A stretch of DNA of 64,000 nucleotides from Phycisphaerales bacterium (GTDB taxonomy: Bacteria; Planctomycetota; Phycisphaerae; Phycisphaerales; UBA1924): positions 1 through 64,000 of the forward strand of contig JAJDCZ010000031.1 in NCBI GenBank assembly GCA_029260555.1, written 5' to 3'. The stretch's first letter is position 1. Each line of letters opens with the position of its first letter. The notes beneath the pieces were generated by a model, which searched no databases, was not told the origin of the DNA, and saw nothing but the letters and a program-made list of their open reading frames with translations. The position numbers and the translations under genes are program-made. Positions 1 through 64,000 of the stretch are shown piece after piece.

Positions 1-114
1 ATCCTGTGAGAGCGGTGCGGCCATTGATGGCTCCTTCCCGGCCCGGTCCAAGGGCCAGCCGTGAACATACAACGCCACGCCACAAGGCGCAACCGACCAT
101 GCGCCAAACCTGCG

Positions 115-1131
115 CTACGAATTCAGTTGGGCTGCTCTAGCATTGACTTCTACACCTGCCTTGAGCAAGGCCGTGATGACTTCAGGATTCGGGTTCTCTC
201 TGGCGTAGTCCAAAGCCGTCTGACCGTTATGATCTTGCATTTTTGCATCTGCACCGGCATTGAGCAAGACTGTAATGACATCAGGATTCGTAGTATTAGC
301 AGCAGCGCTCATCAATACTGTGAGGCCATGCGCATTGTGTGCATTGACCTCTGCACCAGCATCAAGCAGGGCTGCAATGACATCAGAGTTATTGTTACTC
401 ACGATAGCAAACATCAATGTGGTCAGGTTGTCATCCACAGTGGCATTGACATCTGCACCGGCATTGGCCAGAGTAGTAACGACATCTGGGTTGGTGGTGA
501 AAGCCGCAGCAAATATCAACACAGGGAAGTCTTCCTCATCGCGTGCATTGATATCGGCACCCGCATTGACCAATGCCATGGCGACCTGGGGTTCGCTGTT
601 GAACTTGGCAGCGTACATCAACGCGGTCATGTCGACATGATCGCGTGCATCGACCTTTGCCCCGGCATTAACCAATGCTGTAACCACTTCGGGATTGGGA
701 TTCCACCCAGCAGCATACATCAACATCGTAGATCGTTTTTCCTCTGAGAGCTCATTGATATCTGCGCCTGCCTTGGCCAATGCAGTAATGATATTTGGAT
801 TGGTGTTGTAAGCCGCAGCGTATAACAACGCTGTAGAGCCAGCCTCATCGCGTGCATTGGCATCTGCGCCCTTCTCGATCAGAGTAGGTACAACCTCAGG
901 ATTCGTGTTCCATCGAGCAGCGGCGATCAGCGCGGTCACACCCTCTTCATAGCGTGCATGGACATCCGCACCTGCATCAATCAGATTGCGTATCTCGGCT
1001 GCAGTACCGTATTCGGCAGCAGTATAGAGCTTCTTATCAATCTTCCCAGCTTCATTTGCTGAAAGAAAAAGGAAAAGAGCAATGATACAAACGAGACTCA
1101 CAAAGAATGCCACGATCATTGACTTGGACAT
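115..1131 (-). CDS. Membrane-anchored ankyrin-repeat protein
   Basis: The 338-residue product has one N-terminal hydrophobic segment (about residues 5-25) that could be a signal anchor or uncleaved signal peptide. The rest is about nine ankyrin repeats. Each repeat carries the usual AGADVNA-type loop and a TALMYAA-type first helix. Eight of them also have a short insertion of the form N-x-N-P-E-V before the second helix, so the period is about 36 rather than 33 residues. Ankyrin repeats bind other proteins, but no partner is evident here. The gene stands alone, upstream of and parallel to aspS. The fold is clear; the role is unknown. The window edge lies close to the stop, so any downstream operon partner is not visible. 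Confidence 0.85.
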   Translation of the reverse strand: MSKSMIVAFFVSLVCIIALFLFLSANEAGKIDKKLYTAAEYGTAAEIRNLIDAGADVHARYEEGVTALIAAARWNTNPEVVPTLIEKGADANARDEAGSTALLYAAAYNTNPNIITALAKAGADINELSEEKRSTMLMYAAGWNPNPEVVTALVNAGAKVDARDHVDMTALMYAAKFNSEPQVAMALVNAGADINARDEEDFPVLIFAAAFTTNPDVVTTLANAGADVNATVDDNLTTLMFAIVSNNNSDVIAALLDAGAEVNAHNAHGLTVLMSAAANTTNPDVITVLLNAGADAKMQDHNGQTALDYARENPNPEVITALLKAGVEVNARAAQLNS

Positions 1132-1366
1132 CGCCTTACCCTTGTACTTGCTGACTAACTCTGCTTATTCGCGATGGTCAGTATTCTCTTTCAATAGCCT
1201 GTGAAAGCTCTGATCGATCACTGGGGACCGTTTGATCTTATTCGGGATTGAGTATGGATGCAAGACCTTACTGTTTGCGCAACGACAGCAGGGCATCTTC
1301 GGATTCAAACCTAATGTGCAAACTCGAATGGCGTTGCTCAGAGAGTCATGGAGGAAACTACAAGGC

Positions 1367-3190
1367 TTATGCAGTCTCAACGGGGTCGGGGAGGGGGGGA
1401 GACCAGGTACTTTTGACGCGCAGCTCTTCAAGCTGGGCATCGTCCACGGCTCCGGGAGCCTGTGTCATCAGGTCCATGCCTGTGAGTGACTTGGGGAAGG
1501 CGATCACATCGCGAATGTTGTCTGTGCCCACAAGATGCATCACCAGTCGATCAAGACCAAAGGCGATGCCGCCGTGCGGGGGGGCACCGAAACGCAGTGC
1601 TTCCAGCAGGAACGAGAACTTGTCCGTGGCCTCTTCCTGGCTCATACCCAGGAGTGTAAACACCTTTTGCTGCACAGCCTGTTGGTGAATACGCACCGAT
1701 CCGCCGCCGATCTCTGAGCCATTGACCACGATGTCGTAGCCGTCAGACACAATTGCTTCAATGGCATCACGATCACCGGGATCTGCTGCAAGGAAGGCTT
1801 CGAGCTGATCAGCAGAAGGTGCAGTGAAGGGATGATGCACCGCCTGGAAGCGGCCGCCTTCTTCGTCATATTCAAACATGGGAAAATCAATCACCCACAC
1901 GAAGTCCCACTTGCTCTCGTCGATCAGCTCAAGATCCTTGCCGACCTTGAGGCGAAGCTCACCCAGCGCCTTGGTGCAGGTGCTGTAGGCATCTGCGCCG
2001 AACAGCACCGAATCGCCCGGCTCCAAGCCCAGGCGGGCAATCAACTCATCTGCAATGGGCTCGATGAACCGCGAAATGCCGGTTTCAAGTTCGCCCTTGT
2101 CATTGCACTTGACCACGGGCACGCCGCCCGCGCCAAAGAGCCTGACAAACTCGGTGTACTTGTCGACCATTTTCCGCGTGATCTTCTTGGCACCACCCGG
2201 CACACGGATGGCTTTGACCACGCCCTTGCGCTTGGCCAGCGCATCGCCAAACACTTTGAACTCGGTTCTGGCTGCCAGATCTGATACATCGACAAGCTCA
2301 AGCCCAAAGCGGCGATCTGGTCGATCGATGCCATAGCGATCCATGGATTCCTGATAACTCAGGACATCGATTTTGGGCACATCCACGCCAATGGCCTCTT
2401 GCCACAATCGCTTGACGAACCCCTCCATCATTTCCATCACCAAAGTTCGGTCGACAAAAGACATCTCACAGTCGATCTGCGTGAACTCAGCCTGGCGATC
2501 GGCCCGTGGATCTTCATCACGGAAACAGCGGCAGATCTGCAGGTAACGGTCACACCCCGACACCATAAGCAGCTGCTTGAACAGCTGCGGACTCTGAGGC
2601 AGCGCGTACCACTGACCGGGCTGATGCCGACTGGGCACCAGAAAGTCCCGTGCCCCCTCGGGTGTCGACCGAGTAAGAATGGGTGTTTCGATCTCAAGAA
2701 AACCCTGCTCATCGAAATAATCTCGCGCAATCTTGGTTGCACGATGTCGCACTGCCAGTATGCGCTGCATCTCAGGCCTGCGCAGGTCCATGTATCGGTG
2801 CCGAAGCCGGGTCTCTTCTGCGGGCAGGTTTTCTTCATCGCCGGGAATGAATGGCGGATTGTCCGTCTTGGCCAGCATCTGAATCTGACTCACAAGGACT
2901 TCCATTTTGCCAGTGGACAGCTTGGGGTTCGGTGCCCCCTCGCGGACACGAATCACACCTGTCGCTGCGATCACATCCTCGTTACGAAGTTTGGCAGCCA
3001 CATCGAGCAGCTCTGGCGAGACATCCTCACGGTCAAACACAAGCTGTGTCAGCCCATAGCGATCACGCAAGTCGATGAACACCAGGCCATGGCCATGGTC
3101 TCGATAGGCGTTAACCCATCCGGTGAGCGTGACTATCTGTCCCGCGTTATCTGCACGAAGTTCGCCGCATGTATGGGTTCGCAAAGCCAT
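1367..3190 (-). CDS. aspS: Aspartyl-tRNA synthetase (bacterial type)
   Basis: The enzyme charges tRNA(Asp), or tRNA(Asp/Asn) if non-discriminating, with aspartate in the cytoplasm. The 607-residue length matches bacterial AspS. In order it shows an N-terminal OB-fold anticodon-binding domain (TGWVNAYRDHGHG, residues 23-35), class II motif 2 (FRDEDPRADRQ, about 224-234), the bacterial GAD-type insertion (about 290-420), and class II motif 3 (GLDRLVMHLVG, about 545-555). The ATG at 3190 gives the standard MALRTHTCGEL start. The extreme C-terminus is proline-rich and is encoded by a G/C homopolymer cluster at 1382-1400. Whether it discriminates Asp from Asn tRNAs cannot be told by eye. Confidence 0.97.
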   Translation of the reverse strand: MALRTHTCGELRADNAGQIVTLTGWVNAYRDHGHGLVFIDLRDRYGLTQLVFDREDVSPELLDVAAKLRNEDVIAATGVIRVREGAPNPKLSTGKMEVLVSQIQMLAKTDNPPFIPGDEENLPAEETRLRHRYMDLRRPEMQRILAVRHRATKIARDYFDEQGFLEIETPILTRSTPEGARDFLVPSRHQPGQWYALPQSPQLFKQLLMVSGCDRYLQICRCFRDEDPRADRQAEFTQIDCEMSFVDRTLVMEMMEGFVKRLWQEAIGVDVPKIDVLSYQESMDRYGIDRPDRRFGLELVDVSDLAARTEFKVFGDALAKRKGVVKAIRVPGGAKKITRKMVDKYTEFVRLFGAGGVPVVKCNDKGELETGISRFIEPIADELIARLGLEPGDSVLFGADAYSTCTKALGELRLKVGKDLELIDESKWDFVWVIDFPMFEYDEEGGRFQAVHHPFTAPSADQLEAFLAADPGDRDAIEAIVSDGYDIVVNGSEIGGGSVRIHQQAVQQKVFTLLGMSQEEATDKFSFLLEALRFGAPPHGGIAFGLDRLVMHLVGTDNIRDVIAFPKSLTGMDLMTQAPGAVDDAQLEELRVKSTWSPPLPDPVETA

Positions 3191-3306
3191 TGAAAATCTC
3201 CAGCAAGTGTTTCAGGGCCGAGTATAGGGCTTAAGAGTCTTGAACAGCACCTCTATATCTGGTAGGCTGTCAGATACTTCATATTGATCAACGGGTATTT
3301 TGAACC

Positions 3307-5031
3307 ATGAAAACACGCAGGCAGTTCATCGGCCAGGGCTTTGCAGGTTTGGCATCCATCTTGGCAGCCCAGCAAGTGAGAGGGCTGGTTCCCAAAGGGT
3401 TGGCTTCGCGAGGCATGTCGCCTTCCTGTCGCAATGGAGCACTCAAACTTTCTACGACCAGACCATTATTCTCAGCACCACTTTCACCCTATCCCACGAT
3501 TGTCGGCGGTCTTCCCTATCAAAGATGGTTCTCGGGTGATGATTTTCCTGCGGACATGGCCATGCCATTCCACACGCCGGAAAATGTCTTTCCCGGGGGC
3601 CACCCACCCAAACCCACCGAAAAAGTCAAACTCTGCGTCGTCGGTGGCGGTATGTCCGGGCTCTCCATCGCGTACATGCTCCGCCATCACAAACCCGTAG
3701 TCCTCGAACTCCATGACCGCTTTGGAGGCGTCAGCCAGGGCAATACATGGTCAAACACCTCCTACTCACTCGGCGGCGCGTATGTCATCGCTCCAGACCC
3801 CGGCTCATTCCTTGATTCCTTTTACACAGACCTTGGGCTGCCCGACATCGTTCGGGTCGATGAACAACCATCCCCCATCGAGATCAATGGCGAAATCTAT
3901 CCGGGCTTCTGGGAAGGCGCTGGAATGTCGCCCGAAGATCAGGCTGCCTTTGCTCAGTATGCCAAGATTGTTGCGCTCTATGGCGATGCTCTTTATCCCG
4001 ATCTGCCATTTGATCAGCCATTCATGCAAGAGCTTGATCGACTTACATTCAAGACCCACATCGAGCAGGAAATGGGGATGCCCGTTCCTCCGCTGCTGGC
4101 AGGTGCGATTCAGGCGTATTGCTACTCATCGTTTTCAGCGGGCTGGGAAGAGATTTCCGCAGCTGCGGGCTGGAATTTTCTGGCAGCTGAGGAGTTTGGC
4201 AGATGGGTTTTCCCCGGCGGCAACGCTGCCATGACCGACATCATGTGGCAACGCCTGGCTCAACTTGAAGCTGACACACCCATCGGCTGTTCACCACAGC
4301 ATCTTCGCGGCGGATGCACCGCTGTCGATGTCCGCATCGCATCCAATGGCTATGCACAGGTCACCTACAAGGACAAGCAAGGGTTGTTCCATTCATTGCT
4401 TGCCAAACGCGTCGTCATGGCTTGCCCCAAGCATGTCTGTACGCAGGTGCTTCACGATGCCCAAACCATCGATCCTCCCAAGTTCGCTGCGATGGATTCG
4501 CTGGAGTACCGCGCTTATGTCGTTGCCAATGTTTTGCTTGATCGCTCACTCGGCCGTGATTTTTATGACATCTTCCTTCTACGCGATGGTTCATTCCCCA
4601 CCAGTGATGCTCAGGCACAAGAGTGGTTCCATCCATCGGATACTACCGCGGGTGATTTTGCCCAGTCACCTGATGGCGAAAGTGTGCTCACGCTTTATTG
4701 GCCGTTGCCATATGGTGATGGCCGCTTTACGCTTTTGCTTAACGACCCCATGCAGCACTTCGCCCAAAGACTCTCTGAACGCATCCACGAACTTCTCGGC
4801 GTGACAAATACACCCGTATCTGCGGTCAAAGAGATCCGGCTCACGCGCTGGGGGCATGCGATGCCTATTTCTGAGCCTGGCTTTATTGCATCGGGTGCTC
4901 CCCAGCAGTTGCTCCGCCCCTACGAGGGAGCTGTTTATTTCGTTAATCAGGACAACTGGGCCTTGCCCGCTGTTGAAAACTGCCTGATCGATGCCAACAA
5001 CATCATGCCTGAGATTGATGCTGCGTTGTAG
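3307..5031 (+). CDS. Tat-exported FAD-dependent amine-oxidase-like protein
   Basis: The 574-residue protein begins with a twin-arginine-type leader (MKTRRQFIGQGFAGLASIL). An ADP-binding Rossmann motif follows at about residues 108-118 (VVGGGMSGLS), and then an acidic residue and RFGG that fit FAD binding in the flavin amine oxidase superfamily. The C-terminal region (GAVYFVNQDNWALPAVENCL) resembles the last FAD-contact segment of these enzymes. It is therefore predicted to be a periplasmic flavoprotein exported folded with its cofactor. The substrate is unknown. It is monocistronic, convergent with the MCE gene, and separated from it by an inverted-repeat element. No strong ribosome site precedes the ATG, but the Tat motif at residues 3-8 fixes the start well. 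Confidence 0.8.
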   Translation: MKTRRQFIGQGFAGLASILAAQQVRGLVPKGLASRGMSPSCRNGALKLSTTRPLFSAPLSPYPTIVGGLPYQRWFSGDDFPADMAMPFHTPENVFPGGHPPKPTEKVKLCVVGGGMSGLSIAYMLRHHKPVVLELHDRFGGVSQGNTWSNTSYSLGGAYVIAPDPGSFLDSFYTDLGLPDIVRVDEQPSPIEINGEIYPGFWEGAGMSPEDQAAFAQYAKIVALYGDALYPDLPFDQPFMQELDRLTFKTHIEQEMGMPVPPLLAGAIQAYCYSSFSAGWEEISAAAGWNFLAAEEFGRWVFPGGNAAMTDIMWQRLAQLEADTPIGCSPQHLRGGCTAVDVRIASNGYAQVTYKDKQGLFHSLLAKRVVMACPKHVCTQVLHDAQTIDPPKFAAMDSLEYRAYVVANVLLDRSLGRDFYDIFLLRDGSFPTSDAQAQEWFHPSDTTAGDFAQSPDGESVLTLYWPLPYGDGRFTLLLNDPMQHFAQRLSERIHELLGVTNTPVSAVKEIRLTRWGHAMPISEPGFIASGAPQQLLRPYEGAVYFVNQDNWALPAVENCLIDANNIMPEIDAAL

Positions 5032-5070
5032 GCTCTGATTATGTCCACCGGTTCATTTGAATGCATCAAG

Positions 5071-5156
5071 GGGTGCCACTACTCGCCGTCCTCGATGCAG
5101 TAGTGTTTATCGAGCGAAGACACTGCTGCGCTGCTACGCAGCGAGTAGTGGCACCC
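5071..5156. repeat. Inverted-repeat element, family A copy 1
   Basis: An 86-bp element is bounded by perfect 16-bp inverted arms, GGGTGCCACTACTCGC at 5071-5086 and its complement at 5141-5156. An inner hairpin is nested inside (GCAGTAGTGT pairing with ACACTGCTGC, with one G-T pair). A second copy is at 32291-32384. It lies between two convergent genes whose stops are at 5031 and 5171. It has no coding capacity. It could be a REP/BIME-like repeat or a bidirectional transcription terminator. Confidence 0.85.
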
Positions 5157-5170
5157 ATACAATCAGGGCT

Positions 5171-6061
5171 TCAACCGTCTGGATGGATCGGAATCGCAGG
5201 ATTCCACTTGTGCCAGTTGTCTTCTGCCTCGGCTGAAAGATCAAAGACATGCCCCTCTCCCACGCGATCACCCGGTTTGTTGGGTGTGACAAATGCAATC
5301 GAGCCGACCACCAGCGACTCAAGCGAATCTGCACGAACGCTCAAGCCTGCAAACCAGCCAAAATCCAGCCCGATGCCACTTGCATTCCAGAAACGCGAGT
5401 TGCTCCTGACCAGCGGTGCATACTCTGAACGAATCAACACGCGAACCTCAACGCCAGTCGCATCAGATGCAAGTTCACACGAAAGCACCTGACCCACAGG
5501 AATGTCCCGAAAAGTCACTGGAGAACCCGGCACCAGCGAACCTCGCACATTTGCAATCAGCACGAGTTCCAACCCTCGTGCCTTGTCATCACGATCTCCC
5601 ACCCCTGGCACAGAATCCAGAGGCTCATCAAAGCCCGTAAACCGCGCCCGGGGAGATCCCGGCGAATCCGCAGGAATCAGGCGTATATACCGAGGCCCAA
5701 TCACCGTTTCCAGCCCTTGAATCCGCGTTAACGAAAGCTCAGGCCTGACGATCCAGAACCGGGCACCATCGGTTGCAAGCATCTGCGCTGATGTATCAAG
5801 CTCTGCATCCACGCGCACCGCATTCAGATCGTCACTCAGCGAGACTTTTCGTACTATTCCAATGCGCATGCCCCGATGGACTATGGCATCACCAGGTTCA
5901 AGTCCGTGAGCATCCTGAAACGAAATCACAACTTTGAGCCCACGCTGTTGATACACCTGGCGTGCAATCAGACCAACCACGACCACCGAGCCCAGAAGCA
6001 CCAGCCATGCCCATGTCATCCAGCTTTTGTCTCTGACGATCACCGCTTCAGGCTGATTCAT
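5171..6061 (-). CDS. MCE-domain (MlaD/PqiB-like) membrane protein
   Basis: The 296-residue protein has one N-terminal transmembrane helix (about residues 16-35) and then two MCE-type beta domains. The first starts near LKVVISFQDAHGLEPGD (about 42-58) and the second near VLIANVRGSLVPGSPVTFRD (about 165-185). Each keeps the G-x-x-P-G and G-x-V signatures. MCE proteins form periplasmic rings or tubes that carry lipids between membranes. PqiB of E. coli has three MCE domains, so this is a shorter relative. Its start overlaps the stop of the PqiA-like gene by 4 bases (ATGA), which is the classic pqiA-pqiB arrangement. A PqiC lipoprotein is not adjacent. Confidence 0.85.
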   Translation of the reverse strand: MNQPEAVIVRDKSWMTWAWLVLLGSVVVVGLIARQVYQQRGLKVVISFQDAHGLEPGDAIVHRGMRIGIVRKVSLSDDLNAVRVDAELDTSAQMLATDGARFWIVRPELSLTRIQGLETVIGPRYIRLIPADSPGSPRARFTGFDEPLDSVPGVGDRDDKARGLELVLIANVRGSLVPGSPVTFRDIPVGQVLSCELASDATGVEVRVLIRSEYAPLVRSNSRFWNASGIGLDFGWFAGLSVRADSLESLVVGSIAFVTPNKPGDRVGEGHVFDLSAEAEDNWHKWNPAIPIHPDG

Positions 6062-6666
6062 GCATTATGCTCCCAGATCGCATGCGGATTGAAAGATGCT
6101 GATGCCAGCAGACTCAGCACGACCACGCCTGTAAACGCCACCAGCCCCGGACCCGGCACAACCTCCACCCAGTCGCCCAGCTTTACCGCAGCAACAAGCA
6201 CCGCAACCAGCATCACATCAAGCATCCCCCACCGCCCAATCCACTCTACAAATCGATAGGTCACTGCCCGATGCCTGCAACCCAGCAGGTTGCTGGTCAG
6301 ACTCAAGACTAAAAGTGCCATGATCTTGCCGATGGGCGCCACGATCGAACAGAAGAACACGATCACTCCGATCGGCCACTGCCCCTCTGCAAACAATGCA
6401 ACTACACCACCCCAGATCGTTGTCGAGTGTATGTACCCCAGTTGCTGGGTCTGCATGATCGGAAGCAGCATCGCCGGCAGATAGAGCACCAGTGCTGAGA
6501 GCGAAAAGGCAGCTGTCCTGGCCATCGTGTGGTCCACCCGCCCCTTGAACATCGTCTGGCCACAGCGTACACACTTGACGCAATACCCAGCACCAACCCT
6601 TGGGATCCGCTGAACCAGCCCGCAACACGAACAGGGCATCAATCCTGTCAATTGTTCACAATCCAA
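6058..6666 (-). CDS. PqiA-family membrane protein
   Basis: The 202-residue protein starts with a cysteine-rich, probably zinc-binding segment (CSCCGLVQ, then CVKCVRCG) followed by about four hydrophobic helices. This is the single-unit form of paraquat-inducible protein A, an inner-membrane partner of MCE lipid-transport proteins. The start is probably the TTG at 6666: the sequence GGAG lies 7 bases upstream and an in-frame stop lies just beyond. The next possible start is the ATG at codon 10 (6639), which would still keep the cysteine motif. It overlaps the MCE gene by 4 bases, so the two are translationally coupled. Confidence 0.82.
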   Translation of the reverse strand: MDCEQLTGLMPCSCCGLVQRIPRVGAGYCVKCVRCGQTMFKGRVDHTMARTAAFSLSALVLYLPAMLLPIMQTQQLGYIHSTTIWGGVVALFAEGQWPIGVIVFFCSIVAPIGKIMALLVLSLTSNLLGCRHRAVTYRFVEWIGRWGMLDVMLVAVLVAAVKLGDWVEVVPGPGLVAFTGVVVLSLLASASFNPHAIWEHNA

Positions 6667-6749
6667 AGCCTTGCTCCATCAACGCCTGTTCCGATTCTAT
6701 GATTGGTGACTCTTGATCCTGTTTTTCGCTCCATACGGAATCCATCGTC

Positions 6750-7961
6750 GTGCCCACCGATATCAGCCTCAGCACCTGGCAGACACTTCTGCAACCAGAA
6801 TACAAAGACCTGCGCCATCAGGCTGAGCACAGCGACCCTGAAGCCGTCTCCAGCATTCAAAGACTGCGAAAACATTGGCCTCAGGAACTCGTCCACGCTG
6901 CTCTTGAGCTGGCGGATGCCCGCAGACGCGCACAGAAAAAGCTGCCTGATCACTGGCAAACGATCGTCGCAAACCGCCCGGGCATCGAAATGGCATCGTC
7001 CCAGGCTCTCAGCAGGTATAAAGCTGTACGACTTGGCACAACCCTCAGTTCGGACCAGCCGCTCCACGATCTCTGCTGTGGCATTGGCGCCGATGCGATG
7101 GCATTTGTTCAAGCAGGTCTGAGTGTCATAGGCATCGATCACGATCCTGTAAGCGCCTGGATGTGTGCTCACAATGCAGGGTGTTCTACACAAGCGTGTG
7201 ATGTTCGCGACATCCTTGAATCGGTCACAGCATTTCATCTGGATCCCAGTCGGCGTGCTGCAGATGGATCTCGCCGAATGCCTCAGCTTTCAGATATGTC
7301 GCCCAGCATCGAGTTCGTAGAAGAGCTTCATAATCTCAACATTCCTGGCTGCACCAAGCTCGCTCCCGGCATCTCTCCTGATGATCTCCCCACGGGTCAG
7401 GTTGAATATATTTCAGAGAACAGCACAATGACTCAAGCGGTTCTCTGGACCACCCACTTTGCTGAGCCGGGTGTTCAGGCAACCATGATCCACCCATCCC
7501 GAGGCACCCACCACCTCACAGACTTCTTCACCCTCCCCTCTCCCCCACCCCCCCCACTCGGCCCTCTCCAACGCTTTATCCATACTGCTGACCCCGCTGC
7601 TGAGCGTGCCAGGCTTCTTGGTACGCTCTGTCAGGTCACCAACACCGTGATGCCTCATGCTGCTCTGGGGCTGTTCACCAGCGATCAAGCTGTTGATAAT
7701 CCCTGGCTCACACCCTTTGAGGTGCTCGATTGCGTTCCCTGGCGTCAGAGCAAAGTGAAATCATTACTTAAAGAGCTGAATGCCGGGATTGTTGAAATCA
7801 AAACCCGAGGCCGAGCTGTCGATCCAGATCAGATTCAGCGAAAACTTCGAGGCAAAGGCGATATTCCACTGACCATCTTCATCCATCGCTTTGATACCGC
7901 GGTTCGTGCCATCATCACCAGACGATTGAATCAGCCCTTTGGCGATGATCAGAACGCATGA
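6750..7961 (+). CDS. Class I SAM-dependent methyltransferase with THUMP-like C-terminus
   Basis: The 403-residue protein has a Rossmann methyltransferase core. SAM motif I is LHDLCCGIGADAMAF (about residues 104-118), followed by the acidic strand end VIGIDHDP. The family-typical HLDPSRR motif is at about 162-168. The C-terminal region (VEIKTRGRAVDPDQIQRKL, about 348-366) resembles the THUMP-like domain attached to this bacterial family, which suggests a nucleic-acid substrate. The substrate is not known. Residues about 261-271 are a proline run (PSPPPPPLGP) encoded by a C-homopolymer cluster inserted between conserved blocks. The start is a GTG at 6750 with weak upstream GGAA. It is divergent from the PqiA-like gene. 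Confidence 0.8.
   Translation: MPTDISLSTWQTLLQPEYKDLRHQAEHSDPEAVSSIQRLRKHWPQELVHAALELADARRRAQKKLPDHWQTIVANRPGIEMASSQALSRYKAVRLGTTLSSDQPLHDLCCGIGADAMAFVQAGLSVIGIDHDPVSAWMCAHNAGCSTQACDVRDILESVTAFHLDPSRRAADGSRRMPQLSDMSPSIEFVEELHNLNIPGCTKLAPGISPDDLPTGQVEYISENSTMTQAVLWTTHFAEPGVQATMIHPSRGTHHLTDFFTLPSPPPPPLGPLQRFIHTADPAAERARLLGTLCQVTNTVMPHAALGLFTSDQAVDNPWLTPFEVLDCVPWRQSKVKSLLKELNAGIVEIKTRGRAVDPDQIQRKLRGKGDIPLTIFIHRFDTAVRAIITRRLNQPFGDDQNA
7531..7559. repeat. C-homopolymer cluster inside methyltransferase gene
   Basis: A run of C4, C5 and C8 tracts separated by single A or T bases. It lies in frame and encodes a Pro-rich stretch. Similar clusters recur at about 1382, 28865, 33560, 34535, 34692, 57163 and 59381, on either strand and mostly inside conserved genes. 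Confidence 0.7.
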
Positions 7962-8054
7962 TTGGTCAGGGCTGGGTCGTCGCGGCTGAGGGTTGCTCCT
8001 AGAGTAAATGTGCAAGGCTGGCCATGAGGCTGGCGATGTGTTTGAGGCTGATTA

Positions 8055-8062
8055 ACAGGAGG
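8055..8062 (+). promoter_or_regulatory. Strong Shine-Dalgarno site of the thiolase gene
   Basis: The sequence ACAGGAGGTACC directly precedes the ATG at 8067. It is a near-consensus ribosome-binding site, much stronger than most in this window, and suggests high translation of the thiolase. Confidence 0.7.
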
Positions 8063-8066
8063 TACC

Positions 8067-9260
8067 ATGTCCAGTCAACCCGTGATCGTTGCAGGGTTCC
8101 GCACGCCTATCGGCAAGTTCTTTGGTGCATTTTCCCGCACCCCTTCGCCCACAATTGGATCAATAGCGATCCGGGGTGTGCTGGACGAAGTGCCAGGATT
8201 GGCAGATCGCGTCGATGAGTGCATCATGGGAAATGTGCTCCAAGCTGGGCTTGGGCAAAACCCCGCTCGCCAGGCTGGCTTGAAGGCTGGGCTCAGTGCA
8301 TCACTTTCTGCCAAAACGATCAACAAGGTGTGTGGTTCCGGGCTTGAATCAGTCATGCTGGCTGCTCAGTCCATCAAGGCCGATGACAATCAGGTCGTTA
8401 TCGCGGGCGGCTTTGAGAATATGACCGCAGCTCCGCATTACGCACCACTCCGGGCTGGAGCCAAGTTTGGGCCGGTGAATTTTGAAGATCACATGCAACA
8501 CGACGGCCTGACCTGCCCGTTTGAAAACTGTGGCATGACCAACTCGGCGGACTACATCGCCAAGGCATACAACATCTCTCGCGAAGACCAGGACCGTTTC
8601 AGCGCCCAGTCTCACCAGCGGGCTGCCAAAGCCACACAGGAAGGCTGGTTCGATGCGGAGATGCTCAATCTGACTGGCGAACAACTTGGCAATCGCAGAA
8701 AGCCCGGTCCCGAGGGAGGCATCAGTGCTGACGAGGGCATCCGTGGCGAAAGCACTGCAGATGGTCTTGCCAAGCTCAGGACCATCCCCGGGCATGAGAC
8801 GATCACCGCAGGCAATGCAAGTCAGATTTCAGATGGTGCTGCAGCATTGGGCGTCTGCTCGGGGCGTGCTGCTGAAGAGCTGGGCATCAAGCCCATGGCC
8901 AAAATCGTGGCGTATCACACTCATGGCGTTGAACCCAAAGAGATTTTCGCAGCTCCAATCGGAGGCGTGCAAGGTGCTCTTGATAAAGCGGGGCTGAGCA
9001 TAAACGACATCGACCTGTTTGAAATCAACGAGGCATTTGCAGCACAGGTGCTTTGTAATATCAAGGAACTGGGTATCAGCGAAGATCGCCTGAATATCTG
9101 TGGCGGCGGGATGGCGCTGGGACACCCCATCGGCGCATCTGGTGCCCGTGTGCTGGTGACACTGCTCCACCAACTCCATCGCACCGGTGGCAAACGAGGC
9201 GTCGCAGCCCTGTGCCTGGGTGGCGGCAACGCTGTGGCAATGGTCGTGGAGGTCTGCTGA
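8067..9260 (+). CDS. Acetyl-CoA C-acyltransferase (thiolase)
   Basis: The 397-residue product is a full-length thiolase. The acyl-accepting cysteine lies in NKVCGSGLESVM (about residue 88-90). The C-terminal active-site blocks are GGGMALGHPIGASGAR (about 348-363) and CLGGGNAVAM, which hold the second catalytic His and Cys. The enzyme either condenses two acetyl-CoA or cleaves 3-ketoacyl-CoA. The sequence most resembles the biosynthetic acetoacetyl-CoA type, but this is not certain by eye. It is followed after 3 bases by an isocitrate-lyase-family gene, so the two are probably co-transcribed. That pairing would suit short-chain or propionyl-CoA metabolism (inference). Confidence 0.94.
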   Translation: MSSQPVIVAGFRTPIGKFFGAFSRTPSPTIGSIAIRGVLDEVPGLADRVDECIMGNVLQAGLGQNPARQAGLKAGLSASLSAKTINKVCGSGLESVMLAAQSIKADDNQVVIAGGFENMTAAPHYAPLRAGAKFGPVNFEDHMQHDGLTCPFENCGMTNSADYIAKAYNISREDQDRFSAQSHQRAAKATQEGWFDAEMLNLTGEQLGNRRKPGPEGGISADEGIRGESTADGLAKLRTIPGHETITAGNASQISDGAAALGVCSGRAAEELGIKPMAKIVAYHTHGVEPKEIFAAPIGGVQGALDKAGLSINDIDLFEINEAFAAQVLCNIKELGISEDRLNICGGGMALGHPIGASGARVLVTLLHQLHRTGGKRGVAALCLGGGNAVAMVVEVC

Positions 9261-9263
9261 AGT

Positions 9264-10160
9264 ATGGCTAAGACTTGTCATGATCAAGTACATCCTGGGT
9301 CTCGACTGCGTGAGCTGATGAAAGACCATTGCATTGCTGCACCGGGTGCATTCAATGGACTGGTCGCACGAGCGATTGCAGATGCTGGCTTTGAAGCAGC
9401 ATATGTATCGGGAGGTGCGACCAGTGTCGTTGCAGGTGTACCAGATGTTGGCGTGTTGACGCTGGATCATTTCTCCGCGGTTGTCAGAGAAGTGGCGTCA
9501 TCCAGCAGCCTGCCTGTGATTGCCGATGCTGATACGGGTTTCGGCGAAGAAGAAATGGTCCGCCGAACTGTACTTGATTACAACCACGCTGGAGCTGCGG
9601 GGCTGCATATTGAAGACCAGGTCTTTCCCAAGCGGTGCGGGCATCTTGATGGCAAGGCGCTGGTGTCGATAGAGCAAGCTGTTTCCAAGATCACATGGGC
9701 AGTTGAAGCTGCACATGAGTGCAGCGGGGCTGATGGGTTTCTTGTCTGTGCCCGCACAGATGCCAAGGGTGTAGAGGGGTTTGATGCTGCGCTGGAGCGG
9801 GCTCGTGCATATGTACAGGCGGGCGCGAGCATGATTTTTCCCGAAGGCTTGCACACCCGAGATGAGTTTGCAAAGTTCGCAGCGGAACTTGGTGAGGATT
9901 GCTATTTGCTTGCCAATATGACAGAGTTTGGCAAGACACCGATGATTTCGCTGAGCGAGTTTGAACAGATGGGATATCACATCGTGATATATCCTGTTTC
10001 GCTCCTTCGGATTGCGATGGGCGCGGTTGTGCGCGGTCTTGGGGTGCTTAAAGAAGAGGGGAGCCTTGAGCCGCTGCTGGGGGAGATGCAATCAAGACAG
10101 GCGCTGTATGACATGGTGAGATATACACCGGGTACGCCTTGGAAAAAGCCGGTGGGGTAG
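9264..10160 (+). CDS. Isocitrate lyase/PEP mutase-family lyase (methylisocitrate lyase-like)
   Basis: The 298-residue TIM-barrel enzyme has the catalytic cysteine motif KRCGH (about residues 123-127) and the Mg-binding DADTGFG block (about 88-94). KRCGH distinguishes it from PEP mutase and fits 2-methylisocitrate lyase, which splits 2-methylisocitrate to pyruvate and succinate. The context FPKRCGHLDGK is also seen in 2,3-dimethylmalate lyase-like members, so the exact substrate is open. No methylcitrate synthase or dehydratase gene is next to it. It starts 3 bases after the thiolase stop, with GGAGG inside the end of that gene. It converges with kdsB, leaving only 13 bases between the stops. 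Confidence 0.85.
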   Translation: MAKTCHDQVHPGSRLRELMKDHCIAAPGAFNGLVARAIADAGFEAAYVSGGATSVVAGVPDVGVLTLDHFSAVVREVASSSSLPVIADADTGFGEEEMVRRTVLDYNHAGAAGLHIEDQVFPKRCGHLDGKALVSIEQAVSKITWAVEAAHECSGADGFLVCARTDAKGVEGFDAALERARAYVQAGASMIFPEGLHTRDEFAKFAAELGEDCYLLANMTEFGKTPMISLSEFEQMGYHIVIYPVSLLRIAMGAVVRGLGVLKEEGSLEPLLGEMQSRQALYDMVRYTPGTPWKKPVG

Positions 10161-10173
10161 TGCTTCTCGTAAG

Positions 10174-10932
10174 TTAGCTGCTCGCTGTGTATCGATCAAC
10201 GAATGCCTGGTACTGCTCGGGTGTATCGATGCCACTGTGGCTGGAGGGTCTGATGGCCACCGCGATGGTCATGCCATGTTCCAGAGCGCGGAGTTGTTCG
10301 AGTCTCTCAGTTTGTTCGAGTGGTGTCGAGGGCAAGGCTGCGTACTTCAGCAGCATTTTGACGCGATAGGCGTACAAGCCAACATGGCGAAGTGCCTGGG
10401 CGTGCGTGGTTCTTGCGTGTGAGGGGATGGGTGATCTGGAAAAATACATTGCTGTGCTGTCAGCTTTCAGAACGACCTTGACGACTGCGGGGTTCTGGAT
10501 CACCTCCGGATCGGTCATGGGTGATGCGATGGTGCTGATGTCTGCATGTGTGCTGACAAGCTGTTCCACAGCAGCATCTATAAGTGCTGGATCAAGCTCT
10601 GGCTCATCGCCTTGGACATTGACGATGATCTGATTTTCATTGAGGTTTAAATCTGCGGCAACCTGGGCAAGGCGGCTGGTGCCATTCGGATGATCCGGGC
10701 GTGTCATGATCGCCTGCCCGCCTCGGGACAATACCGCATCAGCGATTTTCTGGTGATCAGTTGCGATTATCACGCGCTTGGCACAGGTTGCCTTGATTGC
10801 AGCCTCGTAAACATGCCAGACCAAGGGCTGACCTGTATCCTCAGCCAGAACCTTCTGTGGAAAGCGCGTCGAAGCAAGGCGGGCGGGGATGATGATAATC
10901 GCTGACTCAGGGTTTGAAGGGGTTTTGCACAT
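10174..10932 (-). CDS. kdsB: 3-deoxy-manno-octulosonate cytidylyltransferase
   Basis: The enzyme activates Kdo with CTP to form CMP-Kdo, the donor for the inner core of lipopolysaccharide. The 252 residues match KdsB in length. The N-terminal nucleotide-binding motif is IIIIPARLASTRFPQK (about residues 12-27), followed by QGDEPELDP (about 105-113) and the sugar-site region around YFSRSPIPS (about 159-167). It lies 15 bases downstream of the TPR gene on the same strand, so the two probably form an operon. With kdsD and kdsC at 34.7-36.3 kb, it shows that the organism makes Kdo. Confidence 0.94.
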   Translation of the reverse strand: MCKTPSNPESAIIIIPARLASTRFPQKVLAEDTGQPLVWHVYEAAIKATCAKRVIIATDHQKIADAVLSRGGQAIMTRPDHPNGTSRLAQVAADLNLNENQIIVNVQGDEPELDPALIDAAVEQLVSTHADISTIASPMTDPEVIQNPAVVKVVLKADSTAMYFSRSPIPSHARTTHAQALRHVGLYAYRVKMLLKYAALPSTPLEQTERLEQLRALEHGMTIAVAIRPSSHSGIDTPEQYQAFVDRYTASS

Positions 10933-10947
10933 GGCGCAAGGACCGAT

Positions 10948-12477
10948 TCAGGATGATGCGTCTTTGAGTTCTGCAATGAGTTTCTTGAGTGATTCACGGC
11001 GTGTACGGACATCTTTAAAGTTGAACTGCTGAATCGCGATAGACGAAGCAATTTTCTCAGCTTCTTTGGCAAGCTCAAGATCGCTATCTTCTGTTGCTTT
11101 GGTTTGAAGGGAGATGAGCAGTCCATAGCTAAGCTCCATGCCAACCGCATCTGAAGCATCAGCGTGTTGATCCAGAGCTCCCCGAAAGGTCTGGATGGCT
11201 TCATCTTGATAGCCGATGGAGTGAAACGCAAAGCCCAGCAGCTTGAGCACTTCAGAGCGAATGCGAACATCATGCTGAGCTTCCTGCAGCAACGGGATCG
11301 CCTGTTCGTGTTCATTAATGAGAGTCAGCCTCTTGCCAAGCTCCAGCTTGATCGCCAGATCAGTGGGATAGGCCTCGACGCGCGCTGTGAACTCTTCGAT
11401 TTCAAGTTTAAGAAAAGCCTGCTTTGCCTTTGCGTAGTTTTGAGTCGCTGCCTGGTCATCAGGGCTTGAAGCTGCAGCATCGCGGTATGTTCGCAACTTG
11501 CGTTTGGCCTGTCTGATACGAATGTCGCCAGCCAATTGCCGAAAGCGGAACTGCTGAGAGCTTTCAAAGCCTTTGTTGTAAAGCCTGATTGCCTGTTGTT
11601 CATCTTCGGGTCTGCCTCTTTCGAGCAGGTGTTTGGCATAGGCTGTCAGCAGGGGCATGTCATCTGGATTTTGCTTGTACGCTTCTTCTGCCTTGAGAAC
11701 CAGGCGATCGAGCGTGTCCCCTGTTTTGACGATTTTTTCTTCGTCAACAAGCTCTTTTTGTTTTTGTGCATCACGAATGTTCGATCTGAACCCGCCTTCT
11801 TCGCCTGTGTTTTCGTAGCCCCCTTGAGTCATGGTTGCCTGAGCTGAGAGGTTGCGGACATAGGCTGACAATTGGCCATCCGTTGGGTCAAGCTTCACCG
11901 CAGCATCGCCTGCTTTGACAGCCATGCTAAAAGCATTCACTTTCGAAAATACATCGGTGAGCTTAAGGTACAGGTCCTTGCGAGGCTTGCGATCTGATGC
12001 ATTGAGGCGCAACGCACGCTCAGCAATCCAGTAGGCAGGCTCATTGAGGTTGATTTTCGATGCTGCGAGGGCAGCTCGAACCGCAACAGCCGCTTCCGTG
12101 GGACGCATGGCCCAGTCCAGCAGGCAACGCAGATATCGTTCCAGATCACCTCGGCCGCTGAAGGCTTTGAGAAGATCCTTGCTGGGGCCTTTCTTACCTT
12201 GTTGACTGGCGTAGACAGCTGCGGATTTGAAGAAGCCTTCCAGACCCCACATGCTTGTCGGATCCTGTCTGACGCCATCGAGCCAGAGCTGAGTTGCATA
12301 CTCGTAGTTTGTCGAGTCGTGCATGGCACTGGCATGCTCAAAGAACTTGGCTGCCTTTTCAGGCATGTAGGCAGATGAGCCATCCTTGTTTTCAGTGCTG
12401 GCCTGAGCAATATCGCCTGATGACTTATCCATTGCGGATTCGTCGGACTTCTTTTTTCCGAAGATCGCCAACTTCAT
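10948..12477 (-). CDS. TPR-like repeat protein upstream of kdsB
   Basis: The predicted 509-residue cytoplasmic protein starts MKLAIFGKKKSDESAMDK and has no signal peptide. An upstream in-frame ATG at 12600 exists, but the ATG at 12477 has GAGAGG just before it and better composition after it. Helical repeats with TPR character are visible at about residues 165-200 (VNAFSMAVKAGDAAVKLDPT) and at 370-440 (DEAIQTFRGALDQHADAS). The middle is charged and probably coiled. A homologous pattern (KKLGLFG or IFGKKK start, then TPRs) is common in planctomycetes. Function is unknown. Its position before kdsB may be simple operon sharing. Confidence 0.75.
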   Translation of the reverse strand: MKLAIFGKKKSDESAMDKSSGDIAQASTENKDGSSAYMPEKAAKFFEHASAMHDSTNYEYATQLWLDGVRQDPTSMWGLEGFFKSAAVYASQQGKKGPSKDLLKAFSGRGDLERYLRCLLDWAMRPTEAAVAVRAALAASKINLNEPAYWIAERALRLNASDRKPRKDLYLKLTDVFSKVNAFSMAVKAGDAAVKLDPTDGQLSAYVRNLSAQATMTQGGYENTGEEGGFRSNIRDAQKQKELVDEEKIVKTGDTLDRLVLKAEEAYKQNPDDMPLLTAYAKHLLERGRPEDEQQAIRLYNKGFESSQQFRFRQLAGDIRIRQAKRKLRTYRDAAASSPDDQAATQNYAKAKQAFLKLEIEEFTARVEAYPTDLAIKLELGKRLTLINEHEQAIPLLQEAQHDVRIRSEVLKLLGFAFHSIGYQDEAIQTFRGALDQHADASDAVGMELSYGLLISLQTKATEDSDLELAKEAEKIASSIAIQQFNFKDVRTRRESLKKLIAELKDASS

Positions 12478-12699
12478 TCCCTCTCGATGCTTTGGGATAA
12501 GGATTGTGCCGGGTGTCGGTTGGGGGGTTGACCTGACCGGCGTTCTAGCTGCCCGCCATTGTATCCGGTCTGAAGCTCCTGTGTGATGCTGGCACGGCAA
12601 GAGCCTCTGAGCCCGGGTTCAGATGGCACTTTGAACAGCTTTCTGGATCGAAAAACGCTGAGGCTCGTTGAATCGCATCAGGGAACCTAGGATCGCTCG

Positions 12700-13257
12700 A
12701 TGAGCATTGATCCAACCCATCTCGGTATTGTCCATTACCCCGCGAAAGTTCTGAGAACCCGAGCAGAAGAAATTACCACGGTCAACGATGAAGTTCAGCA
12801 GGTGGCTCGGCGAATGATCGAGCTGATGCACGCAGAGCAAGGCATCGGGCTGGCAGCACCCCAGGTGGGGCTTTCCTGGCGAATGTTTATCGCTTGTGTT
12901 CCTGCAGGCGAAGGCCGATCAGATGACGATGAACTGCCCAGTTCATGCACAGCTCCAATGGTCTGCATCAATCCGGTAATCAGTGACCCGGAAGGTCCGC
13001 TTGAGCCTTACGACGAAGGCTGTCTGAGCCTGCCGGATATCACGGGCGAAGTCCGCAGGCCCAGAATGGTGACGCTGAGTGCTCTTGATATCGAAGGCCA
13101 GCCATTTTCGATCCAAGGGACAGGCCTCCTGGCACGCTGTTGGCAGCACGAGCTAGACCATCTGGACGGAATTTTGATTCTGGATCGGATGTCGCAGCTT
13201 TCAAGGCTGAAAAACCGGGCTGCGATTCGTGATCTTGAAAAGGCTGCAGGCCCATGA
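12700..13257 (+). CDS. def: Peptide deformylase
   Basis: The enzyme removes the formyl group from the N-terminal Met of new proteins. All three metal-site motifs are present: GIGLAAPQVG (about residues 49-58), EGCLSLP (about 106-112) and QHELDHLDG (about 149-157). At 185 residues it is slightly longer than average because of an acidic and Ser-rich insertion at about 68-85. It overlaps fmt by 4 bases (ATGA), the common def-fmt arrangement that pairs formyl addition and removal. Confidence 0.97.
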   Translation: MSIDPTHLGIVHYPAKVLRTRAEEITTVNDEVQQVARRMIELMHAEQGIGLAAPQVGLSWRMFIACVPAGEGRSDDDELPSSCTAPMVCINPVISDPEGPLEPYDEGCLSLPDITGEVRRPRMVTLSALDIEGQPFSIQGTGLLARCWQHELDHLDGILILDRMSQLSRLKNRAAIRDLEKAAGP

Positions 13258-14201
13258 AGGTGCTCTTTTTAGGATCTGGTGCGTTTGGCCAACCCAGCCT
13301 GGCCTGGCTCAATGCGAACATGGATATCGTGGGTGTCGTCACCCAGCCAGACCGAAAAGCAGGCCGAGGCAGCAAGCTGGCATCAACCCCGGTCAGCGAG
13401 TATGCCTCGGGTCATATGCCAGGCATAGAGATTTTCAAACCTGCAAATGTCAATGATGTTCAAGTGCGAGACAGGCTGCGATCGCTGGGGGCGGATGTGT
13501 GGGTCGTGATCGCTTATGGCCAGAAGCTTTCACGCGAGCTGCTTGAGGGCGTTGAAGCTGTGAATCTTCACGCATCGCTTTTACCGCGCTGGCGAGGGGC
13601 TGCGCCGATCAACCACGCCATTCTCGCTGGTGATACGATCACAGGCAACAGCGTCATTGAGCTGGCTGAGCGGATGGATGCGGGGCGGATACTGGGCCAA
13701 TCAACAAGACCGATCCTGCCTGAACAGACCGCGGGCGAGCTTCACGACCTGCTGGCTGAGGATGGTCCGGAGCTTCTTGAACGCGTCCTGAATGAAATCA
13801 AGCAAGGCAGCATCGTTCGCCATGTACAGGAGGAATCGCTTGTGACCCATGCGGGCAAGTTTTCCAAAGCTGACAACTGGGTTGATTTTGGGCAAGCTGC
13901 AAGCGTGTGCCGATGTCGTGTGCATGGCCTGTCGCCCTGGCCAGGCGTGATGGTGAAGATCGCAGGCGAGCCTGTAAAGCTGAGCCTCGTGCAAGAGATT
14001 GATGCAGAATCCTCATCAAGTATAGAAAGCCAGTCTGGCGAGCTGATCGACCCGGTGCAAGGCTTGGTCGCCTGTGGTCAGGGTTCCGTGTTGAAGCTGA
14101 TAAAAGTTCAGCCCTCGGGGAAGAAAGTGATGGGCTGGGAGGCGTTTTATCGCGGTCGATCGATAGAAGCTGGGACGGTCCTGTGCGGGAGTGTGCGTTG
14201 A
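13254..14201 (+). CDS. fmt: Methionyl-tRNA formyltransferase
   Basis: The enzyme formylates initiator Met-tRNA using 10-formyl-THF. The 315 residues include the N-terminal Rossmann start (MKVLFLGSGAFGQPSL) and the catalytic block NLHASLLPRWRGAAPI (about residues 103-118) with the Asn, His and following Asp (LAGD) of the formyltransferase fold. The C-terminal OB domain covers about 205-315. The gene is coupled to def upstream by ATGA and to the next gene downstream by a TTGA overlap. Confidence 0.97.
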   Translation: MKVLFLGSGAFGQPSLAWLNANMDIVGVVTQPDRKAGRGSKLASTPVSEYASGHMPGIEIFKPANVNDVQVRDRLRSLGADVWVVIAYGQKLSRELLEGVEAVNLHASLLPRWRGAAPINHAILAGDTITGNSVIELAERMDAGRILGQSTRPILPEQTAGELHDLLAEDGPELLERVLNEIKQGSIVRHVQEESLVTHAGKFSKADNWVDFGQAASVCRCRVHGLSPWPGVMVKIAGEPVKLSLVQEIDAESSSSIESQSGELIDPVQGLVACGQGSVLKLIKVQPSGKKVMGWEAFYRGRSIEAGTVLCGSVR

Positions 14202-14725
14202 ACAAAACGCTATGGGATCTGATTTTTCCTGTAAGGCGCAAACCAAAGCCGCTACGGGTTGAGCAAAAGCTGCCTGAAAAGAAAAAGTCTCAACCCGGAT
14301 CAATGCAAGAGCGCTACGAGCAGATGACCAGACAAATGCTCAAACGCTATGGCGTGCGCGTCCGAAAATGGCGTTCCAGCAGCTCGGGGCTGGCGTGGGA
14401 AGTCCGATATAAGGATGGCTCGATCACTAGGCTCATCGAATCACCCAGACCCTGTGGCCCCATGTCTGCAGCAATTTTCCTGCACGAAATCGGACACCAC
14501 TCCATTGGATTCAAAAGATATCGGCCTCGGTGTCTGGAGGAATACCACGCATGGGTGTTCGCCATGGAGCAGATGGCTGCGTGGGATCTGAACATCACCG
14601 ACCGGGTTCACAAGCGGATGCACGACTCGCTGCAATACGCTGTGGACAAGGCACAAAGACGCGGGCTCAAACAGGTGCCGGGTGAACTTGAAATTTATTT
14701 GCGTACAAATCAGTCCATAAGTTAG
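14198..14725 (+). CDS. HEIGHH-motif putative metalloprotein
   Basis: The 175-residue product has a basic N-terminus (VRRKPKPLRVEQKLPEKKK) and a clear HEIGHH zinc motif at about residue 96-101, in the context AAIFLHEIGHHSIGF. A downstream acidic region (CLEEYHAWVFAMEQMA) could supply the third ligand, as in gluzincin-type peptidases. No signal peptide is seen, so it is probably cytoplasmic. The TTG at 14198 overlaps the fmt stop and has GGGAG 6 bases upstream. A GTG at 14183 is the alternative start. I do not recognise a named family. Coupling to def-fmt raises a role in N-terminal protein processing, but this is inference only. Confidence 0.7.
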   Translation: MNKTLWDLIFPVRRKPKPLRVEQKLPEKKKSQPGSMQERYEQMTRQMLKRYGVRVRKWRSSSSGLAWEVRYKDGSITRLIESPRPCGPMSAAIFLHEIGHHSIGFKRYRPRCLEEYHAWVFAMEQMAAWDLNITDRVHKRMHDSLQYAVDKAQRRGLKQVPGELEIYLRTNQSIS

Positions 14726-14808
14726 AATGCTGAAAATGCGAGCTTCGGATTCGTAATGATCCATGTATCAGGCCATAACTCAGCTTGAAGAAAAGAAAGA
14801 GGATCATC

Positions 14809-16626
14809 ATGAAGACTGCTGGATCAATACTGTGTGCAACAGCTGTGTGTTTTTGTACTGTCCCCGTGATGGGCTGGTCACCTGCTGGCGCAATTGAAAC
14901 AAGTACCACTGAAGTTGCTCTGGCAAGTGCTGATATTGAAGCTCGACTTCTCGCAGCCCTCCCCAAAGATGCTGATGTTCGAATCATGCTCCGTGACGGC
15001 GATGGGCTTATTCATCGACTCAAGGCGATTGCAGGCTCTCCTGTTGTCACAGATTCTCAATGGTGGGACCAAATCACATCCAATCCTGAGCTGTCCCAGG
15101 CACGGCTGATGCTGCTGGGCGTTGCCTCTGTTGCAAAGACCGATGCATGGTCAGCTGTGGGTTCGGTGCTGGGCGATCGCCTTGCTGTGGGCGTGAACTT
15201 TGATGATGAGACGGGTGAACCTCATTATGTCATCGCCAGCCTCAGTGACAATACAGAGGTGCGAGATCGCGTCATGCAGCAGGTGCTGACATTTGTAACT
15301 GGCAGTAACGAACTCAAATCAAATCAGATCGTGCCCATCGGCGATGCGTTTTACAAAAGCACAAACGATGGCATGATTGTTTTTTCCAACGATCGCGCCA
15401 TGATCAAGAAAAGCACAGGGCGAGCCAATGCAACACCTGATGCTCGACTGATGGCCACCGTTGCAAAGCAGGTTCCCGCTGACGCGACGATCTGGACACA
15501 AGTTTCCAGCAGCTTTATTGAACGCGCTATTGAATCCGAAGGGAATTTTTCAGCCAAAGCCAATGAACCCCTGCAAGGCTTCTTGTTTGGCGACTGGCTG
15601 CACGCGATTGATAACTCCCGCGACGGGCTGGCATGGCTTGCAGTTGACGATGACTCGATCAGGCTTTCGACAGTCATCGATAGCGACATGCCGATGCCTG
15701 AAACGCACAGCGGCCTCTTGAGCACACTCTCTGACGGACCTGAGATCTGGTCGGGCAGTTCCATCGAGGGATACGCGGGCCAGATGGTCATTTCGCGGGA
15801 TTGGGCGGAACTGTTCTCTGAGCGTGAATCCCTGCTGAATGTAGTCGGTGCGGGCCAGGCTGTTGACTTCACCAGCACGCTGACATCTTTGCTCGGCGGG
15901 CTTGATGTGATGGATGATGTGCTTCCCGCGATCAATGGCCCCATCAATCTAATCGTGGCCAGGCAGAACTTTGAATCACTAGGATTCAAGCCCAATCCTC
16001 AGCTGCCAGCATTTGCCATGATCACGCCTTTGGATATGTCGATGACTAAAAACCTGGCACTGCGACTTCGCTCCGGTACGCTCAGTGCCCTCTCCGTCGT
16101 CTCACTTGAAATGGCCAACAACAATCAAAAGGTGTATGCCATCCAGATGGGCAAGCACCGAGGTGTTGATATTGTCTGGAGTGCCTACCCCGAGGGTGAT
16201 GGAAACGAGGACGCGGGCATGTCAATGCTCGGCCCGCGGTTTAACTTTGCACCCTGCACCGCGATTGTTGACGATCACTTTGTCATCACAACTTCGATCG
16301 ACCTGATGAAAGACCTGATCGATCTACAACAGGATAAAACGCCATCACTTGAAGTGCCATCCGCAGCAAGTGGCGAGTTGCTCATCGAATCGACAGGCTT
16401 GGCATCGATTCTGCAAGACAATAAAGAAGCACTGATCGCAGACGAAATGCTCAAGAAAAACCATTCCCGCGCTCAAGCCACCCAGAACATTGATTTGATG
16501 TTCACGCTTCTGGACATGGTGCAGGATCTCACAATCACATCCACACCAAGTGAAAGTGGCAGCGTTGTGGCAACTGCAGAGCTTCGGTTCAATGACGACC
16601 TGCTGCAGATCAATGAGGATGATTGA
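14809..16626 (+). CDS. Secreted protein of unknown function, first gene of DUF1800/DUF1501 cassette
   Basis: The 605-residue protein starts MKTAGSILCATAVCFCTVPVMG, a plausible signal peptide; AAGAGGA lies 6 bases before the ATG. An in-frame TTG at 14785 is less likely. The rest is hydrophilic, without transmembrane helices, and alternates short beta-like and helical segments. Repeated phrases such as VASVAKTDAWSAVGSVLGDR and AFYKSTNDGMIVFSNDR recall planctomycete periplasmic proteins of the DUF3352 kind, but I cannot confirm that. The stop is followed after 2 bases by the ATG of the DUF1800 gene, so a shared transcript is very likely. Function is unknown. Confidence 0.75.
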   Translation: MKTAGSILCATAVCFCTVPVMGWSPAGAIETSTTEVALASADIEARLLAALPKDADVRIMLRDGDGLIHRLKAIAGSPVVTDSQWWDQITSNPELSQARLMLLGVASVAKTDAWSAVGSVLGDRLAVGVNFDDETGEPHYVIASLSDNTEVRDRVMQQVLTFVTGSNELKSNQIVPIGDAFYKSTNDGMIVFSNDRAMIKKSTGRANATPDARLMATVAKQVPADATIWTQVSSSFIERAIESEGNFSAKANEPLQGFLFGDWLHAIDNSRDGLAWLAVDDDSIRLSTVIDSDMPMPETHSGLLSTLSDGPEIWSGSSIEGYAGQMVISRDWAELFSERESLLNVVGAGQAVDFTSTLTSLLGGLDVMDDVLPAINGPINLIVARQNFESLGFKPNPQLPAFAMITPLDMSMTKNLALRLRSGTLSALSVVSLEMANNNQKVYAIQMGKHRGVDIVWSAYPEGDGNEDAGMSMLGPRFNFAPCTAIVDDHFVITTSIDLMKDLIDLQQDKTPSLEVPSAASGELLIESTGLASILQDNKEALIADEMLKKNHSRAQATQNIDLMFTLLDMVQDLTITSTPSESGSVVATAELRFNDDLLQINEDD

Positions 16627-16628
16627 TC

Positions 16629-17936
16629 ATGGACTCAACATCACTCAAAGCATGGATTCCCGGCGGGAAAAAGCCTTGGGATCAAGCCAGAGCAGCTCAC
16701 TTGCTCAGACGCACAGGGTTTGCTCCGACGATCAGTGAAGTTCGACAGGCACTCCTTGATGGTCCTGGCAAAACGATTGACAAGCTGATTGATACAACCA
16801 TTGACAGCCAACGCCACGATGAACTCGATGAGATTGGCAGGGGCATCGCCGCTCGTCAGGACATCGAGGCACTCAGAGGCTGGTGGTTGATGCGAATGCG
16901 ATATACAACTCGGCCTTTGCACGCCAGGCTTGCCTTGATGTGGCACAACCACTTTGCAACGAGCAATGCCAAGATCGGTTCGCCGCCGATGATGCTCACC
17001 CAGTTGCGATCAATAGAAAAGTACGCTGCAGGGCAGTTTTTTGATCTGCTGCTGGCAATGAGTAAAGACCCCGCCATGATCGTGTGGCTCGATGGGGCTC
17101 TCAACCTCAAAGGCAGACCCAATGAAAACTATGCTCGTGAGCTGTTTGAGTTGTTCAGCCTGGGGGCTGGCAACTACACGGAAAAAGACATCCAGGAATC
17201 TGCACGGGCATTCACAGGCTGGAGTCAGAAGAACAGCGTCTATCGCTTTCGGCAACGCGAACACGATGAAGGCGAAAAGATCATTCTGGGAACACGCGGC
17301 AATCTCAATGGCACTGATGTCTGCTCAATCGCCAGCAAGCACCCCGCCTGTGCCAGATTCATCGCCAGCCGCTTGTTGCACGAGTTCGTCACACCTGCAC
17401 CGGAAGATCAGCTTGTACAAAATCTGGCTGATGAACTTGCAAAGAGTGACATGAACATTGCTGAATCATTGCGGACACTCCTCAAGAGTGAAGCATTCTT
17501 TCATGCCTCAGCGTATCGCGCCAGGATCAAATCACCGATTGAATATGTCCTGGGGATGGCCCGTTCGCTTGATCTGGATGTACCGGCTCAACTCCTGGCC
17601 AGCGTGACGGTGCAGATGAGCCAGTCGGTCTTTGAGCCACCTTCGGTCAAGGGTTGGGATGGACATCGTGCATGGATCAACTCGACGACCATGCTGGTCC
17701 GGCTCAATGCTGCCCAGCACGCTGCGGAGATGGTTCAAAAGCCGGAAGATTTCTTTGCCACCCCGCTCAGCGCGGATGGTACTTCTGATATCAGGTCATT
17801 TGGTGACCTACTGCTGGATGGCCGGGTTCCTGCACCCTTGGTCCAAAGGCTCAAAGCATTAGACACAAGTAAGGCAGCTCAGGCACATCAGGCCATCAAC
17901 CTGCTCCTGACGAGTCCTGAGTATCAGATGGCATAA
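16629..17936 (+). CDS. DUF1800 family protein
   Basis: The 435-residue protein matches DUF1800: AHLLRRTGFAPT near the N-terminus (about 23-34), LMWHNHFATS (about 99-108), NENYARELFELFSLG (about 157-171), and the C-terminal PPSVKGWDGHRAWINSTTML block (about 334-353). Members co-occur with DUF1501 genes across planctomycetes and other bacteria, and their biochemical role is not established. There is no obvious signal peptide. The ATG at 16629 has GAGGA 9 bases upstream, within the end of the preceding gene. The TTG at 16623 is too close to that site to be the start. Confidence 0.9.
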   Translation: MDSTSLKAWIPGGKKPWDQARAAHLLRRTGFAPTISEVRQALLDGPGKTIDKLIDTTIDSQRHDELDEIGRGIAARQDIEALRGWWLMRMRYTTRPLHARLALMWHNHFATSNAKIGSPPMMLTQLRSIEKYAAGQFFDLLLAMSKDPAMIVWLDGALNLKGRPNENYARELFELFSLGAGNYTEKDIQESARAFTGWSQKNSVYRFRQREHDEGEKIILGTRGNLNGTDVCSIASKHPACARFIASRLLHEFVTPAPEDQLVQNLADELAKSDMNIAESLRTLLKSEAFFHASAYRARIKSPIEYVLGMARSLDLDVPAQLLASVTVQMSQSVFEPPSVKGWDGHRAWINSTTMLVRLNAAQHAAEMVQKPEDFFATPLSADGTSDIRSFGDLLLDGRVPAPLVQRLKALDTSKAAQAHQAINLLLTSPEYQMA

Positions 17937-17959
17937 CCAATGACGATGGAGCATTGCTG

Positions 17960-19177
17960 ATGAGTACGACACGACGGACATTTCTAGGCCAGGGACTCGG
18001 AGCAGCCACCCTGATGGCATCTGGAGCAACACTCCCCGGTTTTCTTTCGCGAACCGCACTGGCTACCTTGCCGAGCAACGATGAAACCATACTCGTAGTG
18101 ATCCAACTCACCGGCGGCAACGATGGTATCAACACCGTCATCCCTTATGCAGATGATCTGTATCACAAAGCAAGGCCCACGCTTGGCATTGCGCCGAATC
18201 GAGTGCTGAAGTTGAATGATCAACTCGGACTTCACCCGGACATGGAAGGATTCCAGTCACTCCATGATCAAGGCATGCTGAGCGTTGTGATGAATGTCGG
18301 CTATCCCAACCCGGATCGCTCACACTTCAAATCAATGGATATCTGGCATTCTGCGACTCTGGACAAGAATGCTCGTGCAACTGGCTGGCTGGGTCGGCTT
18401 GCTGATGAACAAAGCCGGGCAGGGGCACCACCATTTGCCATGCAACTTGACGACCAGACTTTTCCCCTTGCTTTGCGATCAGATCACGCAGCTGTTCCCA
18501 GTGTCCGCGATGTTCGGTCTTTCCACCTCAACGGCAAGGCGGATCAGATCCGAAAGGTAATCCAGGACAAGAGGCAAAATGCTACTCAGGATCTGCTGTT
18601 TGTTCAGCGAGCTGCGGTCGAGAGCTGCAACAATGCCAAAAGGATCGAATCAGCTCAGGCATCCCAGCGTGTCGTGCGTGGCAAGTATCCAGCCTTTGGC
18701 CTGGCAAACAAGCTGTCGCAGATCAGTGATCTGATCGCTGCGGGCTTTGGTACTCGGGTGTATTACACTTCCCTGGGTGGGTTTGACACGCATGCCCGTC
18801 AGGTGCTAAGGCATGGTTCGCTGTTGCGGGAGCTTTCAGAATCTGTCAACGCTTTTTATGCTGATCTTGCCCAGCAGGGGCTGGCAAAACGCGTTCTGGT
18901 GCTGACATTCAGTGAGTTCGGCAGACGCGTGAAGGAAAATGGATCTCGCGGCACTGATCACGGAGCTGCAGCACCGATGTTTGTCATTGGGCCTGCAAGC
19001 CAAGCGGGTATCATCGGAAAGAGTCCTGATCTTGGCAATCTGGTCGAGGGCGATGTCCCATTCCAGACAGACTTCCGAGGCGTGTATTCCGATGTGCTCC
19101 AAAACTGGTTAAAAACCGATCCAGAGAAGGTGCTGGGACGATCTTTCAAAACCACACGGGTGGTTGGCAAGACATAG
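17960..19177 (+). CDS. DUF1501 family protein with Tat signal
   Basis: The 405-residue protein begins with a twin-arginine leader (TTRRTFLGQGLGAA, residues 3-16). The mature part has the DUF1501 pattern: VVIQLTGGNDGINTVIPY (about 50-67), then NPDRSHFKSMDIWHSA (about 116-131), GGFDTH (about 274-279), and FGRRVKENGSRGTDHGAA (about 318-335). DUF1501 belongs to the alkaline phosphatase/sulfatase-like superfamily, and the conserved Asp and His residues fit a metal site. Export by Tat fits a metalloenzyme folded before export. It is the last gene of the cassette starting at 14809. GGAG lies 8 bases before the ATG at 17960. Confidence 0.92.
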   Translation: MSTTRRTFLGQGLGAATLMASGATLPGFLSRTALATLPSNDETILVVIQLTGGNDGINTVIPYADDLYHKARPTLGIAPNRVLKLNDQLGLHPDMEGFQSLHDQGMLSVVMNVGYPNPDRSHFKSMDIWHSATLDKNARATGWLGRLADEQSRAGAPPFAMQLDDQTFPLALRSDHAAVPSVRDVRSFHLNGKADQIRKVIQDKRQNATQDLLFVQRAAVESCNNAKRIESAQASQRVVRGKYPAFGLANKLSQISDLIAAGFGTRVYYTSLGGFDTHARQVLRHGSLLRELSESVNAFYADLAQQGLAKRVLVLTFSEFGRRVKENGSRGTDHGAAAPMFVIGPASQAGIIGKSPDLGNLVEGDVPFQTDFRGVYSDVLQNWLKTDPEKVLGRSFKTTRVVGKT

Positions 19178-19201
19178 CCAGGAATAAACGATACCTGAAA
19201 T

Positions 19202-19233
19202 AAAAACCGGTCTCGGGAAAACCCAAGACCGGT
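19202..19233 (-). terminator. Intrinsic terminator of the prepilin gene
   Basis: ACCGGTCT at 19206-19213 pairs with AGACCGGT at 19226-19233. On the minus strand the hairpin is followed by TTTTTA, the form of a rho-independent terminator, 26 bases after the stop of the prepilin gene. It could also act on the converging DUF1501 transcript, but there is no T tract in that direction. Confidence 0.8.
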
Positions 19234-19258
19234 AAGTTTGTTGCTTCATCAAATAGAA

Positions 19259-20296
19259 TCAGAACTGGCCAGTGTTGATTTCCTTGCCGCCAAAGTCAAC
19301 GCCGCTCAGGCCGCCGCGTGTCCAGCGGTAGTAGCCAGAAACCAGATCACCTGCACCGTTACCAACCGCACCGAACAAAGGCTCAGGCTCCCAGGCTTTG
19401 GGAAGAAAAATGTAACGCTGGGCAGCTGCTGATGTCGGATTCCGGGGATCAAAACCAAGGTTTGCATCACCTGTCACCTTGACAGATACGGCGGAATCAA
19501 ACATCAGTACAGGCACGCGAGCTACATCATACGCATAGTAGATCTGGGTCTTTGAAAAATGCCTCTGGGCAGCATCGTGCACATGAACCTTGTTGGAAGG
19601 ATAGATCACATCCGTGAGGTGACGCCTTCCAAGCTTTGCTCCACCAGCAATATTGTAAGTATTGTGTCGGCTGCCCTGAGCAACTGTCGGCCATGAGTTG
19701 GGAGAATAAGATGCAGGTACTGTCTGGAAACTTGAGCTATAGGGCCAACGCTTGTTATTTCCTATGGGATTGGGCTGCATCGGAAGCCATGCACCCTGAT
19801 CAAAGTTATTACGAGGATCAATCTGCCAGTTCAGGCGGTTTCTGTCGCCCACACTGACAACCATCTTCTCAGGCAGTCGTTGCGCCAGATAGTCATTGAG
19901 CACCAGATGGTTGTAGAGCACATGGGGAATCCAACCTGTGATCTTGGGGATGTCTTCCCGGTCAGCCCTGCGGCGGAGAATATCCACAGCCTGATCTGCT
20001 GCAGCAGCAAGATCAGACCCGTGATTGTTCAAATCGCCCCAAGTACTCAAATCGTCTTGTGCACGCCAGGTGAATGACCAGATTTTATCCTCAAAGTCCG
20101 CAGCGTAAGTACCGGTTGCCACGCCAAACTGCTTGAGGCTGTTGATATCAACCGTCATGCGAGCCGAGCGTCTGGCTTCACCCAGAGCAGGAAGCAAAAT
20201 ACCGATCAGCAGAGCGATGATTGCAATGACAACGAGCAACTCGATGAGCGTAAATGCCCCGCGTTGCGACCTGTTTCTTACCAGTTCTTTCAACAT
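19259..20296 (-). CDS. Prepilin-like type II secretion/pseudopilin protein
   Basis: The 345-residue protein has a class III signal: the basic leader [13 protein letters not shown], cleavage after Gly13, then [20 protein letters not shown] prepilin peptidase would cleave and N-methylate it. The mature part is large and has planctomycete features ([20 protein letters not shown]). It may be a minor pseudopilin or a surface protein using this export route; Phycisphaerae carry many such paralogues. The ATG at 20296 has GGAG 9 bases upstream; an in-frame TTG at 20311 is rejected. An intrinsic terminator follows the stop. Confidence 0.9.
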
Positions 20297-20597
20297 TATG
20301 AGATTCTCCAACTCGTCGGCTGCTGATACTCAGCAGCCATTTGTTTGTTGTTACTCAAATCGTCTGCAAAGATTCTTGCAAACACCGATCTCCCTCCAGA
20401 GAACCCCCCCAACGAGCGTACTAGACAATACCCAGCTTACACAGAGTTACTCTGAGCAGCAAGGGGGGATTCCATCATTCTTTTGTGTCAACTTGCAGTT
20501 TAAAGGCACCTGTGGCGGTCATCACAACAACGAGCCAGCATAATCTCTGCAAAAAACTGCACAAATGCCGATTATTACCCAAACAAGCCAAAGCGAC
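20297..20597. other. Intergenic region between prepilin gene and korB
   Basis: This stretch of 301 bases between two minus-strand genes contains no convincing open reading frame. It must hold the prepilin promoter. A small hairpin is visible (CAGAG/CTCTG at 20442-20454), along with a C7 run at 20404 and a G6 run at about 20463. No clear -35/-10 pair or korB terminator could be assigned. Confidence 0.5.
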
Positions 20598-21623
20598 TCA
20601 ATCTATGGTCCAGGTCTCATTGCCCATCAGCAGCTTCTGAAGATCACCCGAACCCTGCGTGTTGATCGCTTCGTTCATCTGATCATGCACCAGGCTGTCA
20701 TAAGTGGGTTTGTTGGGCTCACAATAAAGTACGCCCATGGGTTCGGGAAACTCGGGATAAGCCATCTGGGAATACATGAACGCCAGAGAGCGATTGGTTT
20801 CATCATGAACGATCAAGTCAGCTTCAGTGTATTTTTCTCCCAGCTTGACCACTTCAGGAGAGCATCCATTCATGCGAATTCCTTTGTCGCGGTCTGTGCC
20901 GAAGATCAGAGGCTGGCCCTGTTCGAGCGTGATGGTGTTATCAGGTCTGGTATCTTTTTGCGAGGCATAGAACCAGGCTTGGTGGTTGAAGATATTGCAA
21001 TCCTGGTAGACTTCGACCAGTGAAGTACCCCGGTGATTCATCGCCCGTTTATAGATTGCATCAAACCCCTTCATATCCACATCAATGCTGCGAGCGATGA
21101 AGGTACACCCAGTAGACACTGCCAGTGCAAGTGGATTAAGGGGAAAATCCAGCGAACCCATGGGGGTCGAAGCAGTCACTTTGCCCACTTCGCTGGTTGG
21201 TGAATATTGACCTTTGGTCAGGCCATAGATCTTGTTGTTCATGAGCAGGATGGTCAGGTCGATATTCCGCCGCAGTGTATGGATGGTGTGATTGCCACCG
21301 ATCGAAAGGAGATCGCCATCGCCTGATACCACGCACAACTGAAGCGAAGGATTTGCAAGTTTGATGCCCGTCGCCACTGACAAACCTCGCCCGTGGATCG
21401 AATGCACCCCATAAGTGCTCATGTAATACGGGAATCTGGCAGCACAACCGATACCCGAAACGAACACATAATCCTCTTTGCGGTGATTCAGCGAAGCGAG
21501 AGCCTTGCGAACCGCAGTGAGTGCTGCATAATCGCCACAACCGGGACACCAGCGTACATCCTGATCACTTGCAAAGTCTTTAGGCTTGTAAACGGGCAGG
21601 CTGGCAGTCTTCTCTGAAATCAT
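20598..21623 (-). CDS. korB: 2-oxoacid:ferredoxin oxidoreductase, beta subunit
   Basis: The beta subunit binds thiamine diphosphate and a 4Fe-4S cluster. The 341-residue product has WCPGCGDYAAL (about residues 24-34), the TPP-Mg motif GDGDLLSIGGNHTIH (about 98-112) ending at NN, and further cysteines in SGIGCAARF and YQDCNIFN that fit cluster ligands. With KorA it oxidises 2-oxoglutarate (or another 2-oxoacid) with CoA to acyl-CoA, reducing ferredoxin. The start ATG at 21623 is 46 bases after the korA stop. An in-frame GTG lies 12 bases upstream, and a longer reading overlaps korA. Confidence 0.92.
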   Translation of the reverse strand: MISEKTASLPVYKPKDFASDQDVRWCPGCGDYAALTAVRKALASLNHRKEDYVFVSGIGCAARFPYYMSTYGVHSIHGRGLSVATGIKLANPSLQLCVVSGDGDLLSIGGNHTIHTLRRNIDLTILLMNNKIYGLTKGQYSPTSEVGKVTASTPMGSLDFPLNPLALAVSTGCTFIARSIDVDMKGFDAIYKRAMNHRGTSLVEVYQDCNIFNHQAWFYASQKDTRPDNTITLEQGQPLIFGTDRDKGIRMNGCSPEVVKLGEKYTEADLIVHDETNRSLAFMYSQMAYPEFPEPMGVLYCEPNKPTYDSLVHDQMNEAINTQGSGDLQKLLMGNETWTID

Positions 21624-21669
21624 CTTCTTACTCACTTTGCTCGAAATAACCCGGGAGAACGATCCCCTG

Positions 21670-23550
21670 TCAACGATCCATGACCTCTTCAATATTCTCG
21701 GTCAGTTCTTTGACGCTCATGGGCCGACCTCTGATCATGTTGATCGAAACCGTGTCAATCAGGAACTTTGATCTGATCAACATGCTCAACTGTCCCAGGT
21801 TTATCTCTGGAATGATGATGGTTTTGAACCCCTTGAGCACCTGCTCAAGATTTGCAGGCATCGGATTCAGATAACGCAAATGGGCACTGCTGATCGATCG
21901 TCCTGATTTTTGAAGACTATCCACAACCGTGGTGATCGTTCCGCGTGTACTGCCCCAGCCCAGCACCAGCACATCGCCTGTTTCCGCACCTGCGATCTTG
22001 ATGTCGGGAATCGTGTCAACTGCACGAGCGACTTTCTCAGCCCGTGCTCGCACCATGATCTCGTGATTCATCGGGTCATACGAAACTTCGCCAGTATTGG
22101 CATCTTTTTCCAAGCTGCCCATACGATGCTCCAGCCCCGGTGTACCTGGCAAAGCCCAAGGCCTGGCCAAGGTGTTTTCATCCCTGGCATAGGACATGAA
22201 CTCTCCCTCTGCATACGAATCCGCAGTGGGATGGCTGACCTCAATCGGTTCAATATCATCAACATTGGGCACACGCCAAGGCTCTGCACCATTGCCGATG
22301 TACGCATCGGTCAGCAACACCACCGGGCTCATATGCCGAATAGCAAGCCTGACCGCTTCAATCGCCATATCAAAACAGTCCCCCGGATCACCCGGAGCCA
22401 GAACAATGCACGGGCTTTCACCGGGTCTTCCAAACAATGCCTGGAAAAGGTCTGCCTGTTCCGTTTTGGTGGGCATCCCCGTGGCAGGTCCAGCACGCTG
22501 AACATTGACCACAATCAGAGGCAACTCGAACATCACCGCAAGACCCAGTGCTTCGCTCTTGAGCGCGAGTCCCGGGCCGGAGGTTCCTGTCACACCGATG
22601 TCACCTGCAAAGCTGGCACCAATTGCTGCGCAAATCGCGCTGATCTCGTCCTCAGCCTGAAAAGTCTTGATCCCAAAGTTCTTCTGCTTGGAAAATCCGT
22701 GCAGAATGTTGGATGCAGGCGTAATCGGATAACTGGCGTAGGTGATTTCCTTGCCTGCTTTTTGAGCCGCGGTGATGAGTCCCAACACCGTTGCTTCATT
22801 GCCGTTGATTCTTCGGTAGGTACCGGGGGATTGCTTGGCAGGCGGAATGCGAAACTGTGAGGGAAACTCAGCTGTTTCGCCAAAGAAATACCCAGCCTTG
22901 AGCGCATCAATATTGAGCTTTGCGATCTCAGGCTTGCCTTTACCCTTGGTAAAGGTGTTTTCCAGAAAACGAACCGTCGCATCCAGAGGCCGATCATAAA
23001 GCCAGTACACAATGCCCAACGCAAACATATTCCTGCAACGGTCAACAACCTTCACGCCCTCTTCAGTGCCTTCTGCACTTTCGCGTGTCAGGCGATTCAT
23101 GGGCACACGAATCAGCGTGAATCTGGTGGTCAGTGCTTCGTCATCCAGCGGGTTGTAGTCATCGACATACCCACACTTGGCCAGGTTCCCCTTGGTGAAC
23201 TCATCCTCGTTGACTATCACGATACCGCCAGGTGTGATATCATCGATGTTCACTTTGAACCCAGCAGGGTTCATCGCAACCATCGCGTCAACAGCTTCAC
23301 CAGGCGTGTAAATGTCAAGGCTGGAAAACTGCACCTGAAAACCAGATACCCCGAAGGTCGTCCCTCGTGGAGCCCTGATCTCAGCTGGGTAGTCAGGAAA
23401 AGTGGCAAAATCGTTTCCGAAGTGCGCTGCGGTGTCTGTAAACTGGCCACCAGCCAACTGCACCCCATCTCCCGAATCCCCGCAGAACCGGATCACAACC
23501 GAATCAAGCGATGTGCGATCAACCATCTGCCCGGTCGAACCATTATTCAT
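21670..23550 (-). CDS. korA: 2-oxoacid:ferredoxin oxidoreductase, fused gamma-alpha subunit
   Basis: The 626-residue subunit has an N-terminal gamma domain (FCGDSGDGVQLAGGQF, about residues 22-37) joined to the alpha domain. The alpha domain has YPITPASNILHGF (about 275-287), the conserved AEDEISAICAAIGASFAG (about 300-317) and GTSGPGLALKSEALGLA (about 323-339). This two-subunit KorAB layout lacks separate ferredoxin-like subunits and is typical of aerobic bacteria that use KOR in the TCA cycle. 2-oxoglutarate is the usual substrate, but pyruvate cannot be excluded. It is divergent from pntA across 284 bases. Confidence 0.92.
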   Translation of the reverse strand: MNNGSTGQMVDRTSLDSVVIRFCGDSGDGVQLAGGQFTDTAAHFGNDFATFPDYPAEIRAPRGTTFGVSGFQVQFSSLDIYTPGEAVDAMVAMNPAGFKVNIDDITPGGIVIVNEDEFTKGNLAKCGYVDDYNPLDDEALTTRFTLIRVPMNRLTRESAEGTEEGVKVVDRCRNMFALGIVYWLYDRPLDATVRFLENTFTKGKGKPEIAKLNIDALKAGYFFGETAEFPSQFRIPPAKQSPGTYRRINGNEATVLGLITAAQKAGKEITYASYPITPASNILHGFSKQKNFGIKTFQAEDEISAICAAIGASFAGDIGVTGTSGPGLALKSEALGLAVMFELPLIVVNVQRAGPATGMPTKTEQADLFQALFGRPGESPCIVLAPGDPGDCFDMAIEAVRLAIRHMSPVVLLTDAYIGNGAEPWRVPNVDDIEPIEVSHPTADSYAEGEFMSYARDENTLARPWALPGTPGLEHRMGSLEKDANTGEVSYDPMNHEIMVRARAEKVARAVDTIPDIKIAGAETGDVLVLGWGSTRGTITTVVDSLQKSGRSISSAHLRYLNPMPANLEQVLKGFKTIIIPEINLGQLSMLIRSKFLIDTVSINMIRGRPMSVKELTENIEEVMDR

Positions 23551-23834
23551 AGAACTTCTCGGATTGGTAACCTAAACGCTCTGCATCCATGTCGTACATC
23601 TACTTCGACATGGACCAGATGTGCCCATTATAGCCAACATCATCCCGTACATCTTTATTCCCCCCACAGAATCATGGCTCAAGATCGACCTGGACAAGGC
23701 ATTTTTGCCGATGATTGCCCACATGAACCCCCCAGCTTTTGTCCACAGCGTTATCCCTGCAATCTCCATTTGATTGGACTGGGGAATTTGTCCGTGTATA
23801 GTGCCAACCAAACTTCTTTTGAGCGTTAATCATC

Positions 23835-25406
23835 ATGCGAGTAGGCATCCCCAAAGAGGTCGAATCTGGCGAACGAAGAGTCGCAGGTACGCCGCGTACT
23901 GTCGAAAGACTCGTTAACGACGGGTTTGAGGTCTGGATTCAACAAGGTGCAGGCATCAGCGCTGAGCACACAGACGCAGCCTACACCCAGGCAGGTGGCA
24001 CGATTGTCGACGATATCCAGAAACTCTGGGCTGAAAGCGACATTGTCCTCAAAGTTCACCCCCCCATGGCGCACCCGGACCTGGGCAAGCATGAAGTCGA
24101 CATGCTGGGCGAGGGGAAGTGTATTATCGGCTTTATCTGGCCTGCTCAGAACAAGCTGCTGCTCGAAAAACTTGCACAAAAAAAGACTTCGGTCATCGCT
24201 ATGGACTGCGTGCCTCGCATCACCAGAGCCCAGAAGGTCGATGCTCTCAGTGCCATGGCCAACGCTGCGGGCTACCGGGCGGTCATAGAAGCTGCCAATG
24301 CGTACCCTCGCTTTCTCGCTGGCCAGTCAACCGCTGCGGGCGCCATCGCACCTGCCAAAGTTCTGATTATCGGAGGTGGAGTGGCGGGCCTGGCAGCCAT
24401 TGGTGCTGCTCGAGGTCTCGGTGCAATCGTCCGCGCCTTTGACACCAGACCCGAAGTCGGCGAACAAGTCCGCTCCCTGGGAGCAGAGTTCCTCGATCTT
24501 CAGGTCAAACTCGATGAAGATGGCGCTGGCGAAGGCGGCTACGCCAAGGTCATGAGCCCTGAATACATCGAAGCTGAGATGAAACTCTTCGCCAAACAGG
24601 CGATGGAGGTCAATGTCATCATCTCCACAGCCCTCATCCCAGGCAAAAAAGCTCCCACACTAATCACCGCAGGCATGGTCGAGTCCATGCGCGAAGGTTC
24701 GGTCATTGTTGATCTGGCAGCCCAGCAGGGCGGCAACTGCTCACTCACTCAACCCGGCAAGATGATTCAGCACAAAGGCGTCAGAATCATCGGCTACACC
24801 GACCTTCCCAGCCGCATGGCGATCCAGTCAAGCTGGCTCTACTCCTCCACACTCGTCAACATGATCGAGGAAATGGGAAGCTCAGAAAACTTCAAGGTCG
24901 ATCTGGAAAACGAAATCATCCGAGGCTCGCTGGTCACGCATGACGGCGAAATCACCTGGCCCCCACCCAAGCCAAAGCCCGCACATGGGAAAATTGCTGA
25001 TCAACCCTGGACAGAAAACACTGCGGTTATCGAACAAGCTACAAAAGAAGGTGCAAAAAAATCCGTCGACACAGGTTTCGTGGGGCTACTCGTTGCACTT
25101 CTCAGTATTCTTGGTGTGGGTGCAGTTGCACCGGAGTCTCTGCTCAGCCATCTCACCGTATTCATCCTTGCCTGTTTCGTTGGGTGGCAGGTCGTCTGGA
25201 ATGTCGCTCCAGCTTTGCACACGCCTCTGATGAGCGTCACCAATGCAATCAGCGGCATCATCATCGTCGGCGGCATGCTTCAACTCTCAGGTTCACCATC
25301 GAGCATTGTTACCATCCTCGGTGCCGTCGCTGTATTCATCGCCACGATCAATATCTCTGGCGGTTTTCTTGTCACTAAACGCATGCTCGCGATGTTCCGG
25401 AAATAG
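23835..25406 (+). CDS. pntA: NAD(P) transhydrogenase subunit alpha
   Basis: The 523-residue protein has the E. coli-type single-chain PntA layout. Residues 1-390 form the soluble NAD(H)-binding domain I with AlaDH/PNT features: [19 protein letters not shown] at the start and [18 protein letters not shown] (about 177-194) as the nucleotide site. The C-terminal 100 residues hold about four membrane helices. The complex couples proton movement to hydride transfer from NADH to NADP. pntB follows after 6 bases. The ATG at 23835 gives the canonical start. Confidence 0.96.
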
Positions 25407-25412
25407 CAGATC

Positions 25413-26801
25413 ATGGCTGACAACATCGTTACAGTTGCATACATCTGCTCTGCCATCCTCTTCATCCTGAGCCTGGCTGGGCTCTCCACACCCGAAACCG
25501 CCCGCCGTGGAATAATCTTTGGCGTCATCGGCATGGCCATTGCACTCCTCGCCACCGCGGGGAGCCATGAGTTCTCAGGCTACGGCATGCTTGCACTGGC
25601 CATTGTCCCCGCAGTCGCAATCGGTGCCTTTCTGGCTGCCCGGGTCAAAATGACCGAAATGCCCGAACTGGTCGCGATTCTGCACAGCTTCGTCGGGGCA
25701 GCCGCGGTTCTCGTCGGGTTTGCAACCTACTTCAATCCTGAAAACCAGCTCGCTGGCATTGAACGCATCATCCACGATGTCGAAGTTTACATTGGTGTGT
25801 GCATCGGCTCGATCACCTTCACGGGCTCGGTCATCGCCTTTGCCAAGCTCCGAGGCATCATGTCTGGGTCGCCACTCACGCTCCCCGGCAGACACCTGTT
25901 GAACCTGGCCATGCTTTTAGGCACGATCGTGCTGGGCATTGCCTTTGCCCGAGCAGAGACTACCTCTTCTGCCATCATCATGCTGTTGATTGCAACCGTC
26001 ATCACGGGAGTCGTCGGCGTTCATATGGTCATGGCTATTGGCGGTGCTGACATGCCCGTCGTGGTCTCCATGCTCAACAGCTACTCCGGCTGGGCAGCTG
26101 CAGCGGCGGGCTTCATGCTCTCAAACGACCTGCTCATTATCACCGGCGCTCTCGTGGGCTCAAGTGGTGCCATTCTTTCCATCATCATGTGCCGAGGCAT
26201 GAACCGCTCGTTCATAAGTGTCATACTCGGTGGCTTTGGAACTGCCAGCGGAAAAGCTGCAGTTGTCGAAGGTGAAGCAATACCCATCGAAGTCGATGAA
26301 ACCGTCGAACTGCTCAAGCAAGCCAAAAAGATCGTCATCATCCCGGGCTATGGCATGGCTGTCGCCCAGGCTCAGCACGCTCTTGCACATGTGACCGAAA
26401 TTCTCCGCGACAAAGGCGCTGATGTCAAGTTCGCCATTCACCCCGTTGCAGGTCGACTTCCGGGTCACATGAATGTCCTGCTGGCTGAAGCTCGCGTGCC
26501 ATACGACATCGTGCACGAGATGGAAGATGTCAATGCAGATTTCGACCAGACCGATGTCGTCCTCGTCATCGGTGCAAACGACATCGTCAACCCCAGTGCT
26601 CTGGACGATCCCAACAGCCCCATCGCAGGTATGCCCGTCCTGGAATGCTGGCACGCCAAAACCGTCATTGTCATGAAGCGATCCATGGCCAGCGGCTATG
26701 CAGGTATCGGAAACCCCCTCTTCGTGCGCTCTAACACACGCATGCTCTTTGGCGATGCCAAGAAAAATGTCGATGCCATCCTCGCTGCCTACCGCGATTG
26801 A
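25413..26801 (+). CDS. pntB: NAD(P) transhydrogenase subunit beta
   Basis: The 462-residue protein has about nine N-terminal membrane helices (residues 5-260) and a C-terminal NADP(H)-binding domain III. That domain has [15 protein letters not shown] (about 309-323), the [18 protein letters not shown] loop (about 345-362) and [10 protein letters not shown] (about 387-396). It completes the membrane channel and NADP site of the proton-translocating transhydrogenase. It is co-transcribed with pntA, with 6 bases between the genes. Confidence 0.96.
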
Positions 26802-26895
26802 TCACCTTTCTCTATACAAGATTCTTGAGACTTCAAGGGCATATCATCGCCTGAGTTGATCACGACTCGTTTACACCAACGCTGACTGGAGTCTC

Positions 26896-28302
26896 ATGCC
26901 CGAACCCAAGGAACGATCAGCAATTTCTGTCCGTGCTGAACGCACTGTTCTGGCTGCAGTTCGTCTGCCTGACAGCCACTACAACCACGAAGACCCGTTC
27001 GGCGAACTCACCAGCCTCGCTGAACAGGCCGGTGCTGTCGTCGTGGGTCAGATTGACCAAATGCGTGACCGCCCCCGCGCTGGCACCTACATCGGCATCG
27101 GCAAGGCTGAGGAACTGGCTGAACTCTGCCAGACGCTCGATGCCCACACCATCATTTTCGATCATGAACTTTCACCTCGCCAGATTGCCAACATCGAAAA
27201 AATCACCAGCTGCAAGGTACTGGACCGCTCCGAGTTGATCCTGGATATCTTCGCCAGCAGAGCCTCCTCTCACGAAGCCAAGCTCCAGGTCGAAATCGCC
27301 CAACTCGAATACACCTATCCCCGGCTCCGCGCCATGTGGGACCACCTCGAACGCATCGTCGGCTCCGGCGGCATCGGAGGCGTAGGCACAAGAGGCCCCG
27401 GCGAACAACAAATCGAAATTGACCGCAGACTCGTCCAGAAACGCAAAAAAGAACTCAACGCCAATCTCCTAACCATCCAGAAACGCAAAGCCCGTGCTGT
27501 GGCCAAGCGAAAGATTGATAACTACACCGTTGGCCTCGTCGGCTACACCAATGCTGGCAAAAGCACACTCTTCAACACACTCACCCAAGGCGGCGCTTAC
27601 GCAGATGATCGCCTCTTCGCCACACTCATCAGCCGAACCCGCCAATGGGATCTCGGTGGCGGCACCACCGTCATGCTCTCTGATACCGTCGGCTTCGTCC
27701 GCGATCTCCCCCACAACCTCATTGCCTCCTTCAAGGCAACCCTCGAAGAAGCCACCCACGCGGACCTGCTGCTCATCGTGCTGGACATCTCAGATCCCGC
27801 AGCCGAGATGCACTATAAAACCGTCACAAAAACACTCGATGAACTGATCGCCCCAGCTGCCGATCCAGATTCTCCAACCCAACCCCCCTTGCGACTCTTG
27901 CTGCTCAACAAGGCTGACAGCCTGCCCGACAACCGCCAACTCCTGATGTGGCAACAGAAGTATCCATATGCCATCCCCTTGTGCGCCCTGCCTGATGACA
28001 CTGGTCTACCCCGCCTTGGCGCAGAGGATCTCATCAATCGCGTGCTCCAGCGCATGCAAGGCAAGCAAGTCGAACTCCTCATCACCATCCCCCTAAACGA
28101 TGCACGCACCATCCACATGATCGAAAACCGATCCACTGTGCTCGATCGGATCTACCAGAGCGACCGAGTCGAGTTGCACACCCGCATCAGCCAGAGGCTG
28201 CTGACACAACTGCGCTCATCGGGTGCAAAGATGACACTCCAAAACCCCGCTGACCGCACTGATCTGACACTCCAGCAGGCATTCAACTTGCAGCAGGACT
28301 GA
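26896..28302 (+). CDS. hflX: Ribosome-associated GTPase HflX
   Basis: The 468-residue protein has the HflX N-terminal domain (RDRPRAGTYIGIGKAEEL, about 57-74), then the glycine-rich linker GSGGIGGVGTRGPGE (about 156-170). The G domain follows, with G1 GYTNAGKSTLFN (about 215-226), G3 DTVGFVRDLP (about 264-273) and G4 NKAD (about 337). HflX splits stalled or stress-arrested ribosomes. A short Pro-rich segment (PDSPTQPPL) precedes G4 and is encoded by a C-rich tract near 27880. It sits 94 bases after pntB and may have its own promoter. Confidence 0.96.
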   Translation: MPEPKERSAISVRAERTVLAAVRLPDSHYNHEDPFGELTSLAEQAGAVVVGQIDQMRDRPRAGTYIGIGKAEELAELCQTLDAHTIIFDHELSPRQIANIEKITSCKVLDRSELILDIFASRASSHEAKLQVEIAQLEYTYPRLRAMWDHLERIVGSGGIGGVGTRGPGEQQIEIDRRLVQKRKKELNANLLTIQKRKARAVAKRKIDNYTVGLVGYTNAGKSTLFNTLTQGGAYADDRLFATLISRTRQWDLGGGTTVMLSDTVGFVRDLPHNLIASFKATLEEATHADLLLIVLDISDPAAEMHYKTVTKTLDELIAPAADPDSPTQPPLRLLLLNKADSLPDNRQLLMWQQKYPYAIPLCALPDDTGLPRLGAEDLINRVLQRMQGKQVELLITIPLNDARTIHMIENRSTVLDRIYQSDRVELHTRISQRLLTQLRSSGAKMTLQNPADRTDLTLQQAFNLQQD

Positions 28303-28412
28303 CATCCACTCAGGAATCGGTCGGCCTTGCGTCATAATACGATTGAAAACAAAATCAGTCATGAGCCCTGGATTGACCAGAGTTTTCATCTTCTTCAATA
28401 TTCGAGCAGGAC

Positions 28413-28805
28413 ATGTTTGTAACACTTGCACAAAACAGTACACCACTTTTTCAGAGTGCCCCCGCGTTTCTGGCCCTGTTACTTTTCATCTTGATCTTCG
28501 TCGGTATCTGGAAGATGTTTGAAAAGGCAAACCAGCCGGGGTGGGCGATCATCATCCCGATTTACAATATTTATATCCTGTGCAAGATCGTCGGCCGTCC
28601 ATGGTGGTGGGTTGTCTTGATGTGGATTCCCTTGGTCAATGTTGTCTTGGCCATAATTCTCATGGTCGACCTTGCCAAATCATTCAGCCACGGTATCGGG
28701 TTTGCAGTCGGGCTGGTACTCTTGCCTTCAATCTTTATGTGCATACTCGGGTTCGACCATTCAGAATACCAGGGACCATCAGCATCAGGGAATACCACTC
28801 TCTGA
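28413..28805 (+). CDS. DUF5684-like small membrane protein
   Basis: The 130-residue protein has three to four membrane segments. It shows the recognisable pattern WKMFEKANQPGWAIIIPIYN (about residues 33-52), followed by KIVGRPWWW (about 57-65) and LGFDHSEYQGP near the end. These fit the DUF5684 family of small bacterial membrane proteins, whose function is unknown; some are fused to signal peptidase I. It stands alone after hflX. Confidence 0.75.
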   Translation: MFVTLAQNSTPLFQSAPAFLALLLFILIFVGIWKMFEKANQPGWAIIIPIYNIYILCKIVGRPWWWVVLMWIPLVNVVLAIILMVDLAKSFSHGIGFAVGLVLLPSIFMCILGFDHSEYQGPSASGNTTL

Positions 28806-28987
28806 TCGCCGGGTGCAACCGATCTGCTAAAAGAGCACAGACCAGTCCCTTGGTCAGTGCTCCCTCACCTACTCTTTTCCCCATTCCCCCACCCACCCCA
28901 CTTCCACCAACATCCCTGAAGCCATTGACCAAAGGACAGGTCAGTGCCATGATTCAGAAGGCCAAATACACTCTGCACCCGATGGGA

Positions 28988-29290
28988 TTACTCGCCGTCC
29001 CCATCCCCATCATTCAGGTACAACTGCCAAGGCTCCTCGACCGTTTCACGGATTGCAGCAAAGCCCATCGGCAGCATGGCCGCCTCAGTCAGTTCAGGAT
29101 AGCGTTCGACCATCTCGGCAAGCCCGACCATGGCCGCGTCTTCTTCGACACATGGTTCGCAGTCGAGGAATTGCCACATACCGTCCGTGTCGTGTTTCAC
29201 GCTGAGGACAGGAGCATCGCCGAAAACAATGCGCTTAAGGGTAATGACCGCCAAACTCGGATCGTCGGGGAATGGCCAGCGTGTGGGCAT
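28988..29290 (-). CDS. Small conserved acidic protein
   Basis: The 100-residue cytoplasmic protein starts MPTRWPFPDDPSLAVITLKR and contains WQFLDCEPCVEEDAAMVGL and GFAAIRETVEEPWQLY. Small proteins with this FPDDP...WQFL...DPELTE...LP.GW.A.RE pattern occur singly in many bacteria and lack a known role. A GGAG-like site (AGGAGATCCAAC) precedes the ATG at 29290. An inverted-repeat element of family B lies 67 bases upstream. The region between this gene and the end of the DUF5684 gene (28806-28987) contains only a C-rich tract. Confidence 0.65.
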   Translation of the reverse strand: MPTRWPFPDDPSLAVITLKRIVFGDAPVLSVKHDTDGMWQFLDCEPCVEEDAAMVGLAEMVERYPELTEAAMLPMGFAAIRETVEEPWQLYLNDGDGDGE

Positions 29291-29356
29291 GTTGGATCTC
29301 CTGTGTTTAGAATAGTGTAGGGATAAAATGCACAGCTAGCTCATGGATGTCCATCC

Positions 29357-29403
29357 GTGGCCACGATTCCACATCTCACATATCTACGCAAAGCTGTGGC
29401 CAT
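29357..29403 (-). repeat. Inverted-repeat element, family B copy 1
   Basis: A 47-bp element with GGCCAC at 29359-29364 pairing with GTGGCC at 29396-29401. It contains the shared core TCTACGCAAAG. It aligns over its whole length with a second copy at 33438-33482, where the arms are GCCATG and CATGGC, a compensatory change. Both copies lie upstream of a minus-strand gene (67 and 42 bases) in a stretch between tandem minus-strand genes. The rest of 29291-29625 holds a terminator and no gene. Confidence 0.6.
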
Positions 29404-29543
29404 ACCACCCGTCTCAAATTTACACACACGCTTGCCTGCTCGTGACAAATCGATGCTTGTGCAGCGCAATACCACGCCTCTGCATGATAAATAGATTCCT
29501 CCATAGCGTAATGGACACTTTGGAATGCCCATCTAAAGCATTG

Positions 29544-29580
29544 AAAAAATGGCACGACCACACGCAGGCGATCGTGCCAT
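29544..29580 (-). terminator. Intrinsic terminator of the PSPG-tail secreted protein gene
   Basis: ATGGCACGA at 29549-29557 pairs perfectly with TCGTGCCAT at 29572-29580. On the minus strand the hairpin is followed by TTTTTT, 46 bases downstream of the stop at 29626. This is a standard rho-independent terminator. Confidence 0.85.
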
Positions 29581-29625
29581 CCTCCCAGTTATCTTTCTCT
29601 CCTCAGCACTTTCCCCCGCCCCAGC

Positions 29626-30468
29626 TCATGCAGTATACTGACTGGGCGAACGGCGTCGCTGCACAACTGTCAACCCGCTCAGACCTAGCAATACCATCGC
29701 ACCCGGTGATGGAACGAACAACCCCGACACATCAAACCCAATCCCCGTGTCTGCAACTTCAATAGTCAAACCAAGTTCATCAATATCATAAATAAACAGC
29801 ATCTGATCGTCGTGCCCAGCGCCACTGAAAACATCAAACTTGTCCATTGTTGGCGAACCCAGGCTTTCGATCGAACTCTCCAGTTGCAACGCAACGATCT
29901 CAATGTTCACAAGACCTTCCAGATCCGCACCGTTCATCCCGGGGAATGTGTCCACACGGATCGACTCACCAAAGAAATCGACTTTTATGAAACCCGGCCC
30001 TCCAAAACTGTCCAGACCAGTCGCGAACGAATCGTCTGTCAGCGAAAACACACCGATATGATCAGTAAACGCAAATGTCGAAAACACATTGTGAGTATGC
30101 TTTTCCTTGGTCGGATCCTTGGAAAACACCATTGAAGTAATTGTCCATCCGTTTTTACCCTGCGCCCCCACTGTGTTGGAAGTACCAGATATGTTCTCCA
30201 TCTCCGGCAAATTCGTCGGGGCAGAGCTTCGAATCTTCCCCGCCTTGGTGTTGGCATCATCACCCGCTTCAATCTGCGTGTTCCATTTCACCTCTTGGGT
30301 AAAAGTGATCCCGTTGATCGTTTTCTGTAGTGTCACGAATGTCTGTACTACACCGCTGCCTGGGGCATTACCTGTTGAAATATTCGCCTCGTTATTTTGT
30401 GCTCCCGCAACAAGCGGCCACAGCAAAGACGCGAAAACGGCGGCGCAACGATATCTGTTCTTATTCAC
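29626..30468 (-). CDS. Secreted protein with PEP-CTERM-like sorting tail
   Basis: The 280-residue protein has a signal peptide (MNKNRYRCAAVFASLLWPLVAGA, cleaved near residue 23). A beta-rich body follows (FTDHIGVFSLTDDSFATGLD), then a C-terminal tripartite tail: VPSPG, the hydrophobic run AMVLLGLSGLTVV, and QRRRSP. Such tails are cut and anchored or exported by an exosortase-like system; this variant is common in Phycisphaerae. No enzyme motif is seen. The gene has its own terminator and a palindromic site 38 bases upstream of the start. Confidence 0.8.
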   Translation of the reverse strand: MNKNRYRCAAVFASLLWPLVAGAQNNEANISTGNAPGSGVVQTFVTLQKTINGITFTQEVKWNTQIEAGDDANTKAGKIRSSAPTNLPEMENISGTSNTVGAQGKNGWTITSMVFSKDPTKEKHTHNVFSTFAFTDHIGVFSLTDDSFATGLDSFGGPGFIKVDFFGESIRVDTFPGMNGADLEGLVNIEIVALQLESSIESLGSPTMDKFDVFSGAGHDDQMLFIYDIDELGLTIEVADTGIGFDVSGLFVPSPGAMVLLGLSGLTVVQRRRSPSQYTA

Positions 30469-30505
30469 AATTGCTATCCTTTTTCAAAGTGTTGACTTTG
30501 CTTTG

Positions 30506-30522
30506 AGCCGCACGGTGCGGCT
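30506..30522. promoter_or_regulatory. 17-bp palindrome, possible operator
   Basis: AGCCGCAC, one G, then GTGCGGCT form a perfect palindrome 38 bases upstream of the minus-strand secreted protein gene, in the 265-base region it shares with the divergent FG-GAP gene. It may be a repressor site or a short hairpin. No regulator gene is adjacent. Confidence 0.4.
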
Positions 30523-30733
30523 GTAATACATCGCACCTTCTCGCCAGCCTTCCGCCATGGTTTTTACATATTCTCAGCAACTCTCATCTCGGCAGCTCAC
30601 AAAGCTCTTCTCAACTCGTGTTTCTCTTACCACAATTCCATGTGTAACTTCAGATCAATGACGCATCCGCCCTCTCTTTTGATCCGTATTGTCCCCTGAG
30701 ACTGCTCGTCAGACTTGAATCAGGAAACGCCTC

Positions 30734-32197
30734 ATGACACGCACTTTTTTTCTGCTCGCTGCATTTGTGATCAGTCAGTTGTCCGCGCCAGCAAATGCAC
30801 AGAGCTGCGCTCCTTTCGAAATATCCAAACTGCTCGCTTCAGATCTGGCTGCGAATGACTCCTTTGGATCTGCAGTTGCGATTCTGGGTGATACCGCTGT
30901 GATCGGAGCGTATCGCGATCTTCCAGATGGCAATGCGATGGCAAGCGGATCAGTTTATGTGTTTCACTTTGATGGAATCCAGTGGGTCGAGCAGACCAGA
31001 CTCAACCCCGCTGACAGCAGCCGAGGCTTCGGTTTTTCCGTAGCCATTGATACCGATATCATCGTCGTTGGTGCCCGCTTTGATGATGCCAATGGCTCAG
31101 CCTCGGGCGCAGCTTACATCTTCCGCTTCAATGGAAATCAGTGGGTCCAGGAGAGCAAGGTCATCGCATCAGACGGCCGCCGAAACGACGAGTTCGGCTA
31201 CTCGGTTGCCGTCGATGGCAATGTTGTGGTTGTCGGTGCACCCCAGAACAATCTCTCCGGCCCGGGCTGGGCATATGTCTACCGCTTCAACGGCACAGAC
31301 TGGATCCAGGAAACCAAACTCATCGCATCTGATGGACAACCCAAAGATGATTTCGGCCAAGCCGTCGCTATCAGTGGCAACGCAGCCCTGATCGGCGCGT
31401 GGAATACCGGCAACACCGGCCAGTCCTTTCCTGATGGGGAAGGTGCTGTGTATGTCTACCGCTTCACCGGCACACAGTGGACCCAGGAAACAATAATCCC
31501 CACACCAACGCCTCTCCCCGGCGAACGCAACCGGTTTGGCAACGCAATCTCCCTTGAAGGCGATCTGGCTCTCATCGGCGCCAGTCCCATCTCTGTAAGC
31601 AATCCCATCGCCCCTGGTGGCGTCGCGTACATCTATCGATGCATTGATGGCGAAGAGTGGCGCAACGAAGCAACACTCATCGCAAGTGATATTCAACCCG
31701 GTGATCGTTTCGGAGCCTCTGTCAGCCTCAGTGGCGATCTCGCAGCCGTCGGTGCTTGGGGTCAATGGTCTATCGACGAGCCCTGCTCACAAAACCCGCC
31801 ATTCCCCGGCGTATGCAATGTCGGTGCAGCCTATATCTTTCAACTACAAACCGACAGCACCTGGCAAGAACAAGCCAAGCTCATTTCCTCAGATGCTGCT
31901 GAGGGCGACCTCTTCGGATGGGCTGTCGCCATCGACGCTGATAAAGCTCTGGCTGGAGCATGGCGCAACGAAGATGCTGGTCCAAACTCTGGCTCTGCCT
32001 ATATCTTTGATCTGGCCTGCACCACCCCATGCCTTGTGGATTTCACCAACGACGGCGTGGTTGATGTGCTGGACTTCTTCGCATTCATCACACTGTTTCA
32101 AGCCAGCGACCCCGCTGCCGACCTGACCGGCGATGGCAATATCGATGTGCTGGACTTCTTCGAGTTCATCAGCCTATTCAACGCTGGCTGCCCGTAA
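30734..32197 (+). CDS. Secreted FG-GAP repeat protein with GC-type dockerin anchor
   Basis: The 487-residue protein has a signal peptide (MTRTFFLLAAFVISQLSAPANA). Seven FG-GAP beta-propeller repeats follow, each of the form F-G-x-S/A-V-A-x-x-G-x-x-x-x-V/I-G-A (for example FGYSVAVDGNVVVVGAP). The C-terminus (about residues 432-487) starts and ends with cysteine and holds two dockerin-like calcium loops, each followed by VDVLDFF or IDVLDFF, the GC-type dockerin of Phycisphaerae. The protein is probably surface-attached through this module. The same module ends the protein at 48036-49910. No enzymatic residues were recognised. Confidence 0.87.
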   Translation: MTRTFFLLAAFVISQLSAPANAQSCAPFEISKLLASDLAANDSFGSAVAILGDTAVIGAYRDLPDGNAMASGSVYVFHFDGIQWVEQTRLNPADSSRGFGFSVAIDTDIIVVGARFDDANGSASGAAYIFRFNGNQWVQESKVIASDGRRNDEFGYSVAVDGNVVVVGAPQNNLSGPGWAYVYRFNGTDWIQETKLIASDGQPKDDFGQAVAISGNAALIGAWNTGNTGQSFPDGEGAVYVYRFTGTQWTQETIIPTPTPLPGERNRFGNAISLEGDLALIGASPISVSNPIAPGGVAYIYRCIDGEEWRNEATLIASDIQPGDRFGASVSLSGDLAAVGAWGQWSIDEPCSQNPPFPGVCNVGAAYIFQLQTDSTWQEQAKLISSDAAEGDLFGWAVAIDADKALAGAWRNEDAGPNSGSAYIFDLACTTPCLVDFTNDGVVDVLDFFAFITLFQASDPAADLTGDGNIDVLDFFEFISLFNAGCP

Positions 32198-32290
32198 ACC
32201 CCTGTTCCAATTAGCTTTGTTTGAACACTTGTAGATGTCACTATTCAATAGCAGGTTCCGTAGAGGTATTCTCATGAAGCCCCATTTTAA

Positions 32291-32384
32291 GGGTGCCACT
32301 ACTCGCCGTCTTCGGCGCAGTAGTGTTTCTACAGACAATGAGCGAAGACACTACTGCGCTGCTGCGCATCGAGTAGTGGCACCC
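32291..32384. repeat. Inverted-repeat element, family A copy 2
   Basis: The 94-bp second copy has GGGTGCCACTACTCG at 32291-32305 and its complement at 32370-32384. The inner hairpin is perfect here: GCGCAGTAGTGT pairs with ACACTACTGCGC. The loop differs from copy 1. It again lies between convergent genes (stops at 32197 and 32479). The rest of 32198-32478 has no gene. Confidence 0.85.
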
Positions 32385-32478
32385 CAAGAATGTAGTATTA
32401 CAGGCAAATAGCACGGTTTTGTAAACACCTATGAGAAGTCCTCCGTGGCCACTGCCATCCACTGTGTTCTGTTACGCC

Positions 32479-33396
32479 TCATAGTTCTGATTCAAAGTAA
32501 TCTACATCTATGCGCTTGAGTTGCATGGTTTGAGTAACTGTAACTCCGAGATTGTATTCAATCATGAGGTTGGATAACATTTTACCATCGATGAGTACGA
32601 TGCTCTTATCAATATTCTTCACATATTCTCTTGCGGGTGATGCGAAAGTTGATGTTGTAATAAACACACCTTTTCGAGCTCGTACTCCATCCAATCCGCC
32701 AGCAAATGCCTGAATCTGCGGCCTGCCAACAGCATTGTCCCATCGTTTTGCCTGAAGATAGACCGAATCGAGCCCGAGCCTGTCTTCGTTGATTACGCCG
32801 TCGATACCACCGTCACCGGACTTCCCAATAGCTTTTCCTGCATCCTCACGAGAGCCTCCATAACCCATGGCGACCAACAAATCCACCACGAGTTGTTCGA
32901 AGAATTGTGGCGATTGTGATTTAATTTGAATAAGAAGTTCCTGAGCCAACTCCAGCTTGATCTGATCGTAGCTTTGACCAATCGCTTCCTCAGGAGTTAA
33001 TTCCTCGTTAGTAGGGTCCACGACAGATACATTGGATGAGTCAGATTTCAATGAGTTAGAAAACACGGCAAAGCTAGAAGATTTGTCTATGAGCCACGCC
33101 TTGGTAATTGATGAAGGAGGGTTCTCCAACACGGATCGACCCATAGCAGTTATGCGGTATTGACCGCGTGATACCGATTCAAGAAGCGCAGCTTTTCTAA
33201 GATAAGTAATCCCCCAAGTTACACGATTATAGATCACTGTTTGTTTCCCACTGGGGATCCGTTGTTTGCGCTGGTCTTCTGAAAGATCGAATGCTGCAGT
33301 AAGTTTCGAAACTAATTCAGACGGATTGTGTATTGCACCGTCATCAGTCAGCTCTAGTATCGGCAACATAAATTCGTGAAATTTGGGGATGCTCAT
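32479..33396 (-). CDS. Mrr-type restriction endonuclease, solitary
   Basis: The 305-residue protein has an N-terminal Mrr winged-helix domain (MSIPKFHEFMLPILELTDDG, with YNRVTWGITYLRKAALLE at about 73-90). Its C-terminal PD-(D/E)xK nuclease domain has FFEQLVVDLLVAMGYGG (about 172-188), GDGGIDG (about 199-205) and YLQAKRW (about 218-224), so the catalytic pattern is D...QxK. Mrr enzymes cut methylated foreign DNA (type IV). No methyltransferase is adjacent, as expected for type IV. The ATG at 33396 starts the conserved domain; the longer reading to 33456 would run through a repeat element and is rejected. Base composition is more AT-rich than its neighbours, which suggests horizontal gain. Confidence 0.88.
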   Translation of the reverse strand: MSIPKFHEFMLPILELTDDGAIHNPSELVSKLTAAFDLSEDQRKQRIPSGKQTVIYNRVTWGITYLRKAALLESVSRGQYRITAMGRSVLENPPSSITKAWLIDKSSSFAVFSNSLKSDSSNVSVVDPTNEELTPEEAIGQSYDQIKLELAQELLIQIKSQSPQFFEQLVVDLLVAMGYGGSREDAGKAIGKSGDGGIDGVINEDRLGLDSVYLQAKRWDNAVGRPQIQAFAGGLDGVRARKGVFITTSTFASPAREYVKNIDKSIVLIDGKMLSNLMIEYNLGVTVTQTMQLKRIDVDYFESEL

Positions 33397-33437
33397 ACAG
33401 ACAGTATATGCTATAACGGCGGCCATTGCGCTGAGTA

Positions 33438-33482
33438 GCCATGACTCCCAGTACATGACATATGGCTACGCAAAGTCATGGC
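33438..33482 (-). repeat. Inverted-repeat element, family B copy 2
   Basis: GCCATGACT at 33438-33446 pairs with AGTCATGGC at 33474-33482, enclosing the core GGCTACGCAAAG shared with the copy at 29357-29403. GGCCATTGC also occurs on both sides (33421-33429 and 33480-33488). It lies 42 bases upstream of the mrr-like start. Confidence 0.6.
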
Positions 33483-33587
33483 CATTGCACATCCACTATC
33501 TTGCCACTCCCCTACATAGTATCAACCACTCAACTGTGCCAAGATAGCAAGTAGTACCATCCCCTCCCAGCCCCCCCATTCAACTCA

Positions 33588-34613
33588 TCAATCTCCCCCA
33601 GTCAAACCCTCTCCCAACGCCTGCTCCTCGTCCTCACTCTCCGCCTTGAGTTCAATAAATATTTCGCTGTTGCACTCCGCACTCTCGCCATGCTCTGATG
33701 AGTCCGTCTCGTTGTCCTCTGCTGCTCGTTGATACACGCGGACCTTGCCCTGACGGGTCAGTTCCAGCATTGCAAGAAACAGGCCGATCATCTGGCTGCG
33801 CGTTTTCCCGGCAAACACATCAAACAAAGGCATCCCCGCCCCACCTCCGCTTTCTCCATCGGCACCCAATTGTCGCGAGTCGTTTTTCAGGCGGTCCAGC
33901 AAATCTGCTGCGTGAAGCTCGATGGGCGTGTCGTCTTGCGCCACGGTGTGTTCACCGAGCCGATCAAAGTTAACCGATGCCACGATCTTCTCAAACGCAG
34001 ACACCAGATCCAGAATGTCCAGGTCCTCAAGCTCGATCTCAGGCAGCGAATCCATTGCCTGCCGCACCGCACTGCTGGCAACCCCCGCCCCATCACAAGG
34101 CACCCGCTGATGCCAACGCTCACGCTGATCTTCCAGCGCATCCGCAGCATCACGATACTTCTTGTATGCCAACAGTTGACGCACCAGCTCTGTCCGCTGA
34201 TCCTCAGCTGATGGCCCCCCCGCCCCCGCTGCATCTGTATCTGAGCTGGCAAATGCAGAATCCTCCGGCGGCATCAACATTCGTGACTTAATCTCCATCA
34301 GCGTCGCAGCCATCACCAGAAAATCACCCGCCAGATCAATATCAAGCCGATCATGATCACCCGCTTGAGTGATGAAAGACACATATTGATCAGCAATGGT
34401 TGCTATGGGAATCTCGGTAATATCCACCTCAGCCCGGCGTATCAGATAAAGCAGCAGATCCAAAGGCCCCTCAAACTGATCCAGCCTCACCAGATAATCA
34501 CTCCCAGAAGCCACACCCGAACTGGCCTGAGCTTGAGAGGGGGACGGGAGGGGGGGGGCTTGGGAGGGGGGTTGGGGAGGGGGGGAAGATTTGGTGGTCG
34601 TTGGTTCTGGCAC
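33588..34613 (-). CDS. scpA: Segregation and condensation protein A
   Basis: ScpA is the kleisin that bridges the SMC dimer in chromosome condensation. The 341-residue product has the conserved N-terminal helix YLVRLDQFEGPLDLLLYLIR (about residues 40-59) and ITEIPIATIADQY (about 65-77), and the C-terminal winged-helix region FDVFAGKTRSQMIGLFLAML (about 273-292). The start is a GTG at 34613 with GGAG 7 bases upstream. Residues 1-35 are a Pro/Ser-rich tail (SSPPPQPPSQAPPLPSPS) encoded by a C-run cluster, and an acidic linker lies at about 125-165, so it is longer than usual. It is head-to-head with kdsD. scpB is not in the window. Confidence 0.92.
   Translation of the reverse strand: MPEPTTTKSSPPPQPPSQAPPLPSPSQAQASSGVASGSDYLVRLDQFEGPLDLLLYLIRRAEVDITEIPIATIADQYVSFITQAGDHDRLDIDLAGDFLVMAATLMEIKSRMLMPPEDSAFASSDTDAAGAGGPSAEDQRTELVRQLLAYKKYRDAADALEDQRERWHQRVPCDGAGVASSAVRQAMDSLPEIELEDLDILDLVSAFEKIVASVNFDRLGEHTVAQDDTPIELHAADLLDRLKNDSRQLGADGESGGGAGMPLFDVFAGKTRSQMIGLFLAMLELTRQGKVRVYQRAAEDNETDSSEHGESAECNSEIFIELKAESEDEEQALGEGLTGGD
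34535..34586. repeat. G-run cluster in scpA, potential G-quadruplex
   Basis: On the plus strand this stretch has G5, G3, G9, G3, G6, G4 and G7 runs separated by one to three bases. It meets the simple four-run rule for G-quadruplex formation several times over. It encodes the Pro-rich N-terminus of ScpA on the minus strand. Confidence 0.75.
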
Positions 34614-34682
34614 GCATGATCTCCAGATCGTATCGCATCGGGCGTATCCCAATGGATACTCAGAGTGTACCCTATAGAACCA

Positions 34683-35780
34683 ATGAATCAGCCCCCCAAC
34701 CCCCCCAACCCCCAACCCCCCACCCCAACCACTCCGCACAAGCTCAAGGAGCCCAAAGCGGCCGGAGCACCAGAGCAATCCCGCGCTGACGAGCTTGCCT
34801 ATGCACGCCAGATGTTGATTCTGGAGGCTGCGGATATCTCTGCACTTGCTCAGATGCTGGGCGATTCATTCCTGCAGGCTGTGGACCTGCTACAAGGCTG
34901 CACCGACTCCGGCGGCACAGTCCTGATCTCAGGCCTGGGCAAATCAGGTCTCATCGGTGCCAAAATCAGCGCTACCATGGCCTCCGTAGGAATCCCGTCG
35001 CACGCGGTGCATCCCTCTGAAGCTGCACATGGCGATCTGGGCCGATTCCGCCCCTGCGATACCGTGATCTGCCTCTCTAACTCCGGCGAGACCGAGGAAA
35101 TCATCAATCTGGCAGCCATCCTCAGACAGGACAAGCTGCCCATCATCAGCATCACCGCTCTGGCAACCGAGCCGCCTTCCAGCCTGGACCGACTGGCAAC
35201 GATCCCTCTCCACACAGGCGTGAAACACGAAGCCGGTGCTCCTTTTGCAGCTCCAACCAGCTCCACCACCACATCCCTGGCTCTGGGCGATGCACTCGCA
35301 TTAACCACCGCACTTCGCATGGGCTTTTCCGACCACGACTTCGCCAAACGCCACCCCGGCGGTGCGCTGGGCACCATGCTCCGACCCATCATCGATGTCA
35401 TGCGGTTTTCAATCCCTTCCAATCTCGCGCCCATTCCTGATACCTGCTCAGTTGCAGATGCACTAACTCAGGCATCAAAAACGACACGCAGACCAGGCGC
35501 CATCCTCCTGATCGATGCTGATGGCAAGCTCTCGGGGATCTTCACCGATGGCGATCTCCGCAGGCTGGTGCTTCACAACCCTGATCGCCTCAACGAACCC
35601 ATCAGCAAGGTCATGACGCCCAGCCCGCGCACGCTTAGTGCGGATGCCCGCGTTGCTGATGCCTTGCGCATGATTCGTGAGCATCGCCAGGATGAGATTC
35701 CCATCGTGGATGCTCATGGCAAACCCGTTGGTCTTCTCGATGTGCAGGATCTCATTGCAATGCGACTGGTCAAGGATTGA
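34683..35780 (+). CDS. kdsD: Arabinose-5-phosphate isomerase (KdsD/KpsF type)
   Basis: The enzyme converts ribulose 5-phosphate to arabinose 5-phosphate, the first step of Kdo synthesis. The 365-residue protein has a SIS domain (ISGLGKSGLIGAKISATMAS, about residues 83-102; LSNSGETEEI, about 138-147; HPGGALG, about 225-231), then two CBS domains (about 255-365, with FTDGDLRR and VGLLDVQDL). The N-terminus has an extra Pro-rich tail (PPNPPNPQPPTPTTP) absent from usual family members. The ATG at 34683 has no good ribosome site; a GTG at 34665 is the alternative. kdsC follows after 3 bases. Confidence 0.93.
   Translation: MNQPPNPPNPQPPTPTTPHKLKEPKAAGAPEQSRADELAYARQMLILEAADISALAQMLGDSFLQAVDLLQGCTDSGGTVLISGLGKSGLIGAKISATMASVGIPSHAVHPSEAAHGDLGRFRPCDTVICLSNSGETEEIINLAAILRQDKLPIISITALATEPPSSLDRLATIPLHTGVKHEAGAPFAAPTSSTTTSLALGDALALTTALRMGFSDHDFAKRHPGGALGTMLRPIIDVMRFSIPSNLAPIPDTCSVADALTQASKTTRRPGAILLIDADGKLSGIFTDGDLRRLVLHNPDRLNEPISKVMTPSPRTLSADARVADALRMIREHRQDEIPIVDAHGKPVGLLDVQDLIAMRLVKD
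34692..34730. repeat. C-run cluster at the start of kdsD
   Basis: C6, C7, C5, C6 and C4 runs separated by AA or A encode the proline-rich tail of KdsD. Together with the G-run cluster at 34535-34586, it flanks the divergent promoter symmetrically: each gene has the C-rich strand as its coding strand just after its start. Confidence 0.75.
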
Positions 35781-35783
35781 CTC

Positions 35784-36314
35784 ATGCCAGATGACTCAAA
35801 CCCAAATACCCTTGCATCAGGTATCAGGCTCTTGTGCCTTGATGTCGATGGCGTACTCACCGATGGCTCGATCAACATCGACAACCAGGGCAATGAATCC
35901 AAACGCTTTTATGTCCGTGATGGCTTTGGCATTCGACTCTGGAAAAGCATGGATCGCCATATCGCAATCATCACAGGCAGATCAAGCAAAGCTCTAACCC
36001 ACCGAGCCAACGAGATTGGCATCGAGTGCCTCGTGCAAGGCTCAAAGGACAAAGTCAATGATCTCCAACGCATCACCGCCGAGCTGGGCGTCACGCTGGA
36101 GCAAACTGCATTTGTAGGCGACGACTGGCCCGATCTGGCTGCGATGAAGCTGGTGGGATATCCCATTGCGGTCTTTGATGCTGAGCCTGACATCTGCGAT
36201 GTTGCAAGGTACATTACCGATCGACCCGGGGGCCATGGCGCGGTCCGGGATGCTGTGGAGCATCTTCTGGATGCCCAGGACCTCTTGAGCATTGCCCGAA
36301 AGCGATACGATTGA
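35784..36314 (+). CDS. kdsC: 3-deoxy-manno-octulosonate-8-phosphatase
   Basis: The 176-residue HAD-superfamily phosphatase removes phosphate from Kdo-8-phosphate. It has HAD motif I CLDVDGVLTDGSI (about residues 15-27), motif II AIITGRSS (about 61-68), a conserved Lys region GSKDKVNDL, and motif III FVGDDWPDLAAM (about 110-121), which is the compact tetrameric KdsC layout. It lies between kdsD and the LptC-like gene with gaps of 3 and 2 bases, the same order (kdsD-kdsC-lptC) as in E. coli. Confidence 0.95.
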   Translation: MPDDSNPNTLASGIRLLCLDVDGVLTDGSINIDNQGNESKRFYVRDGFGIRLWKSMDRHIAIITGRSSKALTHRANEIGIECLVQGSKDKVNDLQRITAELGVTLEQTAFVGDDWPDLAAMKLVGYPIAVFDAEPDICDVARYITDRPGGHGAVRDAVEHLLDAQDLLSIARKRYD

Positions 36315-36316
36315 CC

Positions 36317-39300
36317 ATGAAACCCGCCAGCTCAAAGACTGCTGCAGCCAGACGAATGACGGGCCGATGGATCGCACTCGCTACGGTGTTCATCTTTGCA
36401 GGCATAGTAACTCTCGCAATAACCTTCCGCCCAACCCGTTCCGGTTCAGGCACCGATGATCTTGATGCACTCATTGATGCTCCGGATCTGAATCCTGATT
36501 CCATCACGGATCTGGGAACGGGTGCGGGGCGAGGCATGACCATCAACATCGCGGATCGGCGTGATCCATCTCGACTCGCAGGCATGTTGATGTGCGAGAA
36601 GATGGACCCGCTGGCTTCCAAGCAATATGCGTTGACCGAGCCTCGGGCGTGGATCTATCTCAAGGATGGTCGCAGCATCCACATTCGTGCTGACCGCGCC
36701 ATGTTTTCCATGCCAGAACAGAACCAGTCGCCCGACGAGGGTGAGTTCATTGGCAATGTCGTGTTGCGCATGTTCGATGCATCGCTTGCAGGCACGAGCT
36801 TTGATCCCCAGCAAACACCTGCGATATTACAAGCCAGCACGCCTCGCCTTTCATTCGTCAACGATCGCGGCGAGATGTGGACCAACGATACGCTGATCGT
36901 CTCGACACCTGACTATGAGTTCACAGGCTCAGATGTCCGAATCATCTTCAACCAGCTCCGCGAAAGACTCCAGTTGCTCGAAGTCCGCAAGGGCGGCACC
37001 ATTCGCTACGCATCAACAAAATCTAAGAGCAATCCACTGCTGACACAGGACAATGCCATTAGCGAGCAAGGCACTGCAAGTTCAGCCCTCGTTGCTACAG
37101 ATGACGCGCCAAGACTCATTCCCCGTATCGACCAACCTGCACCACAACGCAGTGCCCAGGCAGAAGTACACATATCAGGTTCGATGACCCTTGCTGGTCA
37201 AACGCTCTACCACGCCATATTCGGTGACCATGTCACCGCTGAACAGCTAGATAGAGTTGTAACAGCTGATCAGCTTGATGTGTGGGCGCGTGTCGTGGAT
37301 AACAAGCTTCCTGACGATGCCATCTCGCCGATCCGTACTGCACTGCTCAATCATGCCAGCACACAAGCTCAGACTCAACAACTTGCCTGGAAACCTGCCC
37401 CTCAAATGAGCCCGCTGGCCATGCACATGGCAGGATTGGCAATAGGCGCAACTCAGGATGATTCTTCAACTGAAGCTGATCCCGCCACGAACGAGTTGTT
37501 GTCATTAACACCCTTTTCTGAGGACGATGGGGTCTTGAGCTGGAATCGCACGCTGGTGATTCGTCCTGTTCTGGGCGAGCAAACACCCGCCGAGTTGCGC
37601 GAAGACCATCTGGCCTTTGCATTTACTTCCCCTCGTTCGCGTGTAGTGCAGTTTGAAGATCCTGCATCTAGTATGTCAGGCTTCAGTGCTGCCATCACCT
37701 ACGCAGCCACGCGAAGCTTCGGCGTCTTGAAGGGCGATGACGAGACAGATGTTTTGATCCATGCAGGCTCTGGCATGTCTGCTCATGCTGGTCAGATAGA
37801 GATGATGCTGAGCACCGGCGTAGGCCACATCCCCACCGCTGGCGAGTTGATCGCCAACTCACAAAGTGCTGACAAGCCAGATAAAACACGATCGATCCGC
37901 TGGAATGAACAGGCCGACTTCATGTTGTATCTGCACGATGGAGCATTGACTCAACAGCTCAAGATGGCATCGTTCTCAGGGGACACACTGGCAACCGATG
38001 GCAAAGCTTCAATCACAAGCGAGTTCCTGCTCAGCGAGTTTGATCAGGGCCAATCGCCCGTCCTCACCAAAATGCTCGCTGATGGCAGCGTCATCGCCAA
38101 ACGCGAAGACAAATCGCTCGCCAGCGACCATCTGGAAGTCTTCTTCAAACCCAGGTCCCTCACAAATCCTGATGCTGCATCAAGCACGATGGTCGATGCG
38201 CAAACACAAAACCAGTCCTCAGATGCAAACCTGAAATCCTCTGGCAAGGTTGATCCATATCTCGTCGTTGCCCAAGGCAATGTGCGCGCTGCTCAAGAGC
38301 ACGCCTCGATCACCACACACGACCTCCGCGCCGATCTGATCCTCAATGACAAGAACAGAGTCGTCGTTTCTCATGTCATTGCAAAGGCTCCAGCCCCATC
38401 AAACAACACCAATCCTCATGACTCCACCCCAGGTGTGATCTTTAATCGAGACGATGGTGTATATGCCCAGACTGATTATCTTGAAGCGGACACCATCAAG
38501 CAGATCGCCACACTCCTGGGCACCGGCTCGTCCGTCGCCAAAGGCCCCACCCGCGTCACCGGCGAACAGATCTATCTCAACGGCAAAGATCAGGCCATCG
38601 AAGTCTTCGGCCAGGGCCAATTCTCCCACCGCTCAACCAGCAACTCCGATCGAGTCACCGATGCCACCGCCAACTGGTCCCGGCGCATGACCTACTCCGA
38701 TGCAACCGGCCTTGCTGAGTGTCTTGGCGATGTAGTCGTCACCTCAGAGCCTGACGATCTAACCGAAGACCGCATCAGTGCTGACCGCGTCATCTTTGAA
38801 ATAGCCCAAATCAAAGATGATCAGACAACACACCAAATGCTCGATGATGAACCCCTCAACCAACGCAAACTGGTGCGTGCCCATGCTTTTGGATCGATAC
38901 TCCAGACCTCCGATGGCCGACCCGTTGATGTCACCTCAATTCGGTATGTACACGATGAGACTCAACCCACAGGTCGCAGGCAGGAACGGCTGATGACACT
39001 GCGCGGAGCACGCGTATTTGCTGAAAACACCCAAGGCACACTGGAAGTTCCCGATGCAGGCGTGCTCGTACTTTACGATGCCACTCCTGAAGATGCTGAC
39101 GAAAATCCTGCAGGTGAAGAGTCCAGCGAGCTCTCCCAAGCCAGTACCCGAGGCCAAACCCTCTTTCGCTGGGACGGCTCAATGCTGATGGAACGCAGGA
39201 TCGGTCAAATGCGCATGCTGAACAATGTAAGGATGATTCATCAGCCTCTGGGCGACCAGGACTCCACCCAGCTTGAGTGCGAAATGCTCACCGCAACCAT

Positions 39301-39595
39301 GCCTCAGGACAGTCAGGACAACTACGCACTGGATGCTCCCATCAACAGCCAGATCCATCGTGTCACTGCTGAAGGTGCTGCATGGATGAGAAACGGCCCC
39401 CGTGAAATCGTGGCTGACCAACTCACCTATGACGCTCTGACCAAAAAAGTCGAAGCACTCGCAGAGGCTGGCGAACGCGTCACCTTCTTTGATGCCCAGC
39501 GTGGCGCCACAACCACCGGCAAGAAACTGATCTGGGATCTGATGCGAGATCGCGTCCAGCTCCTGGGCTCAGAAGCAACCGCCATGCCGCGATAA
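36317..39595 (+). CDS. Giant LptC/OstA-like lipopolysaccharide transport protein
   Basis: The 1092-residue protein has one N-terminal membrane helix (RWIALATVFIFAGIVTLAITF, about residues 17-37) and a very long periplasmic part. Its first 250 residues resemble LptC (LTEPRAWIYLKDGRSIHIRA, about 103-122, then EFIGNVVLRMFD). Later stretches look like repeated OstA/LptA beta strands: VAQGNVRAAQEHASITTHDL, VTGEQIYLNGKDQAIEVFG, CLGDVVVTSEPDDLTEDRIS, and the final REIVADQLTYDALTKKVEAL. It follows kdsD and kdsC with a 2-base gap, where lptC and lptA stand in E. coli. It may form the whole inner-membrane-to-periplasm bridge in one chain (inference). The outer-membrane LptD and the ABC subunits are not in the window. 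Confidence 0.8.
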   Translation: MKPASSKTAAARRMTGRWIALATVFIFAGIVTLAITFRPTRSGSGTDDLDALIDAPDLNPDSITDLGTGAGRGMTINIADRRDPSRLAGMLMCEKMDPLASKQYALTEPRAWIYLKDGRSIHIRADRAMFSMPEQNQSPDEGEFIGNVVLRMFDASLAGTSFDPQQTPAILQASTPRLSFVNDRGEMWTNDTLIVSTPDYEFTGSDVRIIFNQLRERLQLLEVRKGGTIRYASTKSKSNPLLTQDNAISEQGTASSALVATDDAPRLIPRIDQPAPQRSAQAEVHISGSMTLAGQTLYHAIFGDHVTAEQLDRVVTADQLDVWARVVDNKLPDDAISPIRTALLNHASTQAQTQQLAWKPAPQMSPLAMHMAGLAIGATQDDSSTEADPATNELLSLTPFSEDDGVLSWNRTLVIRPVLGEQTPAELREDHLAFAFTSPRSRVVQFEDPASSMSGFSAAITYAATRSFGVLKGDDETDVLIHAGSGMSAHAGQIEMMLSTGVGHIPTAGELIANSQSADKPDKTRSIRWNEQADFMLYLHDGALTQQLKMASFSGDTLATDGKASITSEFLLSEFDQGQSPVLTKMLADGSVIAKREDKSLASDHLEVFFKPRSLTNPDAASSTMVDAQTQNQSSDANLKSSGKVDPYLVVAQGNVRAAQEHASITTHDLRADLILNDKNRVVVSHVIAKAPAPSNNTNPHDSTPGVIFNRDDGVYAQTDYLEADTIKQIATLLGTGSSVAKGPTRVTGEQIYLNGKDQAIEVFGQGQFSHRSTSNSDRVTDATANWSRRMTYSDATGLAECLGDVVVTSEPDDLTEDRISADRVIFEIAQIKDDQTTHQMLDDEPLNQRKLVRAHAFGSILQTSDGRPVDVTSIRYVHDETQPTGRRQERLMTLRGARVFAENTQGTLEVPDAGVLVLYDATPEDADENPAGEESSELSQASTRGQTLFRWDGSMLMERRIGQMRMLNNVRMIHQPLGDQDSTQLECEMLTATMPQDSQDNYALDAPINSQIHRVTAEGAAWMRNGPREIVADQLTYDALTKKVEALAEAGERVTFFDAQRGATTTGKKLIWDLMRDRVQLLGSEATAMPR

Positions 39596-39661
39596 AGTAT
39601 TCTCATCTCAAACCACCCGCAGTTCTTGACTATCATCTCATTGCATGTGAATCAATACATC

Positions 39662-40171
39662 ATGCCTACACCCTTCATCCTCACTCCTGAGAACGCAGCA
39701 GCTTATCTCGCCATCCGCCAGGAGATGCTGACAACAACCCCATGGGCTTTTTTATCCGACCCGTCCGACGATATTGCTTCAGGTATCGATGCAGTCCGCC
39801 AGATGCTCGCCAGTAACGAAAATGATGTCCTTGCGATCCAGAGCCCGGATTCTGATGGCACACTTATATCCGTTGCCGGCGTATACCGTGAACTCAAACT
39901 CAAAGCTCGCCACCGCGCCCACATCTGGGGTGTCTACACCTCACCCAAGTTCCGATGTTGTGGATATAGCCGCGCCGTCATGCTCGCAGCAATCAACCAC
40001 ACCCGCTCCTGGCAAGGCGTCCAGACGCTGAGCCTTTCCGTATCAAATGGTGCCCCAGAAGCACTCAACCTCTATGAGTCAATGGGTTTTACCAACTGGG
40101 GGCATGAACCTGATGCACTTCGTATCAAAGCCAAAAGTTACGATGAAATCCACTTGTCATTGAAGCTGTAG
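39662..40171 (+). CDS. GNAT-family N-acetyltransferase
   Basis: The 169-residue protein has the GNAT fold. The acetyl-CoA loop region is HIWGVYTSPKFRCCGYSRAVML (about residues 87-108; the usual RGxGxA is here RCCGYSRA). The C-terminal block is LSLSVSNGAPEALNLYESMGF (about 123-143). The substrate is unknown; small-molecule or protein amino groups are possible. The ATG at 39662 starts MPTPFILTPENAAAYLAIR, typical of the family; a GTG/ATG-like start at 39626 is less likely. It follows the LptC-like gene by 66 bases and converges with the PII gene. Confidence 0.85.
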   Translation: MPTPFILTPENAAAYLAIRQEMLTTTPWAFLSDPSDDIASGIDAVRQMLASNENDVLAIQSPDSDGTLISVAGVYRELKLKARHRAHIWGVYTSPKFRCCGYSRAVMLAAINHTRSWQGVQTLSLSVSNGAPEALNLYESMGFTNWGHEPDALRIKAKSYDEIHLSLKL

Positions 40172-40276
40172 AACAGCAACTCTCATATACACACAGAATG
40201 CTTGCTCTACTTTCAATAATGGCGTGCCACTTGTAATACAAGCATGATGAATGCCTTCGCATTGCTCATCAGCAAC

Positions 40277-40618
40277 CTATATCTCGTCAGTGCTCCGCTC
40301 ACCGGAGCTGATACGCACAGCCTGCTCAACGCTGCTCACAAAGATAGCGCCATCACCCGCAAGACCCGTATGCGCAGACTGCTGAATCGCCTGGATCACA
40401 CTCTCAGCAATCGCATCTGAACAAATAATCTCCACCTTCATGTGTGGCTTAAAATCGCAGACCTGCTCAGCATGACTATGAGATGTTGCCAGCTGTTTCC
40501 CATGCCCCCAGCCCTGGACTTCACAAACGCTCATGCCTGTTACGCCACTGAGGCGGTGCATCGCCAATGTGACTTCATCGAGACGGTGTGGCTGTATAAA
40601 TGCTTCGACTTTTTTCAT
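40277..40618 (-). CDS. PII-family signalling protein linked to metal efflux
   Basis: The 113-residue protein has the PII fold: MKKVEAFIQPHRLDEVTLAM at the start, DGAIFVSSVEQAVRI (about 89-103) and SSGERSTDEI at the end. The T-loop (about residues 37-55) lacks the uridylylated Tyr51 and instead has His39, His47, His49 and Cys54, with His59 nearby. It overlaps the RND pump gene by 4 bases, so it is made with the pump. PII relatives encoded with heavy-metal RND pumps are a known variant group outside nitrogen control. A metal-sensing or pump-gating role is inference. Confidence 0.88.
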   Translation of the reverse strand: MKKVEAFIQPHRLDEVTLAMHRLSGVTGMSVCEVQGWGHGKQLATSHSHAEQVCDFKPHMKVEIICSDAIAESVIQAIQQSAHTGLAGDGAIFVSSVEQAVRISSGERSTDEI

Positions 40619-43600
40619 GATTCGCCTTTCTTTGAAGATGGTTCAGATGCAGGTTTGAGCGCAGGTTTAGGCATCGGCTTTGGAACCGGCGCATCACGCT
40701 CCACATAGATCGCAAACCACTTGTAAAGTGCCGGGATCACGAGGAGTGTGAGAATCGTAGAACTGACCAATCCGCCGACGACCACTGTAGCCAGAGGCCT
40801 TTGCACTTCGCTGCCCGTGCCACGAGCAAACAAAAGCGGGATAAGCCCCAGTGCCGTGGTCGCAGCAGTCATCAGCACCGGCCGAACACGCAAGCACGCA
40901 CCCCGTACTGATGCCTCGCTCACACTGATCCCTGAACGCACAAGCTGGTTCATATAAGTCACAAGCACCATGCCATTCTCAAGCGCGATACCAAACAGGG
41001 CAATAAATCCGACCGAGGCTGGCACGGAAAGATTCTGCCCACTGATCCACAACGCAACCACGCCGCCTACCAGAGCCAGCGGGATATTGAGCAGAATCAG
41101 AAGTGTGTTCTTGAGTGATGCAAAGCTTGCGTAAAGGAGAATAAAGATGAGCAAGAGTGTGATCGGGATAACGACCTTAAGCCGAGCGTTGGCTTGCTGC
41201 TGAAGTCTGAACTGACCACCCCATGTGACGAGATACCCAGGCGGCAAAGCCGCCTCGTCCTCGATCGCCTGCTGCGCCTCAGCAACGAATGAACCAATAT
41301 CACGATCGGTCACATTACACTGAATCGTAATGAACCGCTGACTCTTCTCACGTGTGATCTGGCGAGGTCCGACAACAGTCGTGATCGTCGCAAGATCAGC
41401 CAGTGGGGTGCGCTGACCCTGAGGGCCGGAAATGAGAAGATCCGCAATCTGCTCAGGTGTCGATCGAGCACGCAAAGGATAACGAATAAGAATCTCAAAA
41501 CGCCGAATACCCTCAAAAATCTCGCCTGCACCATGCCCCCCAATGGCAGCTTCAAGAGTCTCTTGCACATCTCGAACATTCACACCATACCGAGCGATAG
41601 CCTCGCGGTTCACGCGAACAACCAACTGCGGCGCCCCACTGACCTGATCCACCTGCACATCCGTCGCACCACGAACTTCACGCACCACCGCTGCGACCTT
41701 CTCTGCCTCGGCTTTGAGTGTCTCAAGGTCATCGCCGAAGAGTTTGATCGCAAGCTCAGCCCGGACCCCCTCAAGCAGCTCGTCAATCGACATCTCGATC
41801 GGCTGCGTAAAGTTAACAAGGATTCCCGGCGGCTCTCCAATCGCCTGCCGGAGTTGCTCTTCGACCCAGGCCTGGTTGCGTGGCTTTCGCCACTCAGTCG
41901 GATGCTTGAGCAGTACATACATCTCAGCACTGTTCACCGGGTCCGCGTGAGCTCCCACTTCCCCTCTACCGACACGGCTGGTGACACCGATAACCTCTGG
42001 CACCGTGAGCAGCCGGCGCTCAACGCGCGAGGCGTTCTCTCTGGACTCCTCAATCGAGATGGACGGTGCCATCGTCATGCGCACCACGATCGTGCCTTCG
42101 TTAAGCTTGGGAGTAAACTCCGACCCAAGTTGTGGAAAAACAATCGCACCAATCAGCAGCATAACCGCCGATAGCACAACCGCTGTCCAGCGGAAACGCA
42201 CAAATAGACTGACCAGCGGTTTGTAAGGCCTCAAGAGCAGACGCACCATGAGCGGCTCCCCCCCAGCCTTAGCCTTCTTCTTGCGACGCATGAACAGGTC
42301 TGCCAGCACCGGCGCCACCGTCAATGCAAATACCAATGAACCCGCCATGGCCATCGAAACCGTCGATGCAAGAGGGCGAAATGTCTTGCCCTCAACACCC
42401 TGCAGCGTAAAAAGCGGGAGAAATACAATCACAATAATCGCTATCGCAAATGCAACAGGACGACCAACCTCGCGACAAGCCTGCGCAATCAGACGATGCC
42501 GAGGCACCGTCCCGTCTGACTCGTTGAGAAGCCGATCAGTGTTCTCAACCATGACAATCGTCCCGTCAACAATCATGCCAATGGCAATCGCCAACCCCCC
42601 AAGCGACATCAGGTTTGCCGAGAGCCCAAGCTGACCCATGCCAAGCGTCGCGACAAGGACAGAGAAAGGCACCGCGATCGCCACAATAAGACTTGGCCGA
42701 ATCCCGCCCATGAAGACCAGCAGCACAAGGACCACAAGAGCAATACCTTGAAGGAGTGCTGACCGAACAGTGCTCACTGCTGCATCAACAAGGTCTTTCT
42801 GCTGATAATAAGGCACAATATGAATACCGTCGGGCAGCATGCCGTTGATCTCTTCAACGCGATCCTCCACTGCTTCGATAACGGTCGACGAGTTTGTTCC
42901 AAAGAGTTTGATCACCATGCCTGCCACGACCTCGCCCTCACCATTGCGAGTCTGGAGGCCGCGTCGAATAGCGCCGCCGATCTTGATCTCTGCAAGACTG
43001 CGCAGATAGATCGGGCGTGAGTCTTCCGTCTTGATGACGATCGATTCAAGATCCTGGATCGAAGTCGCAAGCCCAACGCCGCGCACCACAAACTCCTCGT
43101 CATTCTGCTCTATGTACTGCGCGCCGACATTCAGATTGTTGGCATCCACGCGCTCGATCACCTCAGCGAGCGTCAGGTCATACCGCAAGAGTGCCTCGGG
43201 ATCAATGATGATTTGATACTGTTTCTCAAAGCCACCGATCCCGAGAACCTCAGTGACACCAGGCACCGTCTGCAAGTTGAACTTGACTATCCAGTCCTGG
43301 ATCGTGCGAAGCTCTTCAAGCGAATAAGTGCCGGTCGTGTCTTCCAGATAGTAAAAGAGAATAAGCCCCATGCCCGTTGCGATCGGCCCCATCTCAGGCT
43401 CCCCGAATCCATCGGGAATCTGATCGCGAGCCTCTTGAAGCCGCTCGCCTACAAGTTGGCGACAGAAATAAATATCCATCCCCTCCTCGAAATAGACATT
43501 CACCACCGACAGGCCAAAGTTCGATACCGAACGGATATTCTCAATACCCGGCAATCCATTCATCGAGACTTCGATCGGGAATGTCACAAACTTCTCAACC

Positions 43601-43779
43601 TCTTCTGGCGCAAGACCCTCGGTGATTGTAAAAACTTGCACAAGATTGGGTGAAACATCGGGAAAAGCGTCAACAGGAAGACGCACATACGAAAACCATC
43701 CTGCAACCATCACGAGCACACCCAGCACAAGTACAAGAAGCCGGTTGCGCATACTGAAATCGATAATGTGGTCGATCAT
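40615..43779 (-). CDS. Heavy-metal RND efflux pump, CusA/CzcA family
   Basis: The 1054-residue inner-membrane protein has 12 predicted helices and two large periplasmic loops. It starts MIDHIIDFSMRNRLLVLVLG. The TM4 proton-relay region reads LAIAIGMIVDGTIVMVEN, with Asp405 and Glu412. The first Asp of the divalent-metal CzcA signature is Ala here, as in CusA. The CusA methionine at the PGM position is replaced by Ile (APSISIEES), so copper/silver specificity is not supported directly. It is coupled to the PII gene downstream and lies 26 bases after the adaptor gene. Confidence 0.95.
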   Translation of the reverse strand: MIDHIIDFSMRNRLLVLVLGVLVMVAGWFSYVRLPVDAFPDVSPNLVQVFTITEGLAPEEVEKFVTFPIEVSMNGLPGIENIRSVSNFGLSVVNVYFEEGMDIYFCRQLVGERLQEARDQIPDGFGEPEMGPIATGMGLILFYYLEDTTGTYSLEELRTIQDWIVKFNLQTVPGVTEVLGIGGFEKQYQIIIDPEALLRYDLTLAEVIERVDANNLNVGAQYIEQNDEEFVVRGVGLATSIQDLESIVIKTEDSRPIYLRSLAEIKIGGAIRRGLQTRNGEGEVVAGMVIKLFGTNSSTVIEAVEDRVEEINGMLPDGIHIVPYYQQKDLVDAAVSTVRSALLQGIALVVLVLLVFMGGIRPSLIVAIAVPFSVLVATLGMGQLGLSANLMSLGGLAIAIGMIVDGTIVMVENTDRLLNESDGTVPRHRLIAQACREVGRPVAFAIAIIVIVFLPLFTLQGVEGKTFRPLASTVSMAMAGSLVFALTVAPVLADLFMRRKKKAKAGGEPLMVRLLLRPYKPLVSLFVRFRWTAVVLSAVMLLIGAIVFPQLGSEFTPKLNEGTIVVRMTMAPSISIEESRENASRVERRLLTVPEVIGVTSRVGRGEVGAHADPVNSAEMYVLLKHPTEWRKPRNQAWVEEQLRQAIGEPPGILVNFTQPIEMSIDELLEGVRAELAIKLFGDDLETLKAEAEKVAAVVREVRGATDVQVDQVSGAPQLVVRVNREAIARYGVNVRDVQETLEAAIGGHGAGEIFEGIRRFEILIRYPLRARSTPEQIADLLISGPQGQRTPLADLATITTVVGPRQITREKSQRFITIQCNVTDRDIGSFVAEAQQAIEDEAALPPGYLVTWGGQFRLQQQANARLKVVIPITLLLIFILLYASFASLKNTLLILLNIPLALVGGVVALWISGQNLSVPASVGFIALFGIALENGMVLVTYMNQLVRSGISVSEASVRGACLRVRPVLMTAATTALGLIPLLFARGTGSEVQRPLATVVVGGLVSSTILTLLVIPALYKWFAIYVERDAPVPKPMPKPALKPASEPSSKKGES

Positions 43780-43805
43780 TAAAAACCATCTCCATTCTGT
43801 AGCGT

Positions 43806-45296
43806 TCAGTGAGCGTGCCCACCACCCTCAAACGAGGCCTTGTTCAACTCTGCCTTGAGCGCAAAAGCACCATCAGAGACATAGGTATCGCCTGGTTTCA
43901 GACCCTTGACGATCTCGACATGCGTGTCATTGCCTCGCCCGAGTTCTACATGGTGAGGCTCAAACCCATGCTCTGTACGAACAAAGATGATCTGCTTATC
44001 ATTGATGGACTGAATCGCGGTCTTAGGCACGACAACTCCTGGCTCAAACGCACCTGTCACAACACGACCCGTCACAAACAAGCCAGGCCGCCATGTACCA
44101 TCTGGATTCTCAAGGACAATTCTCGCCGTCGTAGTCCGTGTGCTTTCACTGATCACCGGGCTTACATATTGAATCGTGCCTCGTGCCTGACCGATGCCAT
44201 GGTGAGCAACAATCTCAGCCGATTGCCCAGAGCGCAGAACAGGCAGGTCTTTCTGATACACGGTGAGTTGAACCCAGACCGTGCTGAGATCAGCAATGGT
44301 GTAAATATCATCGCCTTGATCTCGTTGTTCTCCACGGACGATGTGCCGTTCTGTAATAACACCATCCAGCGGTGCTGTGATCACATAACGAGCCAGTTCG
44401 TCGTCAGTCTGCTGCGCAACTGATGCGATAGCTGCTTCAGATAACCCCAGTGCATGTAATTTCCGTTCAGCAGCCAGAAGCGCAACCTCCGCGACCTTGT
44501 TTTCACGCCGCCTCTGGTCCAGTGTTCTTGCATTCGTAAACCCAAGATCATCACGAACCGAAAGAAACGCAGCCTGAGCTTGTTTGGATGCGCTCTCCGC
44601 TTCGAGGTACTCTGCCTCACTGCCGATCTGTTTCTCAAAGAGCGATTGCTCACGCATGTAGATCGCTTCAGATGCAACCAGTTGCGCATATGAAGACACG
44701 AGAATACGACGGTTCTCTCCCAGATCCAGGTCAGAAAACTCTCGAAGTGCATCAAGCGACGGATTATCACTCAGAAACTCCAGCAGTTTCCGTGTGTTCT
44801 TATACACAGTCTCAGCGCGAACCAGATCAATCTTGGCCAGCTCATGCTCACGATCCCGCGAAAGGTACTCCGCCTTTGCTTCTGCCAGCGCCGGGCTCTC
44901 AAGTACAGCGAGCGGCTCCCCGGCCGAAACGGTATCGCCGATCGTCTTGAATACCTCAAGCACAATGCCCGATGCCCTTGCCACGACATGCGCAACACCA
45001 TCGGGATTCATGACAACCTCGCCTGGGAGATTCACCGTAATCTCAACAGGCTGAGACCCTGCTGTATCGATTTTGATACCAAACTCTTTCAACTCCGTCG
45101 ACGAGAGTTCAACGATCTGCTCCTCGTCCTCATGCTCCTCCCCATCATGCCGATCTTCGCCAGCATCGCCATCATGAGATTTTGCTTTGGTATCATTGTG
45201 ATTATCGTGTTCGTCAGCCGGGGGAGCCTTTCCACACGCACTAAGCAGGTACATCGCAACAACTGAGACGACCAGAGTTCTTAAAATAGATGTCAT
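43806..45296 (-). CDS. RND efflux periplasmic adaptor (CzcB/CusB type), lipoprotein
   Basis: The 496-residue adaptor has a lipoprotein signal (LLSAC, Cys21) and then a His/Asp/Glu-rich segment (residues about 27-60, with DEHDNHND and DRHDGEEHEDEEQ) likely to bind metal. The membrane-fusion body follows: the lipoyl half-motif GEVVMNPDGVAHVVARASG (about 90-108), an alpha hairpin (about 130-270), and beta-barrel domains (DGVITERHIVRGEQRDQGD, about 310-328). The C-terminus ends EGGGHAH, a second His cluster. It links the pump to the TolC-like channel and overlaps that gene by 4 bases. Confidence 0.93.
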   Translation of the reverse strand: MTSILRTLVVSVVAMYLLSACGKAPPADEHDNHNDTKAKSHDGDAGEDRHDGEEHEDEEQIVELSSTELKEFGIKIDTAGSQPVEITVNLPGEVVMNPDGVAHVVARASGIVLEVFKTIGDTVSAGEPLAVLESPALAEAKAEYLSRDREHELAKIDLVRAETVYKNTRKLLEFLSDNPSLDALREFSDLDLGENRRILVSSYAQLVASEAIYMREQSLFEKQIGSEAEYLEAESASKQAQAAFLSVRDDLGFTNARTLDQRRRENKVAEVALLAAERKLHALGLSEAAIASVAQQTDDELARYVITAPLDGVITERHIVRGEQRDQGDDIYTIADLSTVWVQLTVYQKDLPVLRSGQSAEIVAHHGIGQARGTIQYVSPVISESTRTTTARIVLENPDGTWRPGLFVTGRVVTGAFEPGVVVPKTAIQSINDKQIIFVRTEHGFEPHHVELGRGNDTHVEIVKGLKPGDTYVSDGAFALKAELNKASFEGGGHAH

Positions 45297-46675
45297 TGGT
45301 TATTCCCTTGTGACTGGGCAGCATCGTGCAGCGGTGCGCCGATCAGACGCTCACTTGCGATGACAGCGAGGTGGTATGTGGACAACGCAGCCGTCAGTTG
45401 ACGGCGTGCATCAAAGAGTGTTCGTTCAGCATCAAGGAGCCCAAGCGCCCCGATCTTTCCTTGACGAAACGCTTCCTCCGCAGCATCAAACGCCAGCTGC
45501 GCGCTTGGTAGAATCTTGTCTCGAATCGTGCGAACACTGATAAATGCTGTGTCGAGAATCTGGAACTCTTCGACAACTGCAGTGCGAATCTGCACTCGTG
45601 CAGCTTCTTCAAGATGCCCCCACCGGATCGCCCGTAGTCGTGCCGCTCGAATCCCCCCCTGGTTCCGATCAAACACCATAAGCGGAATAGAAACCCCCGC
45701 AACAAACGCAGTCTCATCGGTTTCATCGAAGAACCGCACGCCACCCGCCACAGTAAGGTCAGGAATGCGCTGTGCCAGTGCAAGTTTGATCTCTGCTTGT
45801 CTGAGCGCGGCTTCAGCTGCCCACCTTGCAATATCCGGGTTCTGCTCTACCCGTTCAAGCAGTACCTCAAGCAACGGCGGAGGCTCAATATGATCAAAAT
45901 CACCGCCAAGACTCTCAAACTGTGGATCCGTGCTCCCCCAGTTCGATGCAACACGAACTCTCGCTGCAGTGACCGCTCGATTAGCCTGCTCCAGGCTGAG
46001 ATCCGCTTGAGCAAGCTCAACATTCGCCTTGGTGCGCTCAACCGGAGAAACCTTCCCCGCCTCAACCCGCTCACCCACAACATCGTAAATTCGCTGGGCA
46101 AGCTCAAGGGTCTCTATAGCGATCCGAGACTGTCGCTCTGCCGCCAGAAGCCCGACATAATCACCCGCCGTCTTGCTCAACACATCAATCCGCCGGATCT
46201 CATACTCCCAGCCAGCCAGACGAGTCTCATACTCAGCAACTCGACGGCGTTTAACCCGCTTCCCACCCAGTTCAACGAGCTGACTCAACGCAAGAGTTGT
46301 TTCAACAACATCAAAACCACCAAACTCAGCGGTACCGCCAAAGTTTTCAAACTCAACATCTAGCTCTGGGTTCGGCAAGAGTCCCGCCTGCAACGCCTCG
46401 GCTTCGCGTGCCCTGACCTCATAGCCCACAGCAGCCAGATCCGGGCTCCGCAGCAAAGCTGCTGCAAGTGCACCCCGAAGAGTCAGAACCCCCGCCGGCT
46501 CCGAATAAGAATCAGCCGTCGCAGCTTCATCAAGAGTTCGTGATGGCCGGACTGTGTCCAGCCCCCGCCCCAGCGGGCTCGGTTCAGGCCAGACCGGCCC
46601 GTCCAACGGCCCAGCGGTACAACCACTCATCGCTAATACCAGCGCAATAAAAACGCTTGTGGATCGTCTTTGCAT
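45293..46675 (-). CDS. TolC-family outer-membrane efflux channel (CzcC type), lipoprotein
   Basis: The 460-residue protein has a lipoprotein signal (LAMSGC, Cys19) and the two OEP repeats: LRGALAAALLRSPDLAAVGY (about 65-84) with LSQLVELGGKRVKRR (about 130-144), and a second half with AALRQAEIKLALAQRIPDL (about 285-303). It forms the outer-membrane exit duct of the RND complex. It is the first gene of the operon czcC-czcB-czcA-PII. The 112 bases before it hold the operon promoter, but no operator could be assigned. Confidence 0.93.
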   Translation of the reverse strand: MQRRSTSVFIALVLAMSGCTAGPLDGPVWPEPSPLGRGLDTVRPSRTLDEAATADSYSEPAGVLTLRGALAAALLRSPDLAAVGYEVRAREAEALQAGLLPNPELDVEFENFGGTAEFGGFDVVETTLALSQLVELGGKRVKRRRVAEYETRLAGWEYEIRRIDVLSKTAGDYVGLLAAERQSRIAIETLELAQRIYDVVGERVEAGKVSPVERTKANVELAQADLSLEQANRAVTAARVRVASNWGSTDPQFESLGGDFDHIEPPPLLEVLLERVEQNPDIARWAAEAALRQAEIKLALAQRIPDLTVAGGVRFFDETDETAFVAGVSIPLMVFDRNQGGIRAARLRAIRWGHLEEAARVQIRTAVVEEFQILDTAFISVRTIRDKILPSAQLAFDAAEEAFRQGKIGALGLLDAERTLFDARRQLTAALSTYHLAVIASERLIGAPLHDAAQSQGNNQ

Positions 46676-46787
46676 GGAAAATCCTCATCAACACATCATT
46701 TACAAAATCACACCCGTACAGATAAACGAGCACAACAGCAACCGTCACTTGGCGGTCGTTTACAAGGTCTTGTGTATGTGATGAGGT

Positions 46788-47210
46788 CTAGAGAAGGAGC
46801 CGGACAGTTACAAGCTGTCCAAGCAAACCCTCTATTGCCAACTCGCGAGAATCCGCAAACAAGGCTTTCTGTGTGGGATACCACACAGCTTGATTGTCAA
46901 GCACAAATGCAACCGGCGTGCTACAGGGATCACCAATCTGAATCTGATCACTCCTGAGCAAAGGAGTGCATTTCACGCCAAGCCGAATATCCTTGCATGG
47001 ATGAGCAGAACATTCACAGCCACCAGCATCATGGTTGTGCTCTCTCTCAGCCGTCGTTGCACAATGCCCGTGATCATTGACAAGCTCAATCCTCGAACTC
47101 CCCGCCCACTCCTGGCACAACACAATGCTGCTGGTTGCTGCAAGCACAGGCAGCAAAAAGGCTGCAAGAGCGGCAAAATAGAGAACAGGATGGATTCGTC
47201 TGATGCTCAT
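46788..47210 (-). CDS. Cys/His-rich periplasmic protein near the metal efflux operon
   Basis: The predicted 140-residue protein starts MSIRRIHPVLYFAALAAFLL, a signal peptide. The mature part has a cluster of metal-ligand residues: HGHC, EHNHDAGGCECSAHPC, then KC and PC (about residues 60-105). It precedes the efflux operon by 112 bases on the same strand and may be its first gene. An ATG at 47246 is an alternative start. No family is recognised. The clustered Cys and His suggest periplasmic metal binding or sensing (inference). Confidence 0.65.
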   Translation of the reverse strand: MSIRRIHPVLYFAALAAFLLPVLAATSSIVLCQEWAGSSRIELVNDHGHCATTAEREHNHDAGGCECSAHPCKDIRLGVKCTPLLRSDQIQIGDPCSTPVAFVLDNQAVWYPTQKALFADSRELAIEGLLGQLVTVRLLL

Positions 47211-47444
47211 AATCACTTTTGAAGTCGAACACTGTATACGCTTCATCGGAGATGAGCAAGTCCCTCGTCAAGAGCCAGGGTCATCAGCCCAACCACACCA
47301 AATACCGATAATGTGAACACCCCTTCCCACCCACATCCGCAAGCTATACACATCCAAGAGCAAATACATATATGCTTGGCAGCGAGATCAAGCCCCCCCA
47401 ATGGACCAGACCATGCTGGCAAAAACGAAAACAGGGAGATGGTT

Positions 47445-47960
47445 ATGCCACGAAAAATCATGTCGTTCGTCACTGCCAGTATCGTCCTCGCAAGCGTAGC
47501 CATGACAATGGCCTTCGCGCAAGTCAAACAACTCGCCGGCGCACAAGGTGACCAGCCAGCACAATCCGGCCTGGCCCTTGCTCGATCATATCTGGCGGGA
47601 ATGGAATCTGGTGATCTTAAAGCCCTCACCGCGTTGTTCATCACGAATGACCAGAGTTCCATCCTTGAGAACGCTTCAGATGAAGGCAGCTGGGAGCATT
47701 ATCGTGATCATCACCTCAAGCCGGAGATGGCCGTCGCTAAAAACTTCAAGTTCGAGGTCGCCAAAGAGTCCGAGGAGCGTTTCGGCGATGTGATACTCGT
47801 TCAACAAACGGGCAACTTCTCTGTAGAGGTCAAGGGTGAAAGCCACAAATTCCGCGTTGCCGTCAGCTATGTCATCATCCAGGCAGATGATCAGCTGCGC
47901 ATCGCCCACCTGCACTGGTCATCCAGACCAACTCCGCAAGCATCAGCCCAACCGAAATAA
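47445..47960 (+). CDS. Secreted NTF2/SnoaL-like protein
   Basis: The 171-residue protein has a signal peptide (MPRKIMSFVTASIVLASVAM, cleaved near AFA). Its NTF2-like domain has ARSYLAGMESGDLKALTALF (about 43-62) and SWEHYRDHHLKPEM (about 79-92); the conserved Trp/His pattern is seen in relatives found near metal resistance genes. GGGAG lies 6 bases before the ATG at 47445. It is divergent from the Cys/His protein and the efflux operon. Function is unknown; metal binding through its His pair is possible. Confidence 0.8.
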   Translation: MPRKIMSFVTASIVLASVAMTMAFAQVKQLAGAQGDQPAQSGLALARSYLAGMESGDLKALTALFITNDQSSILENASDEGSWEHYRDHHLKPEMAVAKNFKFEVAKESEERFGDVILVQQTGNFSVEVKGESHKFRVAVSYVIIQADDQLRIAHLHWSSRPTPQASAQPK

Positions 47961-48035
47961 TTGCTCATCCTGTTGCAAAACAACCCAGGCATGGCATCTC
48001 AACTCCCCGCGAGCAGAACATCTTTCCACTATGCC

Positions 48036-49910
48036 TTATGGACAACCAGCAGCAAAGAGCGCCACAAATGTAAAGAAATCCAGCACATCAAGCGACCCGC
48101 TGCCATCAAGATCAGCAGCCGGATCAGCGTTTGAAAAAGCAATGATGAACGCGAAGAAATCCAGCACATCAACCATGCCATCATCATTCATATCCGCCAG
48201 ACAAGGCATCGGCGGCGGTGCACACTCCGGACCAGTGACCGTGAGCATGTAGCTATGCATCTCAACCTCAGCGCGTCCTGTAACGCGAATGTAGTATGTT
48301 TCACCTACACCTGCATTAAATGTCACCTTCGGCCAGATCCCTGAAACACTGTCCCAGTCACAAGTAATCTCATTGGCAATCGTACCCGGACAGCCACTGT
48401 GGACAGAAATATAAAATGTAAATGCCGACCCTGAACCGTCAATGGTCACCATCCCATCTACAGATGGTGAATATGTATACCAGACATCATGGTTAAATGT
48501 TGGAAAGTTGTTGCAGCTTGATGTCCCGTCATTGGTTGCCCCGATCGTATTGCCTTCAGTTACTCCAACACACAGTTCCAGCGCATCAGCACAGTTGTCT
48601 GGCAAAATAAACGGATCACACACATCACCAATCCCATCGTTATCGCTGTCGAGTTGGTCGGGATTGAATGTACAGACACAGTTATCATTGATATCAAGCA
48701 CACCATCGCTGTCACAATCAAGATCGAGCGATATATCAAGTGCATAGAGATACCCATAGTCGGCATTGCCGGGGAAAGAAGTTGCCAGGTATACGGTTCG
48801 GCTATCACTCGAAAATGTGCCGATGCTGCCAGCAAACTGAGTTAGCCCATTCTCTGGAGGAAGTTCGACCGACCAGAGACGCTCGCCAGAAGGCGCCGTG
48901 CTATACCCACGCACCCAGTTGGGAGTTCCAAATCCATCAGACCCACCCGCGACAATCTGAGTATTATCAGGTGTAACCGCATAGCCCCCGAGCATCTCGC
49001 CAGTCGATGGACCAACCCATTGGGTACTCCCGTCACTATTGGCGACCCACCAGTCTGTACCAAGCCAGTCTCCAACATATATCGAGCCATCATCAGTGAT
49101 ATAAGGAACCAAAAGCAGGCTCCCATTGCCAGGGTGTTCTGATATCCATTGCAAATCGCCGTCTTTATTCAGGCTCTGGATACCGGTCTGAGCCCAGTTG
49201 AAAATCAAGTTGCCATTGGGGTGGAGTTGAGGCGGCCCACCGATCGCCAGCAACATGTCGCCAGAATACCACATCAGATTTCCGTCATAGCTATAAGTAC
49301 GAATAGTCGGCGGACGAGAGAGCCGACGATAAACCGTGATGTACATCCGATCAGTATCAAACAGGATGTCGGTATAACTCGGTCCACGAAGCCCGATCAT
49401 GGGGTAATCCAATCCGGTAGACCAGCGTAAATTGCCATCGGGTTCGAGCGAAAAGACTCCCAATGCCAGTGGATCACCATCCGTATCCTGCGCTGCATAA
49501 ATGTTGCCATCAGGACCAATATTGGGACCTGCTGCCAGGTCAAGACCTGGACGCGGATTACTAAATCGCCACTTGACAGTGCCATCCGGATTGATCGCTG
49601 TCACGAGTCCGCCCCCAGTATAAATCGTGCCGTCAGGTCCAAATGTTACCGGGCGCCCACCACCCGCCCCCTCAACAGTCCAGAGCAATGTGCCGCTTGG
49701 TGTGTATGCATAAAGACGGTTGATATTTGATGTATAGAGCGTTCCGTCAGGACCAACATCAACCCGTCGCCCCAGCGAATATCCATCAAGCCGTACACGC
49801 CAGAGCACTCGGTGATTGTCCGCTCGTGCAGGCATTGCCCCCAGCATCCCCAAGCCGAGCAGGATTGTTGCAACCACAATGAATATCAATGTCATCTTGT
49901 ACCGGAGCAT
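48036..49910 (-). CDS. Secreted PQQ-like propeller protein with GC-type dockerin anchor
   Basis: The 624-residue protein has a signal peptide (about residues 1-30). A propeller of PQQ-like or SMP-30-like repeats covers about 35-390 (YTSNINRLYAYTPSGTLLW, YTGGGLVTAINPDGTVKW). Next come a calcium-binding thrombospondin type 3 stretch (DSDGVLDINDNC, DSDNDGIGDVCDPF, about 400-435), a PPC-like beta domain (about 440-560), and a C-terminal GC-type dockerin with two VDVLDFF/LDVLDFF units bounded by Cys. It is probably surface-attached. It is the second such anchor in this window. Confidence 0.87.
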   Translation of the reverse strand: MLRYKMTLIFIVVATILLGLGMLGAMPARADNHRVLWRVRLDGYSLGRRVDVGPDGTLYTSNINRLYAYTPSGTLLWTVEGAGGGRPVTFGPDGTIYTGGGLVTAINPDGTVKWRFSNPRPGLDLAAGPNIGPDGNIYAAQDTDGDPLALGVFSLEPDGNLRWSTGLDYPMIGLRGPSYTDILFDTDRMYITVYRRLSRPPTIRTYSYDGNLMWYSGDMLLAIGGPPQLHPNGNLIFNWAQTGIQSLNKDGDLQWISEHPGNGSLLLVPYITDDGSIYVGDWLGTDWWVANSDGSTQWVGPSTGEMLGGYAVTPDNTQIVAGGSDGFGTPNWVRGYSTAPSGERLWSVELPPENGLTQFAGSIGTFSSDSRTVYLATSFPGNADYGYLYALDISLDLDCDSDGVLDINDNCVCTFNPDQLDSDNDGIGDVCDPFILPDNCADALELCVGVTEGNTIGATNDGTSSCNNFPTFNHDVWYTYSPSVDGMVTIDGSGSAFTFYISVHSGCPGTIANEITCDWDSVSGIWPKVTFNAGVGETYYIRVTGRAEVEMHSYMLTVTGPECAPPPMPCLADMNDDGMVDVLDFFAFIIAFSNADPAADLDGSGSLDVLDFFTFVALFAAGCP

Positions 49911-50388
49911 GGCATCTCCTTTTTCGCAACAAGCAAGACAGTCAAACTTCCTGATTATTGCTCAGTTGAATCTCAGACCATTACAAGTAGAGAGACTCAG
50001 ATAGCGGTCAGGATACACATCAATCACTCACAATTTGGATCTACAAAACCCACATGGAGAATGCTGCATCACTTTCAAAAAAGTCAAACTTGTCTGCAAT
50101 ATCAGCGTTAGGCTCTGTTTGACGGATCAGTAATTGGCTAGCAAACAGGCAACTAAACCGCATTCCAACCTCTAAGGGCAGGTCGAAGCGAGATAATTCG
50201 ATCCGTCAAACAGAGCCTAGTCAAACCCGAAACGAGTTTGCTTCCACTGACAAAGTACCATTGACAGGCTCAAATCCTGTGCATCAACACCATCAGCATT
50301 GTCAAAATCCTCACCCCTGCACCCCTCCCCGATACTCTCACTACCCCACCTGCATCAAACCAACCCCCGCTCAAACCTCAGGCTCGGG
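49911..50388. other. Intergenic region carrying a MITE-like element
   Basis: This 478-base stretch lies between two minus-strand genes and has no supported gene. Its one clear feature is the terminal-inverted-repeat element at 50109-50219. The 3' part (50290-50388) is C-rich. Confidence 0.6.
50109..50219. mobile_element. MITE-like element with 18-bp terminal inverted repeats and TA flanks
   Basis: GGCTCTGTTTGACGGATC at 50111-50128 is repeated exactly in inverse orientation at 50200-50217. TA dinucleotides flank both ends (50109-50110 and 50218-50219), as left by IS630/mariner or some IS5-group transposases. The 71-base interior has no coding capacity. It is most simply a short non-autonomous transposon remnant; a strong hairpin with another role is the alternative. 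Confidence 0.7.
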
Positions 50389-50694
50389 CTAATCCTCTGA
50401 ACTCGCAGGCTGACTCACAGCCTCATCCTTTTTCACCGATTCCCCAATCGGCGGTGCAGGCTTCTCCGCACGGATCTGTGCAGGCTTGGAAGATTCCTCT
50501 TCAATGTCGTCCTCAATCCCCTTCAGGCCACGCTTGAACTCGACGATGCCCTTGCCCATCGATCGCCCCACCTCTGGCAGCCTCTTGCCAAACAGTAACA
50601 GCCCGATGCCAAGAATCGCCAGCATCTCCCAAGGCCCAAGGTTCTGTAAAAAACCAAGCGTGATCAGTTGATCCGCTATTCCCGTGATGTGCAT
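50389..50694 (-). CDS. tatA: Sec-independent translocase protein TatA
   Basis: The 101-residue protein has the TatA layout: a short N-terminal membrane helix (GPWEMLAILGIGLLLFGKRL, about residues 20-39), the conserved FGKRLPEVGRSMGKGI hinge, then an amphipathic helix (EFKRGLKGI) and a charged tail. It multimerises to form the pore for folded Tat substrates, of which two candidates (3307-5031, 17960-19177) are in this window. The ATG at 50694 has GGAG 5 bases upstream. tatC is not adjacent. Confidence 0.93.
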   Translation of the reverse strand: MHITGIADQLITLGFLQNLGPWEMLAILGIGLLLFGKRLPEVGRSMGKGIVEFKRGLKGIEDDIEEESSKPAQIRAEKPAPPIGESVKKDEAVSQPASSED

Positions 50695-50826
50695 ATCCGC
50701 TCCGATCCTTGGGTTCTGCTGGGGCTCGTGCCCGTGTGCGTATTCAAGCAAACCTGACCCCCAGAGTCAACGCCTGAGTTTTCTTGGCATTGCCCGCCAC
50801 AAGTTTTCAACCAGGCCTCTCAGCCA

Positions 50827-54070
<3,244 letters not shown>

Positions 54071-54095
54071 TTCATTTATTTATCGAGGTATCGGC

Positions 54096-54614
54096 GTGAG
54101 AAATATTGAACTAAAAGCTGAACTTCGTGATCTTGCCTTGGCCCGGTCGATCTGTTCTGCCATTGGTGCAACGCACATCATCGATCTGGAGCAGACAGAC
54201 ATCTACTTTCGTCTGCCCAGTGGCCGCCTCAAACGGCGCGAGTCGCCCGGTGAACCCACCGAATACATTTTTTATGATCGGCAGGATCGGGCAGCACCTC
54301 GAATGAGCAACTTTACCATCTACTCTGAAGCTGCTGCCCAGGAACGGTTCGGCGCCACCCCATTGCCCGAGCTGGTCACAGTCAAAAAAAAGCGTCAGGT
54401 CTACATGATCGGCAATGTGCGCATCCATCTGGATCAGGTACAGGGGCTTGGGAAGTTCATCGAGTTTGAAGCCCTGGTCTCACAAAGTCAGAGTGTGCAG
54501 AAATGCCATGCTGCGATTCAGAAACTGCGCGAACAACTCTCACCCGTGCTTGGCGAACAGATCGCCACCAGCTACAGCGATCTGGTACTCAATCTACAGG
54601 CGCATACGGATTGA
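54096..54614 (+). CDS. CYTH-domain protein (class IV adenylate cyclase-like)
   Basis: The 172-residue protein opens RNIELKAEL, the variant of the CYTH signature common in class IV cyclase-like proteins. The barrel residues follow: DIYFRLPSGRLKRRE (about 31-45), VTVKKKRQVY (about 92-101), VRIHLDQVQGLGKFIEFEA (about 107-125), and the terminal SYSDLV. CYTH enzymes act on triphosphates or nucleotides; the substrate is not known. The start is a GTG at 54096 with GAGG 7 bases upstream, 25 bases after ligA, so the two may be co-transcribed. Confidence 0.85.
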   Translation: MRNIELKAELRDLALARSICSAIGATHIIDLEQTDIYFRLPSGRLKRRESPGEPTEYIFYDRQDRAAPRMSNFTIYSEAAAQERFGATPLPELVTVKKKRQVYMIGNVRIHLDQVQGLGKFIEFEALVSQSQSVQKCHAAIQKLREQLSPVLGEQIATSYSDLVLNLQAHTD

Positions 54615-54648
54615 GAGAATCCTGATACGAAGATGAGCAAACCGAGTA

Positions 54649-54966
54649 TTACACAGGTTCTGAGGAGCTTTTGGGTGCCTCTGGTTGCCTGGGTTCCCAG
54701 TGCTTTCTGGAAGATGCCTTCACCTTGTTGTTCAATGCACGAAACCTGATTGAACATGCACTGCAAGTCCACCAGACCGGCAAGATATCCATAGCGACAA
54801 CAACATTGAAAATCATGTTGATGAAAACCCGTAAGTAATTGAGCTTTTGATCCAGGATCTCAACATCGCTGTCTTTTTCGCAACACGGACACGCTGGTAT
54901 CGGGTCGCTAAAGTTTTTTTCTTTGCCATGAATCAGCCTCCGCTTTGCAGAGTTTATCACACACAA
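54649..54966 (-). CDS. Small zinc-ribbon-like hypothetical protein
   Basis: The reading frame of up to 105 residues has two cysteine pairs (PACPCCEKD at about 24-32 and WTCSACSIRF at about 66-75) around a hydrophobic stretch (YLRVFINMIFNVVVAMDILP). The spacing fits a zinc ribbon or rubredoxin-like knuckle with a membrane-associated centre. No ATG start is in frame near the 5' end; TTG at 54966 or GTG at 54960 must be used, and no ribosome site is seen. It converges with the CYTH gene. I consider it likely but not certain to be real. Confidence 0.5.
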   Translation of the reverse strand: MCVINSAKRRLIHGKEKNFSDPIPACPCCEKDSDVEILDQKLNYLRVFINMIFNVVVAMDILPVWWTCSACSIRFRALNNKVKASSRKHWEPRQPEAPKSSSEPV

Positions 54967-55121
54967 GATCAGACACGAAGACTACTGGTGGAATCGAATG
55001 CAAAACATACCCATAAGACGACCAAATGAGCATATTGAGCCCAATTATGGCCATAACAAGCCCCCTCCGTGACAATCAAGGATCGTCAGGAGTCGGGATT
55101 GATCCCTTCATGCGGGGGGAA

Positions 55122-55194
55122 TGGGCAGGGGCGGACTTGAACCGCCGACACCTGCATTTTCAGTGCAGTGCTCTACCAACTGAGCTACCTGCCC
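55122..55194 (-). tRNA. tRNA-Phe (anticodon GAA)
   Basis: On the minus strand the acceptor stem is GGGCAGG (55194 downward) pairing with CCTGCCC, with discriminator A. The D arm is GCTCAGTTGGTAGAGC. The anticodon stem CTGCA/TGCAG encloses the loop CTGAAAA, giving anticodon GAA. The T arm is GGCGGTTCAAGTCCGCC. CCA is not encoded. Confidence 0.95.
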
Positions 55195-55314
55195 GCAAGA
55201 TGTGTCGCCCTTGAACGAACAGGCGAGGGACCAACGATATCATGCTCAACTGATGCGTCAAGTTGACAGCTCACAATCTGCATTTGCCCGGTGTCAATTC
55301 AGTCTGGAGCCCGA

Positions 55315-56214
55315 ATGGAACAAGAAGCAGACAATCGTGAAATATCAGACCGTCAAGGTGCCCCAAACACCCCACTGCTCCGGGTTTGCAGCCTCAGCGT
55401 GCGGTTTGCAACCGGACATAACGCACTGGGACAGCCCAATCGCTGGCTGAATGCTGTCGACAGGGTCGATTTTGAGCTGAGCGGGGGCAAGGGTGGTATT
55501 GAGGGGGATGACGGGGGAAAAGGCGAGACGCTGGGTCTTGTGGGTGAGTCGGGCTGTGGCAAGACAACGCTGGGTCGATCGATTTTAAGGCTGATCGAGC
55601 CATCAAGTGGTCAAATCTGGTTTGAAGGACGCAAAGTGCTGAGCATGGGCAGCGCAGAACTTCGCGATCTTCGCAGAAAGATGCAGTTGATATTCCAGGA
55701 CCCGGGCGGCTCGCTCAATCCCAGATTGCGAGTATGGAAAACCGTATCAGAGCCTTTGCTGGTCCACGGGCTTGTCAAGAGCAAACGCGAGTTGCGCATC
55801 AAGGCTGAGGAGCTATTAGAACGATGTGGCATGCCCGGTGCCAGCGCGGATCGATATCCCCATGAGTTTTCGGGTGGCCAAAGGCAACGGATCGCGATCG
55901 CCAGAGCACTGGCGCTTGAACCAGGACTTGTGGTGTGTGATGAGCCGACCTCAGCGCTGGATGTATCGGTGCAGGCTCAGATAATGAATCTGCTTAAAGA
56001 ACTTCAAGGCCGACTCGGGCTCTCGTATTTGTTTATTTCGCACGACATGGCTGCGATTTCGCATATGTGTGATCGGATTGCTGTGATGCGAGCGGGGAAG
56101 ATTGTAGAAATCGGTGATCGCGATCAGATTTTGTTCGCGCCGGAGCATGATTACACCAAAAAGCTGTTGGCAGCTGTGCCGCGGCCTGAGGTTTGTGAGC
56201 CCGCGCGTGAGTAA
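55315..56214 (+). CDS. Oligopeptide/dipeptide-type ABC transporter ATP-binding protein, orphan
   Basis: The 299-residue ATPase has Walker [10 protein letters not shown] (about residues 80-88), Q-loop [11 protein letters not shown] (about 126-136), signature [10 protein letters not shown] (about 185-194), Walker [12 protein letters not shown] (about 206-216) and the H-loop SHDM (about 240-243), in the OppF/DppF pattern. Upstream of Walker A is a Gly-rich insertion ([14 protein letters not shown]) encoded by G-runs. No permease or binding-protein genes are adjacent, and the next gene is a helicase that overlaps its end. GGAG lies 5 bases before the ATG at 55315. Confidence 0.9.
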
Positions 56215-59200
56215 TCGCAAGCCTGAACGAACTGAGTCACGCCTTGAGAAGCTTTTGACCAGGTGTTCGTTGATCGATGCTGCTCGTCTGCGCCGGAGAC
56301 TTTATGGTGCAAGACGCATTGGCGATGATCGCCGAAGAATGCGCGTGCTTGATGAGATTGATCGCAATATTGCAACTGCTGCTCAGTTGATGGACCAGAA
56401 ACAGTCAAGGCAGATTTCGATCAAATATCCTGAAGAACTGCCCATCACTGGCAAGCTTGGTGAACTGCGTGAAATCATTGCATCGAATCAAGTCACGATT
56501 GTGTGTGGGCAGACAGGTTCGGGAAAGTCGACGCAGCTTCCAAAGTTGTGTCTGAATATGGGCTTTGGCGTCAAAGGCATGATCGCCCACACCCAGCCAC
56601 GACGAATCGCAGCCCGAACCGTGGCTGCCCGGGTTGCCAGTGAACTGAATACGCCGCTGGGTGATGTGGTGGGATACAAGGTTCGGTTTGGTGAGCAGAC
56701 TTCTGCGATGACACGGATAAAGGTGCTGACCGATGGCATGCTGCTGGCTGAGACACAGAACGATCGTCAACTGCTTGCCTACGACACAATCATCATCGAC
56801 GAAGCCCACGAGCGGAGCTTGAATATCGACTTCCTGCTGGGGTATGTGCATCACCTGCTGGGAAAAAGGCAAGACCTGAAACTGATCATCACCAGCGCAA
56901 CCATTGACCCCCAACGATTTTCAGAACACTTTAATGAGGCACCCATCATTCAAGTGTCGGGGCGAACATATCCAGTTGAAACTCGATATCGAACAGGTGA
57001 AGCAGGTGAGAGCGAGCGAGATCTGCCCGACAGGATTGTGCGCGCGGTGGATGAACTTGCCAGCGAGCCTCCGGGGGATGTGCTGGTGTTTTTGAGTGGC
57101 GAACGCGAGATTCGTGAAGCGGCTCAAATGCTGCGACGATCTGTTGGTCAATCACATGGCATGGGAGGAGGGGGGGCTCGCGGAGGGGGGGGAGGGGGGG
57201 TTGAGATTCTGCCTTTGTATTCCAGACTTTCCATGGCTGAGCAGACGCGGATATTCAAAGCTCACACGGGCAGGCGGATTGTGCTGGCGACCAATGTTGC
57301 AGAAACCTCGCTGACAGTGCCCGGGATTCGGTATGTGGTGGATACGGGACTGGCAAGAATCAGTCGCTTCAGCTCGCGCAGCAAGATGCAGAGGCTCCCG
57401 ATTGAAGCGATCAGCCAGGCATCAGCAGATCAACGGGCGGGGCGATGCGGGCGTGTCGCACCGGGGGTGTGCATTCGGCTGTATTCACAGGAGGATTATG
57501 AACAGCGTGAAGCATTTACACCGCCTGAGATCCTGCGATCGAATCTGGCGGGCGTGATCTTGCAGATGCGTGCGCTCAACCTGCCTGCGATTGAGGACTT
57601 TGGTTTTATTGAGCCGCCTCGGGCTGCTGCGATCCGGGCGGGGTATCAGACGCTCTTTGAGTTGGGTGCTGTTGATGAAAAGCATGAGTTGACACCACTG
57701 GGGCGGAGGCTGGCGACCTTGCCGGTGGATCCCCGGGTGGCGCGGATGATCTTTGCTGGTGAGCAGGAGAATTGTCTCGAGGAGATTCTGATTATTGCCT
57801 CGGCGCTTTCGGTGCAGGACCCACGGGAGAGGCCTGCAGAGAAACAGAACGAGGCTGACACTGCACATGAAAAGTTTGCAGATGAATACTCGGATTTTGT
57901 GTCTTATCTGAACCTCTGGAAGTTTCAACGCGAGCAATCTGAGAAGTTGAGCCGAGGCCAGTTCAAAAAGTGTTGTCGACAGAACTTCTTATCACAGATT
58001 CGGCTCCGAGAATGGCAGGATCTGCATCGCCAACTGATTCGATTGGCAAGAGAACAAAAGTTGCGCCTCAATCAAGCACCTGGAACGATCGATGCCATAC
58101 ATCGCGCACTGCTGACGGGCCTGCTGGCACATATCGGGTGCAAGGATGAAAGAGGTGTGTACAAAGGCACGCGGGGTTCCATCTTTGCGATCTTTCCGGG
58201 ATCAGTGCTGAACAAACAGCGACCCAGCTGGGTAGTGGCGGGAGAAATCGTCGAAACTTCACGGGTGTTTGCCCGATGCGTAGGCACGATAGAGCCTGCG
58301 TGGGTGGAACGGGTGGGTAAGCATGTACTCAAGCGGCAACACAGTCAGCCCCGGTTCGATGAAAAATCTGGCAAAGTAATCGCGCAAGAGACAGTAACGA
58401 TGCTGGGGCTGGAAATTGTGCGCAATCGAACAGTGCATCTTGGGCTGATTGATCCCCCAGCTGCACGAAAGCTGTTTATTGAGCAAGGGCTGGTTGAAGG
58501 CTTGTTGCGCACACGGGCACGGTTCATGGAGAACAATCGGCGTGTGACCGGACAAGTTCGCGCAATGGAATGCAAAGCTCGTCAACATGGCCTGCTGGCG
58601 GATGACGATCAGTTGTATGCGTTTTATGAACGGATTCTGCCGGAGGATGTGTATAGTCTGCAAACGCTGGACCGTTGGCGCAAGAAGATTGAAAGGCACG
58701 AGCCTGAGGTTCTGTTCATGAAACAGAGTGATGCACTGGCGGGTGATGCCAGCGAGATCACGCCTGAGCGGTTCCCGGATCAAGTTCGCTTTGGCGAGCG
58801 GGCGTTGAGAGTTCGCTATGTAAATGAACCCGGTAGTGAGAGTGATGGGATCACCGTTGAAACAAGTCTTGACGATCTGGAGTTGATCGATGGATCAGGA
58901 TTGATTCGTCTGGTGCCTGGCGTTTTGGAGCAGGTGATCATTGCTCTTTTGCACACGCTGCCTAAAGCAATTCGCAAACGCATTGATTTGCAGATTTTTG
59001 CACGATCGTGCCTGAAACAATCGCTTTCGTGTGATAAACCGCTGGAAGAGGTCGTCTGCGAACATGCCAGGCATGAACTGGATGTTCATATTGATCGCGA
59101 AATGCTCAAGCTTGATCAAATTCCACAGCATCTGCGTGTGAATGTGCGCGTGTATGAAGATCAGCGTAAAAATGAGATGCTGACAGAAGGGCGGGATCTG

Positions 59201-60223
59201 GCGCAGATTCGCAAAACGCTGGCGCCCGAGTTGAAGAAGCGATTTGCCAAGGCAGCTGCAGATGCTTATGGAAGTTCTGGACACAAGGAGTGGAACTTTG
59301 GAACGCTCGAGGCGTTTATAGAAATCAAACGCGATGGCGTTATCACACGGGCATACCCGATGCTGATGGAGAGTGCGGACGGCGGCAGGGAAGGGGGCCA
59401 AGAAGGGGGCCGGGGCTGGGAGGGAGGGGTGAATTTGGCTTTGAGTCAAAGTGCTGAGTATGCGCGAGCAATGACACACTTTGGGTTGCGTCAACTGGTT
59501 CTGCTTCGACATGGGCGGGAGATTCGTTCGCTGGTTCAGCACGACCCGAGCTTTGGTCGCATCACAAGGATCGCTGCCACGCTTGGCGATGCAAAGCTCA
59601 TGCACCATGCGATGGCGGGGCAGATTGTTACTGGTGCGTATTTGGCTGAAGGCAACAGGGAGAATGCGTGTCGTGATGACAGGGCATTTGAAGCGATGCT
59701 GGAGCTTGGCTGGGAGCGAATGAGCCAGGCAGGAAGGCTTGTGTGTGACAGTGTTGACCGGGCGCTGGCCGAGTATCAGGTTTCGAGTTTGCTGATGGAG
59801 AAGATCTCGGGAAGTGCTCAGGCGGGCGCAGTTCGTGATGTGCAAGCGCAGTTGCGTGGGCTTCTCTCAGCTTCGGCGTTTGGGCGTATGCCTTGGATTA
59901 AAGTGCGGAGCTTGCCACGCTTTGCAGCAGGGGCACGGATTCGTCTGGAACGACTCGAACAACGAGGAAGAGGTGGGCTTGAAAAGGATATTGCAGCGTG
60001 CATGCAGCTGCGACCCCTGCTTGAAGTGTACGGGCAGGCATGGCGGGCGCTCGGTGAATCAGCGTGGTATGACCCGGAGTTGATCGCCTATCGATGGATG
60101 ATCGAAGAGTATCGCGTGTTTTTGTTCGCGCCATCGCTCATGGGAGGCGGGAGAGGATGGGTGTCGTTGAAGGAGATTAATAAGGCTCGGGAGAGGATGC
60201 GTGAGCGACTTAAAAATCTTTGA
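56207..60223 (+). CDS. hrpA: ATP-dependent RNA helicase HrpA
   Basis: The 1338-residue DEAH helicase has motif I GQTGSGKSTQ (about residues 105-114), motif II DEAH (about 196-199), motif III SAT, and motif VI QRAGRCGR (about 408-415), then the HrpA-type C-terminal domains (OB and DUF3418 regions). HrpA of E. coli resolves stalled ribosomes on mRNA. The start is the GTG at 56207, which overlaps the end of the ABC gene by 8 bases. Two poly-Gly insertions (residues about 319-332 and 1059-1074) are encoded by G-run clusters inside otherwise conserved regions. Confidence 0.93.
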   Translation: MSNRKPERTESRLEKLLTRCSLIDAARLRRRLYGARRIGDDRRRMRVLDEIDRNIATAAQLMDQKQSRQISIKYPEELPITGKLGELREIIASNQVTIVCGQTGSGKSTQLPKLCLNMGFGVKGMIAHTQPRRIAARTVAARVASELNTPLGDVVGYKVRFGEQTSAMTRIKVLTDGMLLAETQNDRQLLAYDTIIIDEAHERSLNIDFLLGYVHHLLGKRQDLKLIITSATIDPQRFSEHFNEAPIIQVSGRTYPVETRYRTGEAGESERDLPDRIVRAVDELASEPPGDVLVFLSGEREIREAAQMLRRSVGQSHGMGGGGARGGGGGGVEILPLYSRLSMAEQTRIFKAHTGRRIVLATNVAETSLTVPGIRYVVDTGLARISRFSSRSKMQRLPIEAISQASADQRAGRCGRVAPGVCIRLYSQEDYEQREAFTPPEILRSNLAGVILQMRALNLPAIEDFGFIEPPRAAAIRAGYQTLFELGAVDEKHELTPLGRRLATLPVDPRVARMIFAGEQENCLEEILIIASALSVQDPRERPAEKQNEADTAHEKFADEYSDFVSYLNLWKFQREQSEKLSRGQFKKCCRQNFLSQIRLREWQDLHRQLIRLAREQKLRLNQAPGTIDAIHRALLTGLLAHIGCKDERGVYKGTRGSIFAIFPGSVLNKQRPSWVVAGEIVETSRVFARCVGTIEPAWVERVGKHVLKRQHSQPRFDEKSGKVIAQETVTMLGLEIVRNRTVHLGLIDPPAARKLFIEQGLVEGLLRTRARFMENNRRVTGQVRAMECKARQHGLLADDDQLYAFYERILPEDVYSLQTLDRWRKKIERHEPEVLFMKQSDALAGDASEITPERFPDQVRFGERALRVRYVNEPGSESDGITVETSLDDLELIDGSGLIRLVPGVLEQVIIALLHTLPKAIRKRIDLQIFARSCLKQSLSCDKPLEEVVCEHARHELDVHIDREMLKLDQIPQHLRVNVRVYEDQRKNEMLTEGRDLAQIRKTLAPELKKRFAKAAADAYGSSGHKEWNFGTLEAFIEIKRDGVITRAYPMLMESADGGREGGQEGGRGWEGGVNLALSQSAEYARAMTHFGLRQLVLLRHGREIRSLVQHDPSFGRITRIAATLGDAKLMHHAMAGQIVTGAYLAEGNRENACRDDRAFEAMLELGWERMSQAGRLVCDSVDRALAEYQVSSLLMEKISGSAQAGAVRDVQAQLRGLLSASAFGRMPWIKVRSLPRFAAGARIRLERLEQRGRGGLEKDIAACMQLRPLLEVYGQAWRALGESAWYDPELIAYRWMIEEYRVFLFAPSLMGGGRGWVSLKEINKARERMRERLKNL
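57163..57200. repeat. G-run cluster in hrpA, first
   Basis: G3, G7, G8 and G7 runs encode a Gly-rich insertion (GGGGARGGGGGG) in the second RecA domain of HrpA, between the helicase segments ending RRSVGQ and starting VEILPLYSR. It has G-quadruplex potential on the coding strand. Confidence 0.7.
59381..59429. repeat. G-run cluster in hrpA, second
   Basis: G3, G5, G5, G4, G3, G3 and G4 runs encode a Gly-rich linker (GGREGGQEGGRGWEGG) in the C-terminal part of HrpA. Confidence 0.65.
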
Positions 60224-60245
60224 TGTGTTTGAGCACTAATTGCAC

Positions 60246-60279
60246 AAAAAACCCGCAGGATGAATGACCATCCTGCGGG
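60246..60279 (-). terminator. Intrinsic terminator of dnaK
   Basis: CCCGCAGGATG at 60252-60262 pairs perfectly with CATCCTGCGGG at 60269-60279. On the minus strand the hairpin is followed by six T, 27 bases after the dnaK stop. It may also serve the converging hrpA transcript. Confidence 0.9.
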
Positions 60280-60305
60280 CCTGTGGTTCTTGGGATTGTG
60301 AGAAG

Positions 60306-62216
60306 TTACTTGTTCTCATCGTCCTTGACTTCATACTCAGCGTCGATCACATCGTCATCAACTGGCGCAGCCTGCTCTGGCTGTGCTTCAGAGCCGGGCG
60401 TTGCATCACCTGAAGCTGCGGTTGCTTCGTAGATGGCTTTGCCGAGTTCCATCGCAGAGTTTTCGAGCTCTTTGAGAGCCGCCTCGATGGCTTCGTTGTC
60501 ATCGCCTTTGATTTTGGACTCGACGCTGGACAGTGCTGATTCGATCTGCCCTCGGATGTCTTGTGAGACCTTGTCGCCATGCTCTTCGAGGCTTTTGCGG
60601 GTCTGATGGATCATGGCTTCAGCACGGTTCTTGGTGTCAATAAGCTCAACGCGTTTTTTGTCTTCAGCAGCGTGTGCTTCTGCATCGGAACGCATTTTCT
60701 CGATCTCGTCTTCGCTCAGGCCGCCGGAGTTGGTGATCTTGATATCAGCCGTCTTGCCGGTGGTTTTTTCTGTCGCGGTGACGGTGAGAATGCCGTTGGC
60801 ATCGATGGAGAACTCGACCTCGATCTGAGGCGTGCCTCGTGGTGAGGGCGGGATGCCTTCAAGATCAAACTGGCCGAGCAGACGGTTGTCCGAAGCCAGA
60901 GGTCGCTCACCTTGATAGACCTTGATCGTCACGCTGGGCTGATTGTCCGCAGCGGTTGAAAAGGTTTCCTTTTTGGAAGTCGGGATGGTGGTGTTGCGTT
61001 CGATGAGCATAGTCATGCGCCCGCCGAGGGTTTCAACACCCAGACTCAAAGGCGTGACATCCAGGAGGAGCACATCCTTGACATCCCCCGCCAGCACGCC
61101 GCCCTGAATAGCAGCGCCCAGCGCCACGACTTCATCAGGATTGACGCTCTTGTTGGGTTCTTTACCGAAGATATCCTTGGCGATCTGCTGAACCTTGGGC
61201 ATGCGGATTGACCCGCCAACAAGGATGACCTCGTTGATCTTGGAAGGATCAAGCTTTGCATCAGCAAGCGCCTTCTCGCAGGGGGCCAGGAGTCTGGTGA
61301 ACAGATCCTCGCAGAGGCTTTCGAACTTGCTGCGGGTAATGGTGACCTGAAGATGCTTGGGGCCATTCTGATCTGCGGTGATGAAAGGCAGGTTGACTGT
61401 GGTTTCCTGCATGTTGGAGAGTTCAACCTTGGCTTTTTCAGCAGATTCCTTGAGCCTCTGGAGAGCCATGGCATCGGCTTTGAGGTCGATGCCTTCGGTT
61501 TTGCGGAACTCTTCAGCGATGTAGTCGATAAGGCGCTGGTCCCAGTCATCGCCACCGAGGTGGGTGTCGCCACTGGTCGAGAGCACCTCGAATACGCCAT
61601 CGCCGACATCGAGGATAGAGACATCAAAGGTGCCGCCACCGAGGTCAAAGACCGCGATTTTCTCGTTGGATTTTTTGTCAACGCCATAGGCCAGGGCCGC
61701 TGCGGTGGGTTCATTGATGATGCGTTCGACCTTGAGGCCTGCGATATCGCCAGCGTCCTTGGTGGCCTGGCGCTGGGCATCATTAAAGTATGCCGGCACG
61801 GTGATGACCGCTCGATCGACCGTCTCGCCGAGGTAATCCTCTGCGGTCTTTTTCAGTTCCTGAAGGATGAAGGCGGAGATCTGCTGAGGGGTGTACTCTT
61901 CGCCGCGTGCCCGAACATGGACAAAGTCCGCTGAGCCGCCAGTGACTTCAAAGGGCACATGCTTTTCTTCAGCACCAACTTCTTCATGACGCCGGCCCAT
62001 GAAGCGTTTGATGGAAGAGATTGTGTTCTTGGGGTTGGTGACCTGCTGGTGCTTGGCCTGCTGACCGACGAGCCTCTCACCCTTGTCGGTAAACGCGACC
62101 ACCGATGGGGTGGTGCGGTTGCCAGCAGAGTTGATGAGCACCTTGGGCTGATCGCCTTCCATGACAGCCACGACGGAGTTGGTCGTGCCGAGGTCGATTC
62201 CGATGATTTTGGACAT
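60306..62216 (-). CDS. dnaK: Chaperone DnaK (Hsp70)
   Basis: The 636-residue Hsp70 starts [20 protein letters not shown]. It has [14 protein letters not shown]-like phosphate motifs ([16 protein letters not shown], about residue 190-205), the adenosine loop [10 protein letters not shown] (about 335-344), the linker [14 protein letters not shown] (about 386-399), and the acidic tail [14 protein letters not shown]. It has the full DnaK architecture with a substrate lid. The ATG at 62216 has GGAGG 5 bases upstream. No CIRCE element is visible upstream, and grpE or dnaJ are not adjacent. It ends at a clear intrinsic terminator. Confidence 0.98.
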
Positions 62217-62546
62217 GGTGTCCTCCATTTCTGTACGAAGATTTGTGAGATCGATTGTGCTAAGACAAATGCAAGCCTGATGCCAAAGTGATCTGGCAGC
62301 CAGAAGCCCTCCAAACGGTAATGATGCGGGCTGGAAAGGCTCAGAATCTGCAATTTGGCACACCTTGACCGCCGAGGCGACACAGGATCAACAGAAATCT
62401 GCCGATTTGGCAGCCTTGGATACCTGCTTGAAGTCGCAACTGGCGGTTTTGTTGAAGCTCATTCCTGTGAGGAGAGCGACTGCCTTGAGCCAGAACTCGG
62501 GCTGATCTGGTGGCACAGCGAACACCGATGGTCAACAATCTGCTCG
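62217..62546. other. Divergent promoter region of dnaK and mqnE
   Basis: The 330 bases hold no supported gene; the open frames across it are extensions of dnaK and mqnE. No CIRCE inverted repeat was found. Two similar blocks are present, AATCTGCAATTTGGCA at 62345-62360 and AATCTGCCGATTTGGCA at 62396-62412, about 50 bases apart, and might be paired binding sites. Confidence 0.45.
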
Positions 62547-63827
62547 ATGAGCATACTTTCACAGCCAAAGATTGTTGCCGGTGCCTTTCAGGATGCTGCA
62601 CTTGGTCCGATTCGCAGAAAAATCGAGGCTGGCGAGCGGCTCACGCTGGAAGATGGGCTGATTCTGTACGAAACACCCGATGTCTGGTCAGTATGTCAGA
62701 TGGCTGATGCGGTTCGCAGGCAGCTCAATGGTGAAGTGGCGTATTACAACATCAATCGGCACATCAACTACACGAATGTGTGCGCCTTGTCGTGCAAGTT
62801 CTGCGAGTTTTATCGCAAGCGGGGACAGGATGGGGCATATGAGTATTCGATTGATGAGATCCGTAACCTGACCAGAGAGGCTGTGGAAAGTGGTGCGACG
62901 GAGATCCATTCTGTCGGCGGGCTACATCCATACCTGCCGTTTTCGTATTACACGGATATGGTGGCGGCGATTCGTCAGACAGCTGATGAAATGGGCTCGG
63001 ATCTGCATGCTAAAGCATTCACAGCGGTGGAGATTGTGCATCTGGCGAAGATCGCCAAAGTCTTCAAGGCAGACGACCGCCAGGCGGGGATCCGCTGGGT
63101 GCTTGAGCAGTTGATTGATGCAGGGCTGGGCTCGCTGCCCGGCGGCGGAGCAGAAGTTTTTGATGATCGCGTGCATAACGAGACACACAAGGGCAAAATC
63201 CGGTCTGATGTATGGCTGGATGTACATCGAGTTGCCCATGAACTGGGGCTGAATACCAACGCGACGATCCTGTATGGGCATATTGAGGATCGGAAAGAAC
63301 GGCTGGTGCATATGGACATGCTCCGCAAAGCTCAGGACGATGCGCTGAGCAGGCTGGGCTATGAATCTGATGCACAAGGTGCTGTGACATTGACGCGGGA
63401 AGGGGTAGAGATGCCCGCTGCGGGGAACTGCAGCAAGGGTGGATATTTTCAGACGATTATTCCCCTGCCGTTTTTTCCGGATGGTTCAGAGCTGGAGCAG
63501 CTGCCGGGCCCAGGGGGGATTGAGAATCTGCGTACGCTGGCGATCGCAAGGCTGATGCTGGATAACTTCCCGCATGTCAAATCGTTCTGGATCATGCAGA
63601 CACTTGCGATGACGCAGCTTCAGCTTTGCTGTGGCGCGGATGATGTTGATGGCACGGTGGTGTGGTATGACATTACCAAGGTGGCTGGTCGGGACACGCA
63701 TCAGGAAGTGGCTGTGGACGATCTGAAGAAGGCGATTGTTGAAGCGGGGTTTATGGCTGTGGAAAGAGACACGCTCTATCGCAAAGTTGAACGCAATGGG
63801 AAAAACTGGTCGGTTCGTGAGCGTTGA
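62547..63827 (+). CDS. mqnE: Aminofutalosine synthase
   Basis: MqnE is a radical SAM enzyme of the futalosine route to menaquinone; it joins SAM to the enolpyruvyl product of MqnA. The 426-residue product has the cluster motif CALSCKFC (Cys79, Cys83, Cys86), VGGLHPYLPFSYY (about 123-135), GSLPGGGAEVFDDRV (about 195-209), and the C-terminal MqnE block KSFWIMQTLAMTQLQL with GADDVDGTV. Compared with the family it has about 30 extra residues at 266-298 (including LTREGVEMPAAGNC). The ATG at 62547 starts the conserved region; no strong ribosome site is seen. Confidence 0.9.
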   Translation: MSILSQPKIVAGAFQDAALGPIRRKIEAGERLTLEDGLILYETPDVWSVCQMADAVRRQLNGEVAYYNINRHINYTNVCALSCKFCEFYRKRGQDGAYEYSIDEIRNLTREAVESGATEIHSVGGLHPYLPFSYYTDMVAAIRQTADEMGSDLHAKAFTAVEIVHLAKIAKVFKADDRQAGIRWVLEQLIDAGLGSLPGGGAEVFDDRVHNETHKGKIRSDVWLDVHRVAHELGLNTNATILYGHIEDRKERLVHMDMLRKAQDDALSRLGYESDAQGAVTLTREGVEMPAAGNCSKGGYFQTIIPLPFFPDGSELEQLPGPGGIENLRTLAIARLMLDNFPHVKSFWIMQTLAMTQLQLCCGADDVDGTVVWYDITKVAGRDTHQEVAVDDLKKAIVEAGFMAVERDTLYRKVERNGKNWSVRER

Positions 63828-63868
63828 TTGACATCATCGCTCATATTCGATCACCACTTGCGATCGTT

Positions 63869-64000
63869 TTACATGGAAAGTGCGGCGTTGACTTCATCAG
63901 CGAGTTTTTTTGCAGCATCAGCAGCTTCTGATATCCAGTTTGTACCTGAGCCTGCATAAATGATGGATCGGCTTGCGGTAGCGAGGATGCCTGCGGTTTC
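63869..64000 (-). CDS. pyrF: Orotidine 5'-phosphate decarboxylase, C-terminal end (partial)
   Basis: The last 43 residues of a minus-strand gene run off the window end. They read ILATASRSIIYAGSGTNW and then an amphipathic helix (AADAAKKLADEVNAAL). This fits the C-terminus of type 2 OMP decarboxylase, whose phosphate-site segment is SRxIxYA. The rest of the gene lies beyond 64000, so the call depends on a short segment. It converges with mqnE. Confidence 0.65.
   Translation of the reverse strand, partial: ETAGILATASRSIIYAGSGTNWISEAADAAKKLADEVNAALSM

What the first reader, a model, noticed from the sequence alone, without database searches (positions are those of the whole stretch)
36317..39595. 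Single-chain LptC/OstA-like bridge of 1092 residues in a kdsD-kdsC operon
The gene occupies the position of lptC-lptA after kdsD and kdsC, starts with one membrane helix, and continues with an LptC-like domain and many OstA-like beta segments. In known systems LptC (about 190 residues) and oligomeric LptA are separate proteins that together form the periplasmic LPS bridge. Here one anchored protein could supply both, with enough beta-jellyroll length to span a wide periplasm. That would be a distinct Lpt architecture in planctomycetes, whose LPS export is poorly known.
Basis: partly seen in the sequence, partly recalled or inferred. Interest (0 to 1): 0.62.

Follow-up and report, generated by a model that had tools for sequence, protein, structure and literature searches.

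The report
Single-chain LPS bridge in planctomycetes
A planctomycete bacterium encodes, next to lipopolysaccharide sugar genes, one long membrane-anchored protein that looks like the two usual bridge proteins LptC and LptA (several copies) joined in one chain; this suggests that in much of this phylum the lipopolysaccharide bridge has a fixed, genetically encoded length.

Summary
The gene is real: 36317-39595 (+), 1092 residues, two bases after kdsC in scpA(-)/kdsD-kdsC-bridge. It is conserved at about 1000-1140 residues in its family (91 of 91 good-quality genomes), with one strong N-terminal membrane helix (26 of 26 examined). Profiles find LptA/LptD_N (E about 2e-6) and weakly LptC; relatives score better. 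In AlphaFold models residues 66-236 match LptC of LptB2FGC (Z 14.4), residues 483-610 LptA (Z 9.3) and residues 941-1092 LptA/LptH (Z 15.7). Own genome and 60 relatives show no separate lptA or lptC gene; LptF, LptG, LptD and LpxC are present; LptB is clear in 38 of 41 family genomes searched but not found in this incomplete assembly. Other families of the phylum carry 660-1115-residue counterparts, two of them (660 and 793 residues) with unmistakable LptC plus three LptA domains beside kdsD/kdsC; at least one family keeps separate LptC and LptA. Best reading: a covalent LptC-(LptA)n periplasmic bridge for LPS, n about 5 here. Transport function, continuity of the groove and true span are inferred, not shown. 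I found no paper describing it. New variant of a known kind.

The parts
36317..39595 (+). single-chain LptC/LptA-like bridge protein, 1092 aa
36359..36433 (+). N-terminal membrane helix (aa 15-39), positively charged residues before it
   Evidence: strong N-terminal helix in 26 of 26 homologues; helix 12-36 in the model
36512..37024 (+). LptC-like beta-jellyroll domain (aa 66-236)
   Evidence: 6mit_C (LptC of LptB2FGC) Z 14.4, rmsd 3.8, 145 aligned; Foldseek E 1.0e-5; Pfam LptC weak, 0.024; NCBIfam LptC hits in 12 of 26 homologues
37019..37189 (+). low-confidence, presumably flexible linker (aa 235-291)
   Evidence: pLDDT below 50
37334..37507 (+). second low-confidence linker (aa 340-397)
   Evidence: pLDDT below 50
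37526..38152 (+). LptA-like beta-jellyroll stretch (aa 404-612); aa 483-610 align with LptA
   Evidence: 7qs6 Z 9.3, rmsd 2.9, 107 aligned; profile match to the C-terminal unit (hhalign prob 91)
38084..38584 (+). Pfam LptD_N (LptA/OstA) match (aa 590-756)
   Evidence: E 1.8e-6, 28.6 bits for the whole protein, over the cut-off of 20.4
38444..38803 (+). TIGR03002 LptA match (aa 710-829)
   Evidence: E 1.9e-6, 27.8 bits, under its equivalog cut-off
39137..39592 (+). C-terminal LptA/LptH-like beta-jellyroll (aa 941-1092)
   Evidence: 4uu4 (LptH) Z 15.7, rmsd 2.6, 125 aligned; 2r1a_H (LptA) Z 15.1
35784..36314 (+). kdsC, KDO-8-phosphate phosphatase
   Evidence: TIGR01670 156 bits, over cut-off
34665..35780 (+). 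kdsD, KpsF/GutQ-type arabinose-5-phosphate isomerase (true start may lie further in)
   Evidence: TIGR00393 232 bits, over cut-off
33588..34778 (-). scpA, divergent neighbour, same place in many relatives
   Evidence: SMC_ScpA E 4.2e-27

Best explanation
The gene encodes the periplasmic part of the LPS (Lpt) bridge as one covalent chain. An N-terminal membrane helix anchors it in the inner membrane; the first jellyroll takes the role of LptC and would dock on LptF/LptG; then about five LptA-equivalents of beta-jellyroll, joined end to end by short or disordered linkers, take the role of the LptA oligomer; the C-terminal LptA-like unit would hand LPS to the N-terminal domain of LptD. LptB2FG would push LPS along the chain. 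Shown: gene, conservation, single helix, LptC-like and LptA-like folds (predicted), no separate lptA/lptC found, presence of most other Lpt parts. Inferred: LPS as cargo, docking at either end, continuity of the groove, and that one molecule spans the periplasm (about 23 nm if ~776 well-predicted residues stack like LptA at ~125 residues and ~3.8 nm per unit).
For: Profile hits to LptA/LptD_N and, in relatives, to LptC. Structures: N-half model (pTM 0.75) has LptC chains as its top five Foldseek hits and VIA Z 14.4; middle matches LptA (Z 9.3), C-terminus LptH/LptA (Z 15.7), LptD N-terminal domains Z about 13. Internal repeats by profile comparison. Family-wide conservation of length and single helix. 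Synteny with kdsD and/or kdsC upstream in 22 of 29 family loci and in six loci of other families of the phylum. LptF, LptG, LptD, LpxC in the genome; LptB in 38 of 41 family genomes. No separate lptA/lptC. Independent support in the phylum: 660-aa L087 protein with LptC E 1e-17 and three LptD_N stretches E 6.6e-23, both NCBIfam equivalog cut-offs passed, beside kdsC and kdsD.
Against: The LptC profile hit in this protein is below cut-off, so absence of a separate, diverged LptC or LptA in the genome cannot be excluded by profiles of that sensitivity. The assembly is 93% complete and lacks a clear LptB. Full-chain pTM is 0.62 and 240 residues have pLDDT under 50, so the relative placement of units is uncertain. 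No functional data.
Confidence: 0.85

Rival explanations
1. The protein is an accessory or LptA-only bridge segment: LptB2FG works without LptC or with an undetected separate LptC, and the N-terminal domain is only a membrane-anchored LptA-like unit.
For: LptC and LptA share one fold, so a structural LptC match is not exclusive (LptA also scores Z 11 on the same domain); Pfam LptC is below its cut-off here.
Against: LptC chains rank above LptA for the N-terminal domain in both aligners; NCBIfam LptC hits in 12 of 26 homologues and over-cut-off Pfam hits in several relatives map to this domain; homologues elsewhere in the phylum pass LptC cut-offs.
Confidence: 0.07
2. It is a jellyroll bridge for another lipid (not LPS), with LPS handled by unseen proteins.
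For: Cargo is not testable from sequence; long hydrophobic-groove proteins carry various lipids; a weak match to LPD-3 appears (Z 7.3).
Against: Operon with kdsD-kdsC (KDO synthesis) kept across families; Lpt folds far outscore others; LptF, LptG, LptD and LpxC in the genome.
Confidence: 0.04
3. Separate lptA and lptC exist but are missing from the assembly or too diverged; the long protein is redundant.
For: Genome 93% complete; profiles of LptC and LptA are weak in this group.
Against: No credible separate hit in 61 family genomes, several of them in 1-8 contigs; the few short frames with hits have E about 0.5 or worse, or are fragments.
Confidence: 0.04

Closest known systems
LptC (Pfam PF06835, TIGR04409; LptC in LptB2FGC)
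   Same: one N-terminal membrane helix followed by a beta-jellyroll; downstream of kdsC; structural Z 14.4
   Different: about 190 residues and separate in known systems; here continued by about 800 residues of LptA-like structure; Pfam score below cut-off in this member
LptA / LptH (Pfam PF03968, TIGR03002)
   Same: beta-jellyroll of LptA type in middle and C-terminus (Z 9.3 and 15.7); sequence profile E about 2e-6
   Different: LptA is a soluble secreted protein that oligomerises; here several units are fused and membrane-anchored; TIGR03002 cut-off not reached
LptD N-terminal domain
   Same: matches with Z about 13
   Different: no outer-membrane barrel in this protein; LptD is a separate gene (C35)
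Lpt systems with two ~200-residue OstA proteins next to LPS genes in diderm Firmicutes (PMC5007114)
   Same: LptA and LptC candidates next to LPS synthesis genes
   Different: two separate small proteins there

Membership tests
LptC (PF06835/TIGR04409) | sequence profile over the curated cut-off | tested here: not met
   14.7 bits against 21 for this protein; 5 of 61 family genomes exceed it, within the orthologue's frame
LptC (PF06835/TIGR04409) | N-terminal membrane helix plus periplasmic beta-jellyroll | tested here: met
   (predicted structure)
LptC (PF06835/TIGR04409) | association with LptB2FG | not testable with these tools
   needs biochemistry; LptF and LptG genes present
LptA (PF03968/TIGR03002) | LptA/OstA domain profile over the Pfam cut-off | tested here: met
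   28.6 bits against 20.4 for the whole protein; no single stretch passes alone
LptA (PF03968/TIGR03002) | LptA equivalog cut-off (TIGR03002) | tested here: not met
   27.8 against 71.7 bits
LptA (PF03968/TIGR03002) | 16-strand twisted open beta-jellyroll | tested here: inconclusive
   fold matches Z 9.3 to 15.7, but groove openness was not inspected (no coordinates)
LptA (PF03968/TIGR03002) | small, soluble, oligomerising protein | tested here: not met
   1092 aa with an N-terminal membrane helix
LPS transport (Lpt) system | LptF, LptG, LptD and LPS synthesis genes in the same genome | tested here: met
LPS transport (Lpt) system | LptB | tested here: inconclusive
   none over cut-off in this 93%-complete assembly, present in 38 of 41 family genomes

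The most novel reading that the evidence does not exclude
Across much of Planctomycetota the Lpt bridge is a covalent chain of one LptC and a lineage-specific fixed number of LptA-like units (about 3 to more than 5), so the bridge has an encoded length, needs no LptA oligomerisation, and acts as a ruler matched to periplasm width.
Probability: 0.35. Interest if true: 0.78.

Novelty: new variant of a known kind. Interest (0 to 1): 0.6.

Why it matters
In E. coli the bridge is described as one LptC, one LptD and an LptA multimer of unknown length, and LptA oligomers are not strictly essential (PMC5575297). A natural single-chain bridge fixes the number of units in the gene, so the continuous-bridge model can be tested by shortening or lengthening one protein. 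It may also explain why a survey calls the planctomycete Lpt system 'largely reduced' (PMC8871954): the missing lptA and lptC would be fused and diverged. And it gives a likely function to a large conserved protein in a phylum whose envelope has long been debated.

Tried and rejected
PDB search with the single sequence found nothing, the family profile found LptA at E 8e-4. LptD's long N-terminal part was compared with segment profiles of the bridge: no convincing match. The unrelated structural rows (OspA, ApoB100, LPD-3, Z about 7-8) are at the level the tool calls common and were set aside. Candidate LptB genes in this genome look like other ABC ATPases: the best one sits with an ABC-2-type permease, another looks like MlaF (by inspection). 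Strand hydrophobic alternation is only modestly above shuffles (1.53 against 1.18, s.d. 0.15), so I do not lean on it. Ten literature searches found no description of a natural LptC-LptA chain, but the library lacks most subscription papers, so prior description cannot be excluded.

Full report
Observation. The frame 36317-39595 (+) is open for 1092 codons and begins two bases after the kdsC stop. kdsD and kdsC are confirmed by profiles over their cut-offs, and scpA lies divergently upstream. The window belongs to a 3.18-Mb, 58-contig, 93%-complete assembly; named relatives carrying the gene are Planctomycetota, one of them a Phycisphaeraceae MAG.

It is a real, conserved gene. Of 120 genomes of the same family 117 have a homologue, and 91 of 91 of good quality. 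Twenty-five near-complete homologues from family genomes plus this one are 1006-1136 aa long, and each has one strong N-terminal hydrophobic helix (two also have a weaker hydrophobic stretch in the middle). kdsC and/or kdsD lie directly upstream in 22 of 29 family loci; in two more the bridge follows scpA directly.

Sequence identity. Pfam gives LptD_N (the LptA/LptD N-terminal domain) E 1.8e-6, over cut-off, and LptC E 0.024, under cut-off; NCBIfam gives LptA E 1.9e-6, under its equivalog cut-off. Scanning 26 homologues, 21 match LptD_N, 16 the LptA model, and 5 (Pfam) or 12 (NCBIfam) an LptC model. A profile of the family finds solved LptA structures at E 8e-4. Comparing segments of the alignment with each other shows related units in the middle and C-terminal parts (e.g. 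404-530 with 944-1090, probability 95).

Structure. The full-chain AlphaFold2 model has mean pLDDT 76.9, pTM 0.62: a helix at 12-36, then about 60 strands to the end, interrupted by low-confidence linkers at 235-291, 340-397 and 619-641 and shorter ones. Its C-terminal 941-1092 matches LptH and LptA (Z 15.7 and 15.1), and the LptD N-terminal domain matches nearby stretches (Z about 13); Foldseek's list is headed by LptD, LptC and LptA chains. Folding residues 64-620 alone (pTM 0.75) puts LptC of LptB2FGC first in Foldseek (E 1e-5) and in VIA-align (6mit_C, Z 14.4, 145 residues aligned, corresponding to residues 66-236), while residues 483-610 align with LptA (Z 9.3, rmsd 2.9). LptC and LptA share a fold, so the LptC assignment rests on ranking, on the membrane helix, on position, and on the profile hits in relatives.

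Inventory. In this genome no LptC profile hit passes E 0.001, and the only LptA/LptD_N matches lie in this gene. LptF and LptG (C58; 564 and 372 aa), LptD (C35; 1111 aa) and LpxC (C43) are present. In 61 family genomes all LptA hits over cut-off and all credible LptC hits fall in frames of about 970-1170 aa (one 663-aa frame in a 69%-complete genome), with no separate small LptA or LptC. LptB over cut-off occurs in 38 of 41 family genomes; its absence here probably reflects the incomplete assembly. Caution: the profiles are weak in this lineage, so the negative result is moderate, not absolute.

The wider phylum. A search of 246 genomes with the LptD_N profile and a closer look at ten loci show the same design elsewhere: L087 (660 aa; LptC E 1e-17, three LptD_N stretches, kdsC and kdsD upstream; both NCBIfam cut-offs passed), L089 (793 aa; LptC and three LptD_N stretches, kdsD-kdsC upstream), L092 and L093 (about 1115 aa; LptC plus one to three LptD_N stretches), and L088, L090 and L095 (1000-1085 aa; LptD_N but no LptC profile hit; kdsD next to L088, kdsD-kdsC next to L095). 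L096, in contrast, has a separate 226-aa LptC-like and a 168-aa LptA-like protein. So both architectures exist in the phylum, and the single chain is widespread and varies in length.

Mechanism. The best reading is a covalent bridge: helix in the inner membrane, LptC-like unit at LptF/LptG, about five LptA equivalents, C-terminal unit facing LptD. The count is an estimate: 776 residues with pLDDT of 70 or more at about 125 residues per unit gives about six units including the LptC-like one; at eight strands per sheet and 4.8 angstrom spacing (general knowledge of beta-sheets) this is about 23 nm, against a 21-nm periplasm quoted in PMC5575297. LptA has 16 and LptC 15 strands (PMC4986956). LPS as cargo follows from the kds operon, LpxC and LptF/G/D, and from the reported essentiality of lpxABCDKL in a planctomycete (PMC10632474); it is not shown here. 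I could not inspect the groove because model coordinates are not exposed.

Known or new. A survey calls the planctomycete Lpt system 'largely reduced' (PMC8871954). In diderm Firmicutes two ~200-aa OstA proteins are reported (PMC5007114). None of my searches found a natural LptC-LptA chain described. It works like LptC plus an LptA oligomer; strictly it fails the small-soluble-LptA definition and the LptC Pfam cut-off, so I file it as a new variant of the Lpt bridge.

Noticed in passing
G000 C58:2564-7766 (locus L046): LptF is enlarged (564 aa; permease profile split by about 250 residues, so the periplasmic part seems extended) and sits with a membrane protein that looks like an ArnT-type glycosyltransferase, a PAP2 phosphatase and LptG: an apparent lipid A/LPS export cluster.
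   Followed up: partly
G000 C35, locus L047:4574-7906: LptD is 1111 aa with the PF04453 match starting only at residue 620; the long N-terminal part holds a proline-rich linker, so the outer-membrane side may also be extended.
   Followed up: partly
whole assembly G000: No LptB over cut-off although 38 of 41 family genomes have one with about 300-330 bits; probably an assembly gap.
   Followed up: partly
L096:5809-6992: A family of the same phylum with a separate LptC-like (226 aa) and LptA-like (168 aa) gene, so fused and split architectures coexist.
   Followed up: partly
L087:6847-8811: The gene after the 660-aa bridge encodes a glycerophosphodiester phosphodiesterase domain followed by many HEAT repeats.
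   Followed up: no
L011, L015, L018-L020: Family members whose bridge gene lacks kdsC/kdsD as detected upstream neighbours; in L011 and L015 scpA is directly upstream.
   Followed up: no
window 40615-45296 (-): RND-type efflux pump (about 1054 aa) with a 496-aa gene upstream of it that looks like a membrane-fusion protein, by inspection of the translations only.
   Followed up: no
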